DNA of 64,000 bases from Candidatus Eisenbacteria bacterium (lineage in GTDB: Bacteria > Eisenbacteria > RBG-16-71-46 > CAIMUX01 > JAHJDP01). The notes below the pieces were generated by a model. The model was not told the origin of the DNA and did not search any database. It worked only from the letters and a program-made list of their open reading frames with translations. Where the stretch lies: contig JAHJDP010000087.1 in assembly GCA_018831195.1 (NCBI GenBank), positions 124,001-188,000 on the forward strand, written 5' to 3'. This document shows positions 1 through 64,000 of the stretch, piece after piece (within the stretch, counting starts at the first letter, position 1; the number at the start of each line of letters is the position of its first letter). The position numbers and the translations under genes were made by a program.

Positions 1-36
1 CACACAAATCTTAACCGCCGCGGCGGAGGTCAAACG

Positions 37-1443
37 ATGAACACACCCAAATCCATCATTGGCTTGCTCTTTCTTATCTCTCTCGCCCTGGGATCCTCCA
101 CGGCGGACGGCGCTGACCTGGTTCTGGCCGTAACGACGGATTTCAGTTCGAGCGGCTCCTTATCCACTCTGAGCGTCCAGGCGCCGTGGATCTCAGACAA
201 TGATGTCGCCACAATTCACTCCGATGCCGTAGCCCGTGTTCATGACAGGATGATCTATGTCGTCAACCGTCTGGTGGCGGACAATATCCAGGTTATCAAC
301 CCTGATGCCGATTTTGCGACAGTACAGCAATTCTCGGTAGGGGCCGCCAGCGATCCTCAGGATATTGCCGTTATCTCCGAAACCCGCGCTTACGTTTCCC
401 GGCACAATTCCAATCTTCTGCTGGAGGTGAATCCCGTGACCGGTGAGCACCTTGGAACGATTTCTCTCCTCGAGTTCGCCGATCCCGACGGCCTGTGCGA
501 AATGCACCGGATGCATATCGATGGGAATTATCTTTATGTACAAATACAAAGATTGAACCGAAATGCAAATTGGGTTCCGGTGCCTCCATCCTTGCTCGCC
601 GTCATTGATTTGAATACAAGGCAGCTTGTCGATGTCGATCCCGGTGAGCCTGGAATGCAGGGAATCACCCTGGCCGGCCTCAATCCAATCGCTCCGATGC
701 AGATCGATCCCGTTTCGGGTTGCCTGCTCGTCCCCGAGGCGGGGCGGTATACCGTGATCGATGCCGGCGGTATTGAGGCGGTTGATCTCAGCACCTGGGA
801 ATCGACCGGTTTCGTGACGACCGAGGCGCAACTCGGCGGGGACCTTCTGGATTTCGCCCTCTGGTCATCCACAAAGGCCTACGCCCTCATCTCAACCGCG
901 TCCTTTAACACACTCCTTCTCTCGTTTAATCCCCTCACCGGAGATCTCATCGAAACAATGTACAATCCAGGCGGCTATCTGCTCCACGATCTTCTTACAT
1001 ACGCCGGCGGCTATCTCTATCTCGCCGATCGCGACTACGTCACACCCGGCGTTAGGGTCTTTGATACAACGACGGATCAACTTATCGCCGGCCCGATCGA
1101 CACCGGCCTGCCGCCCTTTGAGCTGCTCCTCCTTCCGGATCCCTCGTCGCATCTCCCCGAACCCTCTTCTCAGGCGGAGGGGATCGGCCGCGCCTGCCCC
1201 AATCCCTCCGGGGGGGGCGTCCGGATCCACCTCCAATCGCCGGCCGGCGAACCTTTGGCCGCGGAAGTTTACGATGTTTTCGGCCGGCGGATTCGCGCCA
1301 TTGCGGTCCCGGCGTCGCGCTCCGACATCGTGTGGGATGGCTTCGATCAATCGGGACGCTGTGTTCCGGCCGGTGTTTATCACCTTCGCCTATCGGCGGG
1401 AAAGCGATTACTGGACACACAATCGATCCGCATCGTGCGTTGA
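37..1443 (+). CDS. Secreted beta-propeller-like protein with C-terminal FlgD-type Ig module
   Basis: The 468-residue protein starts with a signal peptide (hydrophobic residues about 7-22, cleavage near residue 25). The ATG is preceded by a GGAGG ribosome site at suitable spacing. The middle (about 30-370) is built from strands rich in Asp, Val and Gly, with repeated phrases of the type 'VIDLNTRQLV' and 'FNPLTGDLIE'. These resemble surface-layer/YVTN-type propeller proteins. The last 80 residues (VYDVFGRRIR ... AGVYHLRLSAG) form the FlgD-like Ig module found at the ends of many secreted proteins in FCB-group bacteria. That module is thought to act in folding, sorting or anchoring. The same ending occurs in the 55-61 kb proteins. 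The exact role is unknown. The module call is firm by pattern; the propeller call is inference. Confidence 0.7.
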   Translation: MNTPKSIIGLLFLISLALGSSTADGADLVLAVTTDFSSSGSLSTLSVQAPWISDNDVATIHSDAVARVHDRMIYVVNRLVADNIQVINPDADFATVQQFSVGAASDPQDIAVISETRAYVSRHNSNLLLEVNPVTGEHLGTISLLEFADPDGLCEMHRMHIDGNYLYVQIQRLNRNANWVPVPPSLLAVIDLNTRQLVDVDPGEPGMQGITLAGLNPIAPMQIDPVSGCLLVPEAGRYTVIDAGGIEAVDLSTWESTGFVTTEAQLGGDLLDFALWSSTKAYALISTASFNTLLLSFNPLTGDLIETMYNPGGYLLHDLLTYAGGYLYLADRDYVTPGVRVFDTTTDQLIAGPIDTGLPPFELLLLPDPSSHLPEPSSQAEGIGRACPNPSGGGVRIHLQSPAGEPLAAEVYDVFGRRIRAIAVPASRSDIVWDGFDQSGRCVPAGVYHLRLSAGKRLLDTQSIRIVR

Positions 1444-1554
1444 TAAGGCCCAACTCCCGGACCCGGGCCGCCATTTGATCCTTTCCGTCGCCCAAGGCCC
1501 CTGTGGTATAGTCAGGGCATCGGTCTCTCTTACCGCAGAGGAGGCGGATGGTCG

Positions 1555-2484
1555 ATGCCACCCCTTCATCACAACGCCCGCCGTCACGACCCGGCGCCTT
1601 GTCTTGTCGTCTTGATGATGCTTCTCTTTACGATGGCCGTACCCCACCGATTGCTAGCGGATGCTCCCGCCGGCGACAAAACCACACCCGATTCAAGCTG
1701 CCTGCAAAACAACCCCTCCGAATGGCGCTGGCTGGAACCCGGGTTGGAGCTGGGCTGCTACAATGCTCCCGGCGCGGAAGGATCAAGGAAGCCGGATATC
1801 CACATTCTTCGGATCGACCCCGATCACTTTGATTTTGTTTTGTTAAACTCGTCGGCGCCCGGACAAGGAAAGAGGTTCACGGCGAAGGAGTGGTGCCGGA
1901 AGGAAAACCTCGTCGCCGCGACCAATACCAGCATGTATCAGGAGGACTGCCGAACCAGCGTCTCTTATATGAGAAGCCCTGTGCATACAAACAATTCATA
2001 TATTTCCAAGGACAAGGCGATTCTTGCCTTTGACCGCCGGGACAGCGCTTTGCCGAAAGTGTGTATCATCGATCGGGATTGCGACGATTTTCATTATATG
2101 AAGGAACTCTATGGCACGCTGATACAGAGTATTCGGATGATTTCCTGCCAGGGAAATAATGTTTGGGAGAAACAACAAAAAAAATGGAGCGCCGCGATCA
2201 TCGGCATCGATAAGAACGGCCGGGTCTTGTTTATCCATGTTCGCAAACCGTTCCCCATGCACGATCTCATCAACATCCTCATGGAGCTCCCTCTTGATTT
2301 GAAAAATGCGATGTATGTCGAAGGCGGTCCCGAGTCACAGCTCTTTGTCCAAGCGGGCGATATAGAATGCGAATTTATGGGGAGCTATGAGACGGGATTT
2401 CTCGAGAGCGACGCCAATTTTTCCGCCTGGCCTATCCCTAATGTCGTCGGTATCCGCCGCATCGGCGGCGACGAGAACCGCTGA
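1555..2484 (+). CDS. Exported phosphodiester glycosidase (NAGPA-like) domain protein
   Basis: The protein has 309 residues with an N-terminal hydrophobic stretch (about 18-35) that looks like a signal peptide. The fold-typical order of the NAGPA/phosphodiester glycosidase family is visible: an early 'ATNTSMY' block where relatives carry NGGFF, then 'SIRMIS', then 'SAAIIGIDKNGRVLFIHVR', and finally 'MYVEGGPESQLFV' where relatives read N.DGG.S..L. The replacement of NGGFF by NTSMY and of DGG by EGG makes this a divergent member, so activity is uncertain. A GAGGAGG site lies a few bases upstream. An internal ATG at residue 22 could be the true start and would still leave a signal sequence. The gene converges on otsA with a gap of about 20 bp. 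Confidence 0.65.
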   Translation: MPPLHHNARRHDPAPCLVVLMMLLFTMAVPHRLLADAPAGDKTTPDSSCLQNNPSEWRWLEPGLELGCYNAPGAEGSRKPDIHILRIDPDHFDFVLLNSSAPGQGKRFTAKEWCRKENLVAATNTSMYQEDCRTSVSYMRSPVHTNNSYISKDKAILAFDRRDSALPKVCIIDRDCDDFHYMKELYGTLIQSIRMISCQGNNVWEKQQKKWSAAIIGIDKNGRVLFIHVRKPFPMHDLINILMELPLDLKNAMYVEGGPESQLFVQAGDIECEFMGSYETGFLESDANFSAWPIPNVVGIRRIGGDENR

Positions 2485-2505
2485 AGACGGCTGGGCATTC
2501 CGGCA

Positions 2506-3999
2506 TCACAATCCCTGTGTATTTCTATCGATATAAAGATCCGACGACTCCGATTCATTGAGGGGGAAATCGTTGAGGTTTTTAGAAAATGCCGCATTGA
2601 GGAAGGAATCCACCCACCAAAAGACATTTGTTCTTCGGATGGTGTCCCGCATTTTGCGCATCCGCAAGCGCCGTTCCTCACGGCTCATCATAAACGCGCG
2701 ATGGATGGCGTCGGCCACCCCGTCATAATCAAGGGGGTTCACAAGAATGGCGCCGCGGTGGAGCTGTGAAGCGGCGCCGGCGAATTCGCTGAGAATCAAA
2801 ACCCCCTTCTCTTCCACATCGCAGGCGCAATACTCCTTGGCCACCAGATTCATACCGTCTTTCAGAGGCGTGATGAGGCCGATTTCAGCTACCCGGTAAT
2901 GTGCAATCAGTCCTTCCCGCTCCAAATGGCGGTATAGATAGTGGATGGGCACCCAGCCCGGCTTTGTAAACTCTCCGTTTATTTCACTGACCGATCTTTC
3001 GATCCGAGTCTTGAGTTTTTGATACCGCGGAACTTCTTCGCGGCTCGGCACAACAATCAGGACCAGTGTGACCCTTCCGTGGAGCTCCGGATACCGCATC
3101 AAAGCACGGCGGAATCCTTCCAGCCGCTCGGGTATTCCCTTTGTATAATCCAAGCGATCGACACTGAGAATGATTTGCCGGTCGGGCAGGGCCTCATGGA
3201 GATACCAGCCCCGATCGGAAACCTCAGGTGATTCGGCCACGCCGGCGAACTCATTGTAATCGATTCCGATGGGAAAAACCCCAATCCGGACTTCCCGGTC
3301 GTGATAACGCGCAGAAACCACCGGGCCGCGTCCGTGGGCCCTCGCTTCAGGAATCAGATGGCGAAGGCATTGTAAAAAATTACGCCGATCCCGCATTGTT
3401 TGAAAGCCAACGAGGTCATATTCAAGCAGAGCTTGTAGAACCTGGAACCGCCAGGGAAGTTTTAAAAAAATATCGATCGGCGGAAAAGGAATATGCAAAA
3501 AGAATCCAATCCGGTTGCTTATATCCTTCGCCCTCAGTGAGTTCGCCAGGTGCATCAGATGATAATCGTGAACCCAAATATAGTCATTTTCCGAACAACC
3601 GGCGGCGACAACCTTCGTGAATTTCCTGTTTACATCAAGATAGTTATGCCAATACTCCGGCATGAAATTGCAATTCGTTTGAAGATCGTGAAAGAGGGGC
3701 CACACAATCTCGTTTGAGAATCCGTGATAGAAATCATGAACGTCGTCTTCGGTCAGATAAACAGGGCGCAATCGATACCCGACTTCAAGTGATGCGGAAC
3801 CCAGCGTTTCCTCGAGATCCATCTGTCCCGCCGTTCCCGGCCAACCGACCCAAAGACCGCCACGGTTGCGGAGCACAGGAGCGAGTGCGGTAACCAATCC
3901 GCCGCTGGCCGGGCGGACCGCCCATTCATCCCCGCTTCCAATCAGGCTGACAGGGAGCCGGTTGGAAACAACAACCAGGCGCACATCATGGTTAGTCAC
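2506..3999 (-). CDS. otsA: Trehalose-6-phosphate synthase (GT20)
   Basis: OtsA transfers glucose from a nucleotide sugar to glucose-6-phosphate, giving trehalose-6-phosphate in the cytoplasm. The 497-residue protein has the family length and all the usual landmarks in order: 'LVVVSNRLPV' at the N-terminus, 'VGWPG', 'WVHDYHL', 'FLHIPFPP', 'VDRLDYTKGIPERL', 'DGMNLVAKEY' and 'LSEFAGAA'. These cover the acceptor and nucleotide-sugar sites of GT20. The start overlaps the otsB stop in an ATGA junction, so the two are translationally coupled. It is the last gene of the DUF5752-treT-otsB-otsA operon. Glucosylglycerol-phosphate synthase is a close relative and cannot be fully excluded, but the otsB neighbour favours trehalose. 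Confidence 0.93.
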   Translation of the reverse strand: MTNHDVRLVVVSNRLPVSLIGSGDEWAVRPASGGLVTALAPVLRNRGGLWVGWPGTAGQMDLEETLGSASLEVGYRLRPVYLTEDDVHDFYHGFSNEIVWPLFHDLQTNCNFMPEYWHNYLDVNRKFTKVVAAGCSENDYIWVHDYHLMHLANSLRAKDISNRIGFFLHIPFPPIDIFLKLPWRFQVLQALLEYDLVGFQTMRDRRNFLQCLRHLIPEARAHGRGPVVSARYHDREVRIGVFPIGIDYNEFAGVAESPEVSDRGWYLHEALPDRQIILSVDRLDYTKGIPERLEGFRRALMRYPELHGRVTLVLIVVPSREEVPRYQKLKTRIERSVSEINGEFTKPGWVPIHYLYRHLEREGLIAHYRVAEIGLITPLKDGMNLVAKEYCACDVEEKGVLILSEFAGAASQLHRGAILVNPLDYDGVADAIHRAFMMSREERRLRMRKMRDTIRRTNVFWWVDSFLNAAFSKNLNDFPLNESESSDLYIDRNTQGL

Positions 4000-4829
4000 T
4001 TTAGTCCTCCCACATCATTATGTTCGTTCGGGAGATCAGGACGGTCTTTGCAAATCATGCACCACTTTCGAAGAAAGGCTATCAGATCATCCGGCGGTCT
4101 CAACCATATCTGCGCCGCGGTCGGCCTTCTTTCCGGGCGGATCAAAATACCCAGCCCGCGGGCTTTCACCGCGCGGAAGGCCTCTTCATCGGTGGCGTCA
4201 TCCCCCAGATAGGCAACCGCCGCGGCATCCTCTTCCTCTTTAATAATCGTTCGCACGGCATCGCCTTTGGTTCTGCCGGGATGCCGCAATTCGATACCGC
4301 CGTCAAAGAGATGAATGTACAATTTGCCCTCGGCGGCGATCTCGGGCCAATCCGCCTCGGCGTTCCTGCGAATCCTGGCTTCACGCTCAGGAGTAAGACC
4401 TCTCCAATGAAGGGCCATACAGCCCGGCTTTTGCTCACAATGTTCAGTTAAGCCCTTTTGTTCGATCCATAACGCCGCTTGTTCGAGGGCCACCATAGCG
4501 CTTTGATCGATCGGATGGAGTTCCCGCCGGCCGTTCGAAATGCGCCGCTCCAAGCCATGGGAGCCCCAAATCTCCGGCGGCGGATCCATCCCCAAAAGCG
4601 GCAGCAGATCATCCACCGCGCGCCCGCTGATGATAACCAGCCGGCACGACGGTTCATTTTGAATGGAGGTCAGCAGACGTGTCACTTCCGGATAAGGGCA
4701 GGCCTTGTCTCTCTCGGTCTGGAAGGGGGCCAATGTCCCATCATAATCCAACAGCAAGATCCGGCGCGGCGCCCTTGTCAGCGTGCGCCAGAAAGAGTTA
4801 AGAAGAGCCTCACCAGGCTCTGAATTCAT
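3996..4829 (-). CDS. otsB: Trehalose-6-phosphate phosphatase (HAD superfamily)
   Basis: OtsB removes the phosphate from trehalose-6-phosphate. The 277-residue protein carries the HAD motifs: 'LLLDYDGTLAPF' near residue 25 (nucleophile and acid Asp), 'LVIISGR', the family 'GSHGLE' box, 'KGDAVRTII' and 'AYLGDDATDEEAFRAV' (metal-binding Asp pair). The length is typical. The start codon overlaps the treT stop by four bases and the stop overlaps the otsA start by four, so the three are almost certainly one translated unit. The short stretch before the first HAD motif contains no extra domain. Confidence 0.94.
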   Translation of the reverse strand: MNSEPGEALLNSFWRTLTRAPRRILLLDYDGTLAPFQTERDKACPYPEVTRLLTSIQNEPSCRLVIISGRAVDDLLPLLGMDPPPEIWGSHGLERRISNGRRELHPIDQSAMVALEQAALWIEQKGLTEHCEQKPGCMALHWRGLTPEREARIRRNAEADWPEIAAEGKLYIHLFDGGIELRHPGRTKGDAVRTIIKEEEDAAAVAYLGDDATDEEAFRAVKARGLGILIRPERRPTAAQIWLRPPDDLIAFLRKWCMICKDRPDLPNEHNDVGGLK

Positions 4830-6079
4830 GCCACCCCCAACTCGATTCGGTCCTCAGTCAGATGCAGGACGGAGTGCATAAGAGAAAGATAATCCCCCAA
4901 ATGTCTTGTGAGCAGGAAGTTTTCACGCACTAACTCTTTCGCTTTGTACCCAATCTTCTCCATCAATCCGCGGTGGTGCAGCAGAAACCGAATCCGCAGC
5001 GCCGCCCCTTCAGGGGTGCGAACCAAATAGCCGGTCCTGTGGTTAACAATCTGAAGCCGGATTCCACCCACATCCCCGCCGATCACCGGTTTACCTTTCC
5101 ACAGGGCCTCCGTCACGGTAAGACCAAATCCCTCTCGCAAGGATTTTTGTAACACAATATCCGAGGCCCGTTGAAATGCATTGATGGTTCGATGCGCATC
5201 CGGCGGCAGGCTGATGATATGAATATTGGGGTCGCCATTGGCTGCATGCTGGACTTCTTCAAGGACGACAGCGCCCTCGGGGTCATCGGATGCGGTCCCC
5301 CCCACCAGAGCGAGCTGGACCGGTGTCATTTCCTTCACGATTTTGTAGGCTTCAATAACGCCCAATGGGTCTTTGAAACGATCAAAACGTGAAACCTGAA
5401 GCAATAATGGTATGTTTGGATCGATCCCGAAACGGGGAAAAATATCGCGGACCTCATCTTCCGGCAACTCAATATTCTTTTCGCTCAGGGCGTCAATGCT
5501 CGGCGGTACGAGAAACTGGGGATGGGGAAGCGGTTGGGCGAATTCCGACAATGAGAATATGCTGGCGCTGTACGGCGCCACTACCGGGCGAAGATACTTC
5601 CAGACGGGCCGGTAAGGCCGGCTCAGATCGATGTGGCATCTCCATATCCAGCGTCCCTCGTGCCGCGGGAAATGCTGGTACAGCCCGGCCGGCTGAGGAT
5701 CGTGAATAAAAACAATATCGGCTTTTGAAAGAATCGGGCGGAGTTTCTCTGCATTCTCGGCATTAACATCTTCATAAGCTTTCAGGTGCTTTGTTGACAA
5801 TCCAACAGGTGTTCCCTGTAAGCCGTTGTGAAAACTCTTTGTGCATTCAAAGAATTCAGGGTTCCCGTCAATCACTTCCCATTGAGCATCCAGGCCCAAG
5901 GATTGTTTAAGAGGAATCATCTTGTTGAGAATTTCCGCAACACCGCCGCCCTCACGCGTCGAATTGACGTGAACGATCTTTAAACCCCGCAGGGGCGCCG
6001 CCAACTGCTGCAAATGCCGGATGACATTGCTTCCCACGATTTCTTCGTATTGCTTCAACGTATCAGGCATTGGCCGCAT
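4826..6079 (-). CDS. treT: Trehalose synthase TreT-like GT4 glycosyltransferase
   Basis: The 417-residue protein matches the TreT family (trehalose glycosyltransferring synthase), which joins NDP-glucose and free glucose directly to trehalose, often reversibly. Visible features are the N-terminal 'VHVNSTREGGGVAEIL' loop, the 'FIHDPQPAGL' acceptor region, the GT4 'LLQVSRFDRFKDPLGVIEAY' segment and the C-terminal 'REGFGLTVTEALWKGKPVIGG' donor-binding E(x7)E motif. The 5' end overlaps the DUF5752 gene by 17 bases and the 3' end overlaps otsB. A single-enzyme route next to the two-step OtsAB route in one operon is unusual. An alternative start three codons in is possible. Confidence 0.9.
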   Translation of the reverse strand: MRPMPDTLKQYEEIVGSNVIRHLQQLAAPLRGLKIVHVNSTREGGGVAEILNKMIPLKQSLGLDAQWEVIDGNPEFFECTKSFHNGLQGTPVGLSTKHLKAYEDVNAENAEKLRPILSKADIVFIHDPQPAGLYQHFPRHEGRWIWRCHIDLSRPYRPVWKYLRPVVAPYSASIFSLSEFAQPLPHPQFLVPPSIDALSEKNIELPEDEVRDIFPRFGIDPNIPLLLQVSRFDRFKDPLGVIEAYKIVKEMTPVQLALVGGTASDDPEGAVVLEEVQHAANGDPNIHIISLPPDAHRTINAFQRASDIVLQKSLREGFGLTVTEALWKGKPVIGGDVGGIRLQIVNHRTGYLVRTPEGAALRIRFLLHHRGLMEKIGYKAKELVRENFLLTRHLGDYLSLMHSVLHLTEDRIELGVA

Positions 6080-6875
6080 TCCTCTCTGTCAATCGCCCGG
6101 CCGCAAAGAAGTCGCCGGTCATCCGGGTCAACTCTTCCCTGAGTTCGGTCAAAGATGAAAAGTATGGATCGATCGCCTGGATTGTTTCACATAGTGGCGC
6201 ATACTCATCACTAAGGTCGGATAACCAAGCACTGAAATCATCGGAACAATTCGGCGTCCGGCGGCGGGCGTCGATAAAATGATAAAAAATGCTGCTTGGA
6301 GAGAGTTGGGGTAGGATTTTCGGCAAATCCTCCGGGGTTTCCACCCTCTGCCCGGTACCAAAGATGATAATCTTCGTCAGAATGAAGTGGAATTGCTGAT
6401 CGGCCCGGTTCCAAGAAAAATCGTGCGTCTCATCAATCCGCATTTCAATGATATCGATCAGCTCTTGGCGCAAAGTTTCCAGACTGGAGAAGTCCGCGGG
6501 GTTGATGACGCTCAACCGCTCCGCGAGCTCTTTGTCATTGAGATGCAGATGGGCCCACGAGGCGAAATCATTGTTGTACTCAGGCTCGTTGTACGTCGGC
6601 CGCAGGAAGCGTCCCCAAAAATGGTAATAGATGCTGGCGCCGCTGACATAGGCAAGCCCTTCTCTAAGCTCTCTCAAGGTCAGCGCGCGGCGCCCGGTGG
6701 CTTGAATCACAAGCTCGCAGTCTCGAATCATAAAGGATCGGTCGCTATCCTTCTTTGGGGGTGCTTTCTTGGCGGGCGCTTCCGGAAGGCACGGTTTCCG
6801 GGTCACACCCTGCGCCGGATCTCCTTCGGTCCCTGCTTCTTCCCTCCCTGGATACAACCGTTCATCATCTATCAT
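6063..6875 (-). CDS. DUF5752 family protein, first gene of the trehalose operon
   Basis: The 270-residue protein has a charged Lys/Pro-rich N-terminus (about 1-45) followed by two similar halves. Each half contains 'SGASIYYHF' or 'SPSSIFYHF' and then 'NDFASWA' or 'DDFSAWL' (about 80-115 and 190-215), which suggests an internal duplication. This is the pattern of the DUF5752 family, which commonly sits beside trehalose synthase genes. No catalytic motif is recognisable, and a regulatory or scaffold role for TreT is only a guess. No signal peptide is present. A GAGGAT ribosome site lies about six bases before the ATG. It overlaps treT, so it is co-expressed with the trehalose enzymes. Confidence 0.8.
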   Translation of the reverse strand: MIDDERLYPGREEAGTEGDPAQGVTRKPCLPEAPAKKAPPKKDSDRSFMIRDCELVIQATGRRALTLRELREGLAYVSGASIYYHFWGRFLRPTYNEPEYNNDFASWAHLHLNDKELAERLSVINPADFSSLETLRQELIDIIEMRIDETHDFSWNRADQQFHFILTKIIIFGTGQRVETPEDLPKILPQLSPSSIFYHFIDARRRTPNCSDDFSAWLSDLSDEYAPLCETIQAIDPYFSSLTELREELTRMTGDFFAAGRLTERNAANA

Positions 6876-7060
6876 TCCGGATCCTCTTGAATTGATTGCC
6901 CCCTCGATCTTTCATCTTACCCCTATTTACGGAAGGTTTGGCGGATATATTGAGGGAAATGGGCTTCTGGGGCCTAAAAGCGCAGGCCGTGCTTCTGAAC
7001 CCCTTTATTTATCGGGAGTTACGGAGTGCCTGCGAAACGCTCGACCCCATTCCGGCTTGG

Positions 7061-7324
7061 TCAAAGCGTCGCCTGCAGAACCTTCATCACAACAAATCCC
7101 AGTTTTTCGATATTCTCTTTGAGATCCGCGACCTTCTTATTGCTCGAGGCCGATGAGTTCACAATCGCCACGAGCGCGGCAAAATGCTCTTTGTCGGCCT
7201 TCCGGGGCAGCATGGCCTCGATCTGGGCGGCGGTCAGGGACGTCTTTTGCGCCATCTCCTCGGCCAATTGCCTGTTGGTCCGGTTGGCGCTATAGGCTGC
7301 AATCTGTCTGAAGCGATTCGGCAT
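7061..7324 (-). CDS. Small helical protein of unknown function
   Basis: The 87-residue protein is predicted to be almost wholly alpha-helical and has no signal peptide or cysteine. Its C-terminal half ('NKKVADLKENIEKLGFVVMKVLQ') has heptad-like spacing, and the middle has a 'LTAAQIEAMLPRKADKEHFAAL' segment. It is preceded by an excellent GGAGGAAGG ribosome site, which supports it over the opposing-strand frame. It lies just downstream of a coiled-coil lipoprotein gene in the same direction with a 28 bp gap, so co-transcription is likely. No family is named with confidence. Confidence 0.65.
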   Translation of the reverse strand: MPNRFRQIAAYSANRTNRQLAEEMAQKTSLTAAQIEAMLPRKADKEHFAALVAIVNSSASSNKKVADLKENIEKLGFVVMKVLQATL

Positions 7325-7352
7325 TCCTTCCTCCAGCGGCGTGCATCATTCC

Positions 7353-8018
7353 TCAATCGATTTGTTTATCCACAATCTGTTGGATCCGCGCAATAACCTC
7401 TTCAGCATCGTCTCCCGTTTCGATGAGCTCCAAAATCGTGTCATTGATCGAAATGGTCTCCGCGATGATTTGATCCCTCTTCTCTAATAACCCTGTGTGC
7501 CGCAAAACCCTATCCTGTTCCACCTGAATATCATGGACGGATAGGATAAACGCCGTCAGGGAGCCTTGCATCGAATTCAACTCCGTATAGGTCGCCCGCA
7601 ACTCTTCGAGTGTTTTTCTTTCCAGTTTCTCGAGCGGGACGATCATTCTTTTGCGCTGATTCTCGATCTGTTCCGATGCGGCCATCACAAACTCGAAGAG
7701 TATCTGAATTCGATCCGACTCGCCGGAGGCCGTGGATTGATTGAGGAGCGGAAGGAGATTGGCGTCATGAACGAAGTTCTCAACGAATACCGGGCCCCAT
7801 CGGTATTCAATGAAGTCTCCGATCCGCTCTCTTGAGAGGCGGAAGTATTCTTTAACAAAGGTCTCATGGGATTTTTGCATTTCGGTGATGCGCTGCTCCA
7901 CGGCCATGGAAAGCTCCACAGATTCCTTTGGCACCGTGGCGCACGAGGTGAAAAGCTGCAAAAATGGAATAATGATAAAGAATACCATTCCCCATCTGAC
8001 CCGGCATTGAATTCTCAT
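7353..8018 (-). CDS. Coiled-coil lipoprotein
   Basis: With the start placed at the internal ATG, the protein has 221 residues and a short, convincing lipoprotein signal: Arg-rich start, hydrophobic core and the lipobox 'LFTSC' with Cys26. A longer frame exists upstream but would bury the signal behind 18 residues. The rest is nearly all helix rich in Glu, Ile, Leu and Arg ('EQIENQRKRMIVPLEKLERK', 'IELIETGDD'-type stretches), so an extended coiled coil on the periplasmic side of a membrane is expected. There is no recognisable enzyme motif. It precedes the small helical protein, and the two may form a complex. Confidence 0.7.
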   Translation of the reverse strand: MRIQCRVRWGMVFFIIIPFLQLFTSCATVPKESVELSMAVEQRITEMQKSHETFVKEYFRLSRERIGDFIEYRWGPVFVENFVHDANLLPLLNQSTASGESDRIQILFEFVMAASEQIENQRKRMIVPLEKLERKTLEELRATYTELNSMQGSLTAFILSVHDIQVEQDRVLRHTGLLEKRDQIIAETISINDTILELIETGDDAEEVIARIQQIVDKQID

Positions 8019-8084
8019 GGGCAATGACCTCTTGGTTTTCCCCTCACTGCCGGCAGCGCTAAGACCTGACAATCGGGTTTCCCA

Positions 8085-8813
8085 TCAATCAGCTAGAGTA
8101 TAATCCACCGTGGTGACAACCCGAACGGTTTTGTGCGGCTGGCTCTCCTCCATGACCCCTTCCGCCCGATCCCGCGGCAGTATGAGAAAGACGCCCTGGT
8201 TCGCCTTCATGATCTTTCCCAGGCGGCTGCCCGAATCCTTTGCGAATTGCTGGGCCGCCGCACGGGCGTTTTCCGTCGCTTCCGCGATCATCCCCGGCTT
8301 GAGCTCGGTCAGACCGCTGAAAAGATAACTCGGTCCATCCCGATACCCTCCGCTGGACGAAAGAACAACGCCGGCCTCAACCAGATCGCCGACTTTCTGG
8401 CTGGCCGATTGGATCAATTGCGGCTGTGTGGTCCGCACCATGAGAACTTGCGTAATGATATAGCGGCTTGATGTATCGCCGCTGCGATAGGGATTCGCCA
8501 TCTGATCATCGACTCTCAATTCCTGTAATTCGACTTGTCCGGCGTCAATCCCGAATCGCTTTAAGAATTCCATGATCTTTACACGGCTCATCTCACTATT
8601 CTTCTGCGCCGCCGCCAGGCTGTTATCGGTAGAGACAAAGCGGATCGGCCACAAAGCCAGATCGGCCTCGACATCGCGTTCCGACAATCCCTTGACCGTC
8701 ACATACCGGTCCGTTGTTCGTCCCCGGGCGAATCCGTCGCCGACGAACCATCCGGCAACGGCGACGCCGATGGCCAATATCAATACCGCTAGGAAAGTGT
8801 GGCTGCTTTTCAT
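8085..8813 (-). CDS. SIMPL domain (DUF541) periplasmic protein
   Basis: The 242-residue protein has one N-terminal membrane anchor or signal (residues 5-25, ending at AGWFVGDGF). After it come the features of the SIMPL/DUF541 family: 'RYVTVKGLSERDVEADLALWPI', a central region with 'LQELRVDDQMANPY', and a C-terminal 'KPGMIAEATENARAAAQQFAKDSGSRLGKI' helix. Family members are envelope proteins, some linked to oxidative stress and membrane integrity; the molecular function is not established. It lies in a run of minus-strand envelope genes. Confidence 0.88.
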   Translation of the reverse strand: MKSSHTFLAVLILAIGVAVAGWFVGDGFARGRTTDRYVTVKGLSERDVEADLALWPIRFVSTDNSLAAAQKNSEMSRVKIMEFLKRFGIDAGQVELQELRVDDQMANPYRSGDTSSRYIITQVLMVRTTQPQLIQSASQKVGDLVEAGVVLSSSGGYRDGPSYLFSGLTELKPGMIAEATENARAAAQQFAKDSGSRLGKIMKANQGVFLILPRDRAEGVMEESQPHKTVRVVTTVDYTLAD

Positions 8814-8852
8814 GGAACCTCCAGGATACGATTGAAACTCAGGACCTAATTC

Positions 8853-8882
8853 CCATTGAGACTTCTACCATTGAGACTTCTA
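8853..8882. repeat. 15-bp perfect tandem duplication, two copies
   Basis: The unit CCATTGAGACTTCTA occurs twice back to back, followed by a partial third copy (CCA). The right copy contains the stop codon of the minus-strand gene that ends at 8880, so the duplication places a second in-frame TAG just beyond the first. It does not change the protein. Confidence 0.9.
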
Positions 8883-9452
8883 CCAGCGCCAATGACCTGG
8901 ATCTTGCCGGTCAGGGCCCTCGGGATCGTAAACGACCCTCCACACAGGATTACGTATCGCCGTAATTAATGGAAGAATGACGCCTCCCGCCAGCGCTCCA
9001 CACATTGTAAAAGAATACCGGCCCATACCCGCCCACTCACCCTCCTCCTGTCCGAAAAAGAGTGGGTATGTGCTAAGCCCCACCAAACCCCCGGCAAGAA
9101 TCCCCACTGGTATGGACGTCAGCACGGCGATTTCCAGCTTCGATTCAGAATAGACGCGTATTCTCTGCAGATCTTGATCTTCGGCGCAGGTCTCGGCAAC
9201 GGAAATAGTGAGCAGGCTATCAGAAAGACTCCAATCCGCATCGGGTTTTTCAAACCGGCACTTCTGATCATTGGCGTATTCGATCTCAAGCCGCACCGCA
9301 TTCTGGATTTTCTTCAGCGCCTTTTGATCAATCCCGGGAAGTTCGTATGTTTTTGTCGCCCGGTCGGGCGCCAAGCTCTCATTATCGGCCGCCGAAACAG
9401 ATGTGGGCAGGAGGACGCAGAGGATAAACAGCATGGCTCGGATCACCGCCAT
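8880..9452 (-). CDS. Exported membrane protein of unknown function
   Basis: The 190-residue protein has a clear signal peptide (residues 1-21, ending 'VSAAD'). A soluble region follows with two cysteines ('DQKCRFEKP', 'AETCAEDQ'). Next come two hydrophobic glycine-rich segments (about 110-130 and 145-165), which are likely membrane spans. The C-terminus is short and polar ('DPEGPDRQDPGHWRW'). A G-rich ribosome site (AAGGGGGC) lies upstream. No family is recognised. Position upstream of the SIMPL gene on the same strand suggests an envelope role. Confidence 0.6.
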   Translation of the reverse strand: MAVIRAMLFILCVLLPTSVSAADNESLAPDRATKTYELPGIDQKALKKIQNAVRLEIEYANDQKCRFEKPDADWSLSDSLLTISVAETCAEDQDLQRIRVYSESKLEIAVLTSIPVGILAGGLVGLSTYPLFFGQEEGEWAGMGRYSFTMCGALAGGVILPLITAIRNPVWRVVYDPEGPDRQDPGHWRW

Positions 9453-9529
9453 TGCGCCCCCTTATCACCATGAAAATTCAGACAGTCAAAAAACAAAAAT
9501 GGTGACACCCATCATTTGGCCGTGGGGAC

Positions 9530-11956
9530 CTAATCGATCCTCACTTTCAGCCGCTGCGCCAGCAATCGGAACGTCTCGGTCCATTGCCGGGCCCAGGCGT
9601 TCCCGCTCTCGGCGGTCTCTGCGATCTGGGTGTAGTGCGATCCAAATATCTCGTAACAGACAATCTGTGGATAGACCGTATCGACATGGACGGGGAGCTT
9701 GTCCAACAGGCGCGTCCCGGCCTCCAGTCGCGCCAGTTGACGCGTATCCAATGGCTTGCTCCGAAGCTCATGGGCCAGTCTCTTCAAGCTATCCCGCAGG
9801 GTGAGGGCCATTTCATCTTTGTCCAGCTCAACGCCCGCCGCACCGGCTTCATCCCATAGTGACTGAAAACGATCCGCATCCGGTTCATCGCTTGCGAGTG
9901 TTTCATGTACAAGTTGATCGAGCGCAATCCCGGCGGCGGCTTGCAGGCGCCGTGGGCCCGGCAAACCGAGGTTGGCCAGCATCCGCATAAGAGGCGCGTT
10001 GCGTTCATAGATTTGCCGGTAGCTGGCGTCGGCCTCCAACAATGACGCCTGCAGGATCTTGTCGAGGATCCGGCGCTGTTCCTCAAGAAAAAGGGATTTG
10101 ATCGAATAGGTCCGCGATTCAAAATACCGGTCGACAAGACGCATCACCTGTGGGTAATCGGCGCTGGAAAATGCCGAGGAGAGCTCCCCGGAAGCCGTGC
10201 TCCATTTCTCCTCATCATCAAAGCGGCGGACGCCGGCATTGAGGTTTTGATCCCCCAAATGGAAGACGGCGAAATTCAATCCGGCTGATTCCAGCGTCAC
10301 ATTCGATGTCACCTCCATGGCGCCCAAGTCCAGCCGGGCCCTTCCCGCTTCGGTCGATTTCAGGGATTTCCGGGCCGTTGTATAACAATAGATCCGGTTT
10401 TCCTCGTCATCTTCCCCGAAGAGATGGGCGATCGCCGCATGCGCTCCCACTTGTTCGAGGTCGACAACCGCCGGAACAACATGCTTCATGTAAAGGGCGC
10501 GTCCGTTTCCCTCCAGCGGATCATTGCTGGATACCGACGAGAAACGCTTCAAGAACTCCTCTTCCAGATCAAGGCCAAGCGCTTCCCGCGCCAATTGGAT
10601 GACCCGTCCCGCATATTGAATGATTTGGATTGTCTCAATCCCGGATGGATCGGCAAAGAACCACCCGCAACTTGTGTACATCAACATCGCATGACGCTGA
10701 AGTTCCATCATCCTGAGAGCTTTTACGATTTCGCTCTGCTGCAGCGGGCGCGCCGCCTGCTCCGCGATGAATGCTTCCGGTTTGACCCGCTGCTGTTTGA
10801 GGAGTACCTCGATATAACTGTCCCGCGCCGCCCAGGGATCCTTGAAGATCTCGCGGCCTTTGTCTTCAAAGGCGGGCGCCACGGTATCCCGCAGCCAATC
10901 CAGGGACTCGCGCAGCGGTGTGCGCCAAGCCTGGTTCCATCCCGCCCGCGAACCGACCTCACAACCACAATTACTGCGCCAGCGCTCAATCCCATGGCTG
11001 CAGCTCCATGAGGTGTCTTCCTGTATTTCAACTTCGTATTCAGGCGGAAATTTTTCCAGATACTCGCCGTAATTTGTTAAACGAATTTGGCCGCGTGACG
11101 TGATTTTCTGAAGCGCATAGGCCAACGCCATCTCGCCGAACCGATGATGATGACCATAACTCTCGCCGTCAGTGGCAATGTGGACCAGCTGGGCATGCCG
11201 TCGCTGATCGGAAAATCCGTCTTGGAGGCGGCGGGCGAAGTTCTCGCCCGAAGAGAGCAGCCCTTCAAAGGCGATCGCCTTCGCAATCGGGCCGTCGTAG
11301 AAAAAGAGACTCATCGTGCGGCCGGAGGGAAGTTTGACGAGATAGGCCCTGGTCGGATCGATCTTCTGTCCGTTCACTTCGGTCCACGCATCGCTATCGA
11401 GAGGCCGGACGCGGCGGGCCTGATGGGGCGCCAGGATGGCAAAACGCATCCCGAACTCCGCCATGATGTCCAACGACTCCAGATCGACGGCGGTTTCCGG
11501 TAGCCACATCCCCTCCGGCTCCCGGCCGAAACGGGATTCAAAATCCCTGCGCCCCCAAATAACCTGCGTCCGCTTGTCGCGTGTATTGGCCAATGGAAGA
11601 ATGATGTGGTTATAGGCCTGAGCGATCGCGTTACCGTGGCCGGAGTACACCCGCCGGCTGACGTCGTCGGCTTCCCGAAGCCGTGGCGCCAGCTCGGGCC
11701 GCCTCCTCTCCATCCAAGAGAGCAATGTTGGGCCGAAATTGAAGCTGATACGGGAATAATTGTTAACGATGGTAACGAGGCGTTCTTCATCGTCGAGAAT
11801 GCGGGCCATCGTGTTCGGGATATAACATTCTTCGGTGATGCGGTCGTTCCAATCATGATATGGGGCGGCCGAACCCTGTATTTCAACCGCTTCAAGCCAG
11901 GGATTCTCCCGGGGCGGTTGATAAAAATGCCCATGCACGCAGAGAAAACGCTCCAT
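9530..11956 (-). CDS. Glycoside hydrolase family 57 protein with DUF3536 region
   Basis: The 808-residue protein begins with the GH57 hallmark 'CVHGHFYQPPRENPWL'. It continues with 'GMWLPETAVD' (probable nucleophile Glu near residue 154) and 'HIATDGESYGHHHRFGE' (probable acid Asp near residue 260). The C-terminal half matches the DUF3536 region that accompanies this GH57 subgroup. GH57 enzymes are retaining alpha-glucan enzymes (amylases, branching enzymes, 4-alpha-glucanotransferases); the activity of this subgroup is not certain. It has no signal peptide, so it is cytoplasmic. It follows glgB by 17 bp in the malQ-glgB-GH57 operon, so a role in glycogen or maltodextrin turnover is likely. 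Confidence 0.9.
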   Translation of the reverse strand: MERFLCVHGHFYQPPRENPWLEAVEIQGSAAPYHDWNDRITEECYIPNTMARILDDEERLVTIVNNYSRISFNFGPTLLSWMERRRPELAPRLREADDVSRRVYSGHGNAIAQAYNHIILPLANTRDKRTQVIWGRRDFESRFGREPEGMWLPETAVDLESLDIMAEFGMRFAILAPHQARRVRPLDSDAWTEVNGQKIDPTRAYLVKLPSGRTMSLFFYDGPIAKAIAFEGLLSSGENFARRLQDGFSDQRRHAQLVHIATDGESYGHHHRFGEMALAYALQKITSRGQIRLTNYGEYLEKFPPEYEVEIQEDTSWSCSHGIERWRSNCGCEVGSRAGWNQAWRTPLRESLDWLRDTVAPAFEDKGREIFKDPWAARDSYIEVLLKQQRVKPEAFIAEQAARPLQQSEIVKALRMMELQRHAMLMYTSCGWFFADPSGIETIQIIQYAGRVIQLAREALGLDLEEEFLKRFSSVSSNDPLEGNGRALYMKHVVPAVVDLEQVGAHAAIAHLFGEDDEENRIYCYTTARKSLKSTEAGRARLDLGAMEVTSNVTLESAGLNFAVFHLGDQNLNAGVRRFDDEEKWSTASGELSSAFSSADYPQVMRLVDRYFESRTYSIKSLFLEEQRRILDKILQASLLEADASYRQIYERNAPLMRMLANLGLPGPRRLQAAAGIALDQLVHETLASDEPDADRFQSLWDEAGAAGVELDKDEMALTLRDSLKRLAHELRSKPLDTRQLARLEAGTRLLDKLPVHVDTVYPQIVCYEIFGSHYTQIAETAESGNAWARQWTETFRLLAQRLKVRID

Positions 11957-11973
11957 CGGTACTTCCTTACATT

Positions 11974-13884
<1,911 letters not shown>

Positions 13885-13886
13885 GG

Positions 13887-15998
13887 TTATTCTCCTTCGC
13901 TCCCGCTCCGCAGCCTGTTTATATCCCGCAATATTTCAACCATACCACTATTTTCCGCGGCCTCCTCCAATGAGAGTCGCATTTTTTGGCGCCAATTGGG
14001 ACGTTCATAAGAACCGGTCCCTGGAATGTTTTGCTGCGCTATCTCACCCCAAAGATCCTCCAGCGTTACCTGCACGGCTTTGACGGGATCGGCCGCCATA
14101 ACCCGCAGACAGGCGGCGAGCACCGCGCCGGCGCCATCACCATCCGCCAGCAAACCCCGGCGCCGGAAAGACTCCATCAGCGCCGCCTTGACCCGCTCCC
14201 GGTGTCCCCGTTCCCGTCCCGCTTCCTCATCATCCAGCAACTTTAACTCGATCCGCAGATCAATGTCGCGCCCCTCCCACCACCCGGCGAAGGTCGCCGT
14301 ATCGTGCGTGTTCAATCCGACGACACTATTTGGGGGCGTCGGCGAAATCGCATGTGCCGGATCCGCATTCATCTGAAACGGCAGTACGGCGCAACGATAG
14401 ATGCCGTGCCGCTCCATCGATTCGCGCACCGCGCCGGGTACCGTTCCCAAATCCTCTCCAATGATAAGGGTCCGGCTGCGATGAGATTCTATACAAAGGA
14501 TCGCGTAGAGTTCATTCGCAGGATAACGAACATAGATCCCTTGCGTCGCATCGGCGCCGCGTGGAACCCAGTAGAGGCGATGGAGACCCATGACATGATC
14601 GATCCGCGCCATCCCCGCCGGACGGAAGATATGCCGCACCGCATTGATAAAGTAGCGGTGTCCCTCTTCGCGAATCACCTGCGGATGCAGCGGCGGAAAC
14701 CCCCAATTCTGGCCGCCGCGGAAAAAATCATCCGGCGGCGCGCCGCCCGCGGCATCCCACACAAAAAGATTCTGATGCCGCCACGCATCAAACCCATCGG
14801 GATGAACGCCCAATGGGATATCCAAGTAGAGCGCCGCGGAACTCTCCTCGGTGAGGCGATCCAATTGCCGCTGCAGTGAATATTGTACATAGAGATGATA
14901 ATCGCGTGCGAAGTCGCTGCCCTCGTCATGATCGAGCGCGCCTTGTTTCTGGCGGCTCGGCCAAAGGTGCCACGTTTCATTCCGCAACTCGAACATGGAC
15001 CGGAAGCGGGCATAATCCCAGGCGGCGGGCTTGCCTCTCAGATAGGATTGAAAGGCGGGCCGTTCACCCTCGCCCGAGTGAAAAAAGGTCCGCGCCAGGG
15101 GCTCCAACACCTTGCGCTTCAGCTCCATGAGTCGTTTGAAGTCGACATGGCCTGCGGATCGCAGCTCTTCCACGCTTTTCCGAAAATCCAAAGAGGCGAC
15201 CTGCTGTTGGGCCTCCGGCGCCGCCTCGAACTCGGGCAGGGCGGCCGGGTCGAGATAGATCTCATTCCAGAAGAGACGGCTCACCGGCATATAGGGGCTT
15301 GGCTCGAAAGGCTGATCGAGGAAGGCGGGGAAGAGGGGCAGGGTCCCGACGAAATCGCCGCCCAAGGACTCGGTCCACTTCAAAAGGTGTCGAAGATCCG
15401 ACAGGTCACCGGCCCCCCAATCCCTTTTCGATCGGAGCGCGTAAAGGGGGGCGAAGAGGCCCCAAATTTTGGGGTCCGATTCCGGATCGGGTTGATAGGC
15501 GCGGCGGGGCGCATGGATGATCAACGACGTGACCGTTGTCCCGCCAACCTCAAGGGATAGATGATGATAGCCGTATGGAAGTTTCCCCGGCGGACGCCAA
15601 CGACAAGCGCAAAAGCGCTCCCCATCGATCGTGCTCTCCTCCAGGATCTCCAGATCTTCACGACGGATGGGCTGGGTCGTCTCCGCGCCGTTCTCCTGCC
15701 GGATACATCCTTCGAGGGCCGCATCTCCTCTACCCACCGGCAGCCGGATAACGATCGATCCCCGGCCGCGGAGAACGGTCACCGGCTCCAGGGGTTTCCG
15801 CCAGAGCGCCACCTCGTACTGCCGAATCGCATGGGCCGCATCACTCATCCCGCGGATCGGCGCGCCCAGGGCGCGGAGGATCTGAATGAGAAACTCCGGT
15901 TCGGCCGACCTTCGGTTGCCATAAGTGTCTTGATAGGCCGTGCGCACACCATAAAGGGAGGCGAGCCGCTGCAAATCACGCGATGTTGGTGGTGTCAT
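13887..15998 (-). CDS. malQ: 4-alpha-glucanotransferase (GH77)
   Basis: MalQ disproportionates maltodextrins in the cytoplasm. The 703-residue protein has the larger bacterial architecture, with an N-terminal beta-rich domain (about 1-165) before the GH77 barrel. The motifs seen are 'WGAGDLSDL', '[16 protein letters not shown]', '[19 protein letters not shown]', '[19 protein letters not shown]' (nucleophile Asp), '[11 protein letters not shown]' (acid Glu) and '[13 protein letters not shown]' (third Asp). It is the first gene of malQ-glgB-GH57. The upstream gap to the divergent S9 peptidase (about 210 bp) holds an inverted repeat that could be an operator. Confidence 0.95.
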
Positions 15999-16045
15999 GG
16001 CCCGTGAATCCCCTGCTGTGGTGTCAGATTTCCATTCGGCGGCCA

Positions 16046-16066
16046 GGTGGTCTGATTCAAACCACC
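16046..16066. promoter_or_regulatory. Inverted repeat between malQ and the S9 peptidase gene
   Basis: GGTGGT and ACCACC are separated by nine bases within the roughly 210 bp divergent intergenic space. It lies about 50 bp before the malQ start and 145 bp before the peptidase start. The placement suits an operator or a leader hairpin. No matching regulator is encoded nearby, so the role is inference. Confidence 0.35.
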
Positions 16067-16211
16067 AAGCAACGGGATGATGTCAGATGGGGAGGTCTCA
16101 AACAAGAGAGGAGAGGCCTCATCCCGCTTGCTCCCCATCCACCCTACCGCTACCTTCCTCGAAGGGATGGTGTGGTCGCTATCGAAACCTTGGAACGGGG
16201 AGGATCGGGTC

Positions 16212-18155
16212 ATGAAGCGCAGATCAATAGGAGGCTTAACCCTCTTATGTGTCGGACTCATTTTGGTGTCCGCCGCGGCCTGGATAGGCCTATCGGGTTG
16301 TGGGGGGAAGAAAGGGCTTCCGGAAATCATTTCCAGAGAAGTCCTTTTCGGCAATCCGGAGCGCGTCAGCCCAAGATTGTCCCCTGACGGCGAGCGGATG
16401 GCCTATATCGCGCCCGAAGAGGGTGTCCTTAATGTTTGGGTGCGCACCGTCGGCAAAGATGACGACATAGCGGTCACCCACGATCGCGGCCAGGGAATCC
16501 GCGGTTACTTCTGGGCCAAGAACAACGAGCAGATTCTTTATGTACAAGATAAAGATGGGGATGAGAACTGGCATGTCTATGCCGTCCCCGCCGGGGGCGG
16601 CGACGCGATCGACCTGACTCCGATTGATGGCGTGCAGGCGAGAATTGTCGCCGTCAATGAAGATTACCCAAACGAGATCATGGTCTCGATTAATGACCGG
16701 GTACCCCAGCTCCATGATGTCTACCGTGTCGATATCAAAACCGGCGAGCGCACCCTTGAGGCGCAAAACGATTTGGGCGCCGTCGGCTGGATCGCCGATC
16801 ACGATTTTGTTTTGCGAATCGCCCAGATCCCGACACCGGACGGCGGCTTTGCCATTTTGCACCGGGCGACCCCCGAGGCGAATTGGGAGCTGCTCATGTC
16901 ATGGGGCAGTGTCGACGCCCTCACAACCGATGTCGCCGATTTCGCAGGAGACAATCAGACCCTTTACATGATCAGCAGTATCGGTTCCAACACCGCCGAG
17001 CTGCGGGCCTATGACATTAAGACCGGAGTGACGGAGGTTATCGCGAAGGATTCCGTCGCCGATGCCGGTGGGTTGTTCATTCATCCCAAGACCCATAAGG
17101 TTCAGGCCGTCGCCTTTACAAGAAATATGCGGGAATGGAAAATCCTCGATCCCGACGTTGAGGCTGATTTCGCCGCCCTAAGAAAAATTCATGCCGGCGA
17201 GATCCGCTTCTCGGATCGGGATGACAACGACGCGACCTGGCTGGTCGCCTACATGCAGGATGACGGCCCGGTCGCCTATTACTCTTACGAACGGGCGACA
17301 AAGAAGGGAACCTTCCTCTTTACACACCGGCCGGAACTGGAAGGTCTGCCCTTGGCCAAGATGGAGCCGATATCTTATACATCGCGGGACGGATTAACAA
17401 TTCACGGATACTTGACACTTCCGATCGGCGTTAAGGCGGAGAATCTCCCCACGGTCCTAAACATTCATGGCGGCCCCTGGTATCGGGACACCTGGGGATA
17501 CAATCCTGAAGCGCAATGGCTGGCCAATCGCGGCTATGCCTGCCTTCAAATTAACTTCAGAGGCTCAACCGGATACGGAAAGGAATTTGTCAACGCCGGC
17601 GATAAGGAGTGGGGCGGCCGGATGCAGGACGATATCACCGACGGCGCCAAATGGATCATCGAGCAAGGGATCGCTGATTCAACGCGGATTGGTATCTACG
17701 GCGGTTCCTACGGCGGGTACGCTGTACTTTCCGGCCTGACAACGACACCCGATCTCTATGCCTGCGGTGTCGACATGGTCGGCCCTTCAAATTTGATTTC
17801 ATTTATACAAACAATTCCACCCTACTGGGAACCATTGAAAATTTTATTCGGCCAGCGCGTGGGGAATCTGGAGACGGATACAGAGTTCCTGAAGTCGCGG
17901 TCGCCGCTCTTCTTCGTCGATAGGATTCAGGCGCCGCTCTTTATTGCGCAGGGGGCGAACGACCCCCGGGTGAACCGCGAAGAATCCATACAGATTCGCG
18001 ACGCCCTGCTGGAAGAGGGCAAGGTTGTGGAGTATCTCGAGTTTGCCGACGAGGGTCACGGATTCGCGCGGCCGGAGAATCGCTTGAAATTCTACGCCGC
18101 GGCGGAAAGATTCCTGGAGGCGCATCTCCACGGCCGGTTTGAACCGGAACGCTAA
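16212..18155 (+). CDS. S9 family (prolyl oligopeptidase-like) peptidase lipoprotein
   Basis: The start is placed at an ATG with a strong GGGGAGGA site. An upstream extension of 45 codons has no ribosome site and would disrupt the signal. The 647-residue protein begins with a lipoprotein signal ending 'GLSGCG' (Cys30). An N-terminal beta-propeller of WD/TolB-like blades follows ('RVSPRLSPDGERMAYIAPEEG', 'GYFWAKNNEQILYVQDKDGD'). The C-terminal alpha/beta-hydrolase domain carries the nucleophile elbow 'GIYGGSYGGYAV' (Ser near residue 499), then 'FIAQGANDPRVNREES' (Asp) and 'EFADEGHGFARPEN' (His). It is probably an exo- or oligopeptidase attached to the outer or inner membrane. It is transcribed away from malQ. 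Confidence 0.9.
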   Translation: MKRRSIGGLTLLCVGLILVSAAAWIGLSGCGGKKGLPEIISREVLFGNPERVSPRLSPDGERMAYIAPEEGVLNVWVRTVGKDDDIAVTHDRGQGIRGYFWAKNNEQILYVQDKDGDENWHVYAVPAGGGDAIDLTPIDGVQARIVAVNEDYPNEIMVSINDRVPQLHDVYRVDIKTGERTLEAQNDLGAVGWIADHDFVLRIAQIPTPDGGFAILHRATPEANWELLMSWGSVDALTTDVADFAGDNQTLYMISSIGSNTAELRAYDIKTGVTEVIAKDSVADAGGLFIHPKTHKVQAVAFTRNMREWKILDPDVEADFAALRKIHAGEIRFSDRDDNDATWLVAYMQDDGPVAYYSYERATKKGTFLFTHRPELEGLPLAKMEPISYTSRDGLTIHGYLTLPIGVKAENLPTVLNIHGGPWYRDTWGYNPEAQWLANRGYACLQINFRGSTGYGKEFVNAGDKEWGGRMQDDITDGAKWIIEQGIADSTRIGIYGGSYGGYAVLSGLTTTPDLYACGVDMVGPSNLISFIQTIPPYWEPLKILFGQRVGNLETDTEFLKSRSPLFFVDRIQAPLFIAQGANDPRVNREESIQIRDALLEEGKVVEYLEFADEGHGFARPENRLKFYAAAERFLEAHLHGRFEPER

Positions 18156-18285
18156 GAGGATATTCCGGTTCTCTGCGGGCCGAGATGTGGTCTTGGCTAT
18201 GGCTTGATAGGATACTTAACCGATGACGGGGACGTTTCGCTTGATGGGCGGGCGTCCCCGCTTCATGACAATAAGAATGTAAGCT

Positions 18286-20232
18286 ATGAAATTCAGGCCG
18301 CTACAGATTTTTCTCATCGCCGCCACCGCTGTCATTCTCTTTCTCGGCATTAACTGGGGGCTTCCCGACACCAGCCGCATGGAGATCCTTTTTCGCGAGA
18401 CGCCCTTGACCCCGGAGCAACAATCTCTTCTGAATTCGTTGACCCAAGCCTACTTCGCCGGGCGTGAGGCGGCCGATACGGAGGCGCTTGAACAATTTCA
18501 GCAAGGGAAAATTCCAGAAGCCTATACGGCGACGGAGACCGGTAAGGTTTTAAGCGAAGAAGAGAAATTTCGTTCCCTGCGGCGTTATATAATCGGAAGT
18601 TGCGCCGTCGATGAGAGAAAACCCTTTATCGCTCTGGCCCGCATGAATCCCGTCGCCCTCGATTTCAACCCCCGTGGCTTTATGTATGGCGGGACCTATC
18701 TCTACCCTCTCGGCCTCTCCCTTTTCCTCATGGAAGGAACGGGACTCATCTCCGCCACAAAAGAGATGAGCGCCTATATCGAACAGCCGGAGAAGATCGC
18801 GCGATTCTACATCGCCGGCCGGATGTTGAACATTCTCGCCTATCTCGGAATATCGATCTTGCTGATCCTTTTCGGGCGCGATTGGATCGGCGGCACGGCG
18901 GGTACACTCTCTTTGGCGGCCTGGTCCCTCTCGACCTTGCCGTTAAACCAAGCCCTGGTCAGTAAACCGCATCTCTATGCCGCATTCTGGATCTTTCTCG
19001 GACTCTATCTCCTCTACCGGTATTCTCGGCTGGGCCGCCGCCGAATTTTGTTCCTCAGCGCCGTGGCCTTCGGGCTGGGCGCGGGGAGCAGTCTCGTGGC
19101 CGCGGCGGCCTTTATCTTTTATCCGGCATTCTTGATTCGTTTCAAAGAGTTGCAGCGATCTTTCTTCGATCTTCTTCTTGTTTCAGGTGGCGCCTTTCTG
19201 GCCTTCGTGATCACAAACCCGTATGTCCTCATACACCCTGAACAATACCATCTGACGATTGTGCAACTCGGCTCGGCGGAAGGCCCGGGCCACGCCGTCT
19301 TTGAAATTAAAAAGGGGTTGATGACACTCAGAGATTTCTTTTTCAGGTCCTACTCCTTCCCGCTTGCCTTTGCCGGCGCGATCGGAGCGGTCATACATCT
19401 CATCCGCAAACCGGAGCCTCTTATCCCAAGTCATCTCCGCGGCGATTCCCGACGACACTTGCCTATTCTTAAAAAACCCCGGGCGCAGATGCCGTATCAC
19501 GGTGAAACAAAAACAATTCGTCGCGAGCCGTCGCCGCGGAATCTGCGGGAACCTTCTTACCTCCGCCGTCTGGCCGTGACTTGGCTCATCCTGCTGTTAA
19601 CCCTCAGCTTCACCAACGGCCGGGTGCGCCACATGTTGTTTCTGGGTCCGATCGCCTGCCTGCTCATCGGGGACGCCCTGAATCGTTTCATTCATCACCG
19701 TGGCCGGATTCCCGGCCTGTTAAAATCCGCCGTAGGATTCCTGCTTTTCATCCCCGGGATCTATTTCACGATACTTTTCGCTGGTGATGTCATCCAAGAC
19801 GATCGTTGGATGAATCCGACGCGGGAATGGGTAGAGAGCGCTAATTTAACAAAAACGACAACCCCAAATATGGCAACCGGCATAACAGCCCAAACCACAC
19901 TCGGATTCTTTGACCGGCCCGATCCTGTTTATCATCCACCCATTCCGTTCCTGGGATCGAGAATTCTGAATCTCCATGAATACAGGAACGGTGAAACGGA
20001 TCCGGATTATGTCATCCTCGGAAATTTTTTCGATGACCGGGAGAGTTGGGAGAATCACCCGCTCTATTCGCACTATCGATTGGCCCGGGATCTCGGGGAT
20101 AAGGCCTCGCTGCACAGGTTCCTATTTTTCAGGACGGCAAGTCAGTCGAGAATGACCGGTTGGATTTACGAGCGCCTTCCAATAAATCCTGATAAAGGCG
20201 GGTCAACGCCTGCATCCGAAGATCCAAACTAA
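18286..20232 (+). CDS. Polytopic membrane glycosyltransferase-like protein (GT39/PMT type)
   Basis: The 648-residue protein has about ten hydrophobic segments, beginning with residues 5-25. The first large loop contains Asp in 'DTSRMEILF' where GT-C enzymes place catalytic acids, and later 'RMNPVALDFNPRGFMYGGTYLYP'. A basic cytosolic-looking insert lies near residues 385-425, and a soluble C-terminal region follows. The topology fits GT-C enzymes that use lipid-linked sugars (PMT/ArnT group). The ribosome site is weak. Its 3' end overlaps the convergent glycosyltransferase gene by 104 bp. Substrate unknown. Confidence 0.7.
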   Translation: MKFRPLQIFLIAATAVILFLGINWGLPDTSRMEILFRETPLTPEQQSLLNSLTQAYFAGREAADTEALEQFQQGKIPEAYTATETGKVLSEEEKFRSLRRYIIGSCAVDERKPFIALARMNPVALDFNPRGFMYGGTYLYPLGLSLFLMEGTGLISATKEMSAYIEQPEKIARFYIAGRMLNILAYLGISILLILFGRDWIGGTAGTLSLAAWSLSTLPLNQALVSKPHLYAAFWIFLGLYLLYRYSRLGRRRILFLSAVAFGLGAGSSLVAAAAFIFYPAFLIRFKELQRSFFDLLLVSGGAFLAFVITNPYVLIHPEQYHLTIVQLGSAEGPGHAVFEIKKGLMTLRDFFFRSYSFPLAFAGAIGAVIHLIRKPEPLIPSHLRGDSRRHLPILKKPRAQMPYHGETKTIRREPSPRNLREPSYLRRLAVTWLILLLTLSFTNGRVRHMLFLGPIACLLIGDALNRFIHHRGRIPGLLKSAVGFLLFIPGIYFTILFAGDVIQDDRWMNPTREWVESANLTKTTTPNMATGITAQTTLGFFDRPDPVYHPPIPFLGSRILNLHEYRNGETDPDYVILGNFFDDRESWENHPLYSHYRLARDLGDKASLHRFLFFRTASQSRMTGWIYERLPINPDKGGSTPASEDPN

Positions 20233-21331
20233 AGCGTTTCTGAATCCGTTCCGGCACACCGGCGAGGTCGGGAGAGATGAGCAGTGTCTCCAAGATCGCC
20301 GCGGCCAGGGCCGAGGCATCCTCCGGCGGAACCATCCGGCCCAAACGGCCCTCTTCCAAAAGATCGGGGACCCCTCCGACCGCCGTCGACACGACCGGGC
20401 ACCCGGCGGCCAGCGATTCGATCAGCGAGACCGGTGTCCCTTCATTGAAACTGCAGACAACCGAGAGATTAAGGTCGCTGTAGATCGGGGCCAGATCCTT
20501 CTGCCATCCGATAAAGTGAAAGACATTCTGTAGATTGAGGGTTGCGACCAGCTTCTCGATCCGCTCCCTCGTTTCTCCCTCGCCGATAACGATGAAATGG
20601 GTCGCCGGAAGCCTGTTTTTCACAATTTCAGCGGCCTGTACAAAGAGCTCATGATTCTTGATCGGCGCCATCCGGCCGATGATGCCCACCAGCGGAATGT
20701 CACTCGGGAGTTCCAGCCTGCGCCTGAAAATTCCCTGCCCCCGGGCTGTTGTTTTCAATTTCTCCAGATCAAATCCGAGGGGCAAGACGGTGATGCGGTC
20801 TTCGGTTGTTATTCGGTATCTCTCCCAGAGCTCGCGTTTGAGACCCTCGCTGAGTGTGATGATCGTTGTGGAGATCTTCGCGGCAAACCGTTCGAGCTTC
20901 AGGAAAATAGCTGTTTGCCAGCGGCTGAAGTAACCATGAAAGACATGTCCGTGATAGGTGTGAAGAATGACGGGGACTCCGGCGAGGTGCGCGGCGAGAC
21001 GGCCGATGAACCCCGCCTTTGCGGTATGGGTGTGAACAATATCGGGCTTCTCCCGGCGGAAAAGACGATAGATCTTGAAGATCGCCACAAGATCTTTGAA
21101 GGGATTCAGGGACCGGCCGAGTTCCGGAATGATTTCCGGCGCCACCCTGTATTGATCGGCGAGATACGACATATCCCCTTCATCCGCACCAAGGCGGCCA
21201 CTGAGCAACCGGCAATCGTAACCGGCCTCCTTCAGCCTGGCGACGGTAAGAATGACCTGCGCCGCGGCCCCGCCGATATTGAGGCGGGATATGACGTGAA
21301 AGACTCGGATACTTTTCGTTTCGGTTCGCAT
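20129..21331 (-). CDS. Glycosyltransferase family 4
   Basis: The start is placed at the ATG giving 'MRTETKSIRVFHVISRLNIGGAA' (400 residues); the longer frame would use TTG. The N-terminal glycine-rich acceptor loop 'SRLNIGGAAAQV' is present, as are 'DIVHTHTAKAGFIGRLAA', the central 'VGIIGRMAPIKNHELFVQAA' and the C-terminal donor motif 'SFNEGTPVSLIESLAAGCPVV' (E..E). This is a typical WcaI/PelF-like GT4 involved in surface glycan assembly. It starts about 20 bp after the preceding GT4 gene, so the two form an operon. The C-terminal coding end overlaps the convergent membrane protein gene by 104 bp. Confidence 0.88.
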   Translation of the reverse strand: MRTETKSIRVFHVISRLNIGGAAAQVILTVARLKEAGYDCRLLSGRLGADEGDMSYLADQYRVAPEIIPELGRSLNPFKDLVAIFKIYRLFRREKPDIVHTHTAKAGFIGRLAAHLAGVPVILHTYHGHVFHGYFSRWQTAIFLKLERFAAKISTTIITLSEGLKRELWERYRITTEDRITVLPLGFDLEKLKTTARGQGIFRRRLELPSDIPLVGIIGRMAPIKNHELFVQAAEIVKNRLPATHFIVIGEGETRERIEKLVATLNLQNVFHFIGWQKDLAPIYSDLNLSVVCSFNEGTPVSLIESLAAGCPVVSTAVGGVPDLLEEGRLGRMVPPEDASALAAAILETLLISPDLAGVPERIQKRFSLDLRMQALTRLYQDLLEGARKSNRSFSTDLPS

Positions 21332-21350
21332 GGATGATGGCTGCCCCTCT

Positions 21351-22454
21351 TTAAGCCTGTCGATATACTTCAAGGGTGTTTTCCACCATTCTTGAAATAG
21401 TAAACTCCGTTTCCACCACCTTGCGCCCGGCCCGCCCCATCTTCATTCGCAATCCGGCGTCAGCGAGAAGCCGGCTGAGGCGCTGCTGCAGATCTTTCAC
21501 ATTCCGCGCTGCGACAAGAAAACCGGTCTCGCCCTCGCGGACAATCTCTGGAATCGCATCGACCCTGGACGCCACAACGGGGAGCTCCCGGCCCATCGCC
21601 TCGAGGAGAACAATCCCAAATCCTTCCCAGAGACTCGGCATCAAGAAAATATCAAAGGCGCGCATGGTCCGCTCGGCATGCTCCCGCCATCCCAGAAAGT
21701 GGACGTGATCATTGATTCCAAGGCTTACCGCTTCCCTTTTCAGCTCGCCGCATAGTGGGCCGTCGCCCACCACCACCAGCTGCACCGTTGTGAAGCCGGG
21801 AATGACTCGGGCAAAAGCTTGCAGGCCGTAACGCACCCCCTTCTGCTCGGTGAGGCGTCCAACCATCCCGATCACGACTTGATCGTCATTCAATCCCAGC
21901 TCGTGACGGATCCCCATGCGGTCCTCGCCTAACGGCGGCGCCTCGATTCCGTGGAGGACGACATGCTGGATCTCCGCCGGCGCCCCCTCCTCTTCAATGC
22001 TGAAACGGGCCACCGCTTGTGATACGGAAATGCCGGCGTCGACCTTCTGCCACAGATAACGGTTGATCTGCCGGATGGGACTTCTCCTGCGGAAGGCGTC
22101 GATATTATGGCGTGTAGTGACAATCTTCGGAACCTTGGCCATACGCGCCGATGGGATCCCGAAGAGATCGGCGTGGAGAAGATGGGTGTGAAGAATATCG
22201 GGTTTGGCGTGATGCAGCCGCCGGGACAGGCGCGGGTAGAGGGAGATATCGGCATCCCCATAAATAGTGAATCTCCGTGTAGGGATCCGACGCTCCGCGG
22301 CGGCCTTTTCATACAGCGTCATCGGGTTCCCGGGCTCTTCTAAAATCCACAAGCGCGCATCGATCTCATTCCGTCTCAATCCCGGCAGCAGATCCAGAAT
22401 GTGCTTTTCAGCGCCCGCGATCCCCGTCGCCTTGATCAGGTGAATCACCCGCAT
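21351..22454 (-). CDS. Glycosyltransferase family 4
   Basis: The 367-residue protein opens with 'VIHLIKATGIAGAEKHILDLLPGL', the acceptor loop of GT4. It continues with 'PDILHTHLLHADLFG', 'VIGMVGRLTEQKGVRYGLQAF' and the donor-site E(x7)E in 'SLWEGFGIVLLEAMGRELPVV'. The length is typical. It is co-directional with the next GT4 gene. The two, with the convergent GT-C protein, probably act on a cell-surface polysaccharide. Donor and acceptor cannot be read from sequence. Confidence 0.9.
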   Translation of the reverse strand: MRVIHLIKATGIAGAEKHILDLLPGLRRNEIDARLWILEEPGNPMTLYEKAAAERRIPTRRFTIYGDADISLYPRLSRRLHHAKPDILHTHLLHADLFGIPSARMAKVPKIVTTRHNIDAFRRRSPIRQINRYLWQKVDAGISVSQAVARFSIEEEGAPAEIQHVVLHGIEAPPLGEDRMGIRHELGLNDDQVVIGMVGRLTEQKGVRYGLQAFARVIPGFTTVQLVVVGDGPLCGELKREAVSLGINDHVHFLGWREHAERTMRAFDIFLMPSLWEGFGIVLLEAMGRELPVVASRVDAIPEIVREGETGFLVAARNVKDLQQRLSRLLADAGLRMKMGRAGRKVVETEFTISRMVENTLEVYRQA

Positions 22455-22532
22455 GAATCCGGCTCTCTTTTTAATGAGACGGCAAGGCGGCCGGAAACCT
22501 CTTCTGTCGAAGAATCCCTCATGGGGAGAAGT

Positions 22533-22552
22533 CTGCGGCTTTAACGCCGCGG
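22533..22552 (-). terminator. GC-rich hairpin downstream of cysK
   Basis: CTGCGGC and GCCGCGG (one G-T pair) form a seven-base stem with a six-base loop about 55 bp after the cysK stop. There is no clear T run, so this is at best a weak or factor-assisted terminator. Confidence 0.3.
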
Positions 22553-22604
22553 CGTCCAGGGCAGAATCACCGCGGGGCCTGCCGTTATCCCCAGAACCGG
22601 CCTT

Positions 22605-23537
22605 CTAGTTGTTGTCCTGAAAGACCCAAGTGGAGAGATAGCGTTCGCCCGTATCGGGAAGAATCACGACAATCAGCTTACCCTTGTTCTCTTTGCGCCG
22701 CGCGACTTCCAGCGCCGCATGCGTCGCCGCGCCGCTGGAGATACCGGCAAGAATGCCTTCTTCTTTCGCCAAACGCCGGGTGGCCTCACCGGCCTGCGCA
22801 TTCGAAACCTTTACAATATCGTCGATTTGTTTAATATCCAAAACCTTGGGGATAAAACCCGCGCCGATCCCCTGTATCTTATGCGGTCCGGGCGCGCCGC
22901 CGGAAAGAACCGGCGAATCCTCGGGCTCGACCGCCACGATCTGAACTTCCGGCTTCTCCTGCTTGATCCGCTGTGAAACCCCGGTCAGGGTGCCGCCGGT
23001 GCCGACACCGCAGACGACGATATCTACTTGGCCGTCGGTATCGCGTAGAATTTCGAGGGCCGTCGTCTCGCGATGAATAAGTGGATTGGCGGGATTCTCA
23101 AATTGATTCGGCATAAAAGCATCGTCACGCGAGGCAACCAGCTCCTCAGCCTTCGCCACCGCGCCCTTCATCCCCTCGGCGCCCGGGGTCAGCACCAGTT
23201 CGGCTCCGAGCACCGTCATCATATGGCGCCGCTCGACACTCATCGTATCGGGCATGACCAGGATCGCATGGTACCCTTTCGCGGCGGCGATAAAAGAAAG
23301 GGCGATGCCGGTATTACCGCTGGTCGGCTCTATGATGGTCATTCCCGGCCTGAGCGACCCATCCTTCTCCGCCTCTTGAATCAGGGAAAGGCCCAAGCGG
23401 TCCTTAATGCTGGAGAGAGGATTGAAGGATTCCAACTTCGCTGCAATACGGGCCTCGCAATCTTCCGCTATTTGATTCAGATAAACCATTGGAGTGTTCC
23501 CAATGAGTTCTGTTATATTCGTAGCAATCCGGCCCAT
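22605..23537 (-). CDS. cysK: Cysteine synthase (O-acetylserine sulfhydrylase)
   Basis: The enzyme makes cysteine from O-acetylserine and sulfide using pyridoxal phosphate. The start is placed at the ATG giving '[20 protein letters not shown]', preceded by an exact GAGGAGG; an upstream ATG is less suited. The 310-residue protein has the PLP lysine in '[16 protein letters not shown]', the '[12 protein letters not shown]' substrate loop, '[16 protein letters not shown]' (phosphate loop) and the late '[16 protein letters not shown]'. The length is that of CysK. It is divergent from an Rrf2-type regulator, and the inverted repeat between them suggests control by sulfur or cysteine status, as for CymR. 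Confidence 0.95.
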
Positions 23538-23579
23538 GTTTCGACCTCCTCTGGTTATTAGCGATCTTGAAAGCGACAT

Positions 23580-23600
23580 GTAGGAGTAATAATATCCTAC
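23580..23600. promoter_or_regulatory. Perfect inverted repeat between cysK and the Rrf2 regulator
   Basis: GTAGGA and TCCTAC are separated by nine AT-rich bases, centred in the 95 bp divergent gap, 43 bp from the cysK start and 33 bp from the regulator start. It is the best candidate operator for the Rrf2 protein encoded next door, acting on both genes. Binding itself is inference. Confidence 0.6.
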
Positions 23601-23632
23601 TCAAACACTGGGTTCAATAGGAAAAGGGCTTC

Positions 23633-24067
23633 ATGAGAATTTCAACAAGAACGCGATACGGATTCCGAGCCTTGGCCGAACTGGCAAAGGGCTACCCGAA
23701 TATCCCCATATCATTGAAGCAGATCTCGACCAACCAGAATATTTCGCTAAAATATCTTGAGCAAGTCATTGCGACACTTAAAGCTGCCGGCATCGTCCGG
23801 GCCGTCCGGGGCAACAACGGTGGGTATCTCCTCACCAGGCCACCCGCACAGATGACGCTCAAGGATCCCTTTCTGGCCCTGGAGGGAACCCCGATTCTCC
23901 TCAGTTGTTTGGACGAACCGGACCATTGTTCCACTCAGGTAATCTGCTCCACCCGTGTAACTTGGGAGAATATAGAGAAGGCTATCCTGGGAGTCCTCGA
24001 CTCGACGACCATTGAGGATCTCCGCCAACAGAGTCTTCAACCGGAATCGCCCGACTACACCATATAG
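23633..24067 (+). CDS. Rrf2 family transcriptional regulator (CymR/IscR-like)
   Basis: The 144-residue protein has the Rrf2 winged helix-turn-helix: 'RISTRTRYGFRALAELA', the recognition region 'ISLKYLEQVIATLKAAGIVRAVRGNNGGYLL' and a dimerisation helix in the second half ('TWENIEKAILGVLDSTTIEDL'). There are three cysteines (in 'LLSCLDEPDHCSTQVICS'), spaced like the iron-sulfur ligands of IscR-type members but not identical to them. Either cluster sensing or a CymR-type interaction with CysK is possible. The divergent cysK neighbour favours control of cysteine synthesis. Confidence 0.9.
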   Translation: MRISTRTRYGFRALAELAKGYPNIPISLKQISTNQNISLKYLEQVIATLKAAGIVRAVRGNNGGYLLTRPPAQMTLKDPFLALEGTPILLSCLDEPDHCSTQVICSTRVTWENIEKAILGVLDSTTIEDLRQQSLQPESPDYTI

Positions 24068-24340
24068 CGATCCTGTCTCTCTACCGCCCCAAATCCATCA
24101 CTCCTGGCCCGGCGGCGCCCCTCCCCCATCCGTAATAATCTACAAAAATGGATTCTTTTGGGGCAACAAAGGCACAAATTCATGCACCTAATTCATATGA
24201 TTAGTGTATATCATTCATCGAGAGGACGATCCCAGGCAAAGGGGACGATTCTTTGGCCGGCTGTCACACCGAAGCGCCGGCGTGACGGCTCCCTTGAAGT
24301 TCACAAACCATCCCGGGCCAACGGCCCCAAGGAGACAATA

Positions 24341-24808
24341 ATGAAAAGATTCAACCAACTGGCCGGACTCACTATGGTTCTAGCCCTCGGGCTGTTGTTG
24401 CTGACGGCGACAGGCGCGTTTGCGGGAGACAAGGCAACGTGCGGATCAAAATCATCGTGTAGCTCCAAAACACAGGCGGCCGGCGACTCAACCTGCACCC
24501 AAGCGCAGAAGGCCGACGCAGAAATGACCCTCTGCGCCCACTGTGGTGAGATCGCGGGCGGCGAGAAGTGCTGCAAGGCCGAGGGTCGTGAAAAGTGTGA
24601 GGCCTGCGGCAAGTTCAAGGGCTCGCCCGGCTGCTGCAACCTCCCTAAGGATGCCGAAGGCACCGTATCGCTCTGTTCCCATTGTGGCGAGATCGCGGGC
24701 GGCGAGAAGTGCTGCAAAGCTGAGGGTCGCGAAAAGTGCGATAGCTGCGGCAAGTTCAAGGGCTCACCCGGCTGCTGCGCCGGCGCCCCGGCAAAAGAGA
24801 AGGTCTAG
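24341..24808 (+). CDS. Secreted cysteine-rich protein with two 35-residue CxxC/CC repeats
   Basis: The start is placed at the ATG with an AAGGAGA site. The upstream in-frame extension has no ribosome site. The 155-residue protein has a clean signal peptide ending 'TGAFAGD' near residue 28. It then has a Cys/Ser/Lys-rich segment and two nearly identical 35-residue units, residues 65-99 and 112-146. Each unit reads CX2C-X8-CC-X7-CX2C-X8-CC with the shared 'GEIAGGEKCC' and 'CGKFKGSPGCC' phrases, giving eight cysteines per unit. The CxHC and CxxC knuckles suggest metal (zinc, iron or copper) binding or a disulfide-rich domain. The family is not recognised with confidence. It lies downstream of the Rrf2/cysK pair, which supply cysteine. 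Confidence 0.8.
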   Translation: MKRFNQLAGLTMVLALGLLLLTATGAFAGDKATCGSKSSCSSKTQAAGDSTCTQAQKADAEMTLCAHCGEIAGGEKCCKAEGREKCEACGKFKGSPGCCNLPKDAEGTVSLCSHCGEIAGGEKCCKAEGREKCDSCGKFKGSPGCCAGAPAKEKV

Positions 24809-24851
24809 CTGGGATCATCCCGCTGCTCTCCACGGAGAGCGGTTTAAAAAC

Positions 24852-24882
24852 ATCGCCGCTGGAGAAAATCTCCGGCGGCGAT
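24852..24882 (-). terminator. Strong intrinsic terminator between convergent genes
   Basis: A 14-base stem (ATCGCCGCTGGAGA against TCTCCGGCGGCGAT, one G-T pair) closes an AAA loop. Read on the minus strand it is followed by TTTTT, ending the nucleotidyltransferase operon. It probably also stops the cysteine-rich gene on the plus strand. Confidence 0.8.
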
Positions 24883-24915
24883 ATCATATCTTATAACAAC
24901 TCGAATCGCGGTCCC

Positions 24916-25173
24916 CTACCGGGGCTCGGTCGCTCTGAGCCAAGCCAGGATTTTATTCCGCTCCGCTTCACCAAAGTCCTGTCCGTACATTCTCAGAAAA
25001 AGCATCACATTGATTTCACTCCGACTTCTGATCCCCGTCTTGTCGATGGCCGCCTGAGCTAGTTTCTTTGCCGTGGAAAACATCCGGCAAGCCATCCCCA
25101 GCCGTTCTTCCGCCGACCGCGCCAGCAATTGCCGGTGGAAACGCGCTTGAACCGCCGATGGGGTATCTTTCAT
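24916..25173 (-). CDS. Small helical partner of the upstream nucleotidyltransferase
   Basis: Starting at the ATG that overlaps the stop of the preceding gene (ATGA), the protein has 85 residues. It is predicted all-helical: 'ARFHRQLLARSAEERLGMACRMFSTAKKLAQAAI', then 'SEINVMLFLRMYGQDFGEAERNKIL'. Small proteins with the 'eRl.M...Mf.tA..l' and 'lFlR.YG.dF' pattern often accompany nucleotidyltransferase genes of the AbiEii/MNT kind. No DNA-binding motif is obvious. A toxin-antitoxin or accessory role is inference from the coupling. Confidence 0.7.
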   Translation of the reverse strand: MKDTPSAVQARFHRQLLARSAEERLGMACRMFSTAKKLAQAAIDKTGIRSRSEINVMLFLRMYGQDFGEAERNKILAWLRATEPR

Positions 25174-25721
25174 GGCCGCCGTGCCTCGCCGACCAGTTTC
25201 TGCACGCCGAGTTCCGCCGCCCATCGCTCAATATATTCCCAATCGAGATCCAGACCCGATTGTACGATGGAACGAACATCTTTCCGCTGGGTTTCCGAGT
25301 TTGCCTCCCGCGCCCACACAAGTTTTGACAAAATCAAGTCTTCGGGCGCCACGAAACAGACCGAGACACCCTCGATCTCAAAATGTCGACGCCGTCGAAA
25401 TTCCTCATTCCGATAATCAGTATCTTTGCGAACGATAAAATCAGCCTTGATAATCCATTCATTGTGAATGACGTTGAACATTCCCCGCGTCTTCACCGCA
25501 CCTCGAATGGATTCAAGCTCCACGTAGCAATCCGGCTTGAATAAATCAAAAATGGTTCCTGAATCTTTGGGGTGGCATTCAACAACCAAGTCAATGTCCC
25601 GCGTCATCCTAGGCTGGGCGTACAACGCCAGGGCCATAGATCCTGTGATCATGTACGCGATCCCCGCGGAATCAAGGCGTGTGGCGATGGCTTTTAAAAA
25701 TTCGAGTTGCTCATTCATCAT
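25170..25721 (-). CDS. Nucleotidyltransferase-fold protein (DUF6036/AbiEii-like)
   Basis: The 183-residue protein has the minimal nucleotidyltransferase signature: 'YMITGSMALALYAQ' followed by 'RMTRDIDLVVE' (the GS and DxD metal site, about residues 26-46). Later it has 'VIHNEWIIKADFIVR' (third acid) and 'VAPEDLILSKLVWAREANSETQRKDV', which matches the end of the DUF6036/AbiEii group. Such proteins can be toxins that modify tRNA or proteins, or MNT-type antitoxins. The small helical gene downstream is translationally coupled. No phage or mobility gene is seen nearby. Confidence 0.82.
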   Translation of the reverse strand: MMNEQLEFLKAIATRLDSAGIAYMITGSMALALYAQPRMTRDIDLVVECHPKDSGTIFDLFKPDCYVELESIRGAVKTRGMFNVIHNEWIIKADFIVRKDTDYRNEEFRRRRHFEIEGVSVCFVAPEDLILSKLVWAREANSETQRKDVRSIVQSGLDLDWEYIERWAAELGVQKLVGEARRP

Positions 25722-25927
25722 AACCTCATCGCATCAACCGCTCCCGCGCAGCCGGTAGCCGGCAGTGGCGCCGAATTTACCGGCGGCCTCGGTCCCATCA
25801 ATAAATAGTATAGAATGTTGATTTGATTTTGATATATGTATTGTGGAAATTTAGGAGTGTTTCTATGCTTTTGCGAAAGGCTCTTATAGCCGCCCGGCTG
25901 GGGATCGTCGCGGCGGCCGGAGGCACT

Positions 25928-27175
25928 ATGAAAAAGCATTTAACGATTCGTTTCAATTTTTTCACTCGTCTTCTATTTGCCGGCATTTCCATCGCCGGCC
26001 TTCTCTTCACCCCCGCCCCGGCCGCGGGTGAGCCCGTCAATATGCTCTCCTTGCAGGAAGGCGCGCTTCCCGTGGTCATTCCCGCCACCTATGGCAGCTG
26101 GTCCGCTCATTTATTGCTGGATGACAGTCCGAATACCGGATGGGCCTGTGAAGAAGGCAACATCAGCAATAATGTTTTTGTCTTTGAGCTTGTGGAAACC
26201 ACCACCCTGGAGCGTTTTGAATTCGACAACGCCGCTGTGGATGCCGAGGGCGCCGGCGCCAAGGAGGTCCTCGTTGAGGTGTCCAACACTTCGGCCCAGA
26301 CCGGTTATACAACGGTTCTGGAAACCACCCTGGCCGACCTGACCGGCCGGCAGAGTTTCCCGGCCAGAACAAAAACGCCCGCCCGCTGGGTGCGTTTGAC
26401 CATCCGGAACAACCAAGGCAGCGAGGCATGGACGGAGCTCTTCTCCTTTCAGGGATTCGGCGAAAAGCCGGCCATGGCTCCTCCGGGCAACATTTCCGGG
26501 ACCTATGAAACCAGTTATTCCAACTTTCACGTTCTGCAGCAGGGCACAGCCCTGACCGGATGTTATGAGTACGATGAAGGACTCCTGGAAGGAACGATTG
26601 AAGGCCGGGTGATGAAGATCACCTGGCGGGAGGGTGGCGGCCCAGACGACCGCGGCCCGGCGGTCATGGTCTTCACCCCCGATGGCAAGACCTTCCAAGG
26701 CTTCTGGTGGTTTTGGGGTGGGGAAAATGAGGCCCCCAACGGTAGTTGGGAGGGGAAAAAGATCTCTGCTGAAGTCGGGGGCTGCCCCCACTGGTCCGGA
26801 TCGGTGGGCGGTGAATTGAAAAAACAGTTAAGTGCTGAAAAGCGGGCGCGGTTGTACGGCATCCTCTTCGATACCGATTCCGCAGTCATTAAATCGGAAT
26901 CCAAACCTGTCCTGGACCAAGTCCTTGAACTCCTGCGGACCGAGCCGGACTGGATATTGACCATCGAAGGGCACACCGACGCCCTGGGTTCCGACGAACA
27001 CAATCTGGCTTTATCTCAAAAGAGAGCCGATTCCGTCAAAGCCCACCTGGTCTCCGGAGGGATTGGCGAAGGCCGGCTGAAGAGCGCTGGATTCGGGGAA
27101 TCAAAACCTGTGGCCGATAATGAGACGGAACTGGGCCGCGCCCAGAACCGGCGCGTCGAGCTGGTACGGGAGTGA
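25928..27175 (+). CDS. Exported OmpA-like protein with F5/8-type-like domain
   Basis: The start is placed at the ATG behind a GGAGG site, giving 415 residues with a signal peptide ending 'PAPAAGEP'. Residues about 40-180 read like a discoidin (F5/8 type C) fold: 'DDSPNTGWACEEG', 'FVFELVETTTLERFEFDN', 'RWVRLTIRNNQG'. A middle region (about 190-290) resembles lipocalin-like or DUF-type beta sheets with 'GTYETSYSNFHVLQQG'. The C-terminal 120 residues are a standard OmpA peptidoglycan-binding domain ('GILFDTDSAVIKSESKPVLDQV', 'IEGHTDALGSDEHNLALSQKRADSV', 'GFGESKPVADNETELGRAQNRRVEL'). It probably links an envelope ligand to the cell wall. It converges directly on the nucleoside hydrolase gene. Confidence 0.85.
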   Translation: MKKHLTIRFNFFTRLLFAGISIAGLLFTPAPAAGEPVNMLSLQEGALPVVIPATYGSWSAHLLLDDSPNTGWACEEGNISNNVFVFELVETTTLERFEFDNAAVDAEGAGAKEVLVEVSNTSAQTGYTTVLETTLADLTGRQSFPARTKTPARWVRLTIRNNQGSEAWTELFSFQGFGEKPAMAPPGNISGTYETSYSNFHVLQQGTALTGCYEYDEGLLEGTIEGRVMKITWREGGGPDDRGPAVMVFTPDGKTFQGFWWFWGGENEAPNGSWEGKKISAEVGGCPHWSGSVGGELKKQLSAEKRARLYGILFDTDSAVIKSESKPVLDQVLELLRTEPDWILTIEGHTDALGSDEHNLALSQKRADSVKAHLVSGGIGEGRLKSAGFGESKPVADNETELGRAQNRRVELVRE

Positions 27176-28660
27176 TTACCGGCCATCCTTAAGCCAGACC
27201 TCTTTAAAAATCCGGGCGCGGTCCATCTCCAGCCAATAACGAAGAGCCAGCGCGCGCACGGCGGACCAATAGGCTGGGGTCAGGGCGCCATGCTCGTCGA
27301 TGCACTTCTGGATATCCGCCCGAATTTGAGCAATGACATCGTCTTTGATCTGCAGATCGACAGCCTGCTCACCGTTGCGGAAGGTGGCTCCCGGCCGGCT
27401 TTCCTGCGGATGAACCGAGATCGTGCCCCGGCCCAGCGTGGCGCCGGTGGCCACCTGGAGGCCGTCGGTGAGACAGCTGAGAGGCGGCGTCGATCCGGCG
27501 CAGCTGACAACACTCAGATCATCAAGCCCCCCGGCCAGCAACTCGCGGGCGCGGATGCCCATTTTGGCGCCCAGGATCGAGTAAATGCCCAAGTGACGAT
27601 GCAGCTCATTGGTCAGCAGTATGGTGTTCCATTCCTCTCTTCCATGCCGCGACAAAGTTTCCTCGGCGATGGCGGCGACGTCGGCCCGGAGCTGCTCGGG
27701 TTCCGTGGGGAAGGCGCGCAGATTAACCGTATGGCGGTGCCCATGTTTCATGCTCAAATCTCCAGCGAGAAGGTCAAGATATCGCTGACGGCCCAGCGCG
27801 AGGTCGAAGTGCCATTCCAATCCGGCCCCACTGGCCGCGGGCTGCCAGGCAAAGAGTTCTGGAAAGAGAAGGTCCAGCACAGCCGCCTCGTCCCAACAGC
27901 GGAAGTGTCCGTCTGTAACAAGCGCTTGTACCCTGTCGGAACTGTGGATCGCACACAACAGATCCGACGCGGTCCCTCCAAGACCACAGACGGCATCGGC
28001 CAAATCCTTGTCGTAGCGCAGAAGTTGATCATCCGGGAGCTGCAGGCAGCGAATCCGCAGGCCGGCAGCGAAGACGCGTTTCGCCGATTCCAGATCCCGC
28101 GCCGTGTTCCATGAGGGCTCCGGGCTGTCCGGTGGAGATCCATAGTATTGAACCACGGCGATCCGTTCCGCCAACGACGGGTCGCGGAGGAGAAGATCCG
28201 CCAGATTGCTCAAGGGCCCCAAGCAGATATAAATCACATTGTCCTGTCGGGCCAGCGTCTCCGATAGCAGTTCGAACCCATCCCTGTGTGTTGTGAGGGG
28301 TGTGGTCTCCAACGTCTCGCCGAGGTCGGACCAGCCCATGGATTCGGCCAGGGGACGCCAGGGGGGCGGATCTCCTTCCAGCGCGCGTCCGGCAGCCACG
28401 GGCACCGGGCCCCATCCTACTCGAGACACGATGCGGCGCAGATTCACCGCTCCGGTTTCAGGCGCGCAGGCGCCGTCAGAGGTTATGCCGGCCAGCAGAT
28501 TCACCCCCTCGTACTGGCTCAACAGAACGATCGCCCGGATATCATCCAGAGCCATGTCCGTATCGACGATGATGGGGATTTTTGTCGCCGAATGGGCCAA
28601 GGCCAGGGCGGGCGCGCAGAGGAGGCAGATGGTGACAAGAAATTTCCTGGGTAGATGCAT
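27176..28660 (-). CDS. Exported inosine-uridine preferring nucleoside hydrolase-like protein
   Basis: The start is placed at the ATG encoding a signal peptide 'MHLPRKFLVTICLLCAPALALA', 29 bp after typA; an upstream in-frame extension would overlap typA and bury the signal. The 494-residue protein has the calcium-binding 'IIVDTDMALDDIRAIVLL' motif of nucleoside hydrolases, then 'LLAGITSDGACAPETGAVNL' and 'DNVIYICLGPLSNLADLLLRDP'. It is longer than the usual 310-350 residues; the extra C-terminal part (about 330-494) is unassigned. An exported location suggests salvage or breakdown of extracellular nucleosides. The catalytic HGxxG region is not obvious, so substrate is uncertain. Confidence 0.75.
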   Translation of the reverse strand: MHLPRKFLVTICLLCAPALALAHSATKIPIIVDTDMALDDIRAIVLLSQYEGVNLLAGITSDGACAPETGAVNLRRIVSRVGWGPVPVAAGRALEGDPPPWRPLAESMGWSDLGETLETTPLTTHRDGFELLSETLARQDNVIYICLGPLSNLADLLLRDPSLAERIAVVQYYGSPPDSPEPSWNTARDLESAKRVFAAGLRIRCLQLPDDQLLRYDKDLADAVCGLGGTASDLLCAIHSSDRVQALVTDGHFRCWDEAAVLDLLFPELFAWQPAASGAGLEWHFDLALGRQRYLDLLAGDLSMKHGHRHTVNLRAFPTEPEQLRADVAAIAEETLSRHGREEWNTILLTNELHRHLGIYSILGAKMGIRARELLAGGLDDLSVVSCAGSTPPLSCLTDGLQVATGATLGRGTISVHPQESRPGATFRNGEQAVDLQIKDDVIAQIRADIQKCIDEHGALTPAYWSAVRALALRYWLEMDRARIFKEVWLKDGR

Positions 28661-28689
28661 GAGGACCTCGGACTTCCTTATTTCTACGT

Positions 28690-30540
28690 TCAATCCACCT
28701 CGAGTTTGGCCGATGCCCGCTCGGAGCGTTTGCGGTCGTGCACGTCGAGCAGGGCCTTGCGCATGCGGATGCTGGCCGGGGTCACCTCCACATACTCGTC
28801 CGCGCCCACGTGTTCCAGGCAATCCTCCAGACTCATTTTTGCGGCCGGCGCGACCTTGAGGCTCCGGTCGGAGGCGGCCGCGCGCATATTCGTCAGCTTC
28901 TTGGTCTTTTGGGCATTGACGACGATATCCCCTTCCTTGGGGCTCTCGCCGATCACCTGGCCGATGTAGAGTTTATCCCCCGGCTCGATGAAGAATCGGC
29001 CGCGGCTTTGGAGCGCGTCCAGGGCGAAGGGAACCGCCGGGCCCTGGGCCATGGAGATGATGCTGCCTGTCTGGCGTTGGGGAATGGAGCCTTTGAAATA
29101 CTCGTATTGAAGGAAGCGGTGGTTGAGAACGATCTCCCCCGAGGTGGCCTGCAACATGCGGCTGCGGAAACCGATGAGGCCGCGGCTGGGCACGTGGAAC
29201 TTGATGAGGCTGCGCCCCTCGCGATTCACCATCTGCATCATCTCGGCTCGGCGGGTGCCCAGGTGTTCAATGACCGTGCCGGCGTGTTCGGCCGCCACAT
29301 CGACGGTCAGCACTTCCACGGGCTCGGCTTTTTTCCCATTGATCTCCTTATAGATAACCCGCGGCTGACCGACCATGAATTCGTAGCCTTCCCGCCGCAT
29401 ATTCTCCATTAGAATCGATAAATGCAGGATCCCCCGGCCTGACACCTTGAATTCATCGGGGCTGGATGTGTTTTCCACGCGCAGGGCCATGTCGCGTTCG
29501 GTCTCCTTGAAGAGACGTTCCCGTAAATGGCGGCTCGAGCAGTAGCGCCCTTCCTTCCCGAAGAAGGGACTTGTGTTGACCAAGAAACTCATGGTGAGGG
29601 TGGGCTCATCCATAGCGATCAGCGGCAGGGGATCGGGCTGCAGGGGATCGGCCAGGGTGTCGCCAATTTCCACATCGGCCAGACCCACAACCGCGCAGAT
29701 GTCGCCGCAATCGGCCTGCGCCACCTCGCGGCGGCCCAAACCCTCGAAGAGGAAGAGTTGGGTAATCATGGCGCTGCGCGAGCTGCCGTCCCTCTTGATG
29801 ACGGCGACGGGCTCCCCCACTTTCAGGCAGCCCCGGAAGACGCGCCCGATGCCGATGCGGCCGACGTAATCGCTGTGGTCAAGGGCCGTGCAGAGCATCT
29901 GAACGGGCCCCTCGTTCCTGACCGGCGCCGGTATATGCTCAACGATCATCTCGAGCAGGGGCGTTAGGTCCTTGCGCTCGTCCTTCAACTCGGCGATGGC
30001 CCAGCCATCCCGGCCCGCGGCGTAGACGGTAGGGAACTCAAGCTGCTCGTCATCGGCATCCAGCTCGATAAAGAGATCCAGCACTTCCTCTTGTACTTCC
30101 AGGGGCCTTGACCCCTCGCGGTCTACCTTGTTGATAACGACGATAGGCCGCAGATGCAGTTGCAGCGCCTTCTGAAGGACAAAACGAGTTTGGGGCATGG
30201 GCCCCTCGAAAGCGTCGACCAACAGCAGGACGCCGTCGGCCATCTTCAACACCCGCTCGACCTCGCCGCCGAAATCCGAGTGGCCGGGCGTGTCGATGAT
30301 GTTGATGCGCGTGTCGCCATAGTTCACGGCGATGTTCTTGGAGCGGATGGTAATGCCCCGTTCTCGCTCCAGGTCGTTTGAGTCCAGCATGCGTTCGATC
30401 ACCTCCTGACCCTCTCGGAACAGGTGACACTGCTTCATGATCTCGTCCACGAGGGTGGTCTTGCCGTGATCGACGTGCGCGATAATGGCGATGTTGCGAA
30501 GGTTCGCCGTTGATGAAGGGGATAGATTAGTCAAAGTCAT
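28690..30540 (-). CDS. typA: Ribosome-associated GTPase TypA/BipA
   Basis: TypA is a translational GTPase of the EF-G type that helps ribosome assembly and stress adaptation. The 616-residue length is right. The GTPase motifs are present: '[15 protein letters not shown]', 'ERGITI', '[16 protein letters not shown]', '[12 protein letters not shown]'. The later domains include '[22 protein letters not shown]', '[20 protein letters not shown]' and the family C-terminal 'ERASAKLEV' region. The nucleoside hydrolase gene follows closely and may be co-transcribed. Confidence 0.97.
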
Positions 30541-30901
30541 TGTTCTCCATGTGCGGAAGCCCCGGGCTGAAAGGGAACCCAGCCGGGCTCAATCCGTGTA
30601 CATCTGTATTTTGGATCAGATATGAATCATGGGGCCTCGAAAAACGCCCCCGAGGAACTTGCCATTCTTAACTCTTATCGTCCCCTTTGGCAAGAGCCGG
30701 GGCTTTCCTGCCAAGGGATCCCAGCCAGGGAACCCCCGCCGCGCGCAAGGCCGCCGCGCCTAATTGGGTTTTTACGGCAAAAACACCGATCCAACAGACG
30801 GTTAAACAGGTCGACCTCTCCATCCGATAAGTAGTTACGGAATACCGAATGGCCGGAATCCGGCCCGGTCCGATAGCTCATGAACAAATTTCGGGGGAAC
30901 G
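30541..30901. other. Noncoding region between typA and the NAD-synthase-like gene
   Basis: This 361 bp divergent space has no supportable gene. Just upstream of typA (30558-30589) it holds imperfect GC-rich arms (AGCCCCGGGCTG and CAGCCGGGCT) that could form a leader hairpin in the typA mRNA, which carries a GGAGA ribosome site close to its ATG. A GGGGGAA site lies before the plus-strand gene. Short opposing frames here lack ribosome sites and coding character. Confidence 0.5.
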
Positions 30902-31888
30902 ATGTTTAAAAAGAGTGTTTTGAGGATCGATTCAGCGGTCGCCACCGAGGAAATTACAGAGGCGATTCGATATCAGGTTTTGGGGACCATGCACCGGCGG
31001 GGGGCGGTCATCGGACTTTCCGGCGGAATCGACAGCTCGGTGGCCGCGGCCCTTTGTGTCAAGGCGCTGGGGCCCGAGCGGGTCTTTGGAATCTTCATGC
31101 CGGAGCGGGACTCGAGCGGCGACTCCCTCGCGCTGGGCCGCTCCCTCGCTGATAGCCTCGGCATCGAGACCCTTGTGGAGGATCTGGCGCCCGCGCTGGA
31201 GGCGGTCGGTTGCTATGCCCGCCAGATCGAGGCGATCCGCGATGTGGCGCCTGAATATGGAGATGGATACCGGTGCAAGCTGGTCCTGCCGTCGATCCTC
31301 GAGGGTGATCGCCTGAATGTCTATCACCTCACCATCCACCCGCCGGATGGGGCGGAGTATACCGTCCGGCTCTCGCCGAAGGCTTACCTGCAACTCGTCG
31401 CGGCGACCAATTTCAAACAGCGTTTCCGCAAGGCGATGGAATATTATCATGCGGATCGGTTGAACTATGCCGTCACCGGCACACCGAACCGTCTTGAGTA
31501 TGATCAGGGATTTTTTGTAAAACAAGGCGACGGAGCGGCGGATTTCAAGCCGATCGCCCACCTCTACAAGACACAAGTTTATCAATTGGCGAAATACCTT
31601 GATGTGCCCGAAGAAATCCGCAACCGGCCGCCGACGACCGACACCTACTCAATGCCACAAACACAGGAAGAGTTCTATTTTTCGCTTCCTTACGACAAAA
31701 TGGATCTCTGCCTCTATGGATACAACCATGGCGTGTCGCCCATCGAAGTCGCCATGGCGACGGGTTTGACCGAACAGCAGATCGCGTCGGTGTACAAAGA
31801 TATCGAGTCAAAGCGGCGGACGACGAAGTATCAGCATATGCCTCCCCAGCTTGTACAAGAGGTATCGGACTTCAAGGTCACCGTCTAA
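30902..31888 (+). CDS. NAD-synthase-like N-type ATP pyrophosphatase
   Basis: The 328-residue protein has the PP-loop 'VIGLSGGIDSSVAAAL' near residue 40, then 'RVFGIFMPERDSSGDS', 'YAVTGTPNRLEYDQGFFVKQGDGAADFKPIAHLYKTQVYQLA' and 'RNRPPTTDTYSMPQTQEEF'. These match ammonia-dependent NAD synthase (NadE), which amidates nicotinic acid adenine dinucleotide. The insert 'PDGAEYTVRLSPKAYLQ' is unlike short NadE. It has no glutaminase domain. The stop overlaps the start of the asparagine synthase gene by one base, with an acyl carrier protein after that. This suggests a pathway-specific amide-forming enzyme as an alternative to housekeeping NadE. Confidence 0.8.
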   Translation: MFKKSVLRIDSAVATEEITEAIRYQVLGTMHRRGAVIGLSGGIDSSVAAALCVKALGPERVFGIFMPERDSSGDSLALGRSLADSLGIETLVEDLAPALEAVGCYARQIEAIRDVAPEYGDGYRCKLVLPSILEGDRLNVYHLTIHPPDGAEYTVRLSPKAYLQLVAATNFKQRFRKAMEYYHADRLNYAVTGTPNRLEYDQGFFVKQGDGAADFKPIAHLYKTQVYQLAKYLDVPEEIRNRPPTTDTYSMPQTQEEFYFSLPYDKMDLCLYGYNHGVSPIEVAMATGLTEQQIASVYKDIESKRRTTKYQHMPPQLVQEVSDFKVTV

Positions 31889-33894
31889 TGTGCGGCATCG
31901 CCGGCATCGTGAATTTCAGAGGCGATGCTCCGCCGGAGACGGCGTCGCTGCGGCGGATGGCCGGCGCTCTCCGCCACCGGGGTCCCGACGCGTTCGGCGT
32001 CTATCGGGATAAGATCGCCGGACTGGCGCATGCCCGGCTTTCCATCATCGATCTCGTGACCGGCCAGCAACCCCTCTGCAACGAGAACGAAAAGCTCTGG
32101 ATCACCTTCAACGGTGAAATCTACAATTATGTCGAGCTGCGGAGACAGCTGGTTGATCTAGGACACTCATTTCGGACACAAAGCGATACCGAGGTTATTG
32201 TCCACGCCTATGAGGAGTGGGGTCATGAGGCCTTCGCGCGCTTTAACGGCCAATTCGCCTTTGCTCTTTGGAATTCAGAATCAAAAAAATTGATTCTCGC
32301 GCGGGATCCGCACGGGATTCGTCCTCTCTATATATGCCGGCACAAGTCCTCACTCTTCTTCGCCAGTGAAGTGAAGGCCATCTTCGCCGCCGAGCCCTCC
32401 ATTCCCCGCGCCTTCGATCCTGAAGGCCTGGAGGAAACTTTTACATTCTGGTCGATTGTCCCGCCACAATCGATCTTTCGAGGCATTGAGGAGCTGCCGC
32501 CGGGTTGCATCCAAACCTATACGGCCGAGGGGATGGCGGAAAAACGCTTCTATGAGCCTCATTATCCGCATGACGGCGCGCACTCATTTCAGGGATCGAT
32601 CGATGAGGCGACAGAAGCGGTCCGTGAGGTGCTGGAAGAGGCGGTTCGTCTTCGAATTTTGCGATCCGATGTTCCTGTGGGATGTTATCTCTCCGGCGGT
32701 CTTGACAGTTCTCTTGTCGCGGCCCTCGGTCTCGGCGTGAAAGGCGACAAGTTTTGCACCTATTCCCTGCGCTTTGAAGACGCCGAGTTTGACGAGACCG
32801 ACTACCAGCGGATCATGGCGGATCGGCTGGGCAGCGAGCATCATGAGGTGATGGTTTCCCGGCGGGATATCGCCGAGGCCTTCCCGCTGGTGGTCCTCCA
32901 CACCGAGCGGCCGATCCTCCGCACCGCTCCAACCCCTTTGTTCCTCCTTTCAAAGCTCGTGCATGATTCGAATATCAAGGTCGTGCTGACCGGCGAGGGG
33001 GCCGACGAGATGTTCGCCGGCTACGATCTTTTCCGTGAGGCGAAGGTCCGTCGTTTCTGGGCCCGGCAACCCGAGTCGGAATGGCGCCCCCGCCTCCTTG
33101 AGCGGCTCTATCCCTATCTCGCCCGATCACCGGTCACGACCCGCAATCTGGCAACTGCTTTTTTTGGGCGGGATCTGGCGCATTGGCGGGAGCCGGGTTT
33201 CTCCCACGGCCCGCGCTGGCAGACAACCGCCGCTCTCAAGAGACTCCTCTCCCCAGAGATTCGCACCGCCGTCGCGGGGCGCGATGTCGCCACCGAACTG
33301 CTCGCTTCATTCCCGGCCGCGTTCCACAAATGGTCGTTTCTCGCCCAGGACCAGTACCTGGAATGCCGTACCCTGCTATCAGGTTATCTACTTTCGTCCC
33401 AAGGGGATAGAATGTTGATGGCCCACTCCGTGGAGGGCCGCTTCCCCTTCCTCGATCCCAATGTGACCACTCTCGCCAATTCCCTGCCCGATACCTACAA
33501 GCTGCATGTTCTGGATGAGAAACATATCCTGAAGCGCGCCGCCGCCGGATTGGTGCCTCGCGTCGTCCGCTGGCGGAAGAAGCAACCCTACCGGGCGCCG
33601 GATGCCCTTTCTTTTATCGAGGAGAAGGCACCGGAATGGGTCGACATGATGATGAGCGAGGAGGCTGTTCGGAAGGCCGGGATCTTCGATCCGATCGCTG
33701 TCGGGAGGCTTTGGAAAAAATGCCGGACGGCGGAGCGCCGCGGTCCGTTTTCAAATTCAGACAATATGGCCGTCGTCGGGGTTCTCTCGACCCAACTGCT
33801 CCATGACCGGTACATCCGGCAATCCTTCAATGACATCGCCAAGATTCAGCTCCAGACAATGGTCGATCATGTCGAAAAGAAGGTTGGGCCATAA
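31888..33894 (+). CDS. asnB: Asparagine synthase (glutamine-hydrolysing) family protein
   Basis: The 668-residue protein has the N-terminal glutaminase domain with catalytic Cys2 ('MCGIAGIVNF'), 'LRHRGPDAFGVY' and 'WITFNGEIYNYVELR'. The synthase domain carries the PP-loop 'VGCYLSGGLDSSLVAAL' (about residue 265) and 'VLTGEGADEMFAGYDLF'. It is thus able to move ammonia from glutamine to an adenylated acid. It is somewhat longer than E. coli AsnB, as in the class used in surface-polysaccharide and natural-product pathways. It has no ribosome site of its own and begins on the last base of the preceding stop. The downstream acyl carrier protein suggests a carrier-bound substrate. Confidence 0.88.
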   Translation: MCGIAGIVNFRGDAPPETASLRRMAGALRHRGPDAFGVYRDKIAGLAHARLSIIDLVTGQQPLCNENEKLWITFNGEIYNYVELRRQLVDLGHSFRTQSDTEVIVHAYEEWGHEAFARFNGQFAFALWNSESKKLILARDPHGIRPLYICRHKSSLFFASEVKAIFAAEPSIPRAFDPEGLEETFTFWSIVPPQSIFRGIEELPPGCIQTYTAEGMAEKRFYEPHYPHDGAHSFQGSIDEATEAVREVLEEAVRLRILRSDVPVGCYLSGGLDSSLVAALGLGVKGDKFCTYSLRFEDAEFDETDYQRIMADRLGSEHHEVMVSRRDIAEAFPLVVLHTERPILRTAPTPLFLLSKLVHDSNIKVVLTGEGADEMFAGYDLFREAKVRRFWARQPESEWRPRLLERLYPYLARSPVTTRNLATAFFGRDLAHWREPGFSHGPRWQTTAALKRLLSPEIRTAVAGRDVATELLASFPAAFHKWSFLAQDQYLECRTLLSGYLLSSQGDRMLMAHSVEGRFPFLDPNVTTLANSLPDTYKLHVLDEKHILKRAAAGLVPRVVRWRKKQPYRAPDALSFIEEKAPEWVDMMMSEEAVRKAGIFDPIAVGRLWKKCRTAERRGPFSNSDNMAVVGVLSTQLLHDRYIRQSFNDIAKIQLQTMVDHVEKKVGP

Positions 33895-33911
33895 AAGGAG
33901 AGTCATGTCGT

Positions 33912-34208
33912 ATGGATATCAAAGAGAAAGTACGCAACTTCATCACCGAAAGCTTTTATGTGGTCGATGAGATGAAGCTCAACGACGATAGTTCCCTTCT
34001 GGAGAAGGGGGTTGTTGACTCCACCGGTATTCTCGAGGTGATCGCTTTTCTCGAAGAGAAATTCTCGCTTCAGGTAGAAGAGAACGAGATGGTTGCAGAC
34101 AATTTCGATTCCATTTCCAGCATAACACATTTCATCTGCAAAAAACTCGGCCTGGTAGTGCCGCAGCGGAACGCTTCGGACACACCGCTGAGCGAAGCCG
34201 CCAACTGA
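33912..34208 (+). CDS. Acyl carrier protein
   Basis: The 98-residue acidic helical protein has the phosphopantetheine attachment Ser37 in 'EKGVVDSTGILEVIAFLEE'; the usual Leu after this Ser is Thr. Helix 3 ('DNFDSISSITHFI') and a short variable tail follow. An AAGGAGA site precedes the ATG. It is too divergent for the fatty acid synthase AcpP and resembles stand-alone carriers used with asparagine-synthase-type or ligase enzymes. It is the third gene of the NadE-like/AsnB/ACP operon. The cognate loading enzyme is not in the window. Confidence 0.88.
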   Translation: MDIKEKVRNFITESFYVVDEMKLNDDSSLLEKGVVDSTGILEVIAFLEEKFSLQVEENEMVADNFDSISSITHFICKKLGLVVPQRNASDTPLSEAAN

Positions 34209-34229
34209 CGGGAGAAATTCGGAACGTGA

Positions 34230-34244
34230 GCGCCGGTCCGGCGC
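34230..34244. terminator. Short hairpin between convergent acp and exported protein genes
   Basis: GCGCCG and CGGCGC close a three-base loop about 20 bp after the acp stop. On the minus strand side TTTTAA lies before the hairpin, not after, so it may act mainly for the plus-strand operon. A long T run is missing. Confidence 0.4.
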
Positions 34245-34250
34245 CTATAG

Positions 34251-35186
34251 TTAAAACCCGACCCCTCCGCTATCGCGCAGCAGCTCTTTCTCCGGCACAA
34301 GGATACGAAGACTCGCCGCCGAGGCCGTGGCGCCGGTCAGGAATAACGTGATCTTGTGTTCTCCGTCCGCCACCTGCATCGAGATTTCCTGATTGCGGCC
34401 GGGGCTGATTTCCGGAAGGTCTGGATAGGTCAGCGTGTGGCTGGCCCGCGCCTGCAGGTGAAAGGACTTCCAGTGTTCACCATCGAGCAGGGTTCGTACG
34501 ACATAGCTCTGTGTATAGCCGGCCTGCGGCGCGAAATCGATGCGCGTTAAAACGCGGAGGCTGAGCGGGCCGATCATCGTCACTTCCACGGGATTCTCAT
34601 CGTCAAAACGATAATAGGTCACTTCCGAATCGGTGCCCTTGAGAACAATCGGCTGCAGATACTTTTCAGGCGCGTAGGAGATCCACTTCTCCTTCTTTGT
34701 CTGTTTCAATCCCCGGAACACCCGAAGGGCGATCGCGGCGCCCTCATCGACCGGGCGGATCGTGATGCGATGATCGCCTGCCGGAATCTGCGCGACTGAC
34801 GCTTGCAGCGTCCCCACCGGCGATCCATCTCTCAACTTTAGAGTGCTCGGGCCTGTCGTCTCGACCACCGTCCGGATCTCAACGCCGTCGATTTCCAGAC
34901 TCATGTGATACGCCATCTGTTCATCCAGGGGGGTGTCCGGATAGATATAACGGCTGAGAATGCGGATAGGGATCGGGCCACTCACCCGTACCGTTAGGGG
35001 TTTCGCATGCGTCGCCTTATAATAGGTCGTCAACTTTTTCCCGATCCGAAGTTTCACAACACCGGCATGATCCCGTGACTTGATCCGCTTCGACGCGGCG
35101 TAAGTGTTGGATGGAATTAAAAGCATCGGAATCAACAGCATTGGAATAAAAAAGGAAACTGCACTCATCCTACCACTCCACTTCAT
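34251..35186 (-). CDS. Exported protein of unknown function in the poly-gamma-glutamate operon
   Basis: The 311-residue protein has a signal peptide with an internal duplication 'IPMLLIPMLLIP' and a cleavage site near 'TYAASKR'. The mature part has two similar beta-rich halves: 'KPLTVRVSGPIPIRILSRYIYPD' and 'NPVEVTMIGPLSLRVLTRIDFAP', each followed by a run of strands. This looks like a tandem duplication of a carbohydrate-binding-like or Ig-like fold. No family is recognised. Its start overlaps the pgsW stop (ATGA), so it is made with the polymer synthase and may act in polymer export or attachment. Confidence 0.7.
   Translation of the reverse strand: MKWSGRMSAVSFFIPMLLIPMLLIPSNTYAASKRIKSRDHAGVVKLRIGKKLTTYYKATHAKPLTVRVSGPIPIRILSRYIYPDTPLDEQMAYHMSLEIDGVEIRTVVETTGPSTLKLRDGSPVGTLQASVAQIPAGDHRITIRPVDEGAAIALRVFRGLKQTKKEKWISYAPEKYLQPIVLKGTDSEVTYYRFDDENPVEVTMIGPLSLRVLTRIDFAPQAGYTQSYVVRTLLDGEHWKSFHLQARASHTLTYPDLPEISPGRNQEISMQVADGEHKITLFLTGATASAASLRILVPEKELLRDSGGVGF
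35113..35142. repeat. 15-bp imperfect tandem duplication inside a signal peptide
   Basis: GGAATTAAAAGCATC is followed directly by GGAATCAACAGCATT and a partial third copy. In frame on the minus strand it doubles 'PMLLI' in the hydrophobic core of the exported protein and so lengthens the signal. Confidence 0.8.
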
Positions 35187-36409
35187 CCGCCTCTCCTTTC
35201 ACCGGCCGGCTGATCCGCTATCGCTGCTACCGGTGCGGGTGTAGAAACTTCTCGCGCGGACTTTACAGCGCGCTGACGCGCTCTTAGGACCCTGAAGCAC
35301 AGGATCATATAGACCAGCAACAGGGGAATCACGATTTTAAGATCATAAGACTCCTTATGATAAATCGTCCCCTCTCCCACCGCCGGTACAACGCCTGGTG
35401 CAACGGGAAATCCATGCATTCCAGCGAGAGCGTCAATATTCAAAATGTGTATGATCGGGATGCGGTCCTTCGCATAATAGTGCAAGGCGCCCCGTTGCGC
35501 CCAGTTGTACGGTTTCAATACCCGGTTGAGCCCGGGTTGTATCAACCGCCCATTTTGGCTGTTACCGATACTGGCGACGCCGCCACCGATATTGACATAG
35601 GCGCGGATGCCCCGCTCGCCCGCATCGCGGTTGAAGATACTGATTCGCTGCTGGACCGCTTCTTCAAGCGTCCTCTCATAGAGCAATTCGGCGCCGTTGC
35701 GCTTAATCGCTTCGCTGAGAAGGCCGCGGCCCATGGGGCTCAGCGTTCGACCGCGGTCATTGCTGCCTCCCAGGGAAGCGGCGACGCTCGTCGTTTTGAG
35801 AAGCCTCTGCCGACTCAGGTAAGTCTCCATATCGAGCCATGTGAACTTTGGATCATTGGCCCCCCACATACTGGCGCCGACGGAAGTGATACAGATCGGT
35901 TTCAGGTTCAATTCCTCGGCGGCGGCAAGCATGCAAATATTTAAGGCCGGAAACGATCCCGTGAAACTGATCGCAACCGGATCGCCGGCTTTCAATCCAA
36001 TGTCATAGAAGTACTGCACAAAAAGGGCGGCGAAGTTCGGGTTGATTGATGTCAGCTTCGCTTCGAGGACACCCCGATCCGTCGTCGTTTGGGTGAACTC
36101 CTGGCCGACCAGTCCGGTCGAGGCCGGATCGCTTTCGGCATCCAGCGCGGCGGGCGTTCCCATCCGCGCCTGGCGGATCGCCTCGAAACATCGGACGGCG
36201 CAGGTCGCCGCCTGGGTCTTCTCAAGCATATGCGGCTGGGGCTTCAAGATCCGCGTCGCCTCGGCGGCCATGTGAAACCCAATCCCGATGAGGGCCAAAA
36301 CGACTAAAAAGACATCGATCCGCCGCGTCCAGGGAAGGTTTTTTGTGATGTCTTTAGTAATGTCTTTAGTAAATATTCGCCTCAAGAAGGGCTCCTCCGT
36401 GTAGCACAA
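35183..36409 (-). CDS. pgsW: Poly-gamma-glutamate system protein (PgsW type)
   Basis: The 408-residue protein has one N-terminal membrane span (about 32-50), a large soluble region and a second span near residues 355-375. The soluble part has 'AISFTGSFPALNICMLAAAEEL', 'SVGASMWGANDPKFTWLDME' and 'YVNIGGGVASIGNSQNG'. This matches the poly-gamma-glutamate system protein family that replaces or accompanies PgsA in some bacteria; the biochemical role is not established. The 5' end overlaps pgsC by 44 bases. The next in-frame ATG lies inside the first membrane span, so the longer start is kept. The N-terminus contains a duplicated 'TKDI' from a 12-bp repeat. Confidence 0.85.
   Translation of the reverse strand: MCYTEEPFLRRIFTKDITKDITKNLPWTRRIDVFLVVLALIGIGFHMAAEATRILKPQPHMLEKTQAATCAVRCFEAIRQARMGTPAALDAESDPASTGLVGQEFTQTTTDRGVLEAKLTSINPNFAALFVQYFYDIGLKAGDPVAISFTGSFPALNICMLAAAEELNLKPICITSVGASMWGANDPKFTWLDMETYLSRQRLLKTTSVAASLGGSNDRGRTLSPMGRGLLSEAIKRNGAELLYERTLEEAVQQRISIFNRDAGERGIRAYVNIGGGVASIGNSQNGRLIQPGLNRVLKPYNWAQRGALHYYAKDRIPIIHILNIDALAGMHGFPVAPGVVPAVGEGTIYHKESYDLKIVIPLLLVYMILCFRVLRARQRAVKSAREVSTPAPVAAIADQPAGERRGG
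36348..36371. repeat. 12-bp perfect tandem duplication across the pgsC/pgsW overlap
   Basis: ATGTCTTTAGTA occurs twice in a row. It lies in the region where pgsC ends and pgsW begins, gives 'KDITKDIT' in PgsW, and includes the pgsC stop codon. Confidence 0.9.
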
Positions 36410-36827
36410 TCAGTGCAAGGCGAACAAGGACGGCGGCAATAAACATTGCAGCGACGGTTTGTATAATTCCCTGGCGGGTCATCCAGTAGGCAATCAAACC
36501 CGGAATGATGTACCCGATGGCGGATATCCCTTCGCGGGAGGTAAAAGCGATCACCGGAAGCCGCTCCATGAGCGCGCCGAAAACAAATCCCAGAAGGACG
36601 GCCAGAACCAGGTTCCTCCGGCCGTAGAGCAAAAAGACGCGGCCCGCCAACTTGACGCAGACAAAGGTGATGACGGCGGCGATAGAGGTGCCCAAAAGTT
36701 TCAACGGCTGGTCAAGAAAGAGTGCGATATACCCCGGGACAACAAAACCCCCGGCGGCGAATCCGACCGCTTCGGTAAAAAGAAGACTTGCGACAAGGCC
36801 CAAACCAATCGCTTCGGCAATCAACAA
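36366..36827 (-). CDS. pgsC: Poly-gamma-glutamate synthase membrane subunit
   Basis: The 153-residue protein is very hydrophobic with four to five spans and the family start 'LIAEAIGLGLVASLLFTEAVGFAAGGFVVPGYIALF'. PgsC/CapC forms a membrane complex with the PgsB ligase and is needed for gamma-polyglutamate synthesis and passage through the membrane. The length equals that of Bacillus PgsC (149). The start overlaps the pgsB stop by seven bases and the end overlaps pgsW. Confidence 0.93.
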   Translation of the reverse strand: MLIAEAIGLGLVASLLFTEAVGFAAGGFVVPGYIALFLDQPLKLLGTSIAAVITFVCVKLAGRVFLLYGRRNLVLAVLLGFVFGALMERLPVIAFTSREGISAIGYIIPGLIAYWMTRQGIIQTVAAMFIAAVLVRLALIVLHGGALLEANIY

Positions 36828-38005
36828 CTCGAACCTCCATCCTGAGACACAATGGGCTGTGATACATACGCCAGGATTTCGTGGCCCAACCCTCCGATAT
36901 TACCAATGCCGCCGACCCTCGCCCGGGTGGGGCTCAACTCGGCGATCCGGTCAAAGATAGCACTCGGTGTGACGCGGCCAAGTGTTTTCAACCGGTCCCG
37001 GGGAACCTGCCGTTCGAATTGCCGTTGCACCGCGTTGGGAATATCCCCGACCAAAAAGTAGTAGTCGGCCCGGATCGTGTCCTCCACCGCCTCGGCGAAT
37101 TGCAGCGATCGATCCAGACGATCCCCGCGGAGATTCAGCAGCGCGAAGGTGATATCTTCCCGCTTGGTGCTGTATCCAAGCTTCTGCCAAATAGCGATTG
37201 TTGATTCCAGATCATTGGCCGCGAAGGCATTCATGAATTCGATCTCACGACCAAGCCTGGTCAGATGCCAGCGTGTACAGGCGCCGACATCAGGGGTCGA
37301 TTTGTGCATCCCACGGATCGCAACCTCGTCGGGGATGTTGAGATACCGCGTCACCGCCAAGGTCGTGGCGACATTTTCCTCGTGCTCGAGATAAGAAAAT
37401 CCGTCCATGGCGTTCGGTGGGATGACCATCGGATCGGCGACGACAAAAATCGAGCCACGGCGCTCGGCGACCTCGCGCATCAGGCCGGCGTGGCGGCTGC
37501 AACCCACAACGGTCAATCCCTTCCGTGGAATCGTGGATGAGAGGGCGACGGCGACGTCGGCGACCGTCGGTCCCATCACGTCGAGATGATCCGCGCGGGC
37601 GTTTGTAATCACGCCGATCGTTGAATGCATGATTTTTTTCTCGCAGATCCTCTGCAGATCGGGCCGCACCGCCATACATTCCATGACAATAACCTCGGCC
37701 TTCTCGCGCCGGGCTCGATCGAGCACATTGATCTGCTCGCAAATATTCGGTGTGCTGAGACGGATGACCGGCTCTTCTCTGCCGTCGGGGAAGATCATCC
37801 GCGCTTTGGAGCCGGTCGTCTTGGCGAAGGTCCGTTTGCCGGATTCATTGATGGCCGAGGCGATGAGGCGTGTCACCGAGGATTTCCCGCGGCTTCCGTT
37901 GACATGAATGCGAATAGGGATCGCCCTCAACGCCCGGCGATGGCGCCACGTCTCGAAACCCCATAGCATGGCGACGCATGCTACTGCCAGCCACAATACT
38001 GTCAA
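36821..38005 (-). CDS. pgsB: Poly-gamma-glutamate synthase, ATP-dependent ligase subunit
   Basis: PgsB is a Mur-ligase-like enzyme that joins glutamate through gamma-carboxyl amide bonds. The 394-residue protein has an N-terminal membrane span (1-16), the ATP loop 'HVNGSRGKSSVTRLIASA', 'AKTTGSKARMIFPDGREEPV', 'VIVMECMAVRPDLQ' and 'GVITNARADHLDVMGPT'. Length and motif order match PgsB/CapB. It is the first gene of pgsB-pgsC-pgsW-unknown. Neither pgsA/capA nor a capD-type hydrolase or transferase is seen in the window. Confidence 0.95.
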   Translation of the reverse strand: MTVLWLAVACVAMLWGFETWRHRRALRAIPIRIHVNGSRGKSSVTRLIASAINESGKRTFAKTTGSKARMIFPDGREEPVIRLSTPNICEQINVLDRARREKAEVIVMECMAVRPDLQRICEKKIMHSTIGVITNARADHLDVMGPTVADVAVALSSTIPRKGLTVVGCSRHAGLMREVAERRGSIFVVADPMVIPPNAMDGFSYLEHEENVATTLAVTRYLNIPDEVAIRGMHKSTPDVGACTRWHLTRLGREIEFMNAFAANDLESTIAIWQKLGYSTKREDITFALLNLRGDRLDRSLQFAEAVEDTIRADYYFLVGDIPNAVQRQFERQVPRDRLKTLGRVTPSAIFDRIAELSPTRARVGGIGNIGGLGHEILAYVSQPIVSQDGGSSC

Positions 38006-38494
38006 GGCGGACTCCTCCTGGGGCTACCGGTTTCGCCAATGCGGGGTCGCAGAACCCCCACCCATGACTCCTAAATCCCTGTTATTGATAAGTACCCGTT
38101 TCGATTATACCGATAACCCTTGAGATCCATCCTCCGAGGAAAGGATAGAACCTCTATTATTATACCCTCTGATGCCGGTCATCGTAAAGCGGCGCGGGCA
38201 AGAGCCGGCCGCTCAATGGCGGAATCGCCGGGCAAGACACATCGGGATCCTCAGGGCTCTTTCGAAAAAACGCAAGGGGTGACCCCCTGGGATCGTTCCT
38301 GCCGGTTGAAAAACTCGGGTGGACCACAACACGAACATTAGAATTAATAATTCATTGCATAAACATAATTGCAGGATATAGACCGGCGGATCCCGGATTG
38401 CCCGGGACCTGTGGACTTCGGCCCGGCGGATAGAGTATTCTGCGCTGGATCATCACTGTTCATTGAATCTCTCTTTAGAAAAGGAGCCTCTGTC
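38006..38494. other. Long noncoding region upstream of pgsB with GC-rich hairpins
   Basis: This 489 bp divergent space has no supportable gene. Near the pgsB end, GGGGT and ACCCC (38043-38058) form a hairpin, and around it lies an ordered GC-rich stretch ('CTGGGGCTACCGGTTTCGCC') suggestive of a structured leader. Further along (about 38270-38300) are GGGGTGACCCCC and other short inverted repeats. An AT-rich stretch (38341-38372) could hold the promoter of the lipoprotein gene. I could not match any riboswitch family. Confidence 0.4.
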
Positions 38495-39016
38495 TTGAGA
38501 ACGACTCTCCTGCAAACCCCTTTCCTGCGAAGCCTTCTGTCGCTTCTTCTGTCGATTGCCGTTCTCTCGAGCGGATCCCTCTTCTCCATGGGATGTTCTA
38601 CCCGGGCGGAGTCGGGCACCTGGACCGCTGATTCCACCCTGGTTTATCCCGGCAAGATAGCCGGAGATGTCACCTGCACCATCACATTCTGCGAGAAGTT
38701 CAGCAGCAAGACCGGCCAATGCACCGGTGTCAGCCGTTCATTTGAGATGATGGAAGACGCCAAGGTGAGGGCCGTGATCCATCTCGAGAATGTATCCGCC
38801 CGCGGAGACGACGATTTGAGCTTTCATCTTGTTTGGCTCGATCCCAACGACGATACAATCTTCAAGAAGCGGGTTGAGGTCACACCGGACCCATCAAATA
38901 CCACGCTGACGAGCTCTCTATCTATTACTCCCGACAACCGGGAGCTGGGGCGTTATAAATTTCGTCTTTACCTTTTCCGGGAACTGATGGCCGAGAAGTC
39001 GTTCGAGTTGTACTAA
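38495..39016 (+). CDS. Small lipoprotein of unknown function
   Basis: The best start is a TTG with AAGGAG eight bases before it; the in-frame ATG further up has no ribosome site. The 173-residue protein then has a long hydrophobic signal with the lipobox 'LFSMGC' (Cys34). The mature part has an early cysteine pair ('GDVTCTITFCEKF'), a third in 'TGQCTGV', and a beta-sandwich-like region ('VRAVIHLENVSARGDDDLSFHLVWLDPNDDTIFKKRVEV'). It is likely an envelope protein. No family is recognised. Confidence 0.65.
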   Translation: MRTTLLQTPFLRSLLSLLLSIAVLSSGSLFSMGCSTRAESGTWTADSTLVYPGKIAGDVTCTITFCEKFSSKTGQCTGVSRSFEMMEDAKVRAVIHLENVSARGDDDLSFHLVWLDPNDDTIFKKRVEVTPDPSNTTLTSSLSITPDNRELGRYKFRLYLFRELMAEKSFELY

Positions 39017-39070
39017 ACTCGGAGCATTTATATCGGATCCTTCCGGGACGGATGACATGGGTGTGCCGAC

Positions 39071-39388
39071 ATGATGCCGCTGGAAGCCAAAAGATCCAGA
39101 TTTTTACTACCGGCCCTTGTCCTGTCGGCTCTTTTCGCATTTCTGGGTTTACAAGCCGCAATTGTCATTCATGATTGCCATCATCACGGCTGTCGGTGCA
39201 TGGATCATCATGAAGATTCCGATTGTCCCATCTGCTCTTGCGTTTCTAACAGCCCGGCGAGCCTAACGGTCGTCGTAACACTCACGACCAACCAAATCCG
39301 GCTCCCCTTTTCGCCGGTTCAAGCTCCGGCGGAGATCGAAGCCGACCAAGTTCCCTGCTGCGGACGCTCTCCTCCCGCCTTCTCCTGA
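39071..39388 (+). CDS. Small His/Cys-rich membrane protein, possibly metal-related
   Basis: The 105-residue protein has one N-terminal membrane span (about 11-33). After it comes a cluster 'HDCHHHGCRCMDHHEDSDC' followed by 'PICSC', all within 27 residues, rich in soft metal ligands. A Pro-rich tail ends 'VPCCGRSPPAFS'. It resembles the small membrane proteins (DUF2946-like) found beside metal efflux or uptake genes. It lies about 50 bp before the porin gene and is followed by a metal ABC system, so metal handling at the periplasmic face is a fair inference. Confidence 0.6.
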   Translation: MMPLEAKRSRFLLPALVLSALFAFLGLQAAIVIHDCHHHGCRCMDHHEDSDCPICSCVSNSPASLTVVVTLTTNQIRLPFSPVQAPAEIEADQVPCCGRSPPAFS

Positions 39389-39441
39389 TATTTATCGCAA
39401 TACATTCATCGATTAAACATCACATGTAACCAAGGAGGCGC

Positions 39442-40611
39442 ATGATGCGTTACCTCGCGGTATTTGTTATACTTGCAATCTTGGGAGCCGCCGCTCAGCC
39501 TCTGCCGGCTCAGTCATCCAGCACCGCAACCGGTGTTTCCAACTCCATGAATCCGGCCATAAGCGTCAACGGCTTGTTCTTGGGACAGGTCTCGCGGGAC
39601 AATCCCGATCACGAATTCAATAATATTAACGTGCAGGAAGCCGAAACCCGGTTCACCTCCATCGTCGATCCCTATTGGAAAGCGGCCCTCACTATTGCCG
39701 GCCACCCGGCGCATTCGCATGCGAGTCCGCACGATGCCGGGGAAGATAATCCTGACGATCAAGCGGTTGAAGAAACCAGCGCTGATTTTATCTTTCACAT
39801 AGAAGAAGCCTACATCGACGGACGGGCCCTTCCCGCCGGATTCGCCCTCCGGATGGGGAAGTTCTTCCTTCCTTTCGGCAAGCATGTTCCGCTTCACACA
39901 CATCAATTCCCCTTTGTGCATTCGCCCCTGGGCGTTTCCGCAATTCTAGGCGAGCACAGCCTGAGTGAATCCGGCGCCCAGATCACAGCCACCATCCCGG
40001 TTCCATGGTACGCGGATCTCTCGGTTTACGGCGTCGATGGGCGGGCCGGGATTTTCGATGCGGCAAACAAGAATTACGTCTTCGGCGCGTGCACCCATCA
40101 CCTTTGGGACATTGGCCAGAATTCAACATTGGGGCTCGGCGGCTCGGCGCTTCAGGGCCCGGATGGGAGGCATCCCGGCGAGTCGATCCAACTCAATATC
40201 TACGGAGCGGATCTAACATATAAGTGGGTCTCCGCGGGACAATCCAAAGGGCCCGCATTGAATTTTACAGCAGAGCTGATCGTTCCCGATTCCGAAGAGA
40301 AGGAAGGAAGCCCTCTCGGCTGGTATTTCTTCACACAGTATCGCCCTCACAGGAATTGGTGGCTTGGGGGCGCCGTCAGCCAAGCGGTCGATATTCTTGG
40401 TGGTCATTCTGATCATGAGAAAGACGAATCTGAAACCCCCCTCGGGGAAATGTGGGAATATAAATTCAATCTCACCTTTGCTCCGAGCGAGTTCAGCGCC
40501 TTGCGTGCCGAAATAGTCTTTTCCGACGACCGCGCCGGCGATGAAGACGATCTGCAATTCTATCTCCAATGGAATTTCACGATCGGCTCTCATCCGGCGC
40601 ACTTGTACTAG
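39442..40611 (+). CDS. Outer-membrane porin-like barrel with His-rich loop
   Basis: The 389-residue protein has a signal peptide ending 'LPAQSSS', alternating strand patterns throughout and an aromatic C-terminal residue ('HPAHLY'), all typical of outer-membrane barrels. The segment 'IEEAYIDGRALPAGFALRMGKFFLPFGKHVPLHTHQFPFV' resembles the constriction region of phosphate/anion-type porins (OprO/OprP group). Histidines are frequent: 'GHPAHSHASPHDAG', 'HTHQFPFVH', 'GGHSDHEKDE'. A strong AAGGAGG site precedes the ATG. The next gene is a metal-binding lipoprotein-type ABC component eleven bases downstream, so the barrel may let metal through the outer membrane. Confidence 0.8.
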   Translation: MMRYLAVFVILAILGAAAQPLPAQSSSTATGVSNSMNPAISVNGLFLGQVSRDNPDHEFNNINVQEAETRFTSIVDPYWKAALTIAGHPAHSHASPHDAGEDNPDDQAVEETSADFIFHIEEAYIDGRALPAGFALRMGKFFLPFGKHVPLHTHQFPFVHSPLGVSAILGEHSLSESGAQITATIPVPWYADLSVYGVDGRAGIFDAANKNYVFGACTHHLWDIGQNSTLGLGGSALQGPDGRHPGESIQLNIYGADLTYKWVSAGQSKGPALNFTAELIVPDSEEKEGSPLGWYFFTQYRPHRNWWLGGAVSQAVDILGGHSDHEKDESETPLGEMWEYKFNLTFAPSEFSALRAEIVFSDDRAGDEDDLQFYLQWNFTIGSHPAHLY

Positions 40612-40621
40612 GGGGTGTCAT

Positions 40622-41581
40622 ATGCCAAGGCGAATCACAAATTTATTGACGACTGTTGCGGCCATCTTCTTGTTTGCCGCACCGGCATCGCAAGCCAAGT
40701 TAAAGGTCGTGGCCTCGATTTCCGACTTGGGATGGCTCGCACAACGCGTCGGGGGCGACGCGGTTGACGTCTCCGTCCTCTGCCCCGGCAACCGCGATCC
40801 CCACTATCTCCCGGCAAAGCCATCCTTGACGCGCAAACTGCGCAAGGCCGATCTGTTGATTTATAATGGCCTGGAGCTTGAGATCGGATGGCTGCCCCTG
40901 CTGATCAACACCGCAAGAAATCCAAGGATCGAATCCGGTGGCGGCGGCGAGCTTGATTGTTCTCTTGCGTTGACGCATATCCTCGAAATTCCATCAGGCC
41001 CCGTCAGCCGCGCCGAAGGTGACATCCATCCTCTTGGAAACCCGCACTATTTGATCGATCCACGCAACGGGGCCGCCGTCGCGACGCTGATGGCCGAGCG
41101 GATGGCCACGCTCGATCCGAAGTCCGGCGGTGATTACCGGGCCCGCGCCGCCGCCCTGGTGAAGGAGATCGAAGGGAAGTTGCCGGTCTGGGAGGATCTG
41201 GCCCGGCCGGCGAGGAATCACTCCATTGTTGTTTATGCCAAACAATGGGAATACCTGACGGAGTGGCTTGGCCTCACCGCAATCTGCGCCATCGAGCACA
41301 GACCCGGTATCGCTCCATCCCCAAAGCATGTGGAGGAACTTATACAAAAAGGAAAACATCTCGGTAATTCAATCGTGATCGCAGCACCTTGGAATCATCT
41401 CGATGCCGCCCGCAACACAGCGGATCGCATGGGGGCGCCCTTCTTGATCCTTCCGCCGGCGGTTGGATCCACAGAAGAGGCGGCCGGCTATTTTGACATG
41501 TTCGATGACATTTGCTCCAAGCTGGGAACCGCGGCGGCGTCCGACTCAGCGCGGGCGAAGGAATCGGGGATAATGCCATGA
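40622..41581 (+). CDS. Metal ABC transporter, periplasmic substrate-binding protein (ZnuA/TroA family)
   Basis: The start is placed at the ATG after the porin stop, giving 319 residues with a signal peptide ending 'APASQAK'. The family pattern is clear: 'KLKVVASISDLGWLAQRVGGD', 'DPHYLPAKPSLTRKLRKADLLIYNGLELE', 'GNPHYLIDPRNGAAVA' and 'IEHRPGIAPSPKHVEEL'. The histidines in the DPHY, NPHY and IEHR segments would bind zinc or manganese. The His-rich acidic loop typical of ZnuA is absent or short. Its stop overlaps the permease start (ATGA). Confidence 0.88.
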   Translation: MPRRITNLLTTVAAIFLFAAPASQAKLKVVASISDLGWLAQRVGGDAVDVSVLCPGNRDPHYLPAKPSLTRKLRKADLLIYNGLELEIGWLPLLINTARNPRIESGGGGELDCSLALTHILEIPSGPVSRAEGDIHPLGNPHYLIDPRNGAAVATLMAERMATLDPKSGGDYRARAAALVKEIEGKLPVWEDLARPARNHSIVVYAKQWEYLTEWLGLTAICAIEHRPGIAPSPKHVEELIQKGKHLGNSIVIAAPWNHLDAARNTADRMGAPFLILPPAVGSTEEAAGYFDMFDDICSKLGTAAASDSARAKESGIMP

Positions 41582-42396
41582 ATGGATTCATTGAAATGAT
41601 GGCGGCTCCGATGGCCGTTACGCTGATCCTCGTCGCCATGCACGGGTACCTCGGAACACATGTTGTGAGGCGGGGAGTCATCTTTGTCGATATTGCACTG
41701 GCGCAGATCGCCGCCTTCGGGGTGGCGATCGCGCTTCTCCTGGGGAGCGATGTCGGCACCGATAAGGCTTTCATCGTCGGTCTCGCCAGTACTTTCATCG
41801 GCGCATTGCTCTTATCTCGAACACGGACGCACGACGCCAGGATTCCTCAGGAAGCCTACATCGGCATCATCTATGTCGTCTTCAGCGCTGCAATGATCCT
41901 GATTTTGACGGGGATCCCGCACGGAGGGGATGAAATCGACCATCTGCTTGTCGGCGCGATCCTTTGGGTGACTTGGCCCGTTGTGATCAAAACAGCCGTA
42001 CTCTACGGCATTCTCGGCGCCGGTCTCGTCTGCATGCACCGATCTTTAACATTGATCTCTGAAGATTCCGCAGCCGCCCGAAGCCGTGGACTTTCCCTTC
42101 GTACCTGGGATTTCCTTTTTTATATGGTTCTGGGCACGGTCGTGACATCCAGCGTTCAGATCGCCGGTGTGCTGCTGGTCTTTACGCTTCTGGTCGTGCC
42201 CAGCGTGATGGCCATCCGGCTCCTTGAACGGTCACACCATCGGTTTCTGTATATTTTAGGGATCGGCGTTGTGGCGGTGGTCACCGGATCGGGCGCCAGC
42301 TACATCTTTGATCTGCCGACCGGCGCCGCCATCGTCTGCACCTTTGGGCTCTTTCTGGGAGTTCAGGTGATCATGGAGATTATCTTGAGGCGGTGA
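41578..42396 (+). CDS. Metal ABC transporter permease (ZnuB/TroC family)
   Basis: The 272-residue protein starts at the ATG overlapping the binding-protein stop. It has about eight hydrophobic segments and the family loop 'RRGVIFVDIALAQIAAFGVAIALLLG', followed by 'EAYIGIIYVVFSAAMILIL' and 'TLLVVPSVMAIRLLERS'. It forms the channel for zinc, manganese or iron import. No ATPase gene is found before the terminator or elsewhere in the window, so the energising subunit must be encoded at a distance. Confidence 0.92.
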   Translation: MNGFIEMMAAPMAVTLILVAMHGYLGTHVVRRGVIFVDIALAQIAAFGVAIALLLGSDVGTDKAFIVGLASTFIGALLLSRTRTHDARIPQEAYIGIIYVVFSAAMILILTGIPHGGDEIDHLLVGAILWVTWPVVIKTAVLYGILGAGLVCMHRSLTLISEDSAAARSRGLSLRTWDFLFYMVLGTVVTSSVQIAGVLLVFTLLVVPSVMAIRLLERSHHRFLYILGIGVVAVVTGSGASYIFDLPTGAAIVCTFGLFLGVQVIMEIILRR

Positions 42397-42420
42397 TATT
42401 TCCGTCTATCCTCCGCCAGC

Positions 42421-42450
42421 GAAAAGGGAGCCGTCACCGGCTCCCTTTTC
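42421..42450 (+). terminator. Strong intrinsic terminator after the metal ABC operon
   Basis: A perfect 13-base stem (GAAAAGGGAGCCG with CGGCTCCCTTTTC) closes a four-base loop, with an A tract paired to a T tract at the base, as in bidirectional terminators. It ends the porin/ABC operon and may also serve the convergent gene at 42502. Confidence 0.88.
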
Positions 42451-42501
42451 CCGATCCTACTGGGTCGCTTCGCTAAAGCATCCAAATCCGCCGAGACCCT
42501 T

Positions 42502-43611
42502 TTAAATCATTTGGATCAGGTAGTTCTTGCTGCGGCGCTTCACACCGCCGAACCAATACGCCAGCGGCAGCATCACGACAAGCATCACCGCCAATCCGAC
42601 AAATGAGCCCAGCACCGCATACTCCCGGTAGTGGAAATCCATCCGTTTGACAAAAACGCCCAGGATCCCGATATGCACCGCATAGAAAAAGAGCGGCACC
42701 CGGCCGACAATACCCAGCCAGGCGGTCAGCCTCGGGATGATTTCTCCAAGAATCATGATGAGGGACATCATGATGCAGACCGCGCCGGTGAACCAGATAT
42801 TGTGATAGAGGCTCGGCGGGTATTTCTGATCAAGGAAGAAGGAATATTGGAAGAACTCAGAGAAGGGAAAGATGTTTCCATAGCCGCGGCTCAAGCGGAT
42901 CGCGGTGGCGATCGCCAGCGCCGCGAAGCCGATGATAAGAGTCATCGTTATCCGCTTTTTCGGCGTCTTCCAAATTTCGAGCCACCCCGTCGCCAGGACC
43001 GATCCCATCGCCCCCAAACCAAACCAGGGGATCAATGGATACTTTGTAAAGTCCCCGGCGGCGACAAGAAGCTGCATCGGATAGATCTGCCAGGAATCGG
43101 CATTGTAGGGGATCTTTAACAGAAGGGGATGAATCAGGAAGGCGGCCAGCGCGGCGGCGAGCCGAATTTGCCAGCGGGTGTTCGCCAGGAGGGCCAAACA
43201 GCACATCGCCAGGCCGATCGTAGCGATGATTCCAAAATGTTCCGGCTTGAAGCTGCTGAATCCACCCCAGGATGAATTCACCCATGTGATTTGCACGAGA
43301 ACGAGAAAAAGCCCGCGCTGCAATAAATGCCATTTGGCCTGCCGGTCCCCCTGACCGGCCTTGCGACGCCGTTGATACGAGTACCAGGTCATCGCACCGT
43401 TCATGAAGAGGAAGCCGGGCGCGCAGAGATAACCCATATATCTCAAGGAGAACTGGCCGAAGGTGGCAAAAAAAGGATCCAGCGGATCGAGGCTGTGCCA
43501 GACTGAATTCAAAAAATAATTGCAGTGCCCCAACAACATCATGACGCCGATCAATCCACGGAATTGGTCGATAAAGAGAAACCTAGGCTTTTTTTTGGTC
43601 ACCTCACCCAT
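42502..43611 (-). CDS. HGSNAT/DUF1624-type polytopic membrane protein
   Basis: The 369-residue protein has about ten hydrophobic segments. Its N-terminal 'RFLFIDQFRGLIGVMMLLGHCNYFL' matches the 'R...D.fRG' start of the heparan-alpha-glucosaminide N-acetyltransferase catalytic domain (DUF1624). That domain moves acetyl groups across a membrane in eukaryotes; the bacterial role is unclear. A late 'VPLFFYAVHIGILG' segment is also typical of this acyltransferase-like group. It stands alone between two plus-strand genes. Confidence 0.78.
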   Translation of the reverse strand: MGEVTKKKPRFLFIDQFRGLIGVMMLLGHCNYFLNSVWHSLDPLDPFFATFGQFSLRYMGYLCAPGFLFMNGAMTWYSYQRRRKAGQGDRQAKWHLLQRGLFLVLVQITWVNSSWGGFSSFKPEHFGIIATIGLAMCCLALLANTRWQIRLAAALAAFLIHPLLLKIPYNADSWQIYPMQLLVAAGDFTKYPLIPWFGLGAMGSVLATGWLEIWKTPKKRITMTLIIGFAALAIATAIRLSRGYGNIFPFSEFFQYSFFLDQKYPPSLYHNIWFTGAVCIMMSLIMILGEIIPRLTAWLGIVGRVPLFFYAVHIGILGVFVKRMDFHYREYAVLGSFVGLAVMLVVMLPLAYWFGGVKRRSKNYLIQMI

Positions 43612-43898
43612 CCCATCATCCCCAACAAGTTGTTAATTAAAGCCTTAGGGTTTAGATGCCTCACCCAACACCCTGCCCCCGGACCGCTGCATTCTGACAC
43701 GGAACATGGAGACTCCGCAAGAGCTCCCGTGGCGGGGAAAAGAATCCACATGGCTTTGGGGGACTTTCGTATCCCTTGCCATTCATGTAATCTAACCAAA
43801 GTTGTGTCCCCAGGGGGGAGGAGAGGGCACTCCGGGAGGGGAGGCAGCAGGGAATCGGTCTGCACCGATTTAAACGCTGACTTGGGGAGCGAACCAGC

Positions 43899-45134
43899 AT
43901 GATCCATCGATGTCGCCTGGGTGTTCTTGCATCACTTGTTTTAATTCTGGCTGCCGGTCACGTTTACGGAGAGGGTTCCGCGTCTCAACGGGACATTATC
44001 CCATTGAGCCGCCGGATCCTCACGGATCTCATTCCATCTTCCGCGCAAGACCCCACTCCCCCTAAGAAGAAAAGCAGCTCGAAAAAAACAAGCGGGACAA
44101 AGAAGGCAAAGCCCAAAAGGAAGGCGAATCCGATAAAGGTTTCCGGCAACTTTTTTCTCAAGTTTCTTTATACCGGCAACGCCTACAATTACTCAGAAGA
44201 GTATATCAGCGAGTTCCGCCATAGCATGAACCCCCATAAATTCGCGATGAACACGGTGGATGATCTTGTTGTCGAGCCTCGAATCGATGTGGATTTTGAA
44301 AAGAAGTTTATCAAATACGGCCCGACAACCCTCGGCGTATCTTATATCCGGTCTCAGTACACATCGAACCACAATAAATCCAAGGACTCCTTCCGAATAG
44401 ATATTAGACAGCCTGTGTGGGGCAGTGATTGGATGAGTTTTGGATATTCCCTTACACCCTATTCTTACATCCGGAAAATGTCGGATAGGCCGCCTTACGT
44501 TCCCCGCTCGACACCGATCGATTATTTCGCCTTCCAGTATACCAATAATACTTTTGCGTTTGAATACGCCCACCGGTTTTCCTATCCCTACCGGCTCAAC
44601 ATCCGGGCGGGACGGGTGATCCGTTATTACAACCAACCCCAAATGGAAAACGACAATTGGGAGTGGTACATCGGCGGCAAATTCTACTGGTACGCATCCA
44701 AGAGCTGGCGTTTCAGCGCGGAATACAGATATAGCGACGCCCCGGCGCGCGCGGCCGATTCGATCGGCGAAACGCTCGAAACTTCCGATGACTCCGATCC
44801 CTCTTTCGAACGGGACGCCTACTATATTGATTTCCGTTACGCCCCGCGCGGAAAACTGTGGATCGCGAAGTATCTGACCCTCTCACTTGCCCTTAAGGAC
44901 TACTACTTTACCAGCGACCGTGTGCTGTACCGGGATGGATACCATGTCGGCCGGTTGGATGAGATCGACACATACAGCTTTACTGTCGATACGGAAGAGA
45001 TTTATGGCCCCATAACACTTGAGCTCGGCTTTTTCTATGACGAGCGCCGGACAACATCCCCCTGGGAGGGGGTGGCGGCAGACAAGGATTATATCGATAG
45101 GAGTTTTTGGCTGGGCATGAGCTATCCCTTCTAG
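43899..45134 (+). CDS. Predicted outer-membrane beta-barrel protein
   Basis: The 411-residue protein has a signal peptide (residues 1-25, 'GHVYGEGS') and a short Lys/Ser-rich linker (about 50-75, 'PKKKSSSKKTSGTKKAK'). After the linker come alternating aromatic/polar strands to a C-terminal Phe ('SFWLGMSYPF'), the signature of a barrel recognised by the BAM complex. Tyr and Arg are abundant in the strands. A GGGGAG ribosome site precedes the ATG. The next gene starts 40 bp downstream, so the two may be co-expressed. Substrate and family unknown. Confidence 0.75.
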   Translation: MIHRCRLGVLASLVLILAAGHVYGEGSASQRDIIPLSRRILTDLIPSSAQDPTPPKKKSSSKKTSGTKKAKPKRKANPIKVSGNFFLKFLYTGNAYNYSEEYISEFRHSMNPHKFAMNTVDDLVVEPRIDVDFEKKFIKYGPTTLGVSYIRSQYTSNHNKSKDSFRIDIRQPVWGSDWMSFGYSLTPYSYIRKMSDRPPYVPRSTPIDYFAFQYTNNTFAFEYAHRFSYPYRLNIRAGRVIRYYNQPQMENDNWEWYIGGKFYWYASKSWRFSAEYRYSDAPARAADSIGETLETSDDSDPSFERDAYYIDFRYAPRGKLWIAKYLTLSLALKDYYFTSDRVLYRDGYHVGRLDEIDTYSFTVDTEEIYGPITLELGFFYDERRTTSPWEGVAADKDYIDRSFWLGMSYPF

Positions 45135-45174
45135 GCTTTGGCCCCGAATGACACAGGAAAAGAGGAGAGGAAGA

Positions 45175-47631
45175 ATGGTTCGCTTGACGACTCGATGGGT
45201 TGGGATTGGGCTCGGCGTCCTGACGGCGCTTTCCGCGGTTATTCTGATGCTTCCCGGCTGCGCGGAACAGGACCTGTACAAACCGCCGGTCTCACCCTAT
45301 GAGGTCCTTTCGGTTCTGCCGCTTCCGGCCAGCGCCGAGGATGTGGATGTTCTCGGGGATATTGCGTATATCGCCTGTGGACAGGCGGGGCTTATTACGG
45401 TGGACATCTCCAATCCGTATGCTCCTGTCATCCTCTCCCAGTTGGACACAAAGAAGTTCGCCGAATCGATTGTCGTCGCCAGCACGCCCTTCGGCGACGG
45501 GGTGATCGAAATCGCCTTTATCGTTGAAGGAACCGAGGGTGTCACAACCTGGGATGTAACCCATCCTGACAGCGTCTTCTCCTTCCATCAAGGAACGACG
45601 GCCGTCGACGGCAACGGCCTCTGCATCAAGTTGCCGGACAATCCGGGCGACCCCTATATCATTTATCTAGCCGAGAACTGGAAGGGCCTGCGGATCTTCA
45701 AGTCCGACCCCTTTGTTCCCGGTCTTCTTAATTATGAAGGCGCCTTCGCCTATGGGCGCGGCTATGCCAAAGCGGTCGCCGTGGAAGATGGTTTCGCCTA
45801 CGTGGCGGATGACGAGATGGGCGTCACGGTTTTTGACGTCCGCAACCCTGTACTCGGCCAGATGGATGTCGTCTCTTATTGCGATACCGATGGATGGTCA
45901 CGCGGTATCGCTGTTCATGACGGCATCGCCTATGTGGCCGACGGCTACAACGGCTTTGTCATCATGGAGACACACGGCGCCGAGCCTCCGGTCCCAATCG
46001 GGCATTACCTCGAAGTGTTGGGGCTCTGCCGCGACGTCGTTTATCGCGACGGCTTGGCCTTTGTCGCGGCGCAGGACGGCGGGGTGCATATCTTTGATGT
46101 GAGAAATCCGGCAAAACCCGAACACATCGGCAGCAATATCACGAGCTATGCGCAGGGCATCGCTCTTTCCTCATCCGGCTTGCTTGTTGTCGCCGACCGC
46201 TCCGATGGACTGGTTATTCTCGGCGGTCCGGGACCCTTCAATGACACAACGCCGCCGGCGGCCATCGGCGACCTGGCCGCCGTGCCGGTCGACTCGACCA
46301 GCATCCGCCTTGAGTGGCACGCGACAGGAAACGATTTGTACAATGGCAGAGCGGCGGAGTACGACATCCGTTACTCCGAGCTTGCCATCACAGAGGCGAT
46401 CTGGGATTCCTCCGCCGTCTTTAAAACCGGCTTCAATCTGACCCCTGCGACAAGCGGGACGGCTGAAAGTTATCTCGTCGAGAATCTCATCCCGGGCACC
46501 CCGTACACCTTCGCCATCAAGGTTGCCGATACAACGCCGAATTGGTCCGGGATCTCCAATGTCGCTTCGGCCGTCACCCCGCTGGGCAATGTGCCGCCGA
46601 CCCTATCGAACGGAACGGTGTCACCGGAAGCCGGCGCCCCGGAGACCCAGTTTATTTTCTCCGTTCTGTATACCGATGGAGATGGGGATGCGCCGATACA
46701 GGCCGATGTCATCATCAACGGCACAAATTACGCCATGCAGCTTGTGAGCGGCGACTACGAGAATGGGGCCACCTACCACTACGAAACGGCGCTGTCGGTC
46801 GGATCCTATGAGCACGCCTTTGCCTTTGATGACGGCGAGGGCCACGCCATTCAGACACCCCTCACGAGGGGTCCATGGGCGGGCACTGTCCTCCAGATGG
46901 GCAGCCCATTGAATGAAGTGGGCCACGGATTCAACGAAACGCTTCACACGGTCGTATTGACCCACGATTTCTGGATCAGTGATCACGAGGTAACACAGGC
47001 GGAGTATGAAGATGTCATGGGCGTGAATCCTTCCCGCTTTGACGGCGATAATCTGCCTGTGGAGAAGGTCACCTGGCTGGATGCGGTATCTTACTGCAAC
47101 ATTATTTCCGACCGGGACGGATATGAGCTTGCTTATACAATCGACGGCAGCGTCGTGACTTGGAATAAAGAGGCCGACGGATATCGTCTTCCCACAGAAG
47201 CCGAATGGGAATATGCCTGCCGCGCCGGGACACAGACGGCCACCTGCAACGGCAACCTGACGGAAGAGGCCTGCGGGGTCGATCCGGTGCTGGATGCGGT
47301 CGGCTGGTATTGCGGCAATGCCGCCTACATGACGCATGATGTCATGAGCAAGGCGCCCAACAGCATGGATCTCTATGATATGCACGGTAATGTCTGGGAG
47401 TGGTGCTGGGATATTTACATGGAAGATCTGGGGACGGATGTCGTCGTCGATCCCAGCGGTCCTCCCGGCGGCGCGCAACGCGTCGTTAAGGGCGGTTCCT
47501 GGTACTATTACGCACGCGAGTGCCGCTCCGCATCCCGTGCGCCCTATTGGCCCAACTCGCAGGATGACATTCTCGGATTCCGGGTGGCGCGGACGGTCCC
47601 TTCATCCGGGAAGAAAGTTCAGGCGCGATGA
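45175..47631 (+). CDS. Lipoprotein with LVIVD-like propeller, FN3 and FGE-sulfatase domains
   Basis: The start is placed at the second ATG, behind a GAGAGGAAG site, giving 818 residues with a lipobox 'LMLPGC' (Cys29). Residues about 40-350 hold repeated blades of the LVIVD type ('GLITVDISNPYAPVILSQL', 'GVTVFDVRNPVLGQMDVV', 'GVHIFDVRNPAKPEHIGS'). Residues about 365-465 are a fibronectin type III domain ('PPAAIGDLAAVPVDSTSIRLEW'). The C-terminal 240 residues are a formylglycine-generating-enzyme/SUMF1 fold ('FWISDHEVTQAEYEDVMG', 'YRLPTEAEWEYACRAGT', 'DMHGNVWEWCWDIY', 'VVKGGSWYYYARECRSASR'). Such FGE-like domains are often binding modules in place of true FGE. It probably acts on the cell surface. 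Confidence 0.88.
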   Translation: MVRLTTRWVGIGLGVLTALSAVILMLPGCAEQDLYKPPVSPYEVLSVLPLPASAEDVDVLGDIAYIACGQAGLITVDISNPYAPVILSQLDTKKFAESIVVASTPFGDGVIEIAFIVEGTEGVTTWDVTHPDSVFSFHQGTTAVDGNGLCIKLPDNPGDPYIIYLAENWKGLRIFKSDPFVPGLLNYEGAFAYGRGYAKAVAVEDGFAYVADDEMGVTVFDVRNPVLGQMDVVSYCDTDGWSRGIAVHDGIAYVADGYNGFVIMETHGAEPPVPIGHYLEVLGLCRDVVYRDGLAFVAAQDGGVHIFDVRNPAKPEHIGSNITSYAQGIALSSSGLLVVADRSDGLVILGGPGPFNDTTPPAAIGDLAAVPVDSTSIRLEWHATGNDLYNGRAAEYDIRYSELAITEAIWDSSAVFKTGFNLTPATSGTAESYLVENLIPGTPYTFAIKVADTTPNWSGISNVASAVTPLGNVPPTLSNGTVSPEAGAPETQFIFSVLYTDGDGDAPIQADVIINGTNYAMQLVSGDYENGATYHYETALSVGSYEHAFAFDDGEGHAIQTPLTRGPWAGTVLQMGSPLNEVGHGFNETLHTVVLTHDFWISDHEVTQAEYEDVMGVNPSRFDGDNLPVEKVTWLDAVSYCNIISDRDGYELAYTIDGSVVTWNKEADGYRLPTEAEWEYACRAGTQTATCNGNLTEEACGVDPVLDAVGWYCGNAAYMTHDVMSKAPNSMDLYDMHGNVWEWCWDIYMEDLGTDVVVDPSGPPGGAQRVVKGGSWYYYARECRSASRAPYWPNSQDDILGFRVARTVPSSGKKVQAR

Positions 47632-47665
47632 TCAGGCCTTTTGCAGAGGATCTCTAAGAAAAAAG

Positions 47666-48160
47666 TTATTCTCTACTTCCCAGGCCGGGGTCACCGTTCT
47701 TGCTTCCTCGTTCATGCGAGTGCACCCCGCGGCGGAGCAATTTAATGGCGGATTCAAGGGATTCCATCCCCGTCAGAATCCCGACGGTGACGGCGGATAG
47801 GGCGATGGCGCCGAGGAGGTGACCGAGTCCTATCGCTGCGCCGATGGCTGCCAACACCCAAATAACCGCGGCCGTTGTCACGCCCGACACGGTCCCTTCT
47901 CGCGCAAGGATCACACCAGCCCCTAGGAATCCAATCCCGGTCACCAGCTGGCCGAGAACGCGGGTGGGATCGGAGCTAGAGCTGGCGACCCCGGAACCGA
48001 GATGGATGAAAACAGCGGTGCCGAGGCATATGAGACAGCTGGTGCGAACACCGGCGGGCTTGCCGCGCAGCTGCCGTTCAAGGCCGATAATGGTTCCGCA
48101 GAGAACGGCCACCCCAATGGTGAGCCAGAAAGGGGAGGAAAAAGGATTAAAGTAGTTCAC
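47666..48160 (-). CDS. MgtC/SapB family inner-membrane protein
   Basis: The best start is a GTG with AAGGAG seven bases upstream, giving 164 residues; a longer GTG frame adds seven residues. The membrane core carries the family signatures 'GTIIGLERQLRGKPAGVRTSCLICLGTAVF', 'QLVTGIGFLGAGVILAREGTVSGVTTAAVIWVLAAIG' and 'LLGAIALSAVTVGIL'. MgtC proteins modulate magnesium or phosphate adaptation. It has a charged C-terminal tail. It converges on the lipoprotein gene before it, with a gap of about 35 bp. Confidence 0.9.
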   Translation of the reverse strand: MNYFNPFSSPFWLTIGVAVLCGTIIGLERQLRGKPAGVRTSCLICLGTAVFIHLGSGVASSSSDPTRVLGQLVTGIGFLGAGVILAREGTVSGVTTAAVIWVLAAIGAAIGLGHLLGAIALSAVTVGILTGMESLESAIKLLRRGVHSHERGSKNGDPGLGSRE

Positions 48161-48282
48161 TAAAAGACTCCTTCTGTACACCTAAGATATCAAGGCCGCC
48201 CGGCGGTCGGTCTAAGAAATTATCCCCTGTTCCCTCGTGTTGAGTCGATGGCGTGTTGAGACGACAGAGCCGTTGGAGTTTT

Positions 48283-49362
48283 TTAGGCTTCTTCGAGCTC
48301 GCTGAGAAGTTCCTTAATGAGTTCTTTAACGGTGACAATTTTGTCAATCCGGTGCGCGTTTTGCCCGCAGAAAATGAGGCCGTGGTCCACATCGCCAAAA
48401 TAGGAATTCAGCAGAGCCAGTGCAATACAATATTTCGCCTCTTTGACCTTGCAGGCCGTGAGACATCTGTAGGGGCAACTTATTTTCAACTTTCCTTTAA
48501 TTTCAAGATCTTTTAAGAATTTATTATATATCGCCCGGCCGGGCATGCCGACAGGACTCTTAATGATAACAATGTCCTCTTCTTTGGCATCCAGATATGC
48601 TTGCTTGAATTCTTGAGATGCATCGCATTCTTCGGTGCAGACAAAACGGGTCCCCATCTGGACACCAGAGGCGCCCAGCGACAGCATTCGCGCGATATCC
48701 TTTCCGCTATAAATGCCACCTGCTGTGATAACAGGAATTTTCTTTCCGTATCTGTCTTCATAGGGTTTAATCGTTTCCAGAACTTCAGATAAGAGTTTTT
48801 CGATGGAGAAATCCTCTAAACGCGTCAATTGCTCTGGTGAAAAACCGAGATGTCCGCCGGCCAGCGGCCCTTCCAAGATTAATCCATCGGCGATTCTTCC
48901 GTAGCGCCTTTCCCAGCTTCGCAGAATAAAATCTGCAACTCTGGCGGAACTGATGATGGGTACAAGGTTGACACTGGGATCCTGCACCAAAGCCGGAAGC
49001 CTGGTCGGCAACCCGGCGCCTAATACAATTATTTTGATTCCGTCTTTCACCGCGGTTTGAATGAGATCGTCTACGTTGCTAAGCACACTCATGAAATTTA
49101 CGGCGAGGAGGCCGTCTGTCATTTCCCTGGCTTTGCGGATTTCACTTGATAGCGCTTCTCTGGATGTCTTTTCATAATCTTTTTCCGAATCTTTGTGGTC
49201 TCCTAAACCGATGCTGGAAATGGTACCGATCCCGCCCTGGTTTGCGACCGCCGAAGCGAGCGAAGCAAGAGAAATTCTGACACCCATCCCCCCTTGAACA
49301 ATAGGTATCTTTGCAGACAAATCGCCGATCTGAAGCTTAGGAACGTCCATTTCTGTCTCCAT
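48283..49362 (-). CDS. Nitronate monooxygenase/FabK-like FMN oxidoreductase
   Basis: The 359-residue protein has the TIM-barrel FMN motifs 'PIVQGGMGVRISLASLASAVANQGGIGTIS', 'GGHLGF', 'VITAGGIYSGKDIARMLSLGASGVQMGTRFVCTEEC', and a Cys-rich C-terminal region ('SCPYRCLTACK'). This fits the nitronate monooxygenase group that includes enoyl-ACP reductase II (FabK) and PfaD-type reductases. Overlap with the upstream fabF by 26 bases points to a fatty acid or polyketide reductase rather than a nitronate enzyme. A second ATG four codons later is also possible. Base composition is AT-richer than most of the window. Confidence 0.82.
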   Translation of the reverse strand: METEMDVPKLQIGDLSAKIPIVQGGMGVRISLASLASAVANQGGIGTISSIGLGDHKDSEKDYEKTSREALSSEIRKAREMTDGLLAVNFMSVLSNVDDLIQTAVKDGIKIIVLGAGLPTRLPALVQDPSVNLVPIISSARVADFILRSWERRYGRIADGLILEGPLAGGHLGFSPEQLTRLEDFSIEKLLSEVLETIKPYEDRYGKKIPVITAGGIYSGKDIARMLSLGASGVQMGTRFVCTEECDASQEFKQAYLDAKEEDIVIIKSPVGMPGRAIYNKFLKDLEIKGKLKISCPYRCLTACKVKEAKYCIALALLNSYFGDVDHGLIFCGQNAHRIDKIVTVKELIKELLSELEEA

Positions 49363-50593
49363 ACTTCTTAATCACAAGGCAGGCGTTGCCGCCACCAAAA
49401 CCAAACGAATTGCTCATGGCCGCATTTATATCCATCGATTCGGCCCCATTGGTGACATAATCAAGAGAACAATCAGGGTCGGCTTCCTCAAAATTAATGG
49501 TTGGCGGAATGATGCCCGTGAACACACTCATTACAGTCGCCACAAACTCCACGGATCCGGCGGCCGCCATAAGATGGCCGATCATTGATTTTATTGAGCT
49601 CACCTTCAGGCTCTTTGCATGTTCGCCGAACACTTTTTCAATGGCCGCGCTCTCACATTTGTCATTTAAAACAGTGGATGTGCCGTGCGCATTGATATAT
49701 TCGACATTCTCTGCATCCAAACCGGCGTCTCGCAATGCCGCCTGCATGACCCTGATCATGCCGTCGCTATTGGGCTCCGGCGCCGTAAAGTGATAGGCAT
49801 CAGCTGTATTGCCATATCCCGCGATTTCAGCATAAATGCGGGCGCCTCGCTCGAGGGCGTGTTCCAGATTCTCCAAAACAGCGATGCCGGCCCCTTCCCC
49901 CATCACAAACCCATCACGATTCTTATCAAAGGGTCTGCTGGCGTTTGAAGCATTATCATTTGGAGTCATGGATCGTGTGGCGCAAAAACATCCATAGGCC
50001 AGCCGCGTAATACATGCTTCGGAACTGCCCGCCAGCATGATATCGGCATCCCCTCTTTGAAGAATCCGGAAAGCATCGCCAATGGCATTTGATCCACTAG
50101 AGCAGGCCACCGATGGAGCGGAAAGAGGACCTTTCAAGCCATGCTTGATGGAAACCATGCACGCCGCCATGTTGATCAGCAGCTTGGACACAAAAAACGG
50201 ATTCAAGCCATCGGGTCCATTTTCTTGAAGCGCCGCATATCCATCTTCGATGGTCTGTGAGCCACCGATGCCGGAGCCGATGATAACGCCGGCCCTATTC
50301 TTATCAAATGAGAAAGAGTTTAATCCTGCATCATCAAAAGCCATTGCCGAGGCGGCAACCCCAAACTGCGCGAATCGATCCATGCGCCTGGCTGCTTTTT
50401 TATCAATCCATTCTTCGGGTTGAAAAGATTTCACCTCTGCCGCCAGCTTGGACCGAAATTCCGCCGGATCAAAATGAGTGACCCTTGCAATTCCGTTTCT
50501 CCCGGCCTCCAAGCCCTCACAAAAGCTTTTTACACCTATGCCTACCGGCGTTACAGCACCCAAGCCCGTTATAACAACCTGATGTTCTTTCAT
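49337..50593 (-). CDS. fabF: Beta-ketoacyl-ACP synthase II
   Basis: FabF elongates acyl chains on acyl carrier protein. The 418-residue protein has the thiolase fold with the active-site Cys in 'SVACSSGSNAIGDAF', the first His in 'NAHGTSTVLNDKCES' and the second in 'SIKSMIGHLMAAAGSVEF'. It has the typical start 'VVITGLGAVTPVGIGVKSF' and the glycine-rich end 'NSFGFGGGNACLVIKKY'. The ribosome site is weak (AAAGAAA). It overlaps the FabK-like gene. The pair could be a housekeeping elongation module or a specialised one; no acyltransferase or reductase of the KR type lies nearby. Confidence 0.94.
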   Translation of the reverse strand: MKEHQVVITGLGAVTPVGIGVKSFCEGLEAGRNGIARVTHFDPAEFRSKLAAEVKSFQPEEWIDKKAARRMDRFAQFGVAASAMAFDDAGLNSFSFDKNRAGVIIGSGIGGSQTIEDGYAALQENGPDGLNPFFVSKLLINMAACMVSIKHGLKGPLSAPSVACSSGSNAIGDAFRILQRGDADIMLAGSSEACITRLAYGCFCATRSMTPNDNASNASRPFDKNRDGFVMGEGAGIAVLENLEHALERGARIYAEIAGYGNTADAYHFTAPEPNSDGMIRVMQAALRDAGLDAENVEYINAHGTSTVLNDKCESAAIEKVFGEHAKSLKVSSIKSMIGHLMAAAGSVEFVATVMSVFTGIIPPTINFEEADPDCSLDYVTNGAESMDINAAMSNSFGFGGGNACLVIKKYGDRNGRS

Positions 50594-51061
50594 AACACAT
50601 TTCTTTTTAGATATTTTACAAAGACGTGGAGCCGCATTATTAAATTTGACACCTTTTCTTTTAGATAATCATTTCTTATCGCACAACTGACCTTATGTTG
50701 AATTCAGTCAGATGTTCCAGACTTCTAATCTCGACATTTCTACATCCCAACATTGCCACATCCTGGAACAACTCACAAGCATTCGATCTCAACCCCAATT
50801 CCTCACTCCAACCCGCCGGGGCTTGGAGCAATCGCTCAAGGATAGCGCCCCATCAGAGAACAGCTTAGAAACCGCGCCTCCCTCCCGGGTACCCTCAAAC
50901 TGACAGGACAGAAGACGCTGGGCCGGGAGCCTGAGGGGTTGAGCCCCTATGAGCTCGTTCGGGTCGTTCCCGATGCCCCCCCCCGGTCCCGCGTCCTCGA
51001 TGCCTCGACGAAGAGGCCTGAGTCAGGTGCCCGCCGGCCGGTCTGGGCAATCGCCCTGGAG
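50594..51061. other. Noncoding region between fabF and the MBL gene, with hairpins and a C9 tract
   Basis: These 468 bp contain no supportable gene. The half near fabF is AT-rich and may hold its promoter. The other half is GC-rich and holds short inverted repeats (AGGGG-TTGAG-CCCCT at 50934-50948 and GCCTC-GACGAA-GAGGC at 51002-51017) plus a run of nine C near 50976. The abrupt composition change suggests a junction between DNA of different origin. Confidence 0.45.
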
Positions 51062-51817
51062 TCACGAGTGATTCAACAGAACATAAGCGAGGTCTTGTGG
51101 GGGATTGTCCACATCAAGATGAAAACTGTTTCCGTTTACTCTTATGACATTCTGTTTACCCTTTAAGAAATCTTCTGCGGTGTTGGGCAAGAAGGCAGAA
51201 AGATCCGTTCTGTAATGCATCGGGAAAACAACCGCTCCTGGATGGAGTTGTTTGACAACCTGATCAGCTTCATCCAATGAAATTGTATACTTACCGCCGA
51301 CGGGGATCATTAGGACATCAATATTTCCGATCTTATCGATCTGTTCATCGGAAAGCAAAACACCCAGGTCGCCCAGATGAGCCACCCTAATGCCATCGAA
51401 CTCAAAAACGAAAATTGAATTCAACATGGGGCTTATCTCCGGCTTATTGTGGTTTGAAACAACATTATAAATTCTCACATCGCCGATTTGCTCATCAATC
51501 TCCACAAACTTCTGCAACAACCCTTGATCTCTTGGCCCCACAAGGCCTTTCAGAATGATAGGATTTCCCGAGACGGCGTCAACGTTGTCATGATCGATAT
51601 GCCCGTGTGACACGGTGACAACCGTTGGCTCCACTTCTTTGGGAACGCTGTATCCCTCGAGCTTCATTGGATCTGTCATTATCTGAGTGTTTTGCGAGGT
51701 TGTGATTAGGAAACATGCGTGTCCATAAAAAGTAAATGTGACCTTGGTTGAAATGCGGGCCCCGGAAGTTGATGAAAAGCAAAAACTTAATAGTGAAAGC
51801 GCCAGCATATATTTCAT
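51062..51817 (-). CDS. Exported metallo-beta-lactamase-fold hydrolase
   Basis: The 251-residue protein has a signal peptide (1-19, 'CFSSTSGAR') and the MBL metal motif 'TVSHGHIDHDNV' (HxHxDH). Further metal ligands come in 'VSNHNKP', 'VAHLGDLGVLL' and 'VVFPMHYRTD'. The order and short length fit the UlaG/UPF0173-like group, which cleaves phosphodiesters or lactones. The ribosome site AGGAGAAG lies inside the end of the preceding MFS gene, so the two are coupled. Export is unusual for this group. AT-rich. Confidence 0.85.
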   Translation of the reverse strand: MKYMLALSLLSFCFSSTSGARISTKVTFTFYGHACFLITTSQNTQIMTDPMKLEGYSVPKEVEPTVVTVSHGHIDHDNVDAVSGNPIILKGLVGPRDQGLLQKFVEIDEQIGDVRIYNVVSNHNKPEISPMLNSIFVFEFDGIRVAHLGDLGVLLSDEQIDKIGNIDVLMIPVGGKYTISLDEADQVVKQLHPGAVVFPMHYRTDLSAFLPNTAEDFLKGKQNVIRVNGNSFHLDVDNPPQDLAYVLLNHS

Positions 51818-51818
51818 C

Positions 51819-53066
51819 TTAACTTCTCCTTTTAATAAACGCCGTTGCAGGCTCCCGCATGGCGGCTAATAAACCGACGGCTGCCACCGCCGCGAAGACG
51901 GCGCCCGCAAGAAATGTCGCCGACGCGCCATGCGAACTCCATAGAAGACCGGCGATGACACTCGCCAGCAGCAGCGCGCCGCCGCTCACAAGATTGAATA
52001 TGCCGAAACCCGTGCCGATTAACTTCGGCGGCGCGGTGTCGGCGACCAGTTTCGACAGCAAGCCCTGCGTGGAGGCCATATGTAATCCCCACAGGGCGGC
52101 CCCGGCAAACACGATCAGCGGTGATGCGGCTAAGGCCAGCACAAGATCGGCGGCAATCAGCAAGACAAGCCCGAGAAACAACAATGTGCGAGAGCTGATG
52201 CGGTCGGCGGCGGCCCCGGCAGGATAGGCGGCCCCGGCATAAAAGACATTCATAACAATCATCACAAACGGTACGCGGCCGATTTGAAGCCCGACATCCA
52301 GGGCGCGCAACACCAGAAAAGCCTCACTGAAGCGCGCCAGCATAAAGACGGCCCCCATCAGCACAACGAGCCAGTAGCGCATTGGAAGCCTTTTGGCGTC
52401 GGAAAGAGCAAGCGGAGCTTTTGCCGGGCCGTCCGGCTTCCCCCGCTCGGGCTCGCGCACATAAATAAGCAGCAGCGCCACGGCGATGAAGGCCGGCACC
52501 ACGGCGACCCACATGACCGCCCTGATGTTATTGACGAACCAGATCATGAGCCCAACCGCCAGCAGCGGGCCCAACAACGCGCCGACGGAATCGAGCGCCT
52601 GGCGAAGTCCATAGGCCGCGCCTCGCAGTTTCGGCGGCGTAAGATCGGCAACCAGCGCGTCACGCGGTGCGCCGCGAATGCCCTTGCCTATACGATCTAT
52701 AAAACGCGCTGAGAAGACCCAGCCGGCCGATGCAGCCATCGGGAAGATCGGTTTGGTGAAAGCAGCAAGCGTATAACCGAGAACCATTAGGAATTTGCGC
52801 CGCCCGAGGTAATCGCTGAGGGCGCCCGAGAAGACCTTCATGACAGCGGCCGCCGCTTCAGCCACGCCCTCGATGATGCCGACGGTAACCATGGAGGCGC
52901 CCAGGGTGGTGACCATAAATGCCGGAAGCAGGCTGTGGATCAGTTCCGAGGAGGTATCCATGAACAGGGAGCCGAACCCCAAAACCCAGATGCCTGCGGG
53001 CAAAGCACGCCATGCCGCCGGCGTGGACTGGGGAGATCGTGAATTAATTGAAGTTTGCACCCGCAC
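51819..53066 (-). CDS. MFS transporter
   Basis: The 415-residue protein has twelve hydrophobic segments and the motif-A-like loop 'SGALSDYLGRRKFLMVLGY' between spans 2 and 3. Its N-terminus reads 'GIWVLGFGSLFMDTSSELIHSLLPAFMVT', and it has the mid-loop 'EPERGKPDGPAKAPLALSDAKR'. This subgroup (start 'LGFVSLFMDxSSE') is common in bacteria and of unknown substrate. A GTG start is used. Its coding region is GC-rich, unlike the AT-richer genes on both sides. The downstream MBL gene starts one base after its stop. Confidence 0.9.
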   Translation of the reverse strand: MRVQTSINSRSPQSTPAAWRALPAGIWVLGFGSLFMDTSSELIHSLLPAFMVTTLGASMVTVGIIEGVAEAAAAVMKVFSGALSDYLGRRKFLMVLGYTLAAFTKPIFPMAASAGWVFSARFIDRIGKGIRGAPRDALVADLTPPKLRGAAYGLRQALDSVGALLGPLLAVGLMIWFVNNIRAVMWVAVVPAFIAVALLLIYVREPERGKPDGPAKAPLALSDAKRLPMRYWLVVLMGAVFMLARFSEAFLVLRALDVGLQIGRVPFVMIVMNVFYAGAAYPAGAAADRISSRTLLFLGLVLLIAADLVLALAASPLIVFAGAALWGLHMASTQGLLSKLVADTAPPKLIGTGFGIFNLVSGGALLLASVIAGLLWSSHGASATFLAGAVFAAVAAVGLLAAMREPATAFIKRRS

Positions 53067-53081
53067 CCTTGACCTTCAAAA

Positions 53082-53098
53082 CGACAGGCCCCCTGTCG
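53082..53098 (-). terminator. Hairpin terminator of the S41 peptidase gene
   Basis: CGACAGG and CCTGTCG close a three-base loop. On the minus strand it is followed by TTTT, about 50 bp after the S41 stop and before the MFS gene. Confidence 0.65.
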
Positions 53099-53145
53099 GA
53101 TCCCCCTGCCGGATCTTTAACATCCAGAGCGGTTTATCTTACACA

Positions 53146-54492
53146 TCAATGGTTTGATAATTCATCCAATAAAAGATCCAATGTCTGCTCGGAATAATAG
53201 TCGATTCCCATGGTTTCCCCCTCGATGCTGCTTGGATAATCCAGTGGTATTCTTTCTCTTAGGGGAAAGCCTATGCGGGTTCCGGTGTTTTTTAATTTAA
53301 AATCGTCTGTGCCGCCTCCCCTGCCCGCGGGGGGCATCCCCACAATGACCGCCCTACCATTCATTTTCATCCATCTAATAAAAAAGTCGCATGCGCTGCC
53401 GCAAATCTCATTTGAGCGAATATACACCTTCCCGCTCCATGAATTCTTCATGGAAATTCTATCTGTAATAAAATCAAAATCGTCCACGCCGGATTCTCTT
53501 CTATTTTCCTTGTCAATGATGTCGTAGAAAAACTTAAATTCCTTCTCAACACCCAAAGCATAGCTTAGATAGAGCATGTCATTGAATCCGCCTCCACTGC
53601 AGTCCTTCAAGTCAATCACAAGGGCGTCGGGGCCGATTTCCTTTATCATACCCATAATCGTTTCGATGTCGGCGGCTTCCCAAGCCACAAAATCACGCGG
53701 ATGAAGAATGCAATATTTTTCCTTTTCTGTTTCCAGCATGTACAGCAGCAGCGAAGAATGGGGCGAGATGCTTTCATCCGGGAGATCTTCCAGCGACAAA
53801 TACCCATTTCGCTGCAATAGCAACGTTTCTTTATTTTTCCGGCTTTTCGAGATGTCGGTAGTAATGGAACATTTCTTATACCCGATATTGAATACCAGCT
53901 TCTTCTGGTCTCTTAAAACTTCAATTTTGACATCTTCCAAACTGTCCATTGTCGGCGCCTGGCGCCGTATCAGAGATAGATTCCTCGCGGCGATTTCGTA
54001 TGTTGCATTCCTGGTCGACTGTGGCTCTTTGCGGCCGAGTTCCTTTATATAATCCTTTGCGGGTATATTGTTTATATCTGAGATGATATCACCGATTTTG
54101 ACCGGAGGAGCATAATGTGGAAAGATCTTTTTTACAATCAACAGGCTATCATCCGTAAATGTCGATACAAAACCCAGTGTGTAGAAAGTATCAACCGGTG
54201 ATATTTCACGAGGTACATCCCAGTAGAAATGTCCGTCAGAAAAGGTGGCGCGCAGATTGCGGATTTCCTTAACAAAAGATTGTCGATTCCAGATGATAGT
54301 GTCGGCATGTAGTTTTCTTTGCTCCAGGAATCCAGACCTTGAAAGGGCGCATTTTCTTTCAAAATATATATATTTTGAGGAAATCAGCTCACAGGCTTCA
54401 AGATAATCCTCTTTAAATTCATCGCCCGAATATTCCTGCGAAACCGCCATACCCATTGCAAGCATCAGAAGAATGCTCGCTAAATATTTCAT
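53146..54492 (-). CDS. S41-like (tail-specific protease fold) exported protein
   Basis: The 448-residue protein has a signal peptide (1-18) and a divergent S41 architecture. An N-terminal helical region reads 'DFKEDYLEACELI'-like; a PDZ-like stretch lies at about 125-215 ('FPHYAPPVKIGDIISDINNIP'); the core block 'DALVIDLKDCSGGGFNDMLYLSYAL' follows. The catalytic-serine region 'VYIRSNEICGSACDFFIRWMK' corresponds to the usual 'S.SAAE'-like site. The serine at 'GSACDF' is a good nucleophile candidate; the Lys partner is less clear. The coding sequence is the AT-richest of the window, suggesting recent transfer. Confidence 0.75.
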   Translation of the reverse strand: MKYLASILLMLAMGMAVSQEYSGDEFKEDYLEACELISSKYIYFERKCALSRSGFLEQRKLHADTIIWNRQSFVKEIRNLRATFSDGHFYWDVPREISPVDTFYTLGFVSTFTDDSLLIVKKIFPHYAPPVKIGDIISDINNIPAKDYIKELGRKEPQSTRNATYEIAARNLSLIRRQAPTMDSLEDVKIEVLRDQKKLVFNIGYKKCSITTDISKSRKNKETLLLQRNGYLSLEDLPDESISPHSSLLLYMLETEKEKYCILHPRDFVAWEAADIETIMGMIKEIGPDALVIDLKDCSGGGFNDMLYLSYALGVEKEFKFFYDIIDKENRRESGVDDFDFITDRISMKNSWSGKVYIRSNEICGSACDFFIRWMKMNGRAVIVGMPPAGRGGGTDDFKLKNTGTRIGFPLRERIPLDYPSSIEGETMGIDYYSEQTLDLLLDELSNH

Positions 54493-54532
54493 TTTCCGTA
54501 TCTCCCAAGACTTGTATAACGCTCGCTGTTTT

Positions 54533-55015
54533 CTATGAAATCGGAAAGTCCATTCCCGATGCCGGTTTCCCCATCAACCGGCACATCGCAAGGATTTGGC
54601 CTTGATGAGAATATATATGTGTAAGGGGGCGTATAACAACATGCGCCGGCGTCAACATCCTTTCATTATTTCCCCATGTCATCATCTCGCGGGCGGTGTT
54701 GAGTTCCTCCGTAGAGGCCGCGCGCAGGTACTTCTGCGTCGCGGAGAAAACTTTCTTGCGGTACAACTCCAGCTTCTCGATTGTGGGGTAGTCTGAGTCA
54801 TTCTCATCGACTTCGAGACGCCCCTGTAGCACACCGATCCAATACTCCTCTGCGCCGATAATGTGATGGATTTGCGCCCGGACCGAGGGATAGCCAAAAC
54901 CATCCATCTCGCCATCCCGTTCCGCTGCGCTCAGCTGGCGGCAGTGCGCCAATAGTTTCTCCAGGCTGTGATGGGCGCGTTCATGGAGATCGAGCAGGGC
55001 TGCAGGCGTGTACAT
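54533..55015 (-). CDS. DinB family protein
   Basis: The 160-residue four-helix protein has the metal-binding histidine pattern of DinB/YfiT-like proteins: 'AQIHHIIGAEEYWIGVLQG' at about residue 50 and 'LTHIYSHQGQILAMCRLMG' near residue 140. This fold hosts thiol-dependent transferases such as those using bacillithiol or mycothiol. A GGAGGA site precedes the ATG. It is a single gene between the S41 protease and the C25 peptidase. Confidence 0.85.
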   Translation of the reverse strand: MYTPAALLDLHERAHHSLEKLLAHCRQLSAAERDGEMDGFGYPSVRAQIHHIIGAEEYWIGVLQGRLEVDENDSDYPTIEKLELYRKKVFSATQKYLRAASTEELNTAREMMTWGNNERMLTPAHVVIRPLTHIYSHQGQILAMCRLMGKPASGMDFPIS

Positions 55016-55068
55016 GGATCCTCCAGCATTTTGGGAATGTCATATATTGACGATGGGAACCCTAAATA

Positions 55069-55096
55069 GAAGCCCCAGGCGTCGGCCCGGGGCTTC
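55069..55096 (-). terminator. Terminator of the first C25 peptidase gene
   Basis: GAAGCCCC and GGGGCTTC pair perfectly around a 12-base loop some 50 bp after the C25 stop, followed on the minus strand by a T-rich tract (TATTTAG). Confidence 0.7.
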
Positions 55097-55147
55097 CAGC
55101 ATCATGCTCGGTGGGCCGTTTTGCCGCCCCGCCGGATCAAACTCATT

Positions 55148-58100
55148 TTACTTCACCAACATCAGCTTCAGGCTCTTCTGCTCCATGCCGGCGCTCAACT
55201 TGGCCAAATACAGCCCACTCGAGACGGCCCGGCCGTTGGTGTCATTGCCATCCCAGGGGATTGTCCACTGGCCGGGATCGGTGACGCCATTCACCAGTGT
55301 GCGCACAAGGCGGCCGGAAATGTCAAAGAGCTGCAGCTGCACATCGACGCGGATCGGCAAGGTGAAACCGAGTTCCACCGCTCCACGGAACGGATTGGCG
55401 CCGCGTGATGTCAGCGCGAGGCGGAGGTTACCGGAAACCGGCCCGTCATATATGTACGGGCCATGCATCGACTCATATCCGACAGGGTCGAGAATCCCGA
55501 TCTTATACGCTATGACCGCATCCGGATCGACGTCCCTGTCCAAGTACGTATTCGTTTTGCTTCCGATTATCGATTTGGAGACTTCGGCAAAACCGCCGCC
55601 TTCCTGTTCCCGGTATATGCGGTATCCGTTCAACGGTCGGTCATCACACGGCGCCCAGCTCATTAGAATACCGCCATCCACCGGTTCCGCGGTAAACCGG
55701 GCGATGCGAACCGGATCATAGCGCGGCGGCTCGGTTGTAAAACGTATCGCCAATCCGTCGGAAAGGGGTGCGGCGCCGGGGGCGTATTCGTTCAAGTGTG
55801 AGTACTCGATGCCGATATCTTCGGTCTCGTTCTCAATCCCGACGGTCGAATACATCCGCTCATGATCATTGTTGACGATATTTTTATACTGGAACTCAAT
55901 CACTCCGTCCCCCGTGGTTTGATTGGGATAATACGCGGGATCGTAGAGAATGAGCTGGAATGTCTGGAGATCCCAATCCGGCTCATTGGGACTATTAAAA
56001 ACCGACCGCTCGTTGGCGAGCCGGCTCCACTCAACGACGAAGCGGTGATGGGCGTCATCACTATACGTATAGATACCATCGCCCACAAGAACATCGTCGA
56101 CTTTAAACCCGGGATCGAGATTATCCCAGAAGGGAGCCATCTTCGCACCGCTTCCGTATGCGTCGGGCAGGCGCCAATTGTAATAGTCGTGGTAGGACAA
56201 TGTGTCAAAAGAAGCCCAGCCATTGTCGCTGATCATCAGCCGGTCGTACGATTTCCCGTAAAATGTGAAGGGAAAGGGCACATCGACAAGGGTCGTTCGG
56301 TTGTCCCGCAATTCGATCCGTGTTCCGGATCCGCCATATAAAGTGGAGCAGGTAATCCAATCATAGAGCGGCGCGGTGTCGGGATAGTCGGTATCGGAGT
56401 TGTCGTAGGCGTAATACCCATACGCATCGGCGGCTAGAGGCGCCCGATGGTCCACCTCGCCGACGACAAGCGAAAAGTCCGTTTCGGAAATGTATCCCTC
56501 TTCTGTTGTGAGGATGAGCTTCATGTTGGCAACCTGGCCTATAAAAGCCTCATCGCCGGCTTGAACCGTAAAAGCTGTCTCGGAAAGACCACTGCCGCCG
56601 ATTTCCAAGGCGGGGTAGCTGCTCGCCGAATCGATAACCGCAATAATGCCGGGCAGCTCCGACCGCAACACCGCCGTTGCGGCCGACGCCGTCAGCGAGC
56701 CGTCATTGGTGATCGTCACGGTGAGTCCGGCTGATTCTCCGGGATTCAAAACACCGTCATCGGCCACAGTATAAGATTCATAGCGCAGCGCCGGGGCAAC
56801 CACCTGGAGATTGAATTCGGTAACCGAGGATCGTTCGGCGGCTTGGGCTTCCAGCAGGAAGATCAGGCGCAGCCCGTCGCCCGCGTCAGGGTCGACGGAT
56901 ATTGTAAAAGGGGCGTCCGGTATCGCTGACGCGCCCGGGGCGATATCGGGATAATCGGCGGAGCCGGTGACCAACTCCGCGCCGACCCCCACCGCGATGG
57001 CCGCCTGAAGACTCGTGGCGGCCGTTTCGCCGAAGTTGTGGAGGGTCACTGATAAATCGACCGTTTCGCCGGGGTTCACAACACCGTCACTGTTTCCAGC
57101 GGAGTCATCGATCTCGACGCCTTCAAAGGCCGCAAAAGCGCCCTCCGTCACCACATCAATCTGGCCGCGATAGGGAGCCAGACCGGTTCCGGTGACGGTC
57201 ATGCCGACCGATCGCACCTCTCCGAAGAGGGCCGGCACCCGCGCGACACCATTTTCATCGGTCCACGCGCACCCCAGCGTTGTGTTGCCGGAGCTGATAC
57301 CGACCCTGGCGCCCACGATCGGTGTGACATCATCATCCTCCGTCACAACGACATCGGTGAAATTAGCGCCCATCGGAATTTCACTTTGATGATCGACGAG
57401 GATCGCTTTCGGCGGAGCCATTAAAATTTCCATCTCAGGATCGCCGAGGAGATTATAAATATAAAAGTTGTGCTCCACCGAGGAATCTTCATATTCCGCA
57501 TACTCAAGTTCTGTCGGGAATTGATGCAAGATCTCAAGTTTCGAGGCCAGCAATAGTGACCCCAACCGCCGTGCGCCGTCGGCGATAGACTTAAAAGCCC
57601 CGATCGCGGCGGCATCGTTAAAGCGGGTATGCGACCAGGGTTCGCTGTTGCCGATAAAGGCGACCGCTCCGCGGGGCTGTTCTTCGGTACCGGCGCGCAA
57701 CCACGCCTCACCGAAGCAAATACCCTCCGCGGCGTAATCATTGTTTTGGCAGACAAAGCTGAAGACCGCGGGCAGCATCCAGCCATTTGTTAAACCAAAG
57801 ACCTCGTTGGATGTAAAATGGGGGGGCTCCCAACCGTGAACTCCATAGGCCCAGCCCCTGTAACTGATGATGGAGACACCGCCATTGATTGCCGCGGGGA
57901 TGAGTCCTGCATGATCGTCATAATGGGGTGGGTAGTAGACCGATGACACCGCTTCATAATCGAGGCCGAGCAACACCTCGCGGCACCAATTGCTGACCGC
58001 GACCGGCGTATCCGAGGCGTAATCGGCGCCAACGACCAATCCGCGCCGCAGCCAATCGGTGCCGACACCATCGCCGGAATCGGTGAAATAGGTTTGCCAT

Positions 58101-58972
58101 TCATAATTGAGGATTTTTTTTATGACGGTTTTTGCCTCCGCCACCGTCTCGACCGAAAGCCGGCCGACATGCAGATCGGGAAACCAATCATCCCCATCCA
58201 TCAGGGCATAGGGCAGGTCGCTTACACTCGCATGAAAATTCCATCCCGGAATTTGTCCCACATCTCCGACGAGGAGAACATATTCCGGCGGGTAGGCAGA
58301 ATTGTGATACCGAGCCCGGATCGAATCCTGGATCACACCATTATCCGTCCCCCAGTCGAGTGTCGTCACGACATCAACGACGAAACCCTTTTCCCGCTTC
58401 CACCCCGCGAAGGGTTGCAGATCACTCTCAAAACGGGGATCGGTGATGATCAAGTAGCTTCCCGCTTCAACAGAGGAGAGAAGATACTGCTGCTCGGACG
58501 CGATGAGAATCTCTAATCCGTCAAAAAAACCTTTGCTGTGGCGAAGGGGATTGGAGGGTTGCTGCACCTCAAGGCCGCCGCTGTGAAAAACCTCAATCTC
58601 CACCGTCTTTGTGTGGATGGCCGAGGGTCCCTTTACCGGGGAGATGGTAATCGGCAGGAGCCGGAGCCCCCTCATGATCATCGGCGCGCCGGCCGTGATC
58701 CGGACAGCGGAAACCAATTCATCGTCTGCAAGCCGGACTTGAACATCCCCGGCATTCGTTGGGAGCACGACATAGCGGGTCACCGGCTCCTGAAAACTGG
58801 TGGATGACTCGCCCTGAAGGCTGACGGTCATTCTTCCGGGAGAGGAAGCGATCTTCATGGAAATCTCACTGGGATGGATCGATGGAAGTCCTTCAAGTCC
58901 GAGTGCCGCCGTTGTCAGCGACAAGAAAAGCGACAGCAAAAAAAATACGGACAACGCCGCAAGAATCCGCAT
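55148..58972 (-). CDS. C25-family (gingipain-like) secreted cysteine peptidase with FlgD-type C-terminal module
   Basis: The start is placed at the ATG after a GGGAGGAAG site, giving 1274 residues and a signal peptide. The catalytic domain (about 165-500) has 'GSYLIITDPRFESDLQPFAGWKREKGF', 'YVLLVGDVGQIP', 'LHVGRLS', 'SYRGWAYGVHGWEPPHF' (His379 or His385) and 'FSFVCQNNDYAAEGICFGEAW' (Cys408), a possible His-Cys pair. Next come a C25-associated Ig domain, two CARDB-like repeats ('GVVNPGETVDLSVTLHNFGE', 'GVLNPGESAGLTVTITND'), a 'YGYYAYDNSDTDYP' module, a FN3-like domain and a FlgD-type ending ('GRAVSSGLYLAKLSAG'). Probably an extracellular protease or adhesin. Confidence 0.88.
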   Translation of the reverse strand: MRILAALSVFFLLSLFLSLTTAALGLEGLPSIHPSEISMKIASSPGRMTVSLQGESSTSFQEPVTRYVVLPTNAGDVQVRLADDELVSAVRITAGAPMIMRGLRLLPITISPVKGPSAIHTKTVEIEVFHSGGLEVQQPSNPLRHSKGFFDGLEILIASEQQYLLSSVEAGSYLIITDPRFESDLQPFAGWKREKGFVVDVVTTLDWGTDNGVIQDSIRARYHNSAYPPEYVLLVGDVGQIPGWNFHASVSDLPYALMDGDDWFPDLHVGRLSVETVAEAKTVIKKILNYEWQTYFTDSGDGVGTDWLRRGLVVGADYASDTPVAVSNWCREVLLGLDYEAVSSVYYPPHYDDHAGLIPAAINGGVSIISYRGWAYGVHGWEPPHFTSNEVFGLTNGWMLPAVFSFVCQNNDYAAEGICFGEAWLRAGTEEQPRGAVAFIGNSEPWSHTRFNDAAAIGAFKSIADGARRLGSLLLASKLEILHQFPTELEYAEYEDSSVEHNFYIYNLLGDPEMEILMAPPKAILVDHQSEIPMGANFTDVVVTEDDDVTPIVGARVGISSGNTTLGCAWTDENGVARVPALFGEVRSVGMTVTGTGLAPYRGQIDVVTEGAFAAFEGVEIDDSAGNSDGVVNPGETVDLSVTLHNFGETAATSLQAAIAVGVGAELVTGSADYPDIAPGASAIPDAPFTISVDPDAGDGLRLIFLLEAQAAERSSVTEFNLQVVAPALRYESYTVADDGVLNPGESAGLTVTITNDGSLTASAATAVLRSELPGIIAVIDSASSYPALEIGGSGLSETAFTVQAGDEAFIGQVANMKLILTTEEGYISETDFSLVVGEVDHRAPLAADAYGYYAYDNSDTDYPDTAPLYDWITCSTLYGGSGTRIELRDNRTTLVDVPFPFTFYGKSYDRLMISDNGWASFDTLSYHDYYNWRLPDAYGSGAKMAPFWDNLDPGFKVDDVLVGDGIYTYSDDAHHRFVVEWSRLANERSVFNSPNEPDWDLQTFQLILYDPAYYPNQTTGDGVIEFQYKNIVNNDHERMYSTVGIENETEDIGIEYSHLNEYAPGAAPLSDGLAIRFTTEPPRYDPVRIARFTAEPVDGGILMSWAPCDDRPLNGYRIYREQEGGGFAEVSKSIIGSKTNTYLDRDVDPDAVIAYKIGILDPVGYESMHGPYIYDGPVSGNLRLALTSRGANPFRGAVELGFTLPIRVDVQLQLFDISGRLVRTLVNGVTDPGQWTIPWDGNDTNGRAVSSGLYLAKLSAGMEQKSLKLMLVK

Positions 58973-59098
58973 ACTTCCTCCCTGGTTAATGTCCATCACA
59001 AAACTCCCCCGCAGGCTCCCACACATCGGTGAGTCTTTAATTCGATGAGCCTTCTATCGGGTGAGCCTACCATCCTTGAAGAATAGATGCCACACGTT

Positions 59099-59130
59099 GA
59101 CGAGCCGCTCGCTTTCGCGCGCGGCCCGTC
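59099..59130 (-). terminator. Hairpin downstream of the beta-helix gene
   Basis: Arms of 13 bases with two mismatches (GACGAGCCGCTCG and CGCGCGGCCCGTC) enclose a six-base loop about 30 bp after the beta-helix stop. There is no T run, so it is a weak terminator candidate. Confidence 0.45.
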
Positions 59131-59160
59131 CATAGACCTACCATGACAATGACGACAACC

Positions 59161-60798
59161 CTATCGGGCGTAAACCATACGCCGGGTTTGCGTTTCGCCG
59201 TTGGTGGTGAGGAGATAGAAATAGACGCCGCTGGCGACGGGATCTCCCGCATCATCCTTTGCATCCCAGACGCTGGTATGCATCCCCGCCGGTAAACTCC
59301 GGTTGACGAGAGAGCGAACCTGGCGGCCCGTCACATCGACAATCCGCAGACCGACAGCACCCGCCTTGTTCAACTGGAAGTGAACCGTTGTGGTTGTTCT
59401 AAAAGGATTTGGCCGGTTCGCGAGGAAGAGCCCGGTAACGACGCCGCCCTCTTCGACGCTGTCGGTGCAGCCGGCATCACGGGCGCCGAGACGGTCGCCG
59501 TTGCAGGCCCCACCGCCATTGGGATGGTTCCCCGCGGCGCATGGAGAGGTTGTCTCGATACCGAAATTGTCGGTTGGCATATCGCAAAAGAGAGGATCAA
59601 GCGAGAAGTTGTCGCCGGCATCGGTGCCGCAGATACTGTTGTCATCGAGGTTGCCATAGATATCGGTACAGGAAACAACGGGGACACTGCCGTTGTAGCA
59701 GTAGATACCGTATCCATCGTTATTGGCGATAATCGATTTTGTGATGGTCGGCGATGTGAAGTCGAGATAGATCCCGCCGCCGAAATTTTCCTCTTCCTCC
59801 CAAATCTTGTTCGCGGCGAATGTACACTGCGTGATCGAAATGGGGCTGGCCAGGAGGCAGAAAAGACCACCGCCCTCGGAGCCGTCGCCCTCGACTTCAT
59901 TGCGTGTCACAAGGCAATCAACCATAGTTAGCGACGAGTAATCGGCGAAGAGGCCGCCGCCGGGACCATAGGCCGCGGTCGTGGAATTTCCATGAATACG
60001 GCATCGCTGCAGATCCAGCGTCGATTCATCGCGACAGGCGATTCCGCCGCCGGTGCCGTCAGAGGTGTTGTTCATAACCTCGGAATCGAGAAGGGTCAGG
60101 TCGCTGGTGATAACATTAATGCCGCCGCCGCTTCCATTGGGGAAATCAATTTCGTTCTCGTTGATTTCGCAAAAGCTGATAATGCCCGTGGAGCGCGCTT
60201 TAATAAGAAGGCCGCCGCCGCTCGGTGAGATATTTCTGCTCAACTCGCACCCGGTCACCTCGGCATAGCTGTCTTCTTCAACAGCCAAACCACCCCCCTG
60301 TTTCGCCACATTCTCGTTGATTGTGCAGTCGTTAATATACGCCGTGGAAAAGCCGTAGACGATGATTCCGCCGTCATCATTATTTGAAACATCACAATTA
60401 TTTATCGTTGCGGTGGAATTATTCCTGATAAGAATCCCAGGAGCATAAACCTGCGCAAAGGCATCGGTCACCGTCAGGTCTTCGATCACCACATCCGTCA
60501 CGCCTTCACAGTGAATCCCGCGCCCCTGATGCAATGGATCGATGATTGTCAGTCCGGCGCCGGCGCCCCGAATCGTAATCCCGGATATCGGGATGACGAC
60601 AGAGCGGGTCGTGTCCGGAGGAACCGTATGTGTTATATCGCTGTAGACTCCAGCATCAATCAGGATAAGATCGCCCGAGCTTGCAGCGTCCACAGCGGAC
60701 TGGATGGTCGGATACGGAACCGGTACGGTGAACGTATCGCCCCAGGCAGGAGCCGTGATAATTATAAAGACGGCTATTAAAACCAAATGTCTCTTCAT
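59161..60798 (-). CDS. Secreted right-handed beta-helix protein with FlgD-type C-terminal module
   Basis: The start is placed at the ATG encoding 'MKRHLVLIAVFIIITAPAWG', a clear signal. The 545-residue protein begins its mature part with 'YPTIQSAVDAASSGDLILIDAGVY', the usual opening of PbH1/Pectate-lyase-type helices. Repeated turns follow: 'CDVSNNDDGGIIVYG', 'CTINENVAKQGGGLAVEE', 'CELSRNISPSGGGLLIKA', 'CRIHGNSTTAAYGPGGGL'. Near residue 425 it has the 'SPCAAGNHPNGGGACNGDRLGA' ending of such domains, then a FlgD-type Ig module ('PVASGVYFYLLTTNG'). It is probably a cell-surface or polysaccharide-binding protein; no catalytic residues are assigned. It is flanked by the two C25 genes. Confidence 0.85.
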   Translation of the reverse strand: MKRHLVLIAVFIIITAPAWGDTFTVPVPYPTIQSAVDAASSGDLILIDAGVYSDITHTVPPDTTRSVVIPISGITIRGAGAGLTIIDPLHQGRGIHCEGVTDVVIEDLTVTDAFAQVYAPGILIRNNSTATINNCDVSNNDDGGIIVYGFSTAYINDCTINENVAKQGGGLAVEEDSYAEVTGCELSRNISPSGGGLLIKARSTGIISFCEINENEIDFPNGSGGGINVITSDLTLLDSEVMNNTSDGTGGGIACRDESTLDLQRCRIHGNSTTAAYGPGGGLFADYSSLTMVDCLVTRNEVEGDGSEGGGLFCLLASPISITQCTFAANKIWEEEENFGGGIYLDFTSPTITKSIIANNDGYGIYCYNGSVPVVSCTDIYGNLDDNSICGTDAGDNFSLDPLFCDMPTDNFGIETTSPCAAGNHPNGGGACNGDRLGARDAGCTDSVEEGGVVTGLFLANRPNPFRTTTTVHFQLNKAGAVGLRIVDVTGRQVRSLVNRSLPAGMHTSVWDAKDDAGDPVASGVYFYLLTTNGETQTRRMVYAR

Positions 60799-60868
60799 GG
60801 TTGATCCCCCGCGGAAAGATCCAAGCGGAATGAAATATTCCAATCCGTTAGACAGTTAGAGTATCTCT

Positions 60869-60928
60869 ACTGTTTCCAGTGACACTGTTTCCAGTGACAC
60901 TGCCTCAAATGACACTGTTTCCAGTGAT
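60869..60928. repeat. 15-bp tandem repeat, four copies
   Basis: Units ACTGTTTCCAGTGAC, ACTGTTTCCAGTGAC, ACTGCCTCAAATGAC and ACTGTTTCCAGTGAT lie head to tail in the region upstream of the beta-helix gene. Three of the four contain CACTG-TTTC-CAGTG-type inverted pairs across unit boundaries. The remaining 345 bp around it has no gene. Confidence 0.9.
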
Positions 60929-61027
60929 AAATAGAAACCAAGGTTGAAGAGATCTTCCAAGAGCGGATCTTGCGCAGCACTCAGGACACTGAACCTTCCT
61001 GGATGAATCCGCCGACGACAACACCTC

Positions 61028-61057
61028 TTGCTCAACAACCCCTTTATATAATATAAT
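61028..61057 (+). promoter_or_regulatory. Candidate sigma70 promoter of the second C25 gene
   Basis: TTGCTC (61028-61033) and TATAAT (61052-61057) are separated by 18 bases in an AT-rich stretch about 87 bases before the ATG at 61144. A second TATAAT lies at 61047-61052. Confidence 0.45.
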
Positions 61058-61143
61058 AAATTTGTCTCTTTGGCAATTCACTAACGCAATCGGATGCCGC
61101 CGTAAACAGCGAAATCCGATTCCCACCAGAAGGGCCTGCATCA

Positions 61144-64000
61144 ATGAATTCAACAACTTACTCCCGAAATAGGCGCGATTTCGTATTGGGGATAACCCCT
61201 AAGGTTGCCCCCTTTCTTTTGGCTGTTTGCTTGATTTTCGCGGCCGCGGCGGGATCAGGCGCCGCCGGAACGTCTCCCGAGGAACCGAGCCGGAGCGCTG
61301 GAAAGATGCCCGAATTCCAGGTTCTCCGTTCCGATGATTCCGGCGTCAGTTTCCTGTTTGAGTTGCAGGATCTCTCAATTGAGCAGATTTCTTTGGTGGG
61401 GACGGACTTCCATCTGATCGCCATCCCCGGCGGCGAGCTGGCCGGCGGCATCGGATCGCCCGCCCTGCCGACCTTTACACGCCTGGTGGCGGTACCGAAC
61501 AATGTCGGCGTTTCACTAAGCGTGACCTCCGAGGAAGAGGAACTGCTGAGCGGTTATCGTGTCGCGCCGATGCAGGCGCTTGACGGCGAGGTCGTCGCAT
61601 ATGATCTCGCCGCATACAGCCGGGACAATTTCGGCAGCGTGCCGCTGGCGAAAGAGGGCGCCCCCGCGGTTCTTCGTGATTTGCGGGTTATTCCAATCAC
61701 ATTCCATCCGGTTCAGTGCAATCCGGCGGAAGGCATTTTGAAAATCTCCCGCCGTTTTCGGGTCGATATTGAGTTCGCAGGCGTTGACCTGCGCAATGCG
61801 AGCCCCTCTCGCGACCGGCTCATCACACCTTCCTTTGATAATCTTTACCGCAGTGTGATCATCAACTATGAGGAACCGGACCAGAGCCTGATTCAGCCCG
61901 GAACCTATATGATTATTTATCCCAATTTAAGCGGCGTCGAGAGCCGGCTTCAGCCGCTGGCCGACTGGCGCGATCGCAAGGGTACCCCTGTGATCATGGT
62001 TTCGACCGCTGTCACGGGTACGTCCACAACCAGCATCAAGAATTATATTCAATCTGTTTACAACTCATCTGATCCGCCGCTCGAGTATGTTTGTCTCGCG
62101 GGAGACGCCAACGGAACCTACGCCATTCCAACCTTTACCGAAAATCTCAGCGGCTACGGCGGAGAGGGGGATCATCCTTATACCCAGTTGGACGGCGGCG
62201 ATATTCTGGCTGATGTCCACATTGGACGTCTCACCTTCGGCGATTTGAGCAAAATTGAGATGATTGTCGAGAAGATGGTCGGGTATGAAAGCACACCCTA
62301 TATGGATGAAACCGATTGGTATACGCGGGGTTGCGTCTGCGGGGATTGGGATACGCAGACCGGGTGGAGCGCCGTCTATGTGAACCAGTGGGTCAAGACG
62401 GCGTTGCTGCGGAACAACTATACCGAAGTCGATACCATTTGGTATGAACCCTACGTCTCCGGCATGGTCCAGAAGCTCAATCGCGGCGACACGGTCTTCA
62501 GTTATCGCGGCTGGTGGGGCATGAGCGGCTGGAGCAACAGCAACGCCTATACCCTGACCAACAGCTGGAAGATGCCCTTCTGTGTGAATATCACCTGTGA
62601 TACCGGTTCGTTCGCCTCCGGCACCGCCTTCTCCGAAGGCTTTCTGTTGGCGGGTAGTGTCGGGGCCCCCCGCGGCGGCATCGGCTCCATCGGCACCGCA
62701 ACGACAGGGACACATACTCGCTATAACAATTGCATGCATTACGGCATTTTCCAAGGACTGCTGTACGATAACATGTACGAGATGGGCGCCGCGCTGAGCC
62801 GCGGCAAAATGGAGATGTATCTGAATTACCAGGCGCATGATGCCAACCATGTCACCATTTGGTCCTATTGGAACAATCTCATGGGCGACCCGGCGGGTGA
62901 GGTGTGGACCGCCGTGCCGCGCCTCATGTCGGTTTCTTATCCCGCCAACGTCACTCAGGGCACGAATTCCTTCACCGTCACCGTGTCGGATGGACCCCTC
63001 CCGGTATCCGGAGCATTGGTCTGCTTGAAGAGAGCCGGGTCGATCTATGAAACGGGTTATACCAACGCCTCAGGCGAGGTGGAACTCCCTATCACCGCCG
63101 CTTCAAATGGCGCGGTGCTGGTGACGGCAACAAAGCACAACTACCAGCCTCATCTCGGTTCATTCAACATTATCGACGCCGCGATGATGGTCGGCCTTCA
63201 AAGCTCAAACATCGACGACGACACCTCGGGAACCAGCAGTGGAAACAACGATGGCGTTGTCAACCCCGGCGAAAGCATCGAGTTGAGCGTCCAGCTCAAG
63301 AACTTCGGTTTTATCTCCGCCTCAGCCGTTGAGGCTCAGCTCACGACAAATGATCCCAATGTCACCTTCACCGATGCCTTTGAGTCCTTCGGAACAATCG
63401 GCGGGGGCGCCAGCGCTTGGAGCCTTGATGACTTCGATTTTACGGTCGCGTCCGGTTGCCCCGACGGCCATATCATCCGGTTCAGCCTCGAGGTGTCATC
63501 CGGCGCCAACCATTGGCATTCTATGCTGGAGTTGGAGGTCACATCATCCGCGTTGGTGACGCAGGGTATAACATTGTATAATGTCGGCAACTCGGTTCTC
63601 GATCCGGGTGAAACCGGACAGCTCAGCATCGCGCTTAAAAATGAAGGCGGCTCCGCCGCGACCGGCGTTACAGCAAACCTGATATCACTGAGCCCCATGG
63701 TCAGCGTGCTGGACGCCTCGGCTGGTTACGGCACGATCAATGTCGGCAGTACGGTTGAGAATACCGGCGATCGTTTTGAGGTCTCCGCAGACGGAAACAC
63801 CTATGCCGGTTATCAAGCCAGTCTGCTTGTGGTGGCATCCTTCTCAGGAGGAAGGCAGGATACCGCGTTTGTGACATTGACCGTCGGAACCCGCAGCAGC
63901 GACGATCCGATCGGTCCGGATGGTTACGGCTATTGGGCTTTTGACAATACCGACACATCATACCCCGAGGCGCCGACCTACAACTGGATCGAGATCGATC
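61144..64000 (+). CDS. C25-like secreted protein lacking the catalytic His, partial at window end
   Basis: The frame is open from 61144 to the window end (952 codons) with no stop. The N-terminus 'SRNRRDFVLG' followed by a hydrophobic stretch (residues 21-42) looks like a Tat-type signal. The C25 fold is clear: 'SLIQPGTYMIIYPNLSGVESRLQPLADWRDRKGTP', 'YVCLAGDANGTYAIP', 'DVHIGRLTFGD', and the aligned region 'FSYRGWWGMSGWSNSN...CVNITCDTG'. It keeps Cys485 but has Ser461 instead of the expected His, with no other His nearby. CARDB-like repeats follow ('DGVVNPGESIELSVQLKNFG', 'NSVLDPGETGQLSIALKNEG'), then a 'YGYWAFDNTDTSYPEAP' module as in the first C25 protein. Confidence 0.85.
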   Translation, partial: MNSTTYSRNRRDFVLGITPKVAPFLLAVCLIFAAAAGSGAAGTSPEEPSRSAGKMPEFQVLRSDDSGVSFLFELQDLSIEQISLVGTDFHLIAIPGGELAGGIGSPALPTFTRLVAVPNNVGVSLSVTSEEEELLSGYRVAPMQALDGEVVAYDLAAYSRDNFGSVPLAKEGAPAVLRDLRVIPITFHPVQCNPAEGILKISRRFRVDIEFAGVDLRNASPSRDRLITPSFDNLYRSVIINYEEPDQSLIQPGTYMIIYPNLSGVESRLQPLADWRDRKGTPVIMVSTAVTGTSTTSIKNYIQSVYNSSDPPLEYVCLAGDANGTYAIPTFTENLSGYGGEGDHPYTQLDGGDILADVHIGRLTFGDLSKIEMIVEKMVGYESTPYMDETDWYTRGCVCGDWDTQTGWSAVYVNQWVKTALLRNNYTEVDTIWYEPYVSGMVQKLNRGDTVFSYRGWWGMSGWSNSNAYTLTNSWKMPFCVNITCDTGSFASGTAFSEGFLLAGSVGAPRGGIGSIGTATTGTHTRYNNCMHYGIFQGLLYDNMYEMGAALSRGKMEMYLNYQAHDANHVTIWSYWNNLMGDPAGEVWTAVPRLMSVSYPANVTQGTNSFTVTVSDGPLPVSGALVCLKRAGSIYETGYTNASGEVELPITAASNGAVLVTATKHNYQPHLGSFNIIDAAMMVGLQSSNIDDDTSGTSSGNNDGVVNPGESIELSVQLKNFGFISASAVEAQLTTNDPNVTFTDAFESFGTIGGGASAWSLDDFDFTVASGCPDGHIIRFSLEVSSGANHWHSMLELEVTSSALVTQGITLYNVGNSVLDPGETGQLSIALKNEGGSAATGVTANLISLSPMVSVLDASAGYGTINVGSTVENTGDRFEVSADGNTYAGYQASLLVVASFSGGRQDTAFVTLTVGTRSSDDPIGPDGYGYWAFDNTDTSYPEAPTYNWIEID

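Follow-up and report, generated by a model that had tools for sequence, protein, structure and literature searches.

What purpose might a bacterium pursue with a small exported protein that is built largely from two nearly identical, cysteine-studded repeats? The question is raised by a gene in a stretch of 64,000 nucleotides from Candidatus Eisenbacteria, which is referred to here as the window. The gene (24341..24808, + strand; ATG at 24341, TAG at 24806-24808) encodes a protein of 155 amino acids, P0001, with 19 cysteines, and it is the single gene of this kind in the source genome. The protein begins with a Sec-type signal peptide, MKRFNQLAGLTMVLALGLLLLTATGAFA (residues 1-28; 24341..24424, +), recognised from its sequence (hydrophobic core 2.69) and presumably cleaved between AFA and GDK. 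The adjoining N-terminal spacer (24425..24529, +) carries three extra cysteines; cysteine-bearing spacers between signal and repeat are also present in the relatives L023, L025, L031 and L037. The other 16 of the 19 cysteines are located inside two 35-residue units, CAHCGEIAGGEKCCKAEGREKCEACGKFKGSPGCC and CSHCGEIAGGEKCCKAEGREKCDSCGKFKGSPGCC, both of which follow the pattern C-x2-C-x8-CC-x7-C-x2-C-x8-CC exactly, as a sequence-only reading of the locus had described. Directly after the stop codon, two strong consecutive hairpins (24822-24843 and 24852-24882, +; -45.9 kcal/mol, z -7.4) probably mark the end of the transcript.

The near-identity of the units extends to the DNA: the two copies (24530-24637 and 24671-24778) differ at 12 of 108 bases, an identity of 89%. 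These differences touch 11 codons, of which eight change silently and three conservatively (A/S, E/D, A/S), indicating constraint on the protein ever since the duplication. Unit 1 resembles its sister unit 2 (91%) more closely than it does any unit of another protein (77%), which bears out the earlier proposal of a recent duplication, or else indicates a recent homogenisation; among the two-unit proteins compared, the same pattern holds in only 10 of 37. Could the reading frame nevertheless be spurious, or an artefact of low complexity, as its shortness and cysteine content might suggest? About 60 relatives with an equal export signal and spacing, together with the mostly silent differences between the copies, refute this explanation and leave it with practically no probability. 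The DNA pattern of the half-motif occurs twice in the window and in none of 100 shuffled versions.

Comparison with relatives resolves the 35-residue unit into a tandem pair of 14-residue half-modules, C-x2-C-G-x2-K-G-S-x2-C-C, with 6-7 residues between them. The sequence-only reading was thus right about the larger unit, but missed this finer repeat as well as the three spacer cysteines. P0001 comprises four half-modules: 1a (CAHCGEIAGGEKCC; 24533..24574, +), 1b (CEACGKFKGSPGCC; 24596..24637, +), 2a (CSHCGEIAGGEKCC; 24674..24715, +) and 2b (CDSCGKFKGSPGCC; 24737..24778, +), of which 1b and 2b are also retrieved by the DNA pattern scan. Beyond the cysteines, too, the two halves align in register; only 16 of 20,000 column permutations score as well. 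Among 209 CxxCG-type knuckles, parsed without presupposing the later spacing, the distance from the second cysteine to the CC pair is eight residues in 201 and that between the first two cysteines is two in 198. The linkers, on the other hand, vary (6-9 residues from half to half, mostly 8-16 from unit to unit), and the number of half-modules per protein ranges from one (L021) through three (L024, L045 and L076) and five (in some) to seven. The rigid module, the variable linkers and the odd copy numbers point to the half-module as the working unit. In the AlphaFold2 model, computed with 37 two-unit sequences (pLDDT 92 and pTM 0.78 for the two-unit region), the repeat region is devoid of helices, and a bridge around the residue before the first cysteine and the residue six positions on recurs at the equivalent place in all four half-modules, reminiscent of a knuckle hairpin.

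A metal-free, disulfide-rich repeat with a structural or surface role, akin to an adhesin, might also be exported, vary in repeat number and show the recent unit duplication seen in the window. In the half-module, however, the non-cysteine positions G, K, G and S-P-G are conserved rather than variable, the protein is very short, sorting or adhesin domains are absent, and the association with a regulator, efflux systems and redox enzymes described below is unlike that of adhesins. The adhesin suggested by the sequence-only reading thus finds no support, and we regard such a role as quite improbable.

How widely is the module distributed? A scan of a genome collection with a degenerate DNA pattern (one genome per species, GTDB 220) retrieved 61 stretches, 60 of which are judged real, a lower bound on family size since the scan demanded K-G-x-P-G-C-C; the Roseobacter stretch L054 was discarded as a chance match. 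According to the record titles, the members belong mostly to Planctomycetota and otherwise to Krumholzibacteriota, Lentisphaerota, Neomarinimicrobiota, Sumerlaeota, Cloacimonadota, Chlamydiota, Verrucomicrobia, Armatimonadetes, Muiribacteriota and Nitrospiraceae; the genomes are metagenome bins, and some of these phylum labels may be wrong. Profile searches of three phyla, those of L026 (titled Planctomycetota), L023 (Krumholzibacteriota) and L037 (Neomarinimicrobiota), are positive in 16 of 392, 5 of 80 and 7 of 245 genomes, respectively. In the phylum of the window, clear units are present in one of 47 genomes, namely that of the window itself; a weak match in G002 was left out of this count and another in G020, at a place that does not read as the motif, was set aside. 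The family occurs in scattered genomes, in the manner of an accessory trait or of one acquired by transfer. Searches of plasmids and phages by tblastn returned no homologue, and viral contigs gave no match to a conserved-peptide query; the degenerate DNA pattern picked one true member (L018) and nine chance matches from the viral contigs. L018 (IMG/VR contig IMGVR_UViG_3300006077_000009) carries the member at 14124-14165, where the contig stretch ends, next to large collagen-like tail-type proteins; the copy is almost identical to the planctomycete proteins L024, L045 and L076, and may be either phage-carried or an assembly chimera.

Neither Pfam, NCBIfam nor the PDB holds a family that matches the repeat, and searches of the PDB by sequence and by fold found no relatives. 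A literature search for the string KGSPGCC and related terms, covering openly accessible papers, found no such family described. The family is apparently unnamed.

Export, which the sequence-only reading had proposed for the window protein, is a family-wide property: by a simple regular-expression rule of our own design, as opposed to a trained predictor, all 59 members with a readable N-terminus carry an export signal, and about half of them a lipobox. Four members contain a Tat-like motif (two in L028, one each in L049 and L072), as expected if they were loaded before export. In seven members, the repeats are fused to an N-terminal domain of the type CPxMG...DvxGxRiYvCCxgCxxxxKxDP, which matches the YHS and ATPase-cat_bd families below their curated cut-offs. 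In structural searches with the model of this domain (pLDDT 90), phenol hydroxylase and toluene monooxygenase subunits rank at the top, aligned over the YHS part likewise retrieved by sequence, and a TRASH domain ranks lower; the best match is a YHS-bearing phenol hydroxylase subunit (prob 0.96, though E 0.2). With moderate confidence, based on sequence and model, the fused domain may be assigned as a YHS/TRASH-like metal-binding domain.

The genomic neighbourhood provides a further handle on function. Neighbours within 5 kb were counted in 67 gene regions (four of them without a script-recognised unit) and in 40 control regions that share many source genomes with them (790 and 477 kb, respectively), and family identities were checked on examples; the controls are few and lie at contig starts, and the gene regions are phylogenetically non-independent, so that the following counts (gene versus control regions) indicate association and not exact significance. 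Thioredox_DsbH/DUF255 proteins are found in 12 v 0 regions, in 11 cases directly downstream and co-directional; Rrf2 regulators in 11 v 0, all co-directional, including the window; AhpC/TSA proteins in 9 v 1; RND pumps in 6 v 1; Hcp, flavodiiron proteins and rubrerythrin in 4 v 0 each; and desulfoferrodoxin in 3 v 0. Hemerythrin-like proteins and peroxiredoxins also occur. In three Krumholzibacteriota, the gene is accompanied by an RND pump scoring above the CusA/CzcA cut-off, and a CusB-like adaptor that carries a heavy-metal-binding domain, and in Planctomycetota an SO_0444 Cu/Zn exporter is located nearby. Metal-efflux genes lie close to only a minority of the loci. Many of the genes nearby belong to thiol-redox or O2/NO-defence systems instead of metal systems, and the flanking genes scanned in the window do not include any for metal efflux.

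Several loci have neighbourhoods of their own. In the planctomycetes L132, L136, L144, L146 and L052, genes for Rrf2, a small cupin, the cysteine-repeat protein, DUF255 and Hcp form a cluster, in part of the loci with an HD-domain protein, which is possibly a nitrosative-stress island. Upstream of the cysteine-repeat gene, L078 encodes an ArsC-like low-molecular-weight phosphatase fused to PAS and sigma-54 activator domains (4667-6436), and L140 a protein with a similar start (9635-11374). In the window itself, an inosine-uridine nucleoside hydrolase domain is fused to an FmdE domain (27176-28822, -), an unusual pairing with an apparent internal signal peptide, MHLPRKFLVTICLLCAPALALA; a small ORF (24916-25224, -) overlaps a DUF6036/AbiEii-like nucleotidyltransferase (25170-25721, -), which has the look of a toxin-antitoxin-style pair.

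The prominence of DUF255 invites an explanation without metal: the CxxC and CC pairs might cycle between dithiol and disulfide, with the protein acting as substrate or partner of the adjacent DUF255/DsbH, of thioredoxin or of CcdA, and serving in the envelope as a reductant or as a sink for oxidants. The position of DUF255 and the AhpC/TSA neighbours are in line with this proposal, as are a thioredoxin and a CcdA-type DsbD_TM protein that adjoin L070 and a rhodanese-like sequence, judged as such from sequence, ahead of the half-module of L021. However, the exact four-cysteine spacing and the invariant glycine and lysine resemble a metal knuckle, CcdA-type partners are near only three loci, and most loci, including the window, are devoid of such neighbours. 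We regard thiol-disulfide cycling as unlikely.

What may control the gene? The Rrf2-family regulator of the window (23633..24067, +) shares 24-36% identity with eight other Rrf2 proteins from the neighbourhoods, and Cys92, Cys99 and Cys105 are invariant among them (9 of 9 homologues aligned). In IscR, NsrR and other Rrf2 proteins of the Fe-S type, this three-cysteine set provides the ligands. The window protein scores best with the superfamily model, followed by CymR and IscR, both below the equivalog cut-offs. It is probably the regulator of the region, putatively of the Fe-S type and controlling the cysteine-repeat gene. The cysteine synthase-like PALP enzyme CysK (22605..23579, -) is encoded divergently from rrf2, in an arrangement reminiscent of cysteine-metabolism control; this adjacency is not conserved in the family, as a cysteine-synthase fold is encoded near only one other locus, at 4.9 kb. 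The link to cysK/Rrf2 that the sequence-only reading suggested is thus retained for Rrf2, but not for cysK. A second sulfur-amino-acid context is seen in the Neomarinimicrobiota locus L037 (1210-3836), where MetA-like, O-acetylhomoserine sulfhydrylase-like and Rrf2-like genes precede the cysteine-repeat gene. The palindrome TGTAGGA-N9-TCCTACT (23579..23601) between cysK and rrf2 is a candidate Rrf2 operator; it has no copy upstream of the cysteine-repeat gene, and direct control by Rrf2 is therefore only putative. A comparison of the cysK/rrf2 gap with this upstream region found no shared operator (95 of 500 shuffles score equally), and an Rfam search of the 22-27 kb part of the window returned no match.

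The invariant tetra-cysteine geometry, the YHS/TRASH-like fusions and the metal-efflux neighbours all argue indirectly for a metal-thiolate protein, and we lean slightly towards the reading that P0001 is an exported protein of this type, with approximately one site per half-module, which at times of metal and redox stress buffers thiophilic metal in the envelope or relays it. The metal binding considered by the sequence-only reading thus gains circumstantial backing. The proposed system could operate in the following manner: each half-module would fold as a knuckle hairpin, whose four thiols would hold one metal ion or contribute to a small cluster, so that P0001 would have about four sites and relatives between one and seven. 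After export, which in relatives often yields a lipoprotein, the protein may buffer or chaperone Cu(I), Zn or Fe whenever metal and redox stress coincide, and may either hand the metal to efflux pumps or shield exposed thiols from it. Control of the gene would probably lie with an Rrf2 regulator of the cysteine-ligated Fe-S type. Counting against a metal-thiolate protein are the small share of loci with metal-efflux genes, the absence of such genes among those scanned around the gene in the window, and the many thiol-redox and O2/NO-defence neighbours; in addition, the envelope is often oxidising, and free thiols there would form disulfides.

A more far-reaching proposal, which we consider speculative and rather doubtful, is that the 14-residue module represents a new metal site, minimal and self-contained and below desulforedoxin in size, which is repeated in tandem along exported proteins and lipoproteins and partly loaded before Tat export; together with a three-cysteine Rrf2, DUF255/DsbH and Cu-type efflux, it would constitute an undescribed envelope system for metal and redox stress across little-studied phyla. 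Few metallothionein-like systems are known to be exported, and the phyla that carry the family are almost untested. The family offers a short diagnostic motif, a proposed regulator and proposed partners, and it supplies a recurrent gene partner for DUF255 (Thioredox_DsbH), which is common but of unknown function. The half-module is small enough for peptide synthesis, so that metal identity and stoichiometry are directly testable.

How does the repeat compare with known cysteine-rich modules? Desulforedoxin (PF06397; PDB 1DXG, 1DFX) is likewise a tiny domain, and its ligand order C-x2-C-G ... C-C is common to nearly every half-module. A string of such domains could thus be envisaged, with one Fe(Cys)4 centre per half-module, carrying electrons in the envelope of anaerobes for the reduction of O2, peroxide, superoxide or NO, in keeping with the desulfoferrodoxin, rubrerythrin, flavodiiron, Hcp, hemerythrin-like and peroxiredoxin neighbours. 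Desulforedoxin centre I, however, is CX2CX15CC (PMC3116461), i.e. its CxxC-to-CC spacing is 15 residues as opposed to eight. Moreover, sequence homology is absent: the PF06397 profile matches none of 37 members at E<=0.1, and hhalign of the repeat against desulforedoxin yields a probability of 2.7%. Desulforedoxin and the N-terminal domain of desulfoferrodoxin are not exported tandem bead strings, and the nearby redox enzymes are expected to be mostly cytoplasmic, whereas the cysteine-repeat protein is exported. PF06397 proteins are encoded in some of the neighbourhoods and elsewhere in the genome of the window. Precedent for iron binding by vicinal cysteines comes from the FhuF-type [2Fe-2S] motif, C-C-x10-C-x2-C (PMC8068687), in which one vicinal and one CxxC pair, the same pairs as in the half-module, bind iron; they do so in reverse order and at a single site of a membrane-associated siderophore reductase, unlike in the repeat protein. 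On balance, we regard an electron-carrying iron protein as unlikely.

Bacterial metallothioneins (SmtA/BmtA, PF02069; MymT) resemble the repeat protein in being small, cysteine-dense and plausible buffers of soft metals. Known examples are cytosolic and have other cysteine/histidine patterns, whereas the repeat family exports copies of one fixed module; there is no metallothionein match in Pfam or NCBIfam, PF02069 included. Zinc-ribbon knuckles (Zn_ribbon_3, PF13248) share the CxxCG start, followed about ten residues later by another pair of cysteines, but this pair is CxxC rather than vicinal CC. Weak zinc-ribbon matches occur in 7 of 37 members (best E 8e-4), and the window protein reaches 9.3 bits, below the 27-bit cut-off; the match to a named metallothionein or zinc-ribbon family by which the sequence-only reading would have been refuted was not seen above any curated threshold. 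A zinc-ribbon-like pairing between CxxC motifs of adjacent half-modules is conceivable. The thioredoxin fold was rejected, since only the Zn-ribbon of thioredoxin 2 is among the weak Pfam matches and the model is free of helices. YHS/TRASH, like the domain fused to seven members, is a separate domain and not the repeat itself. In view of the spacing of 8 v 15 and the absent profile homology, the repeat protein is not filed as a desulforedoxin, nor is it filed as a metallothionein or a zinc ribbon. Its interest lies in the exported bead architecture and the recurrent stress neighbourhood.
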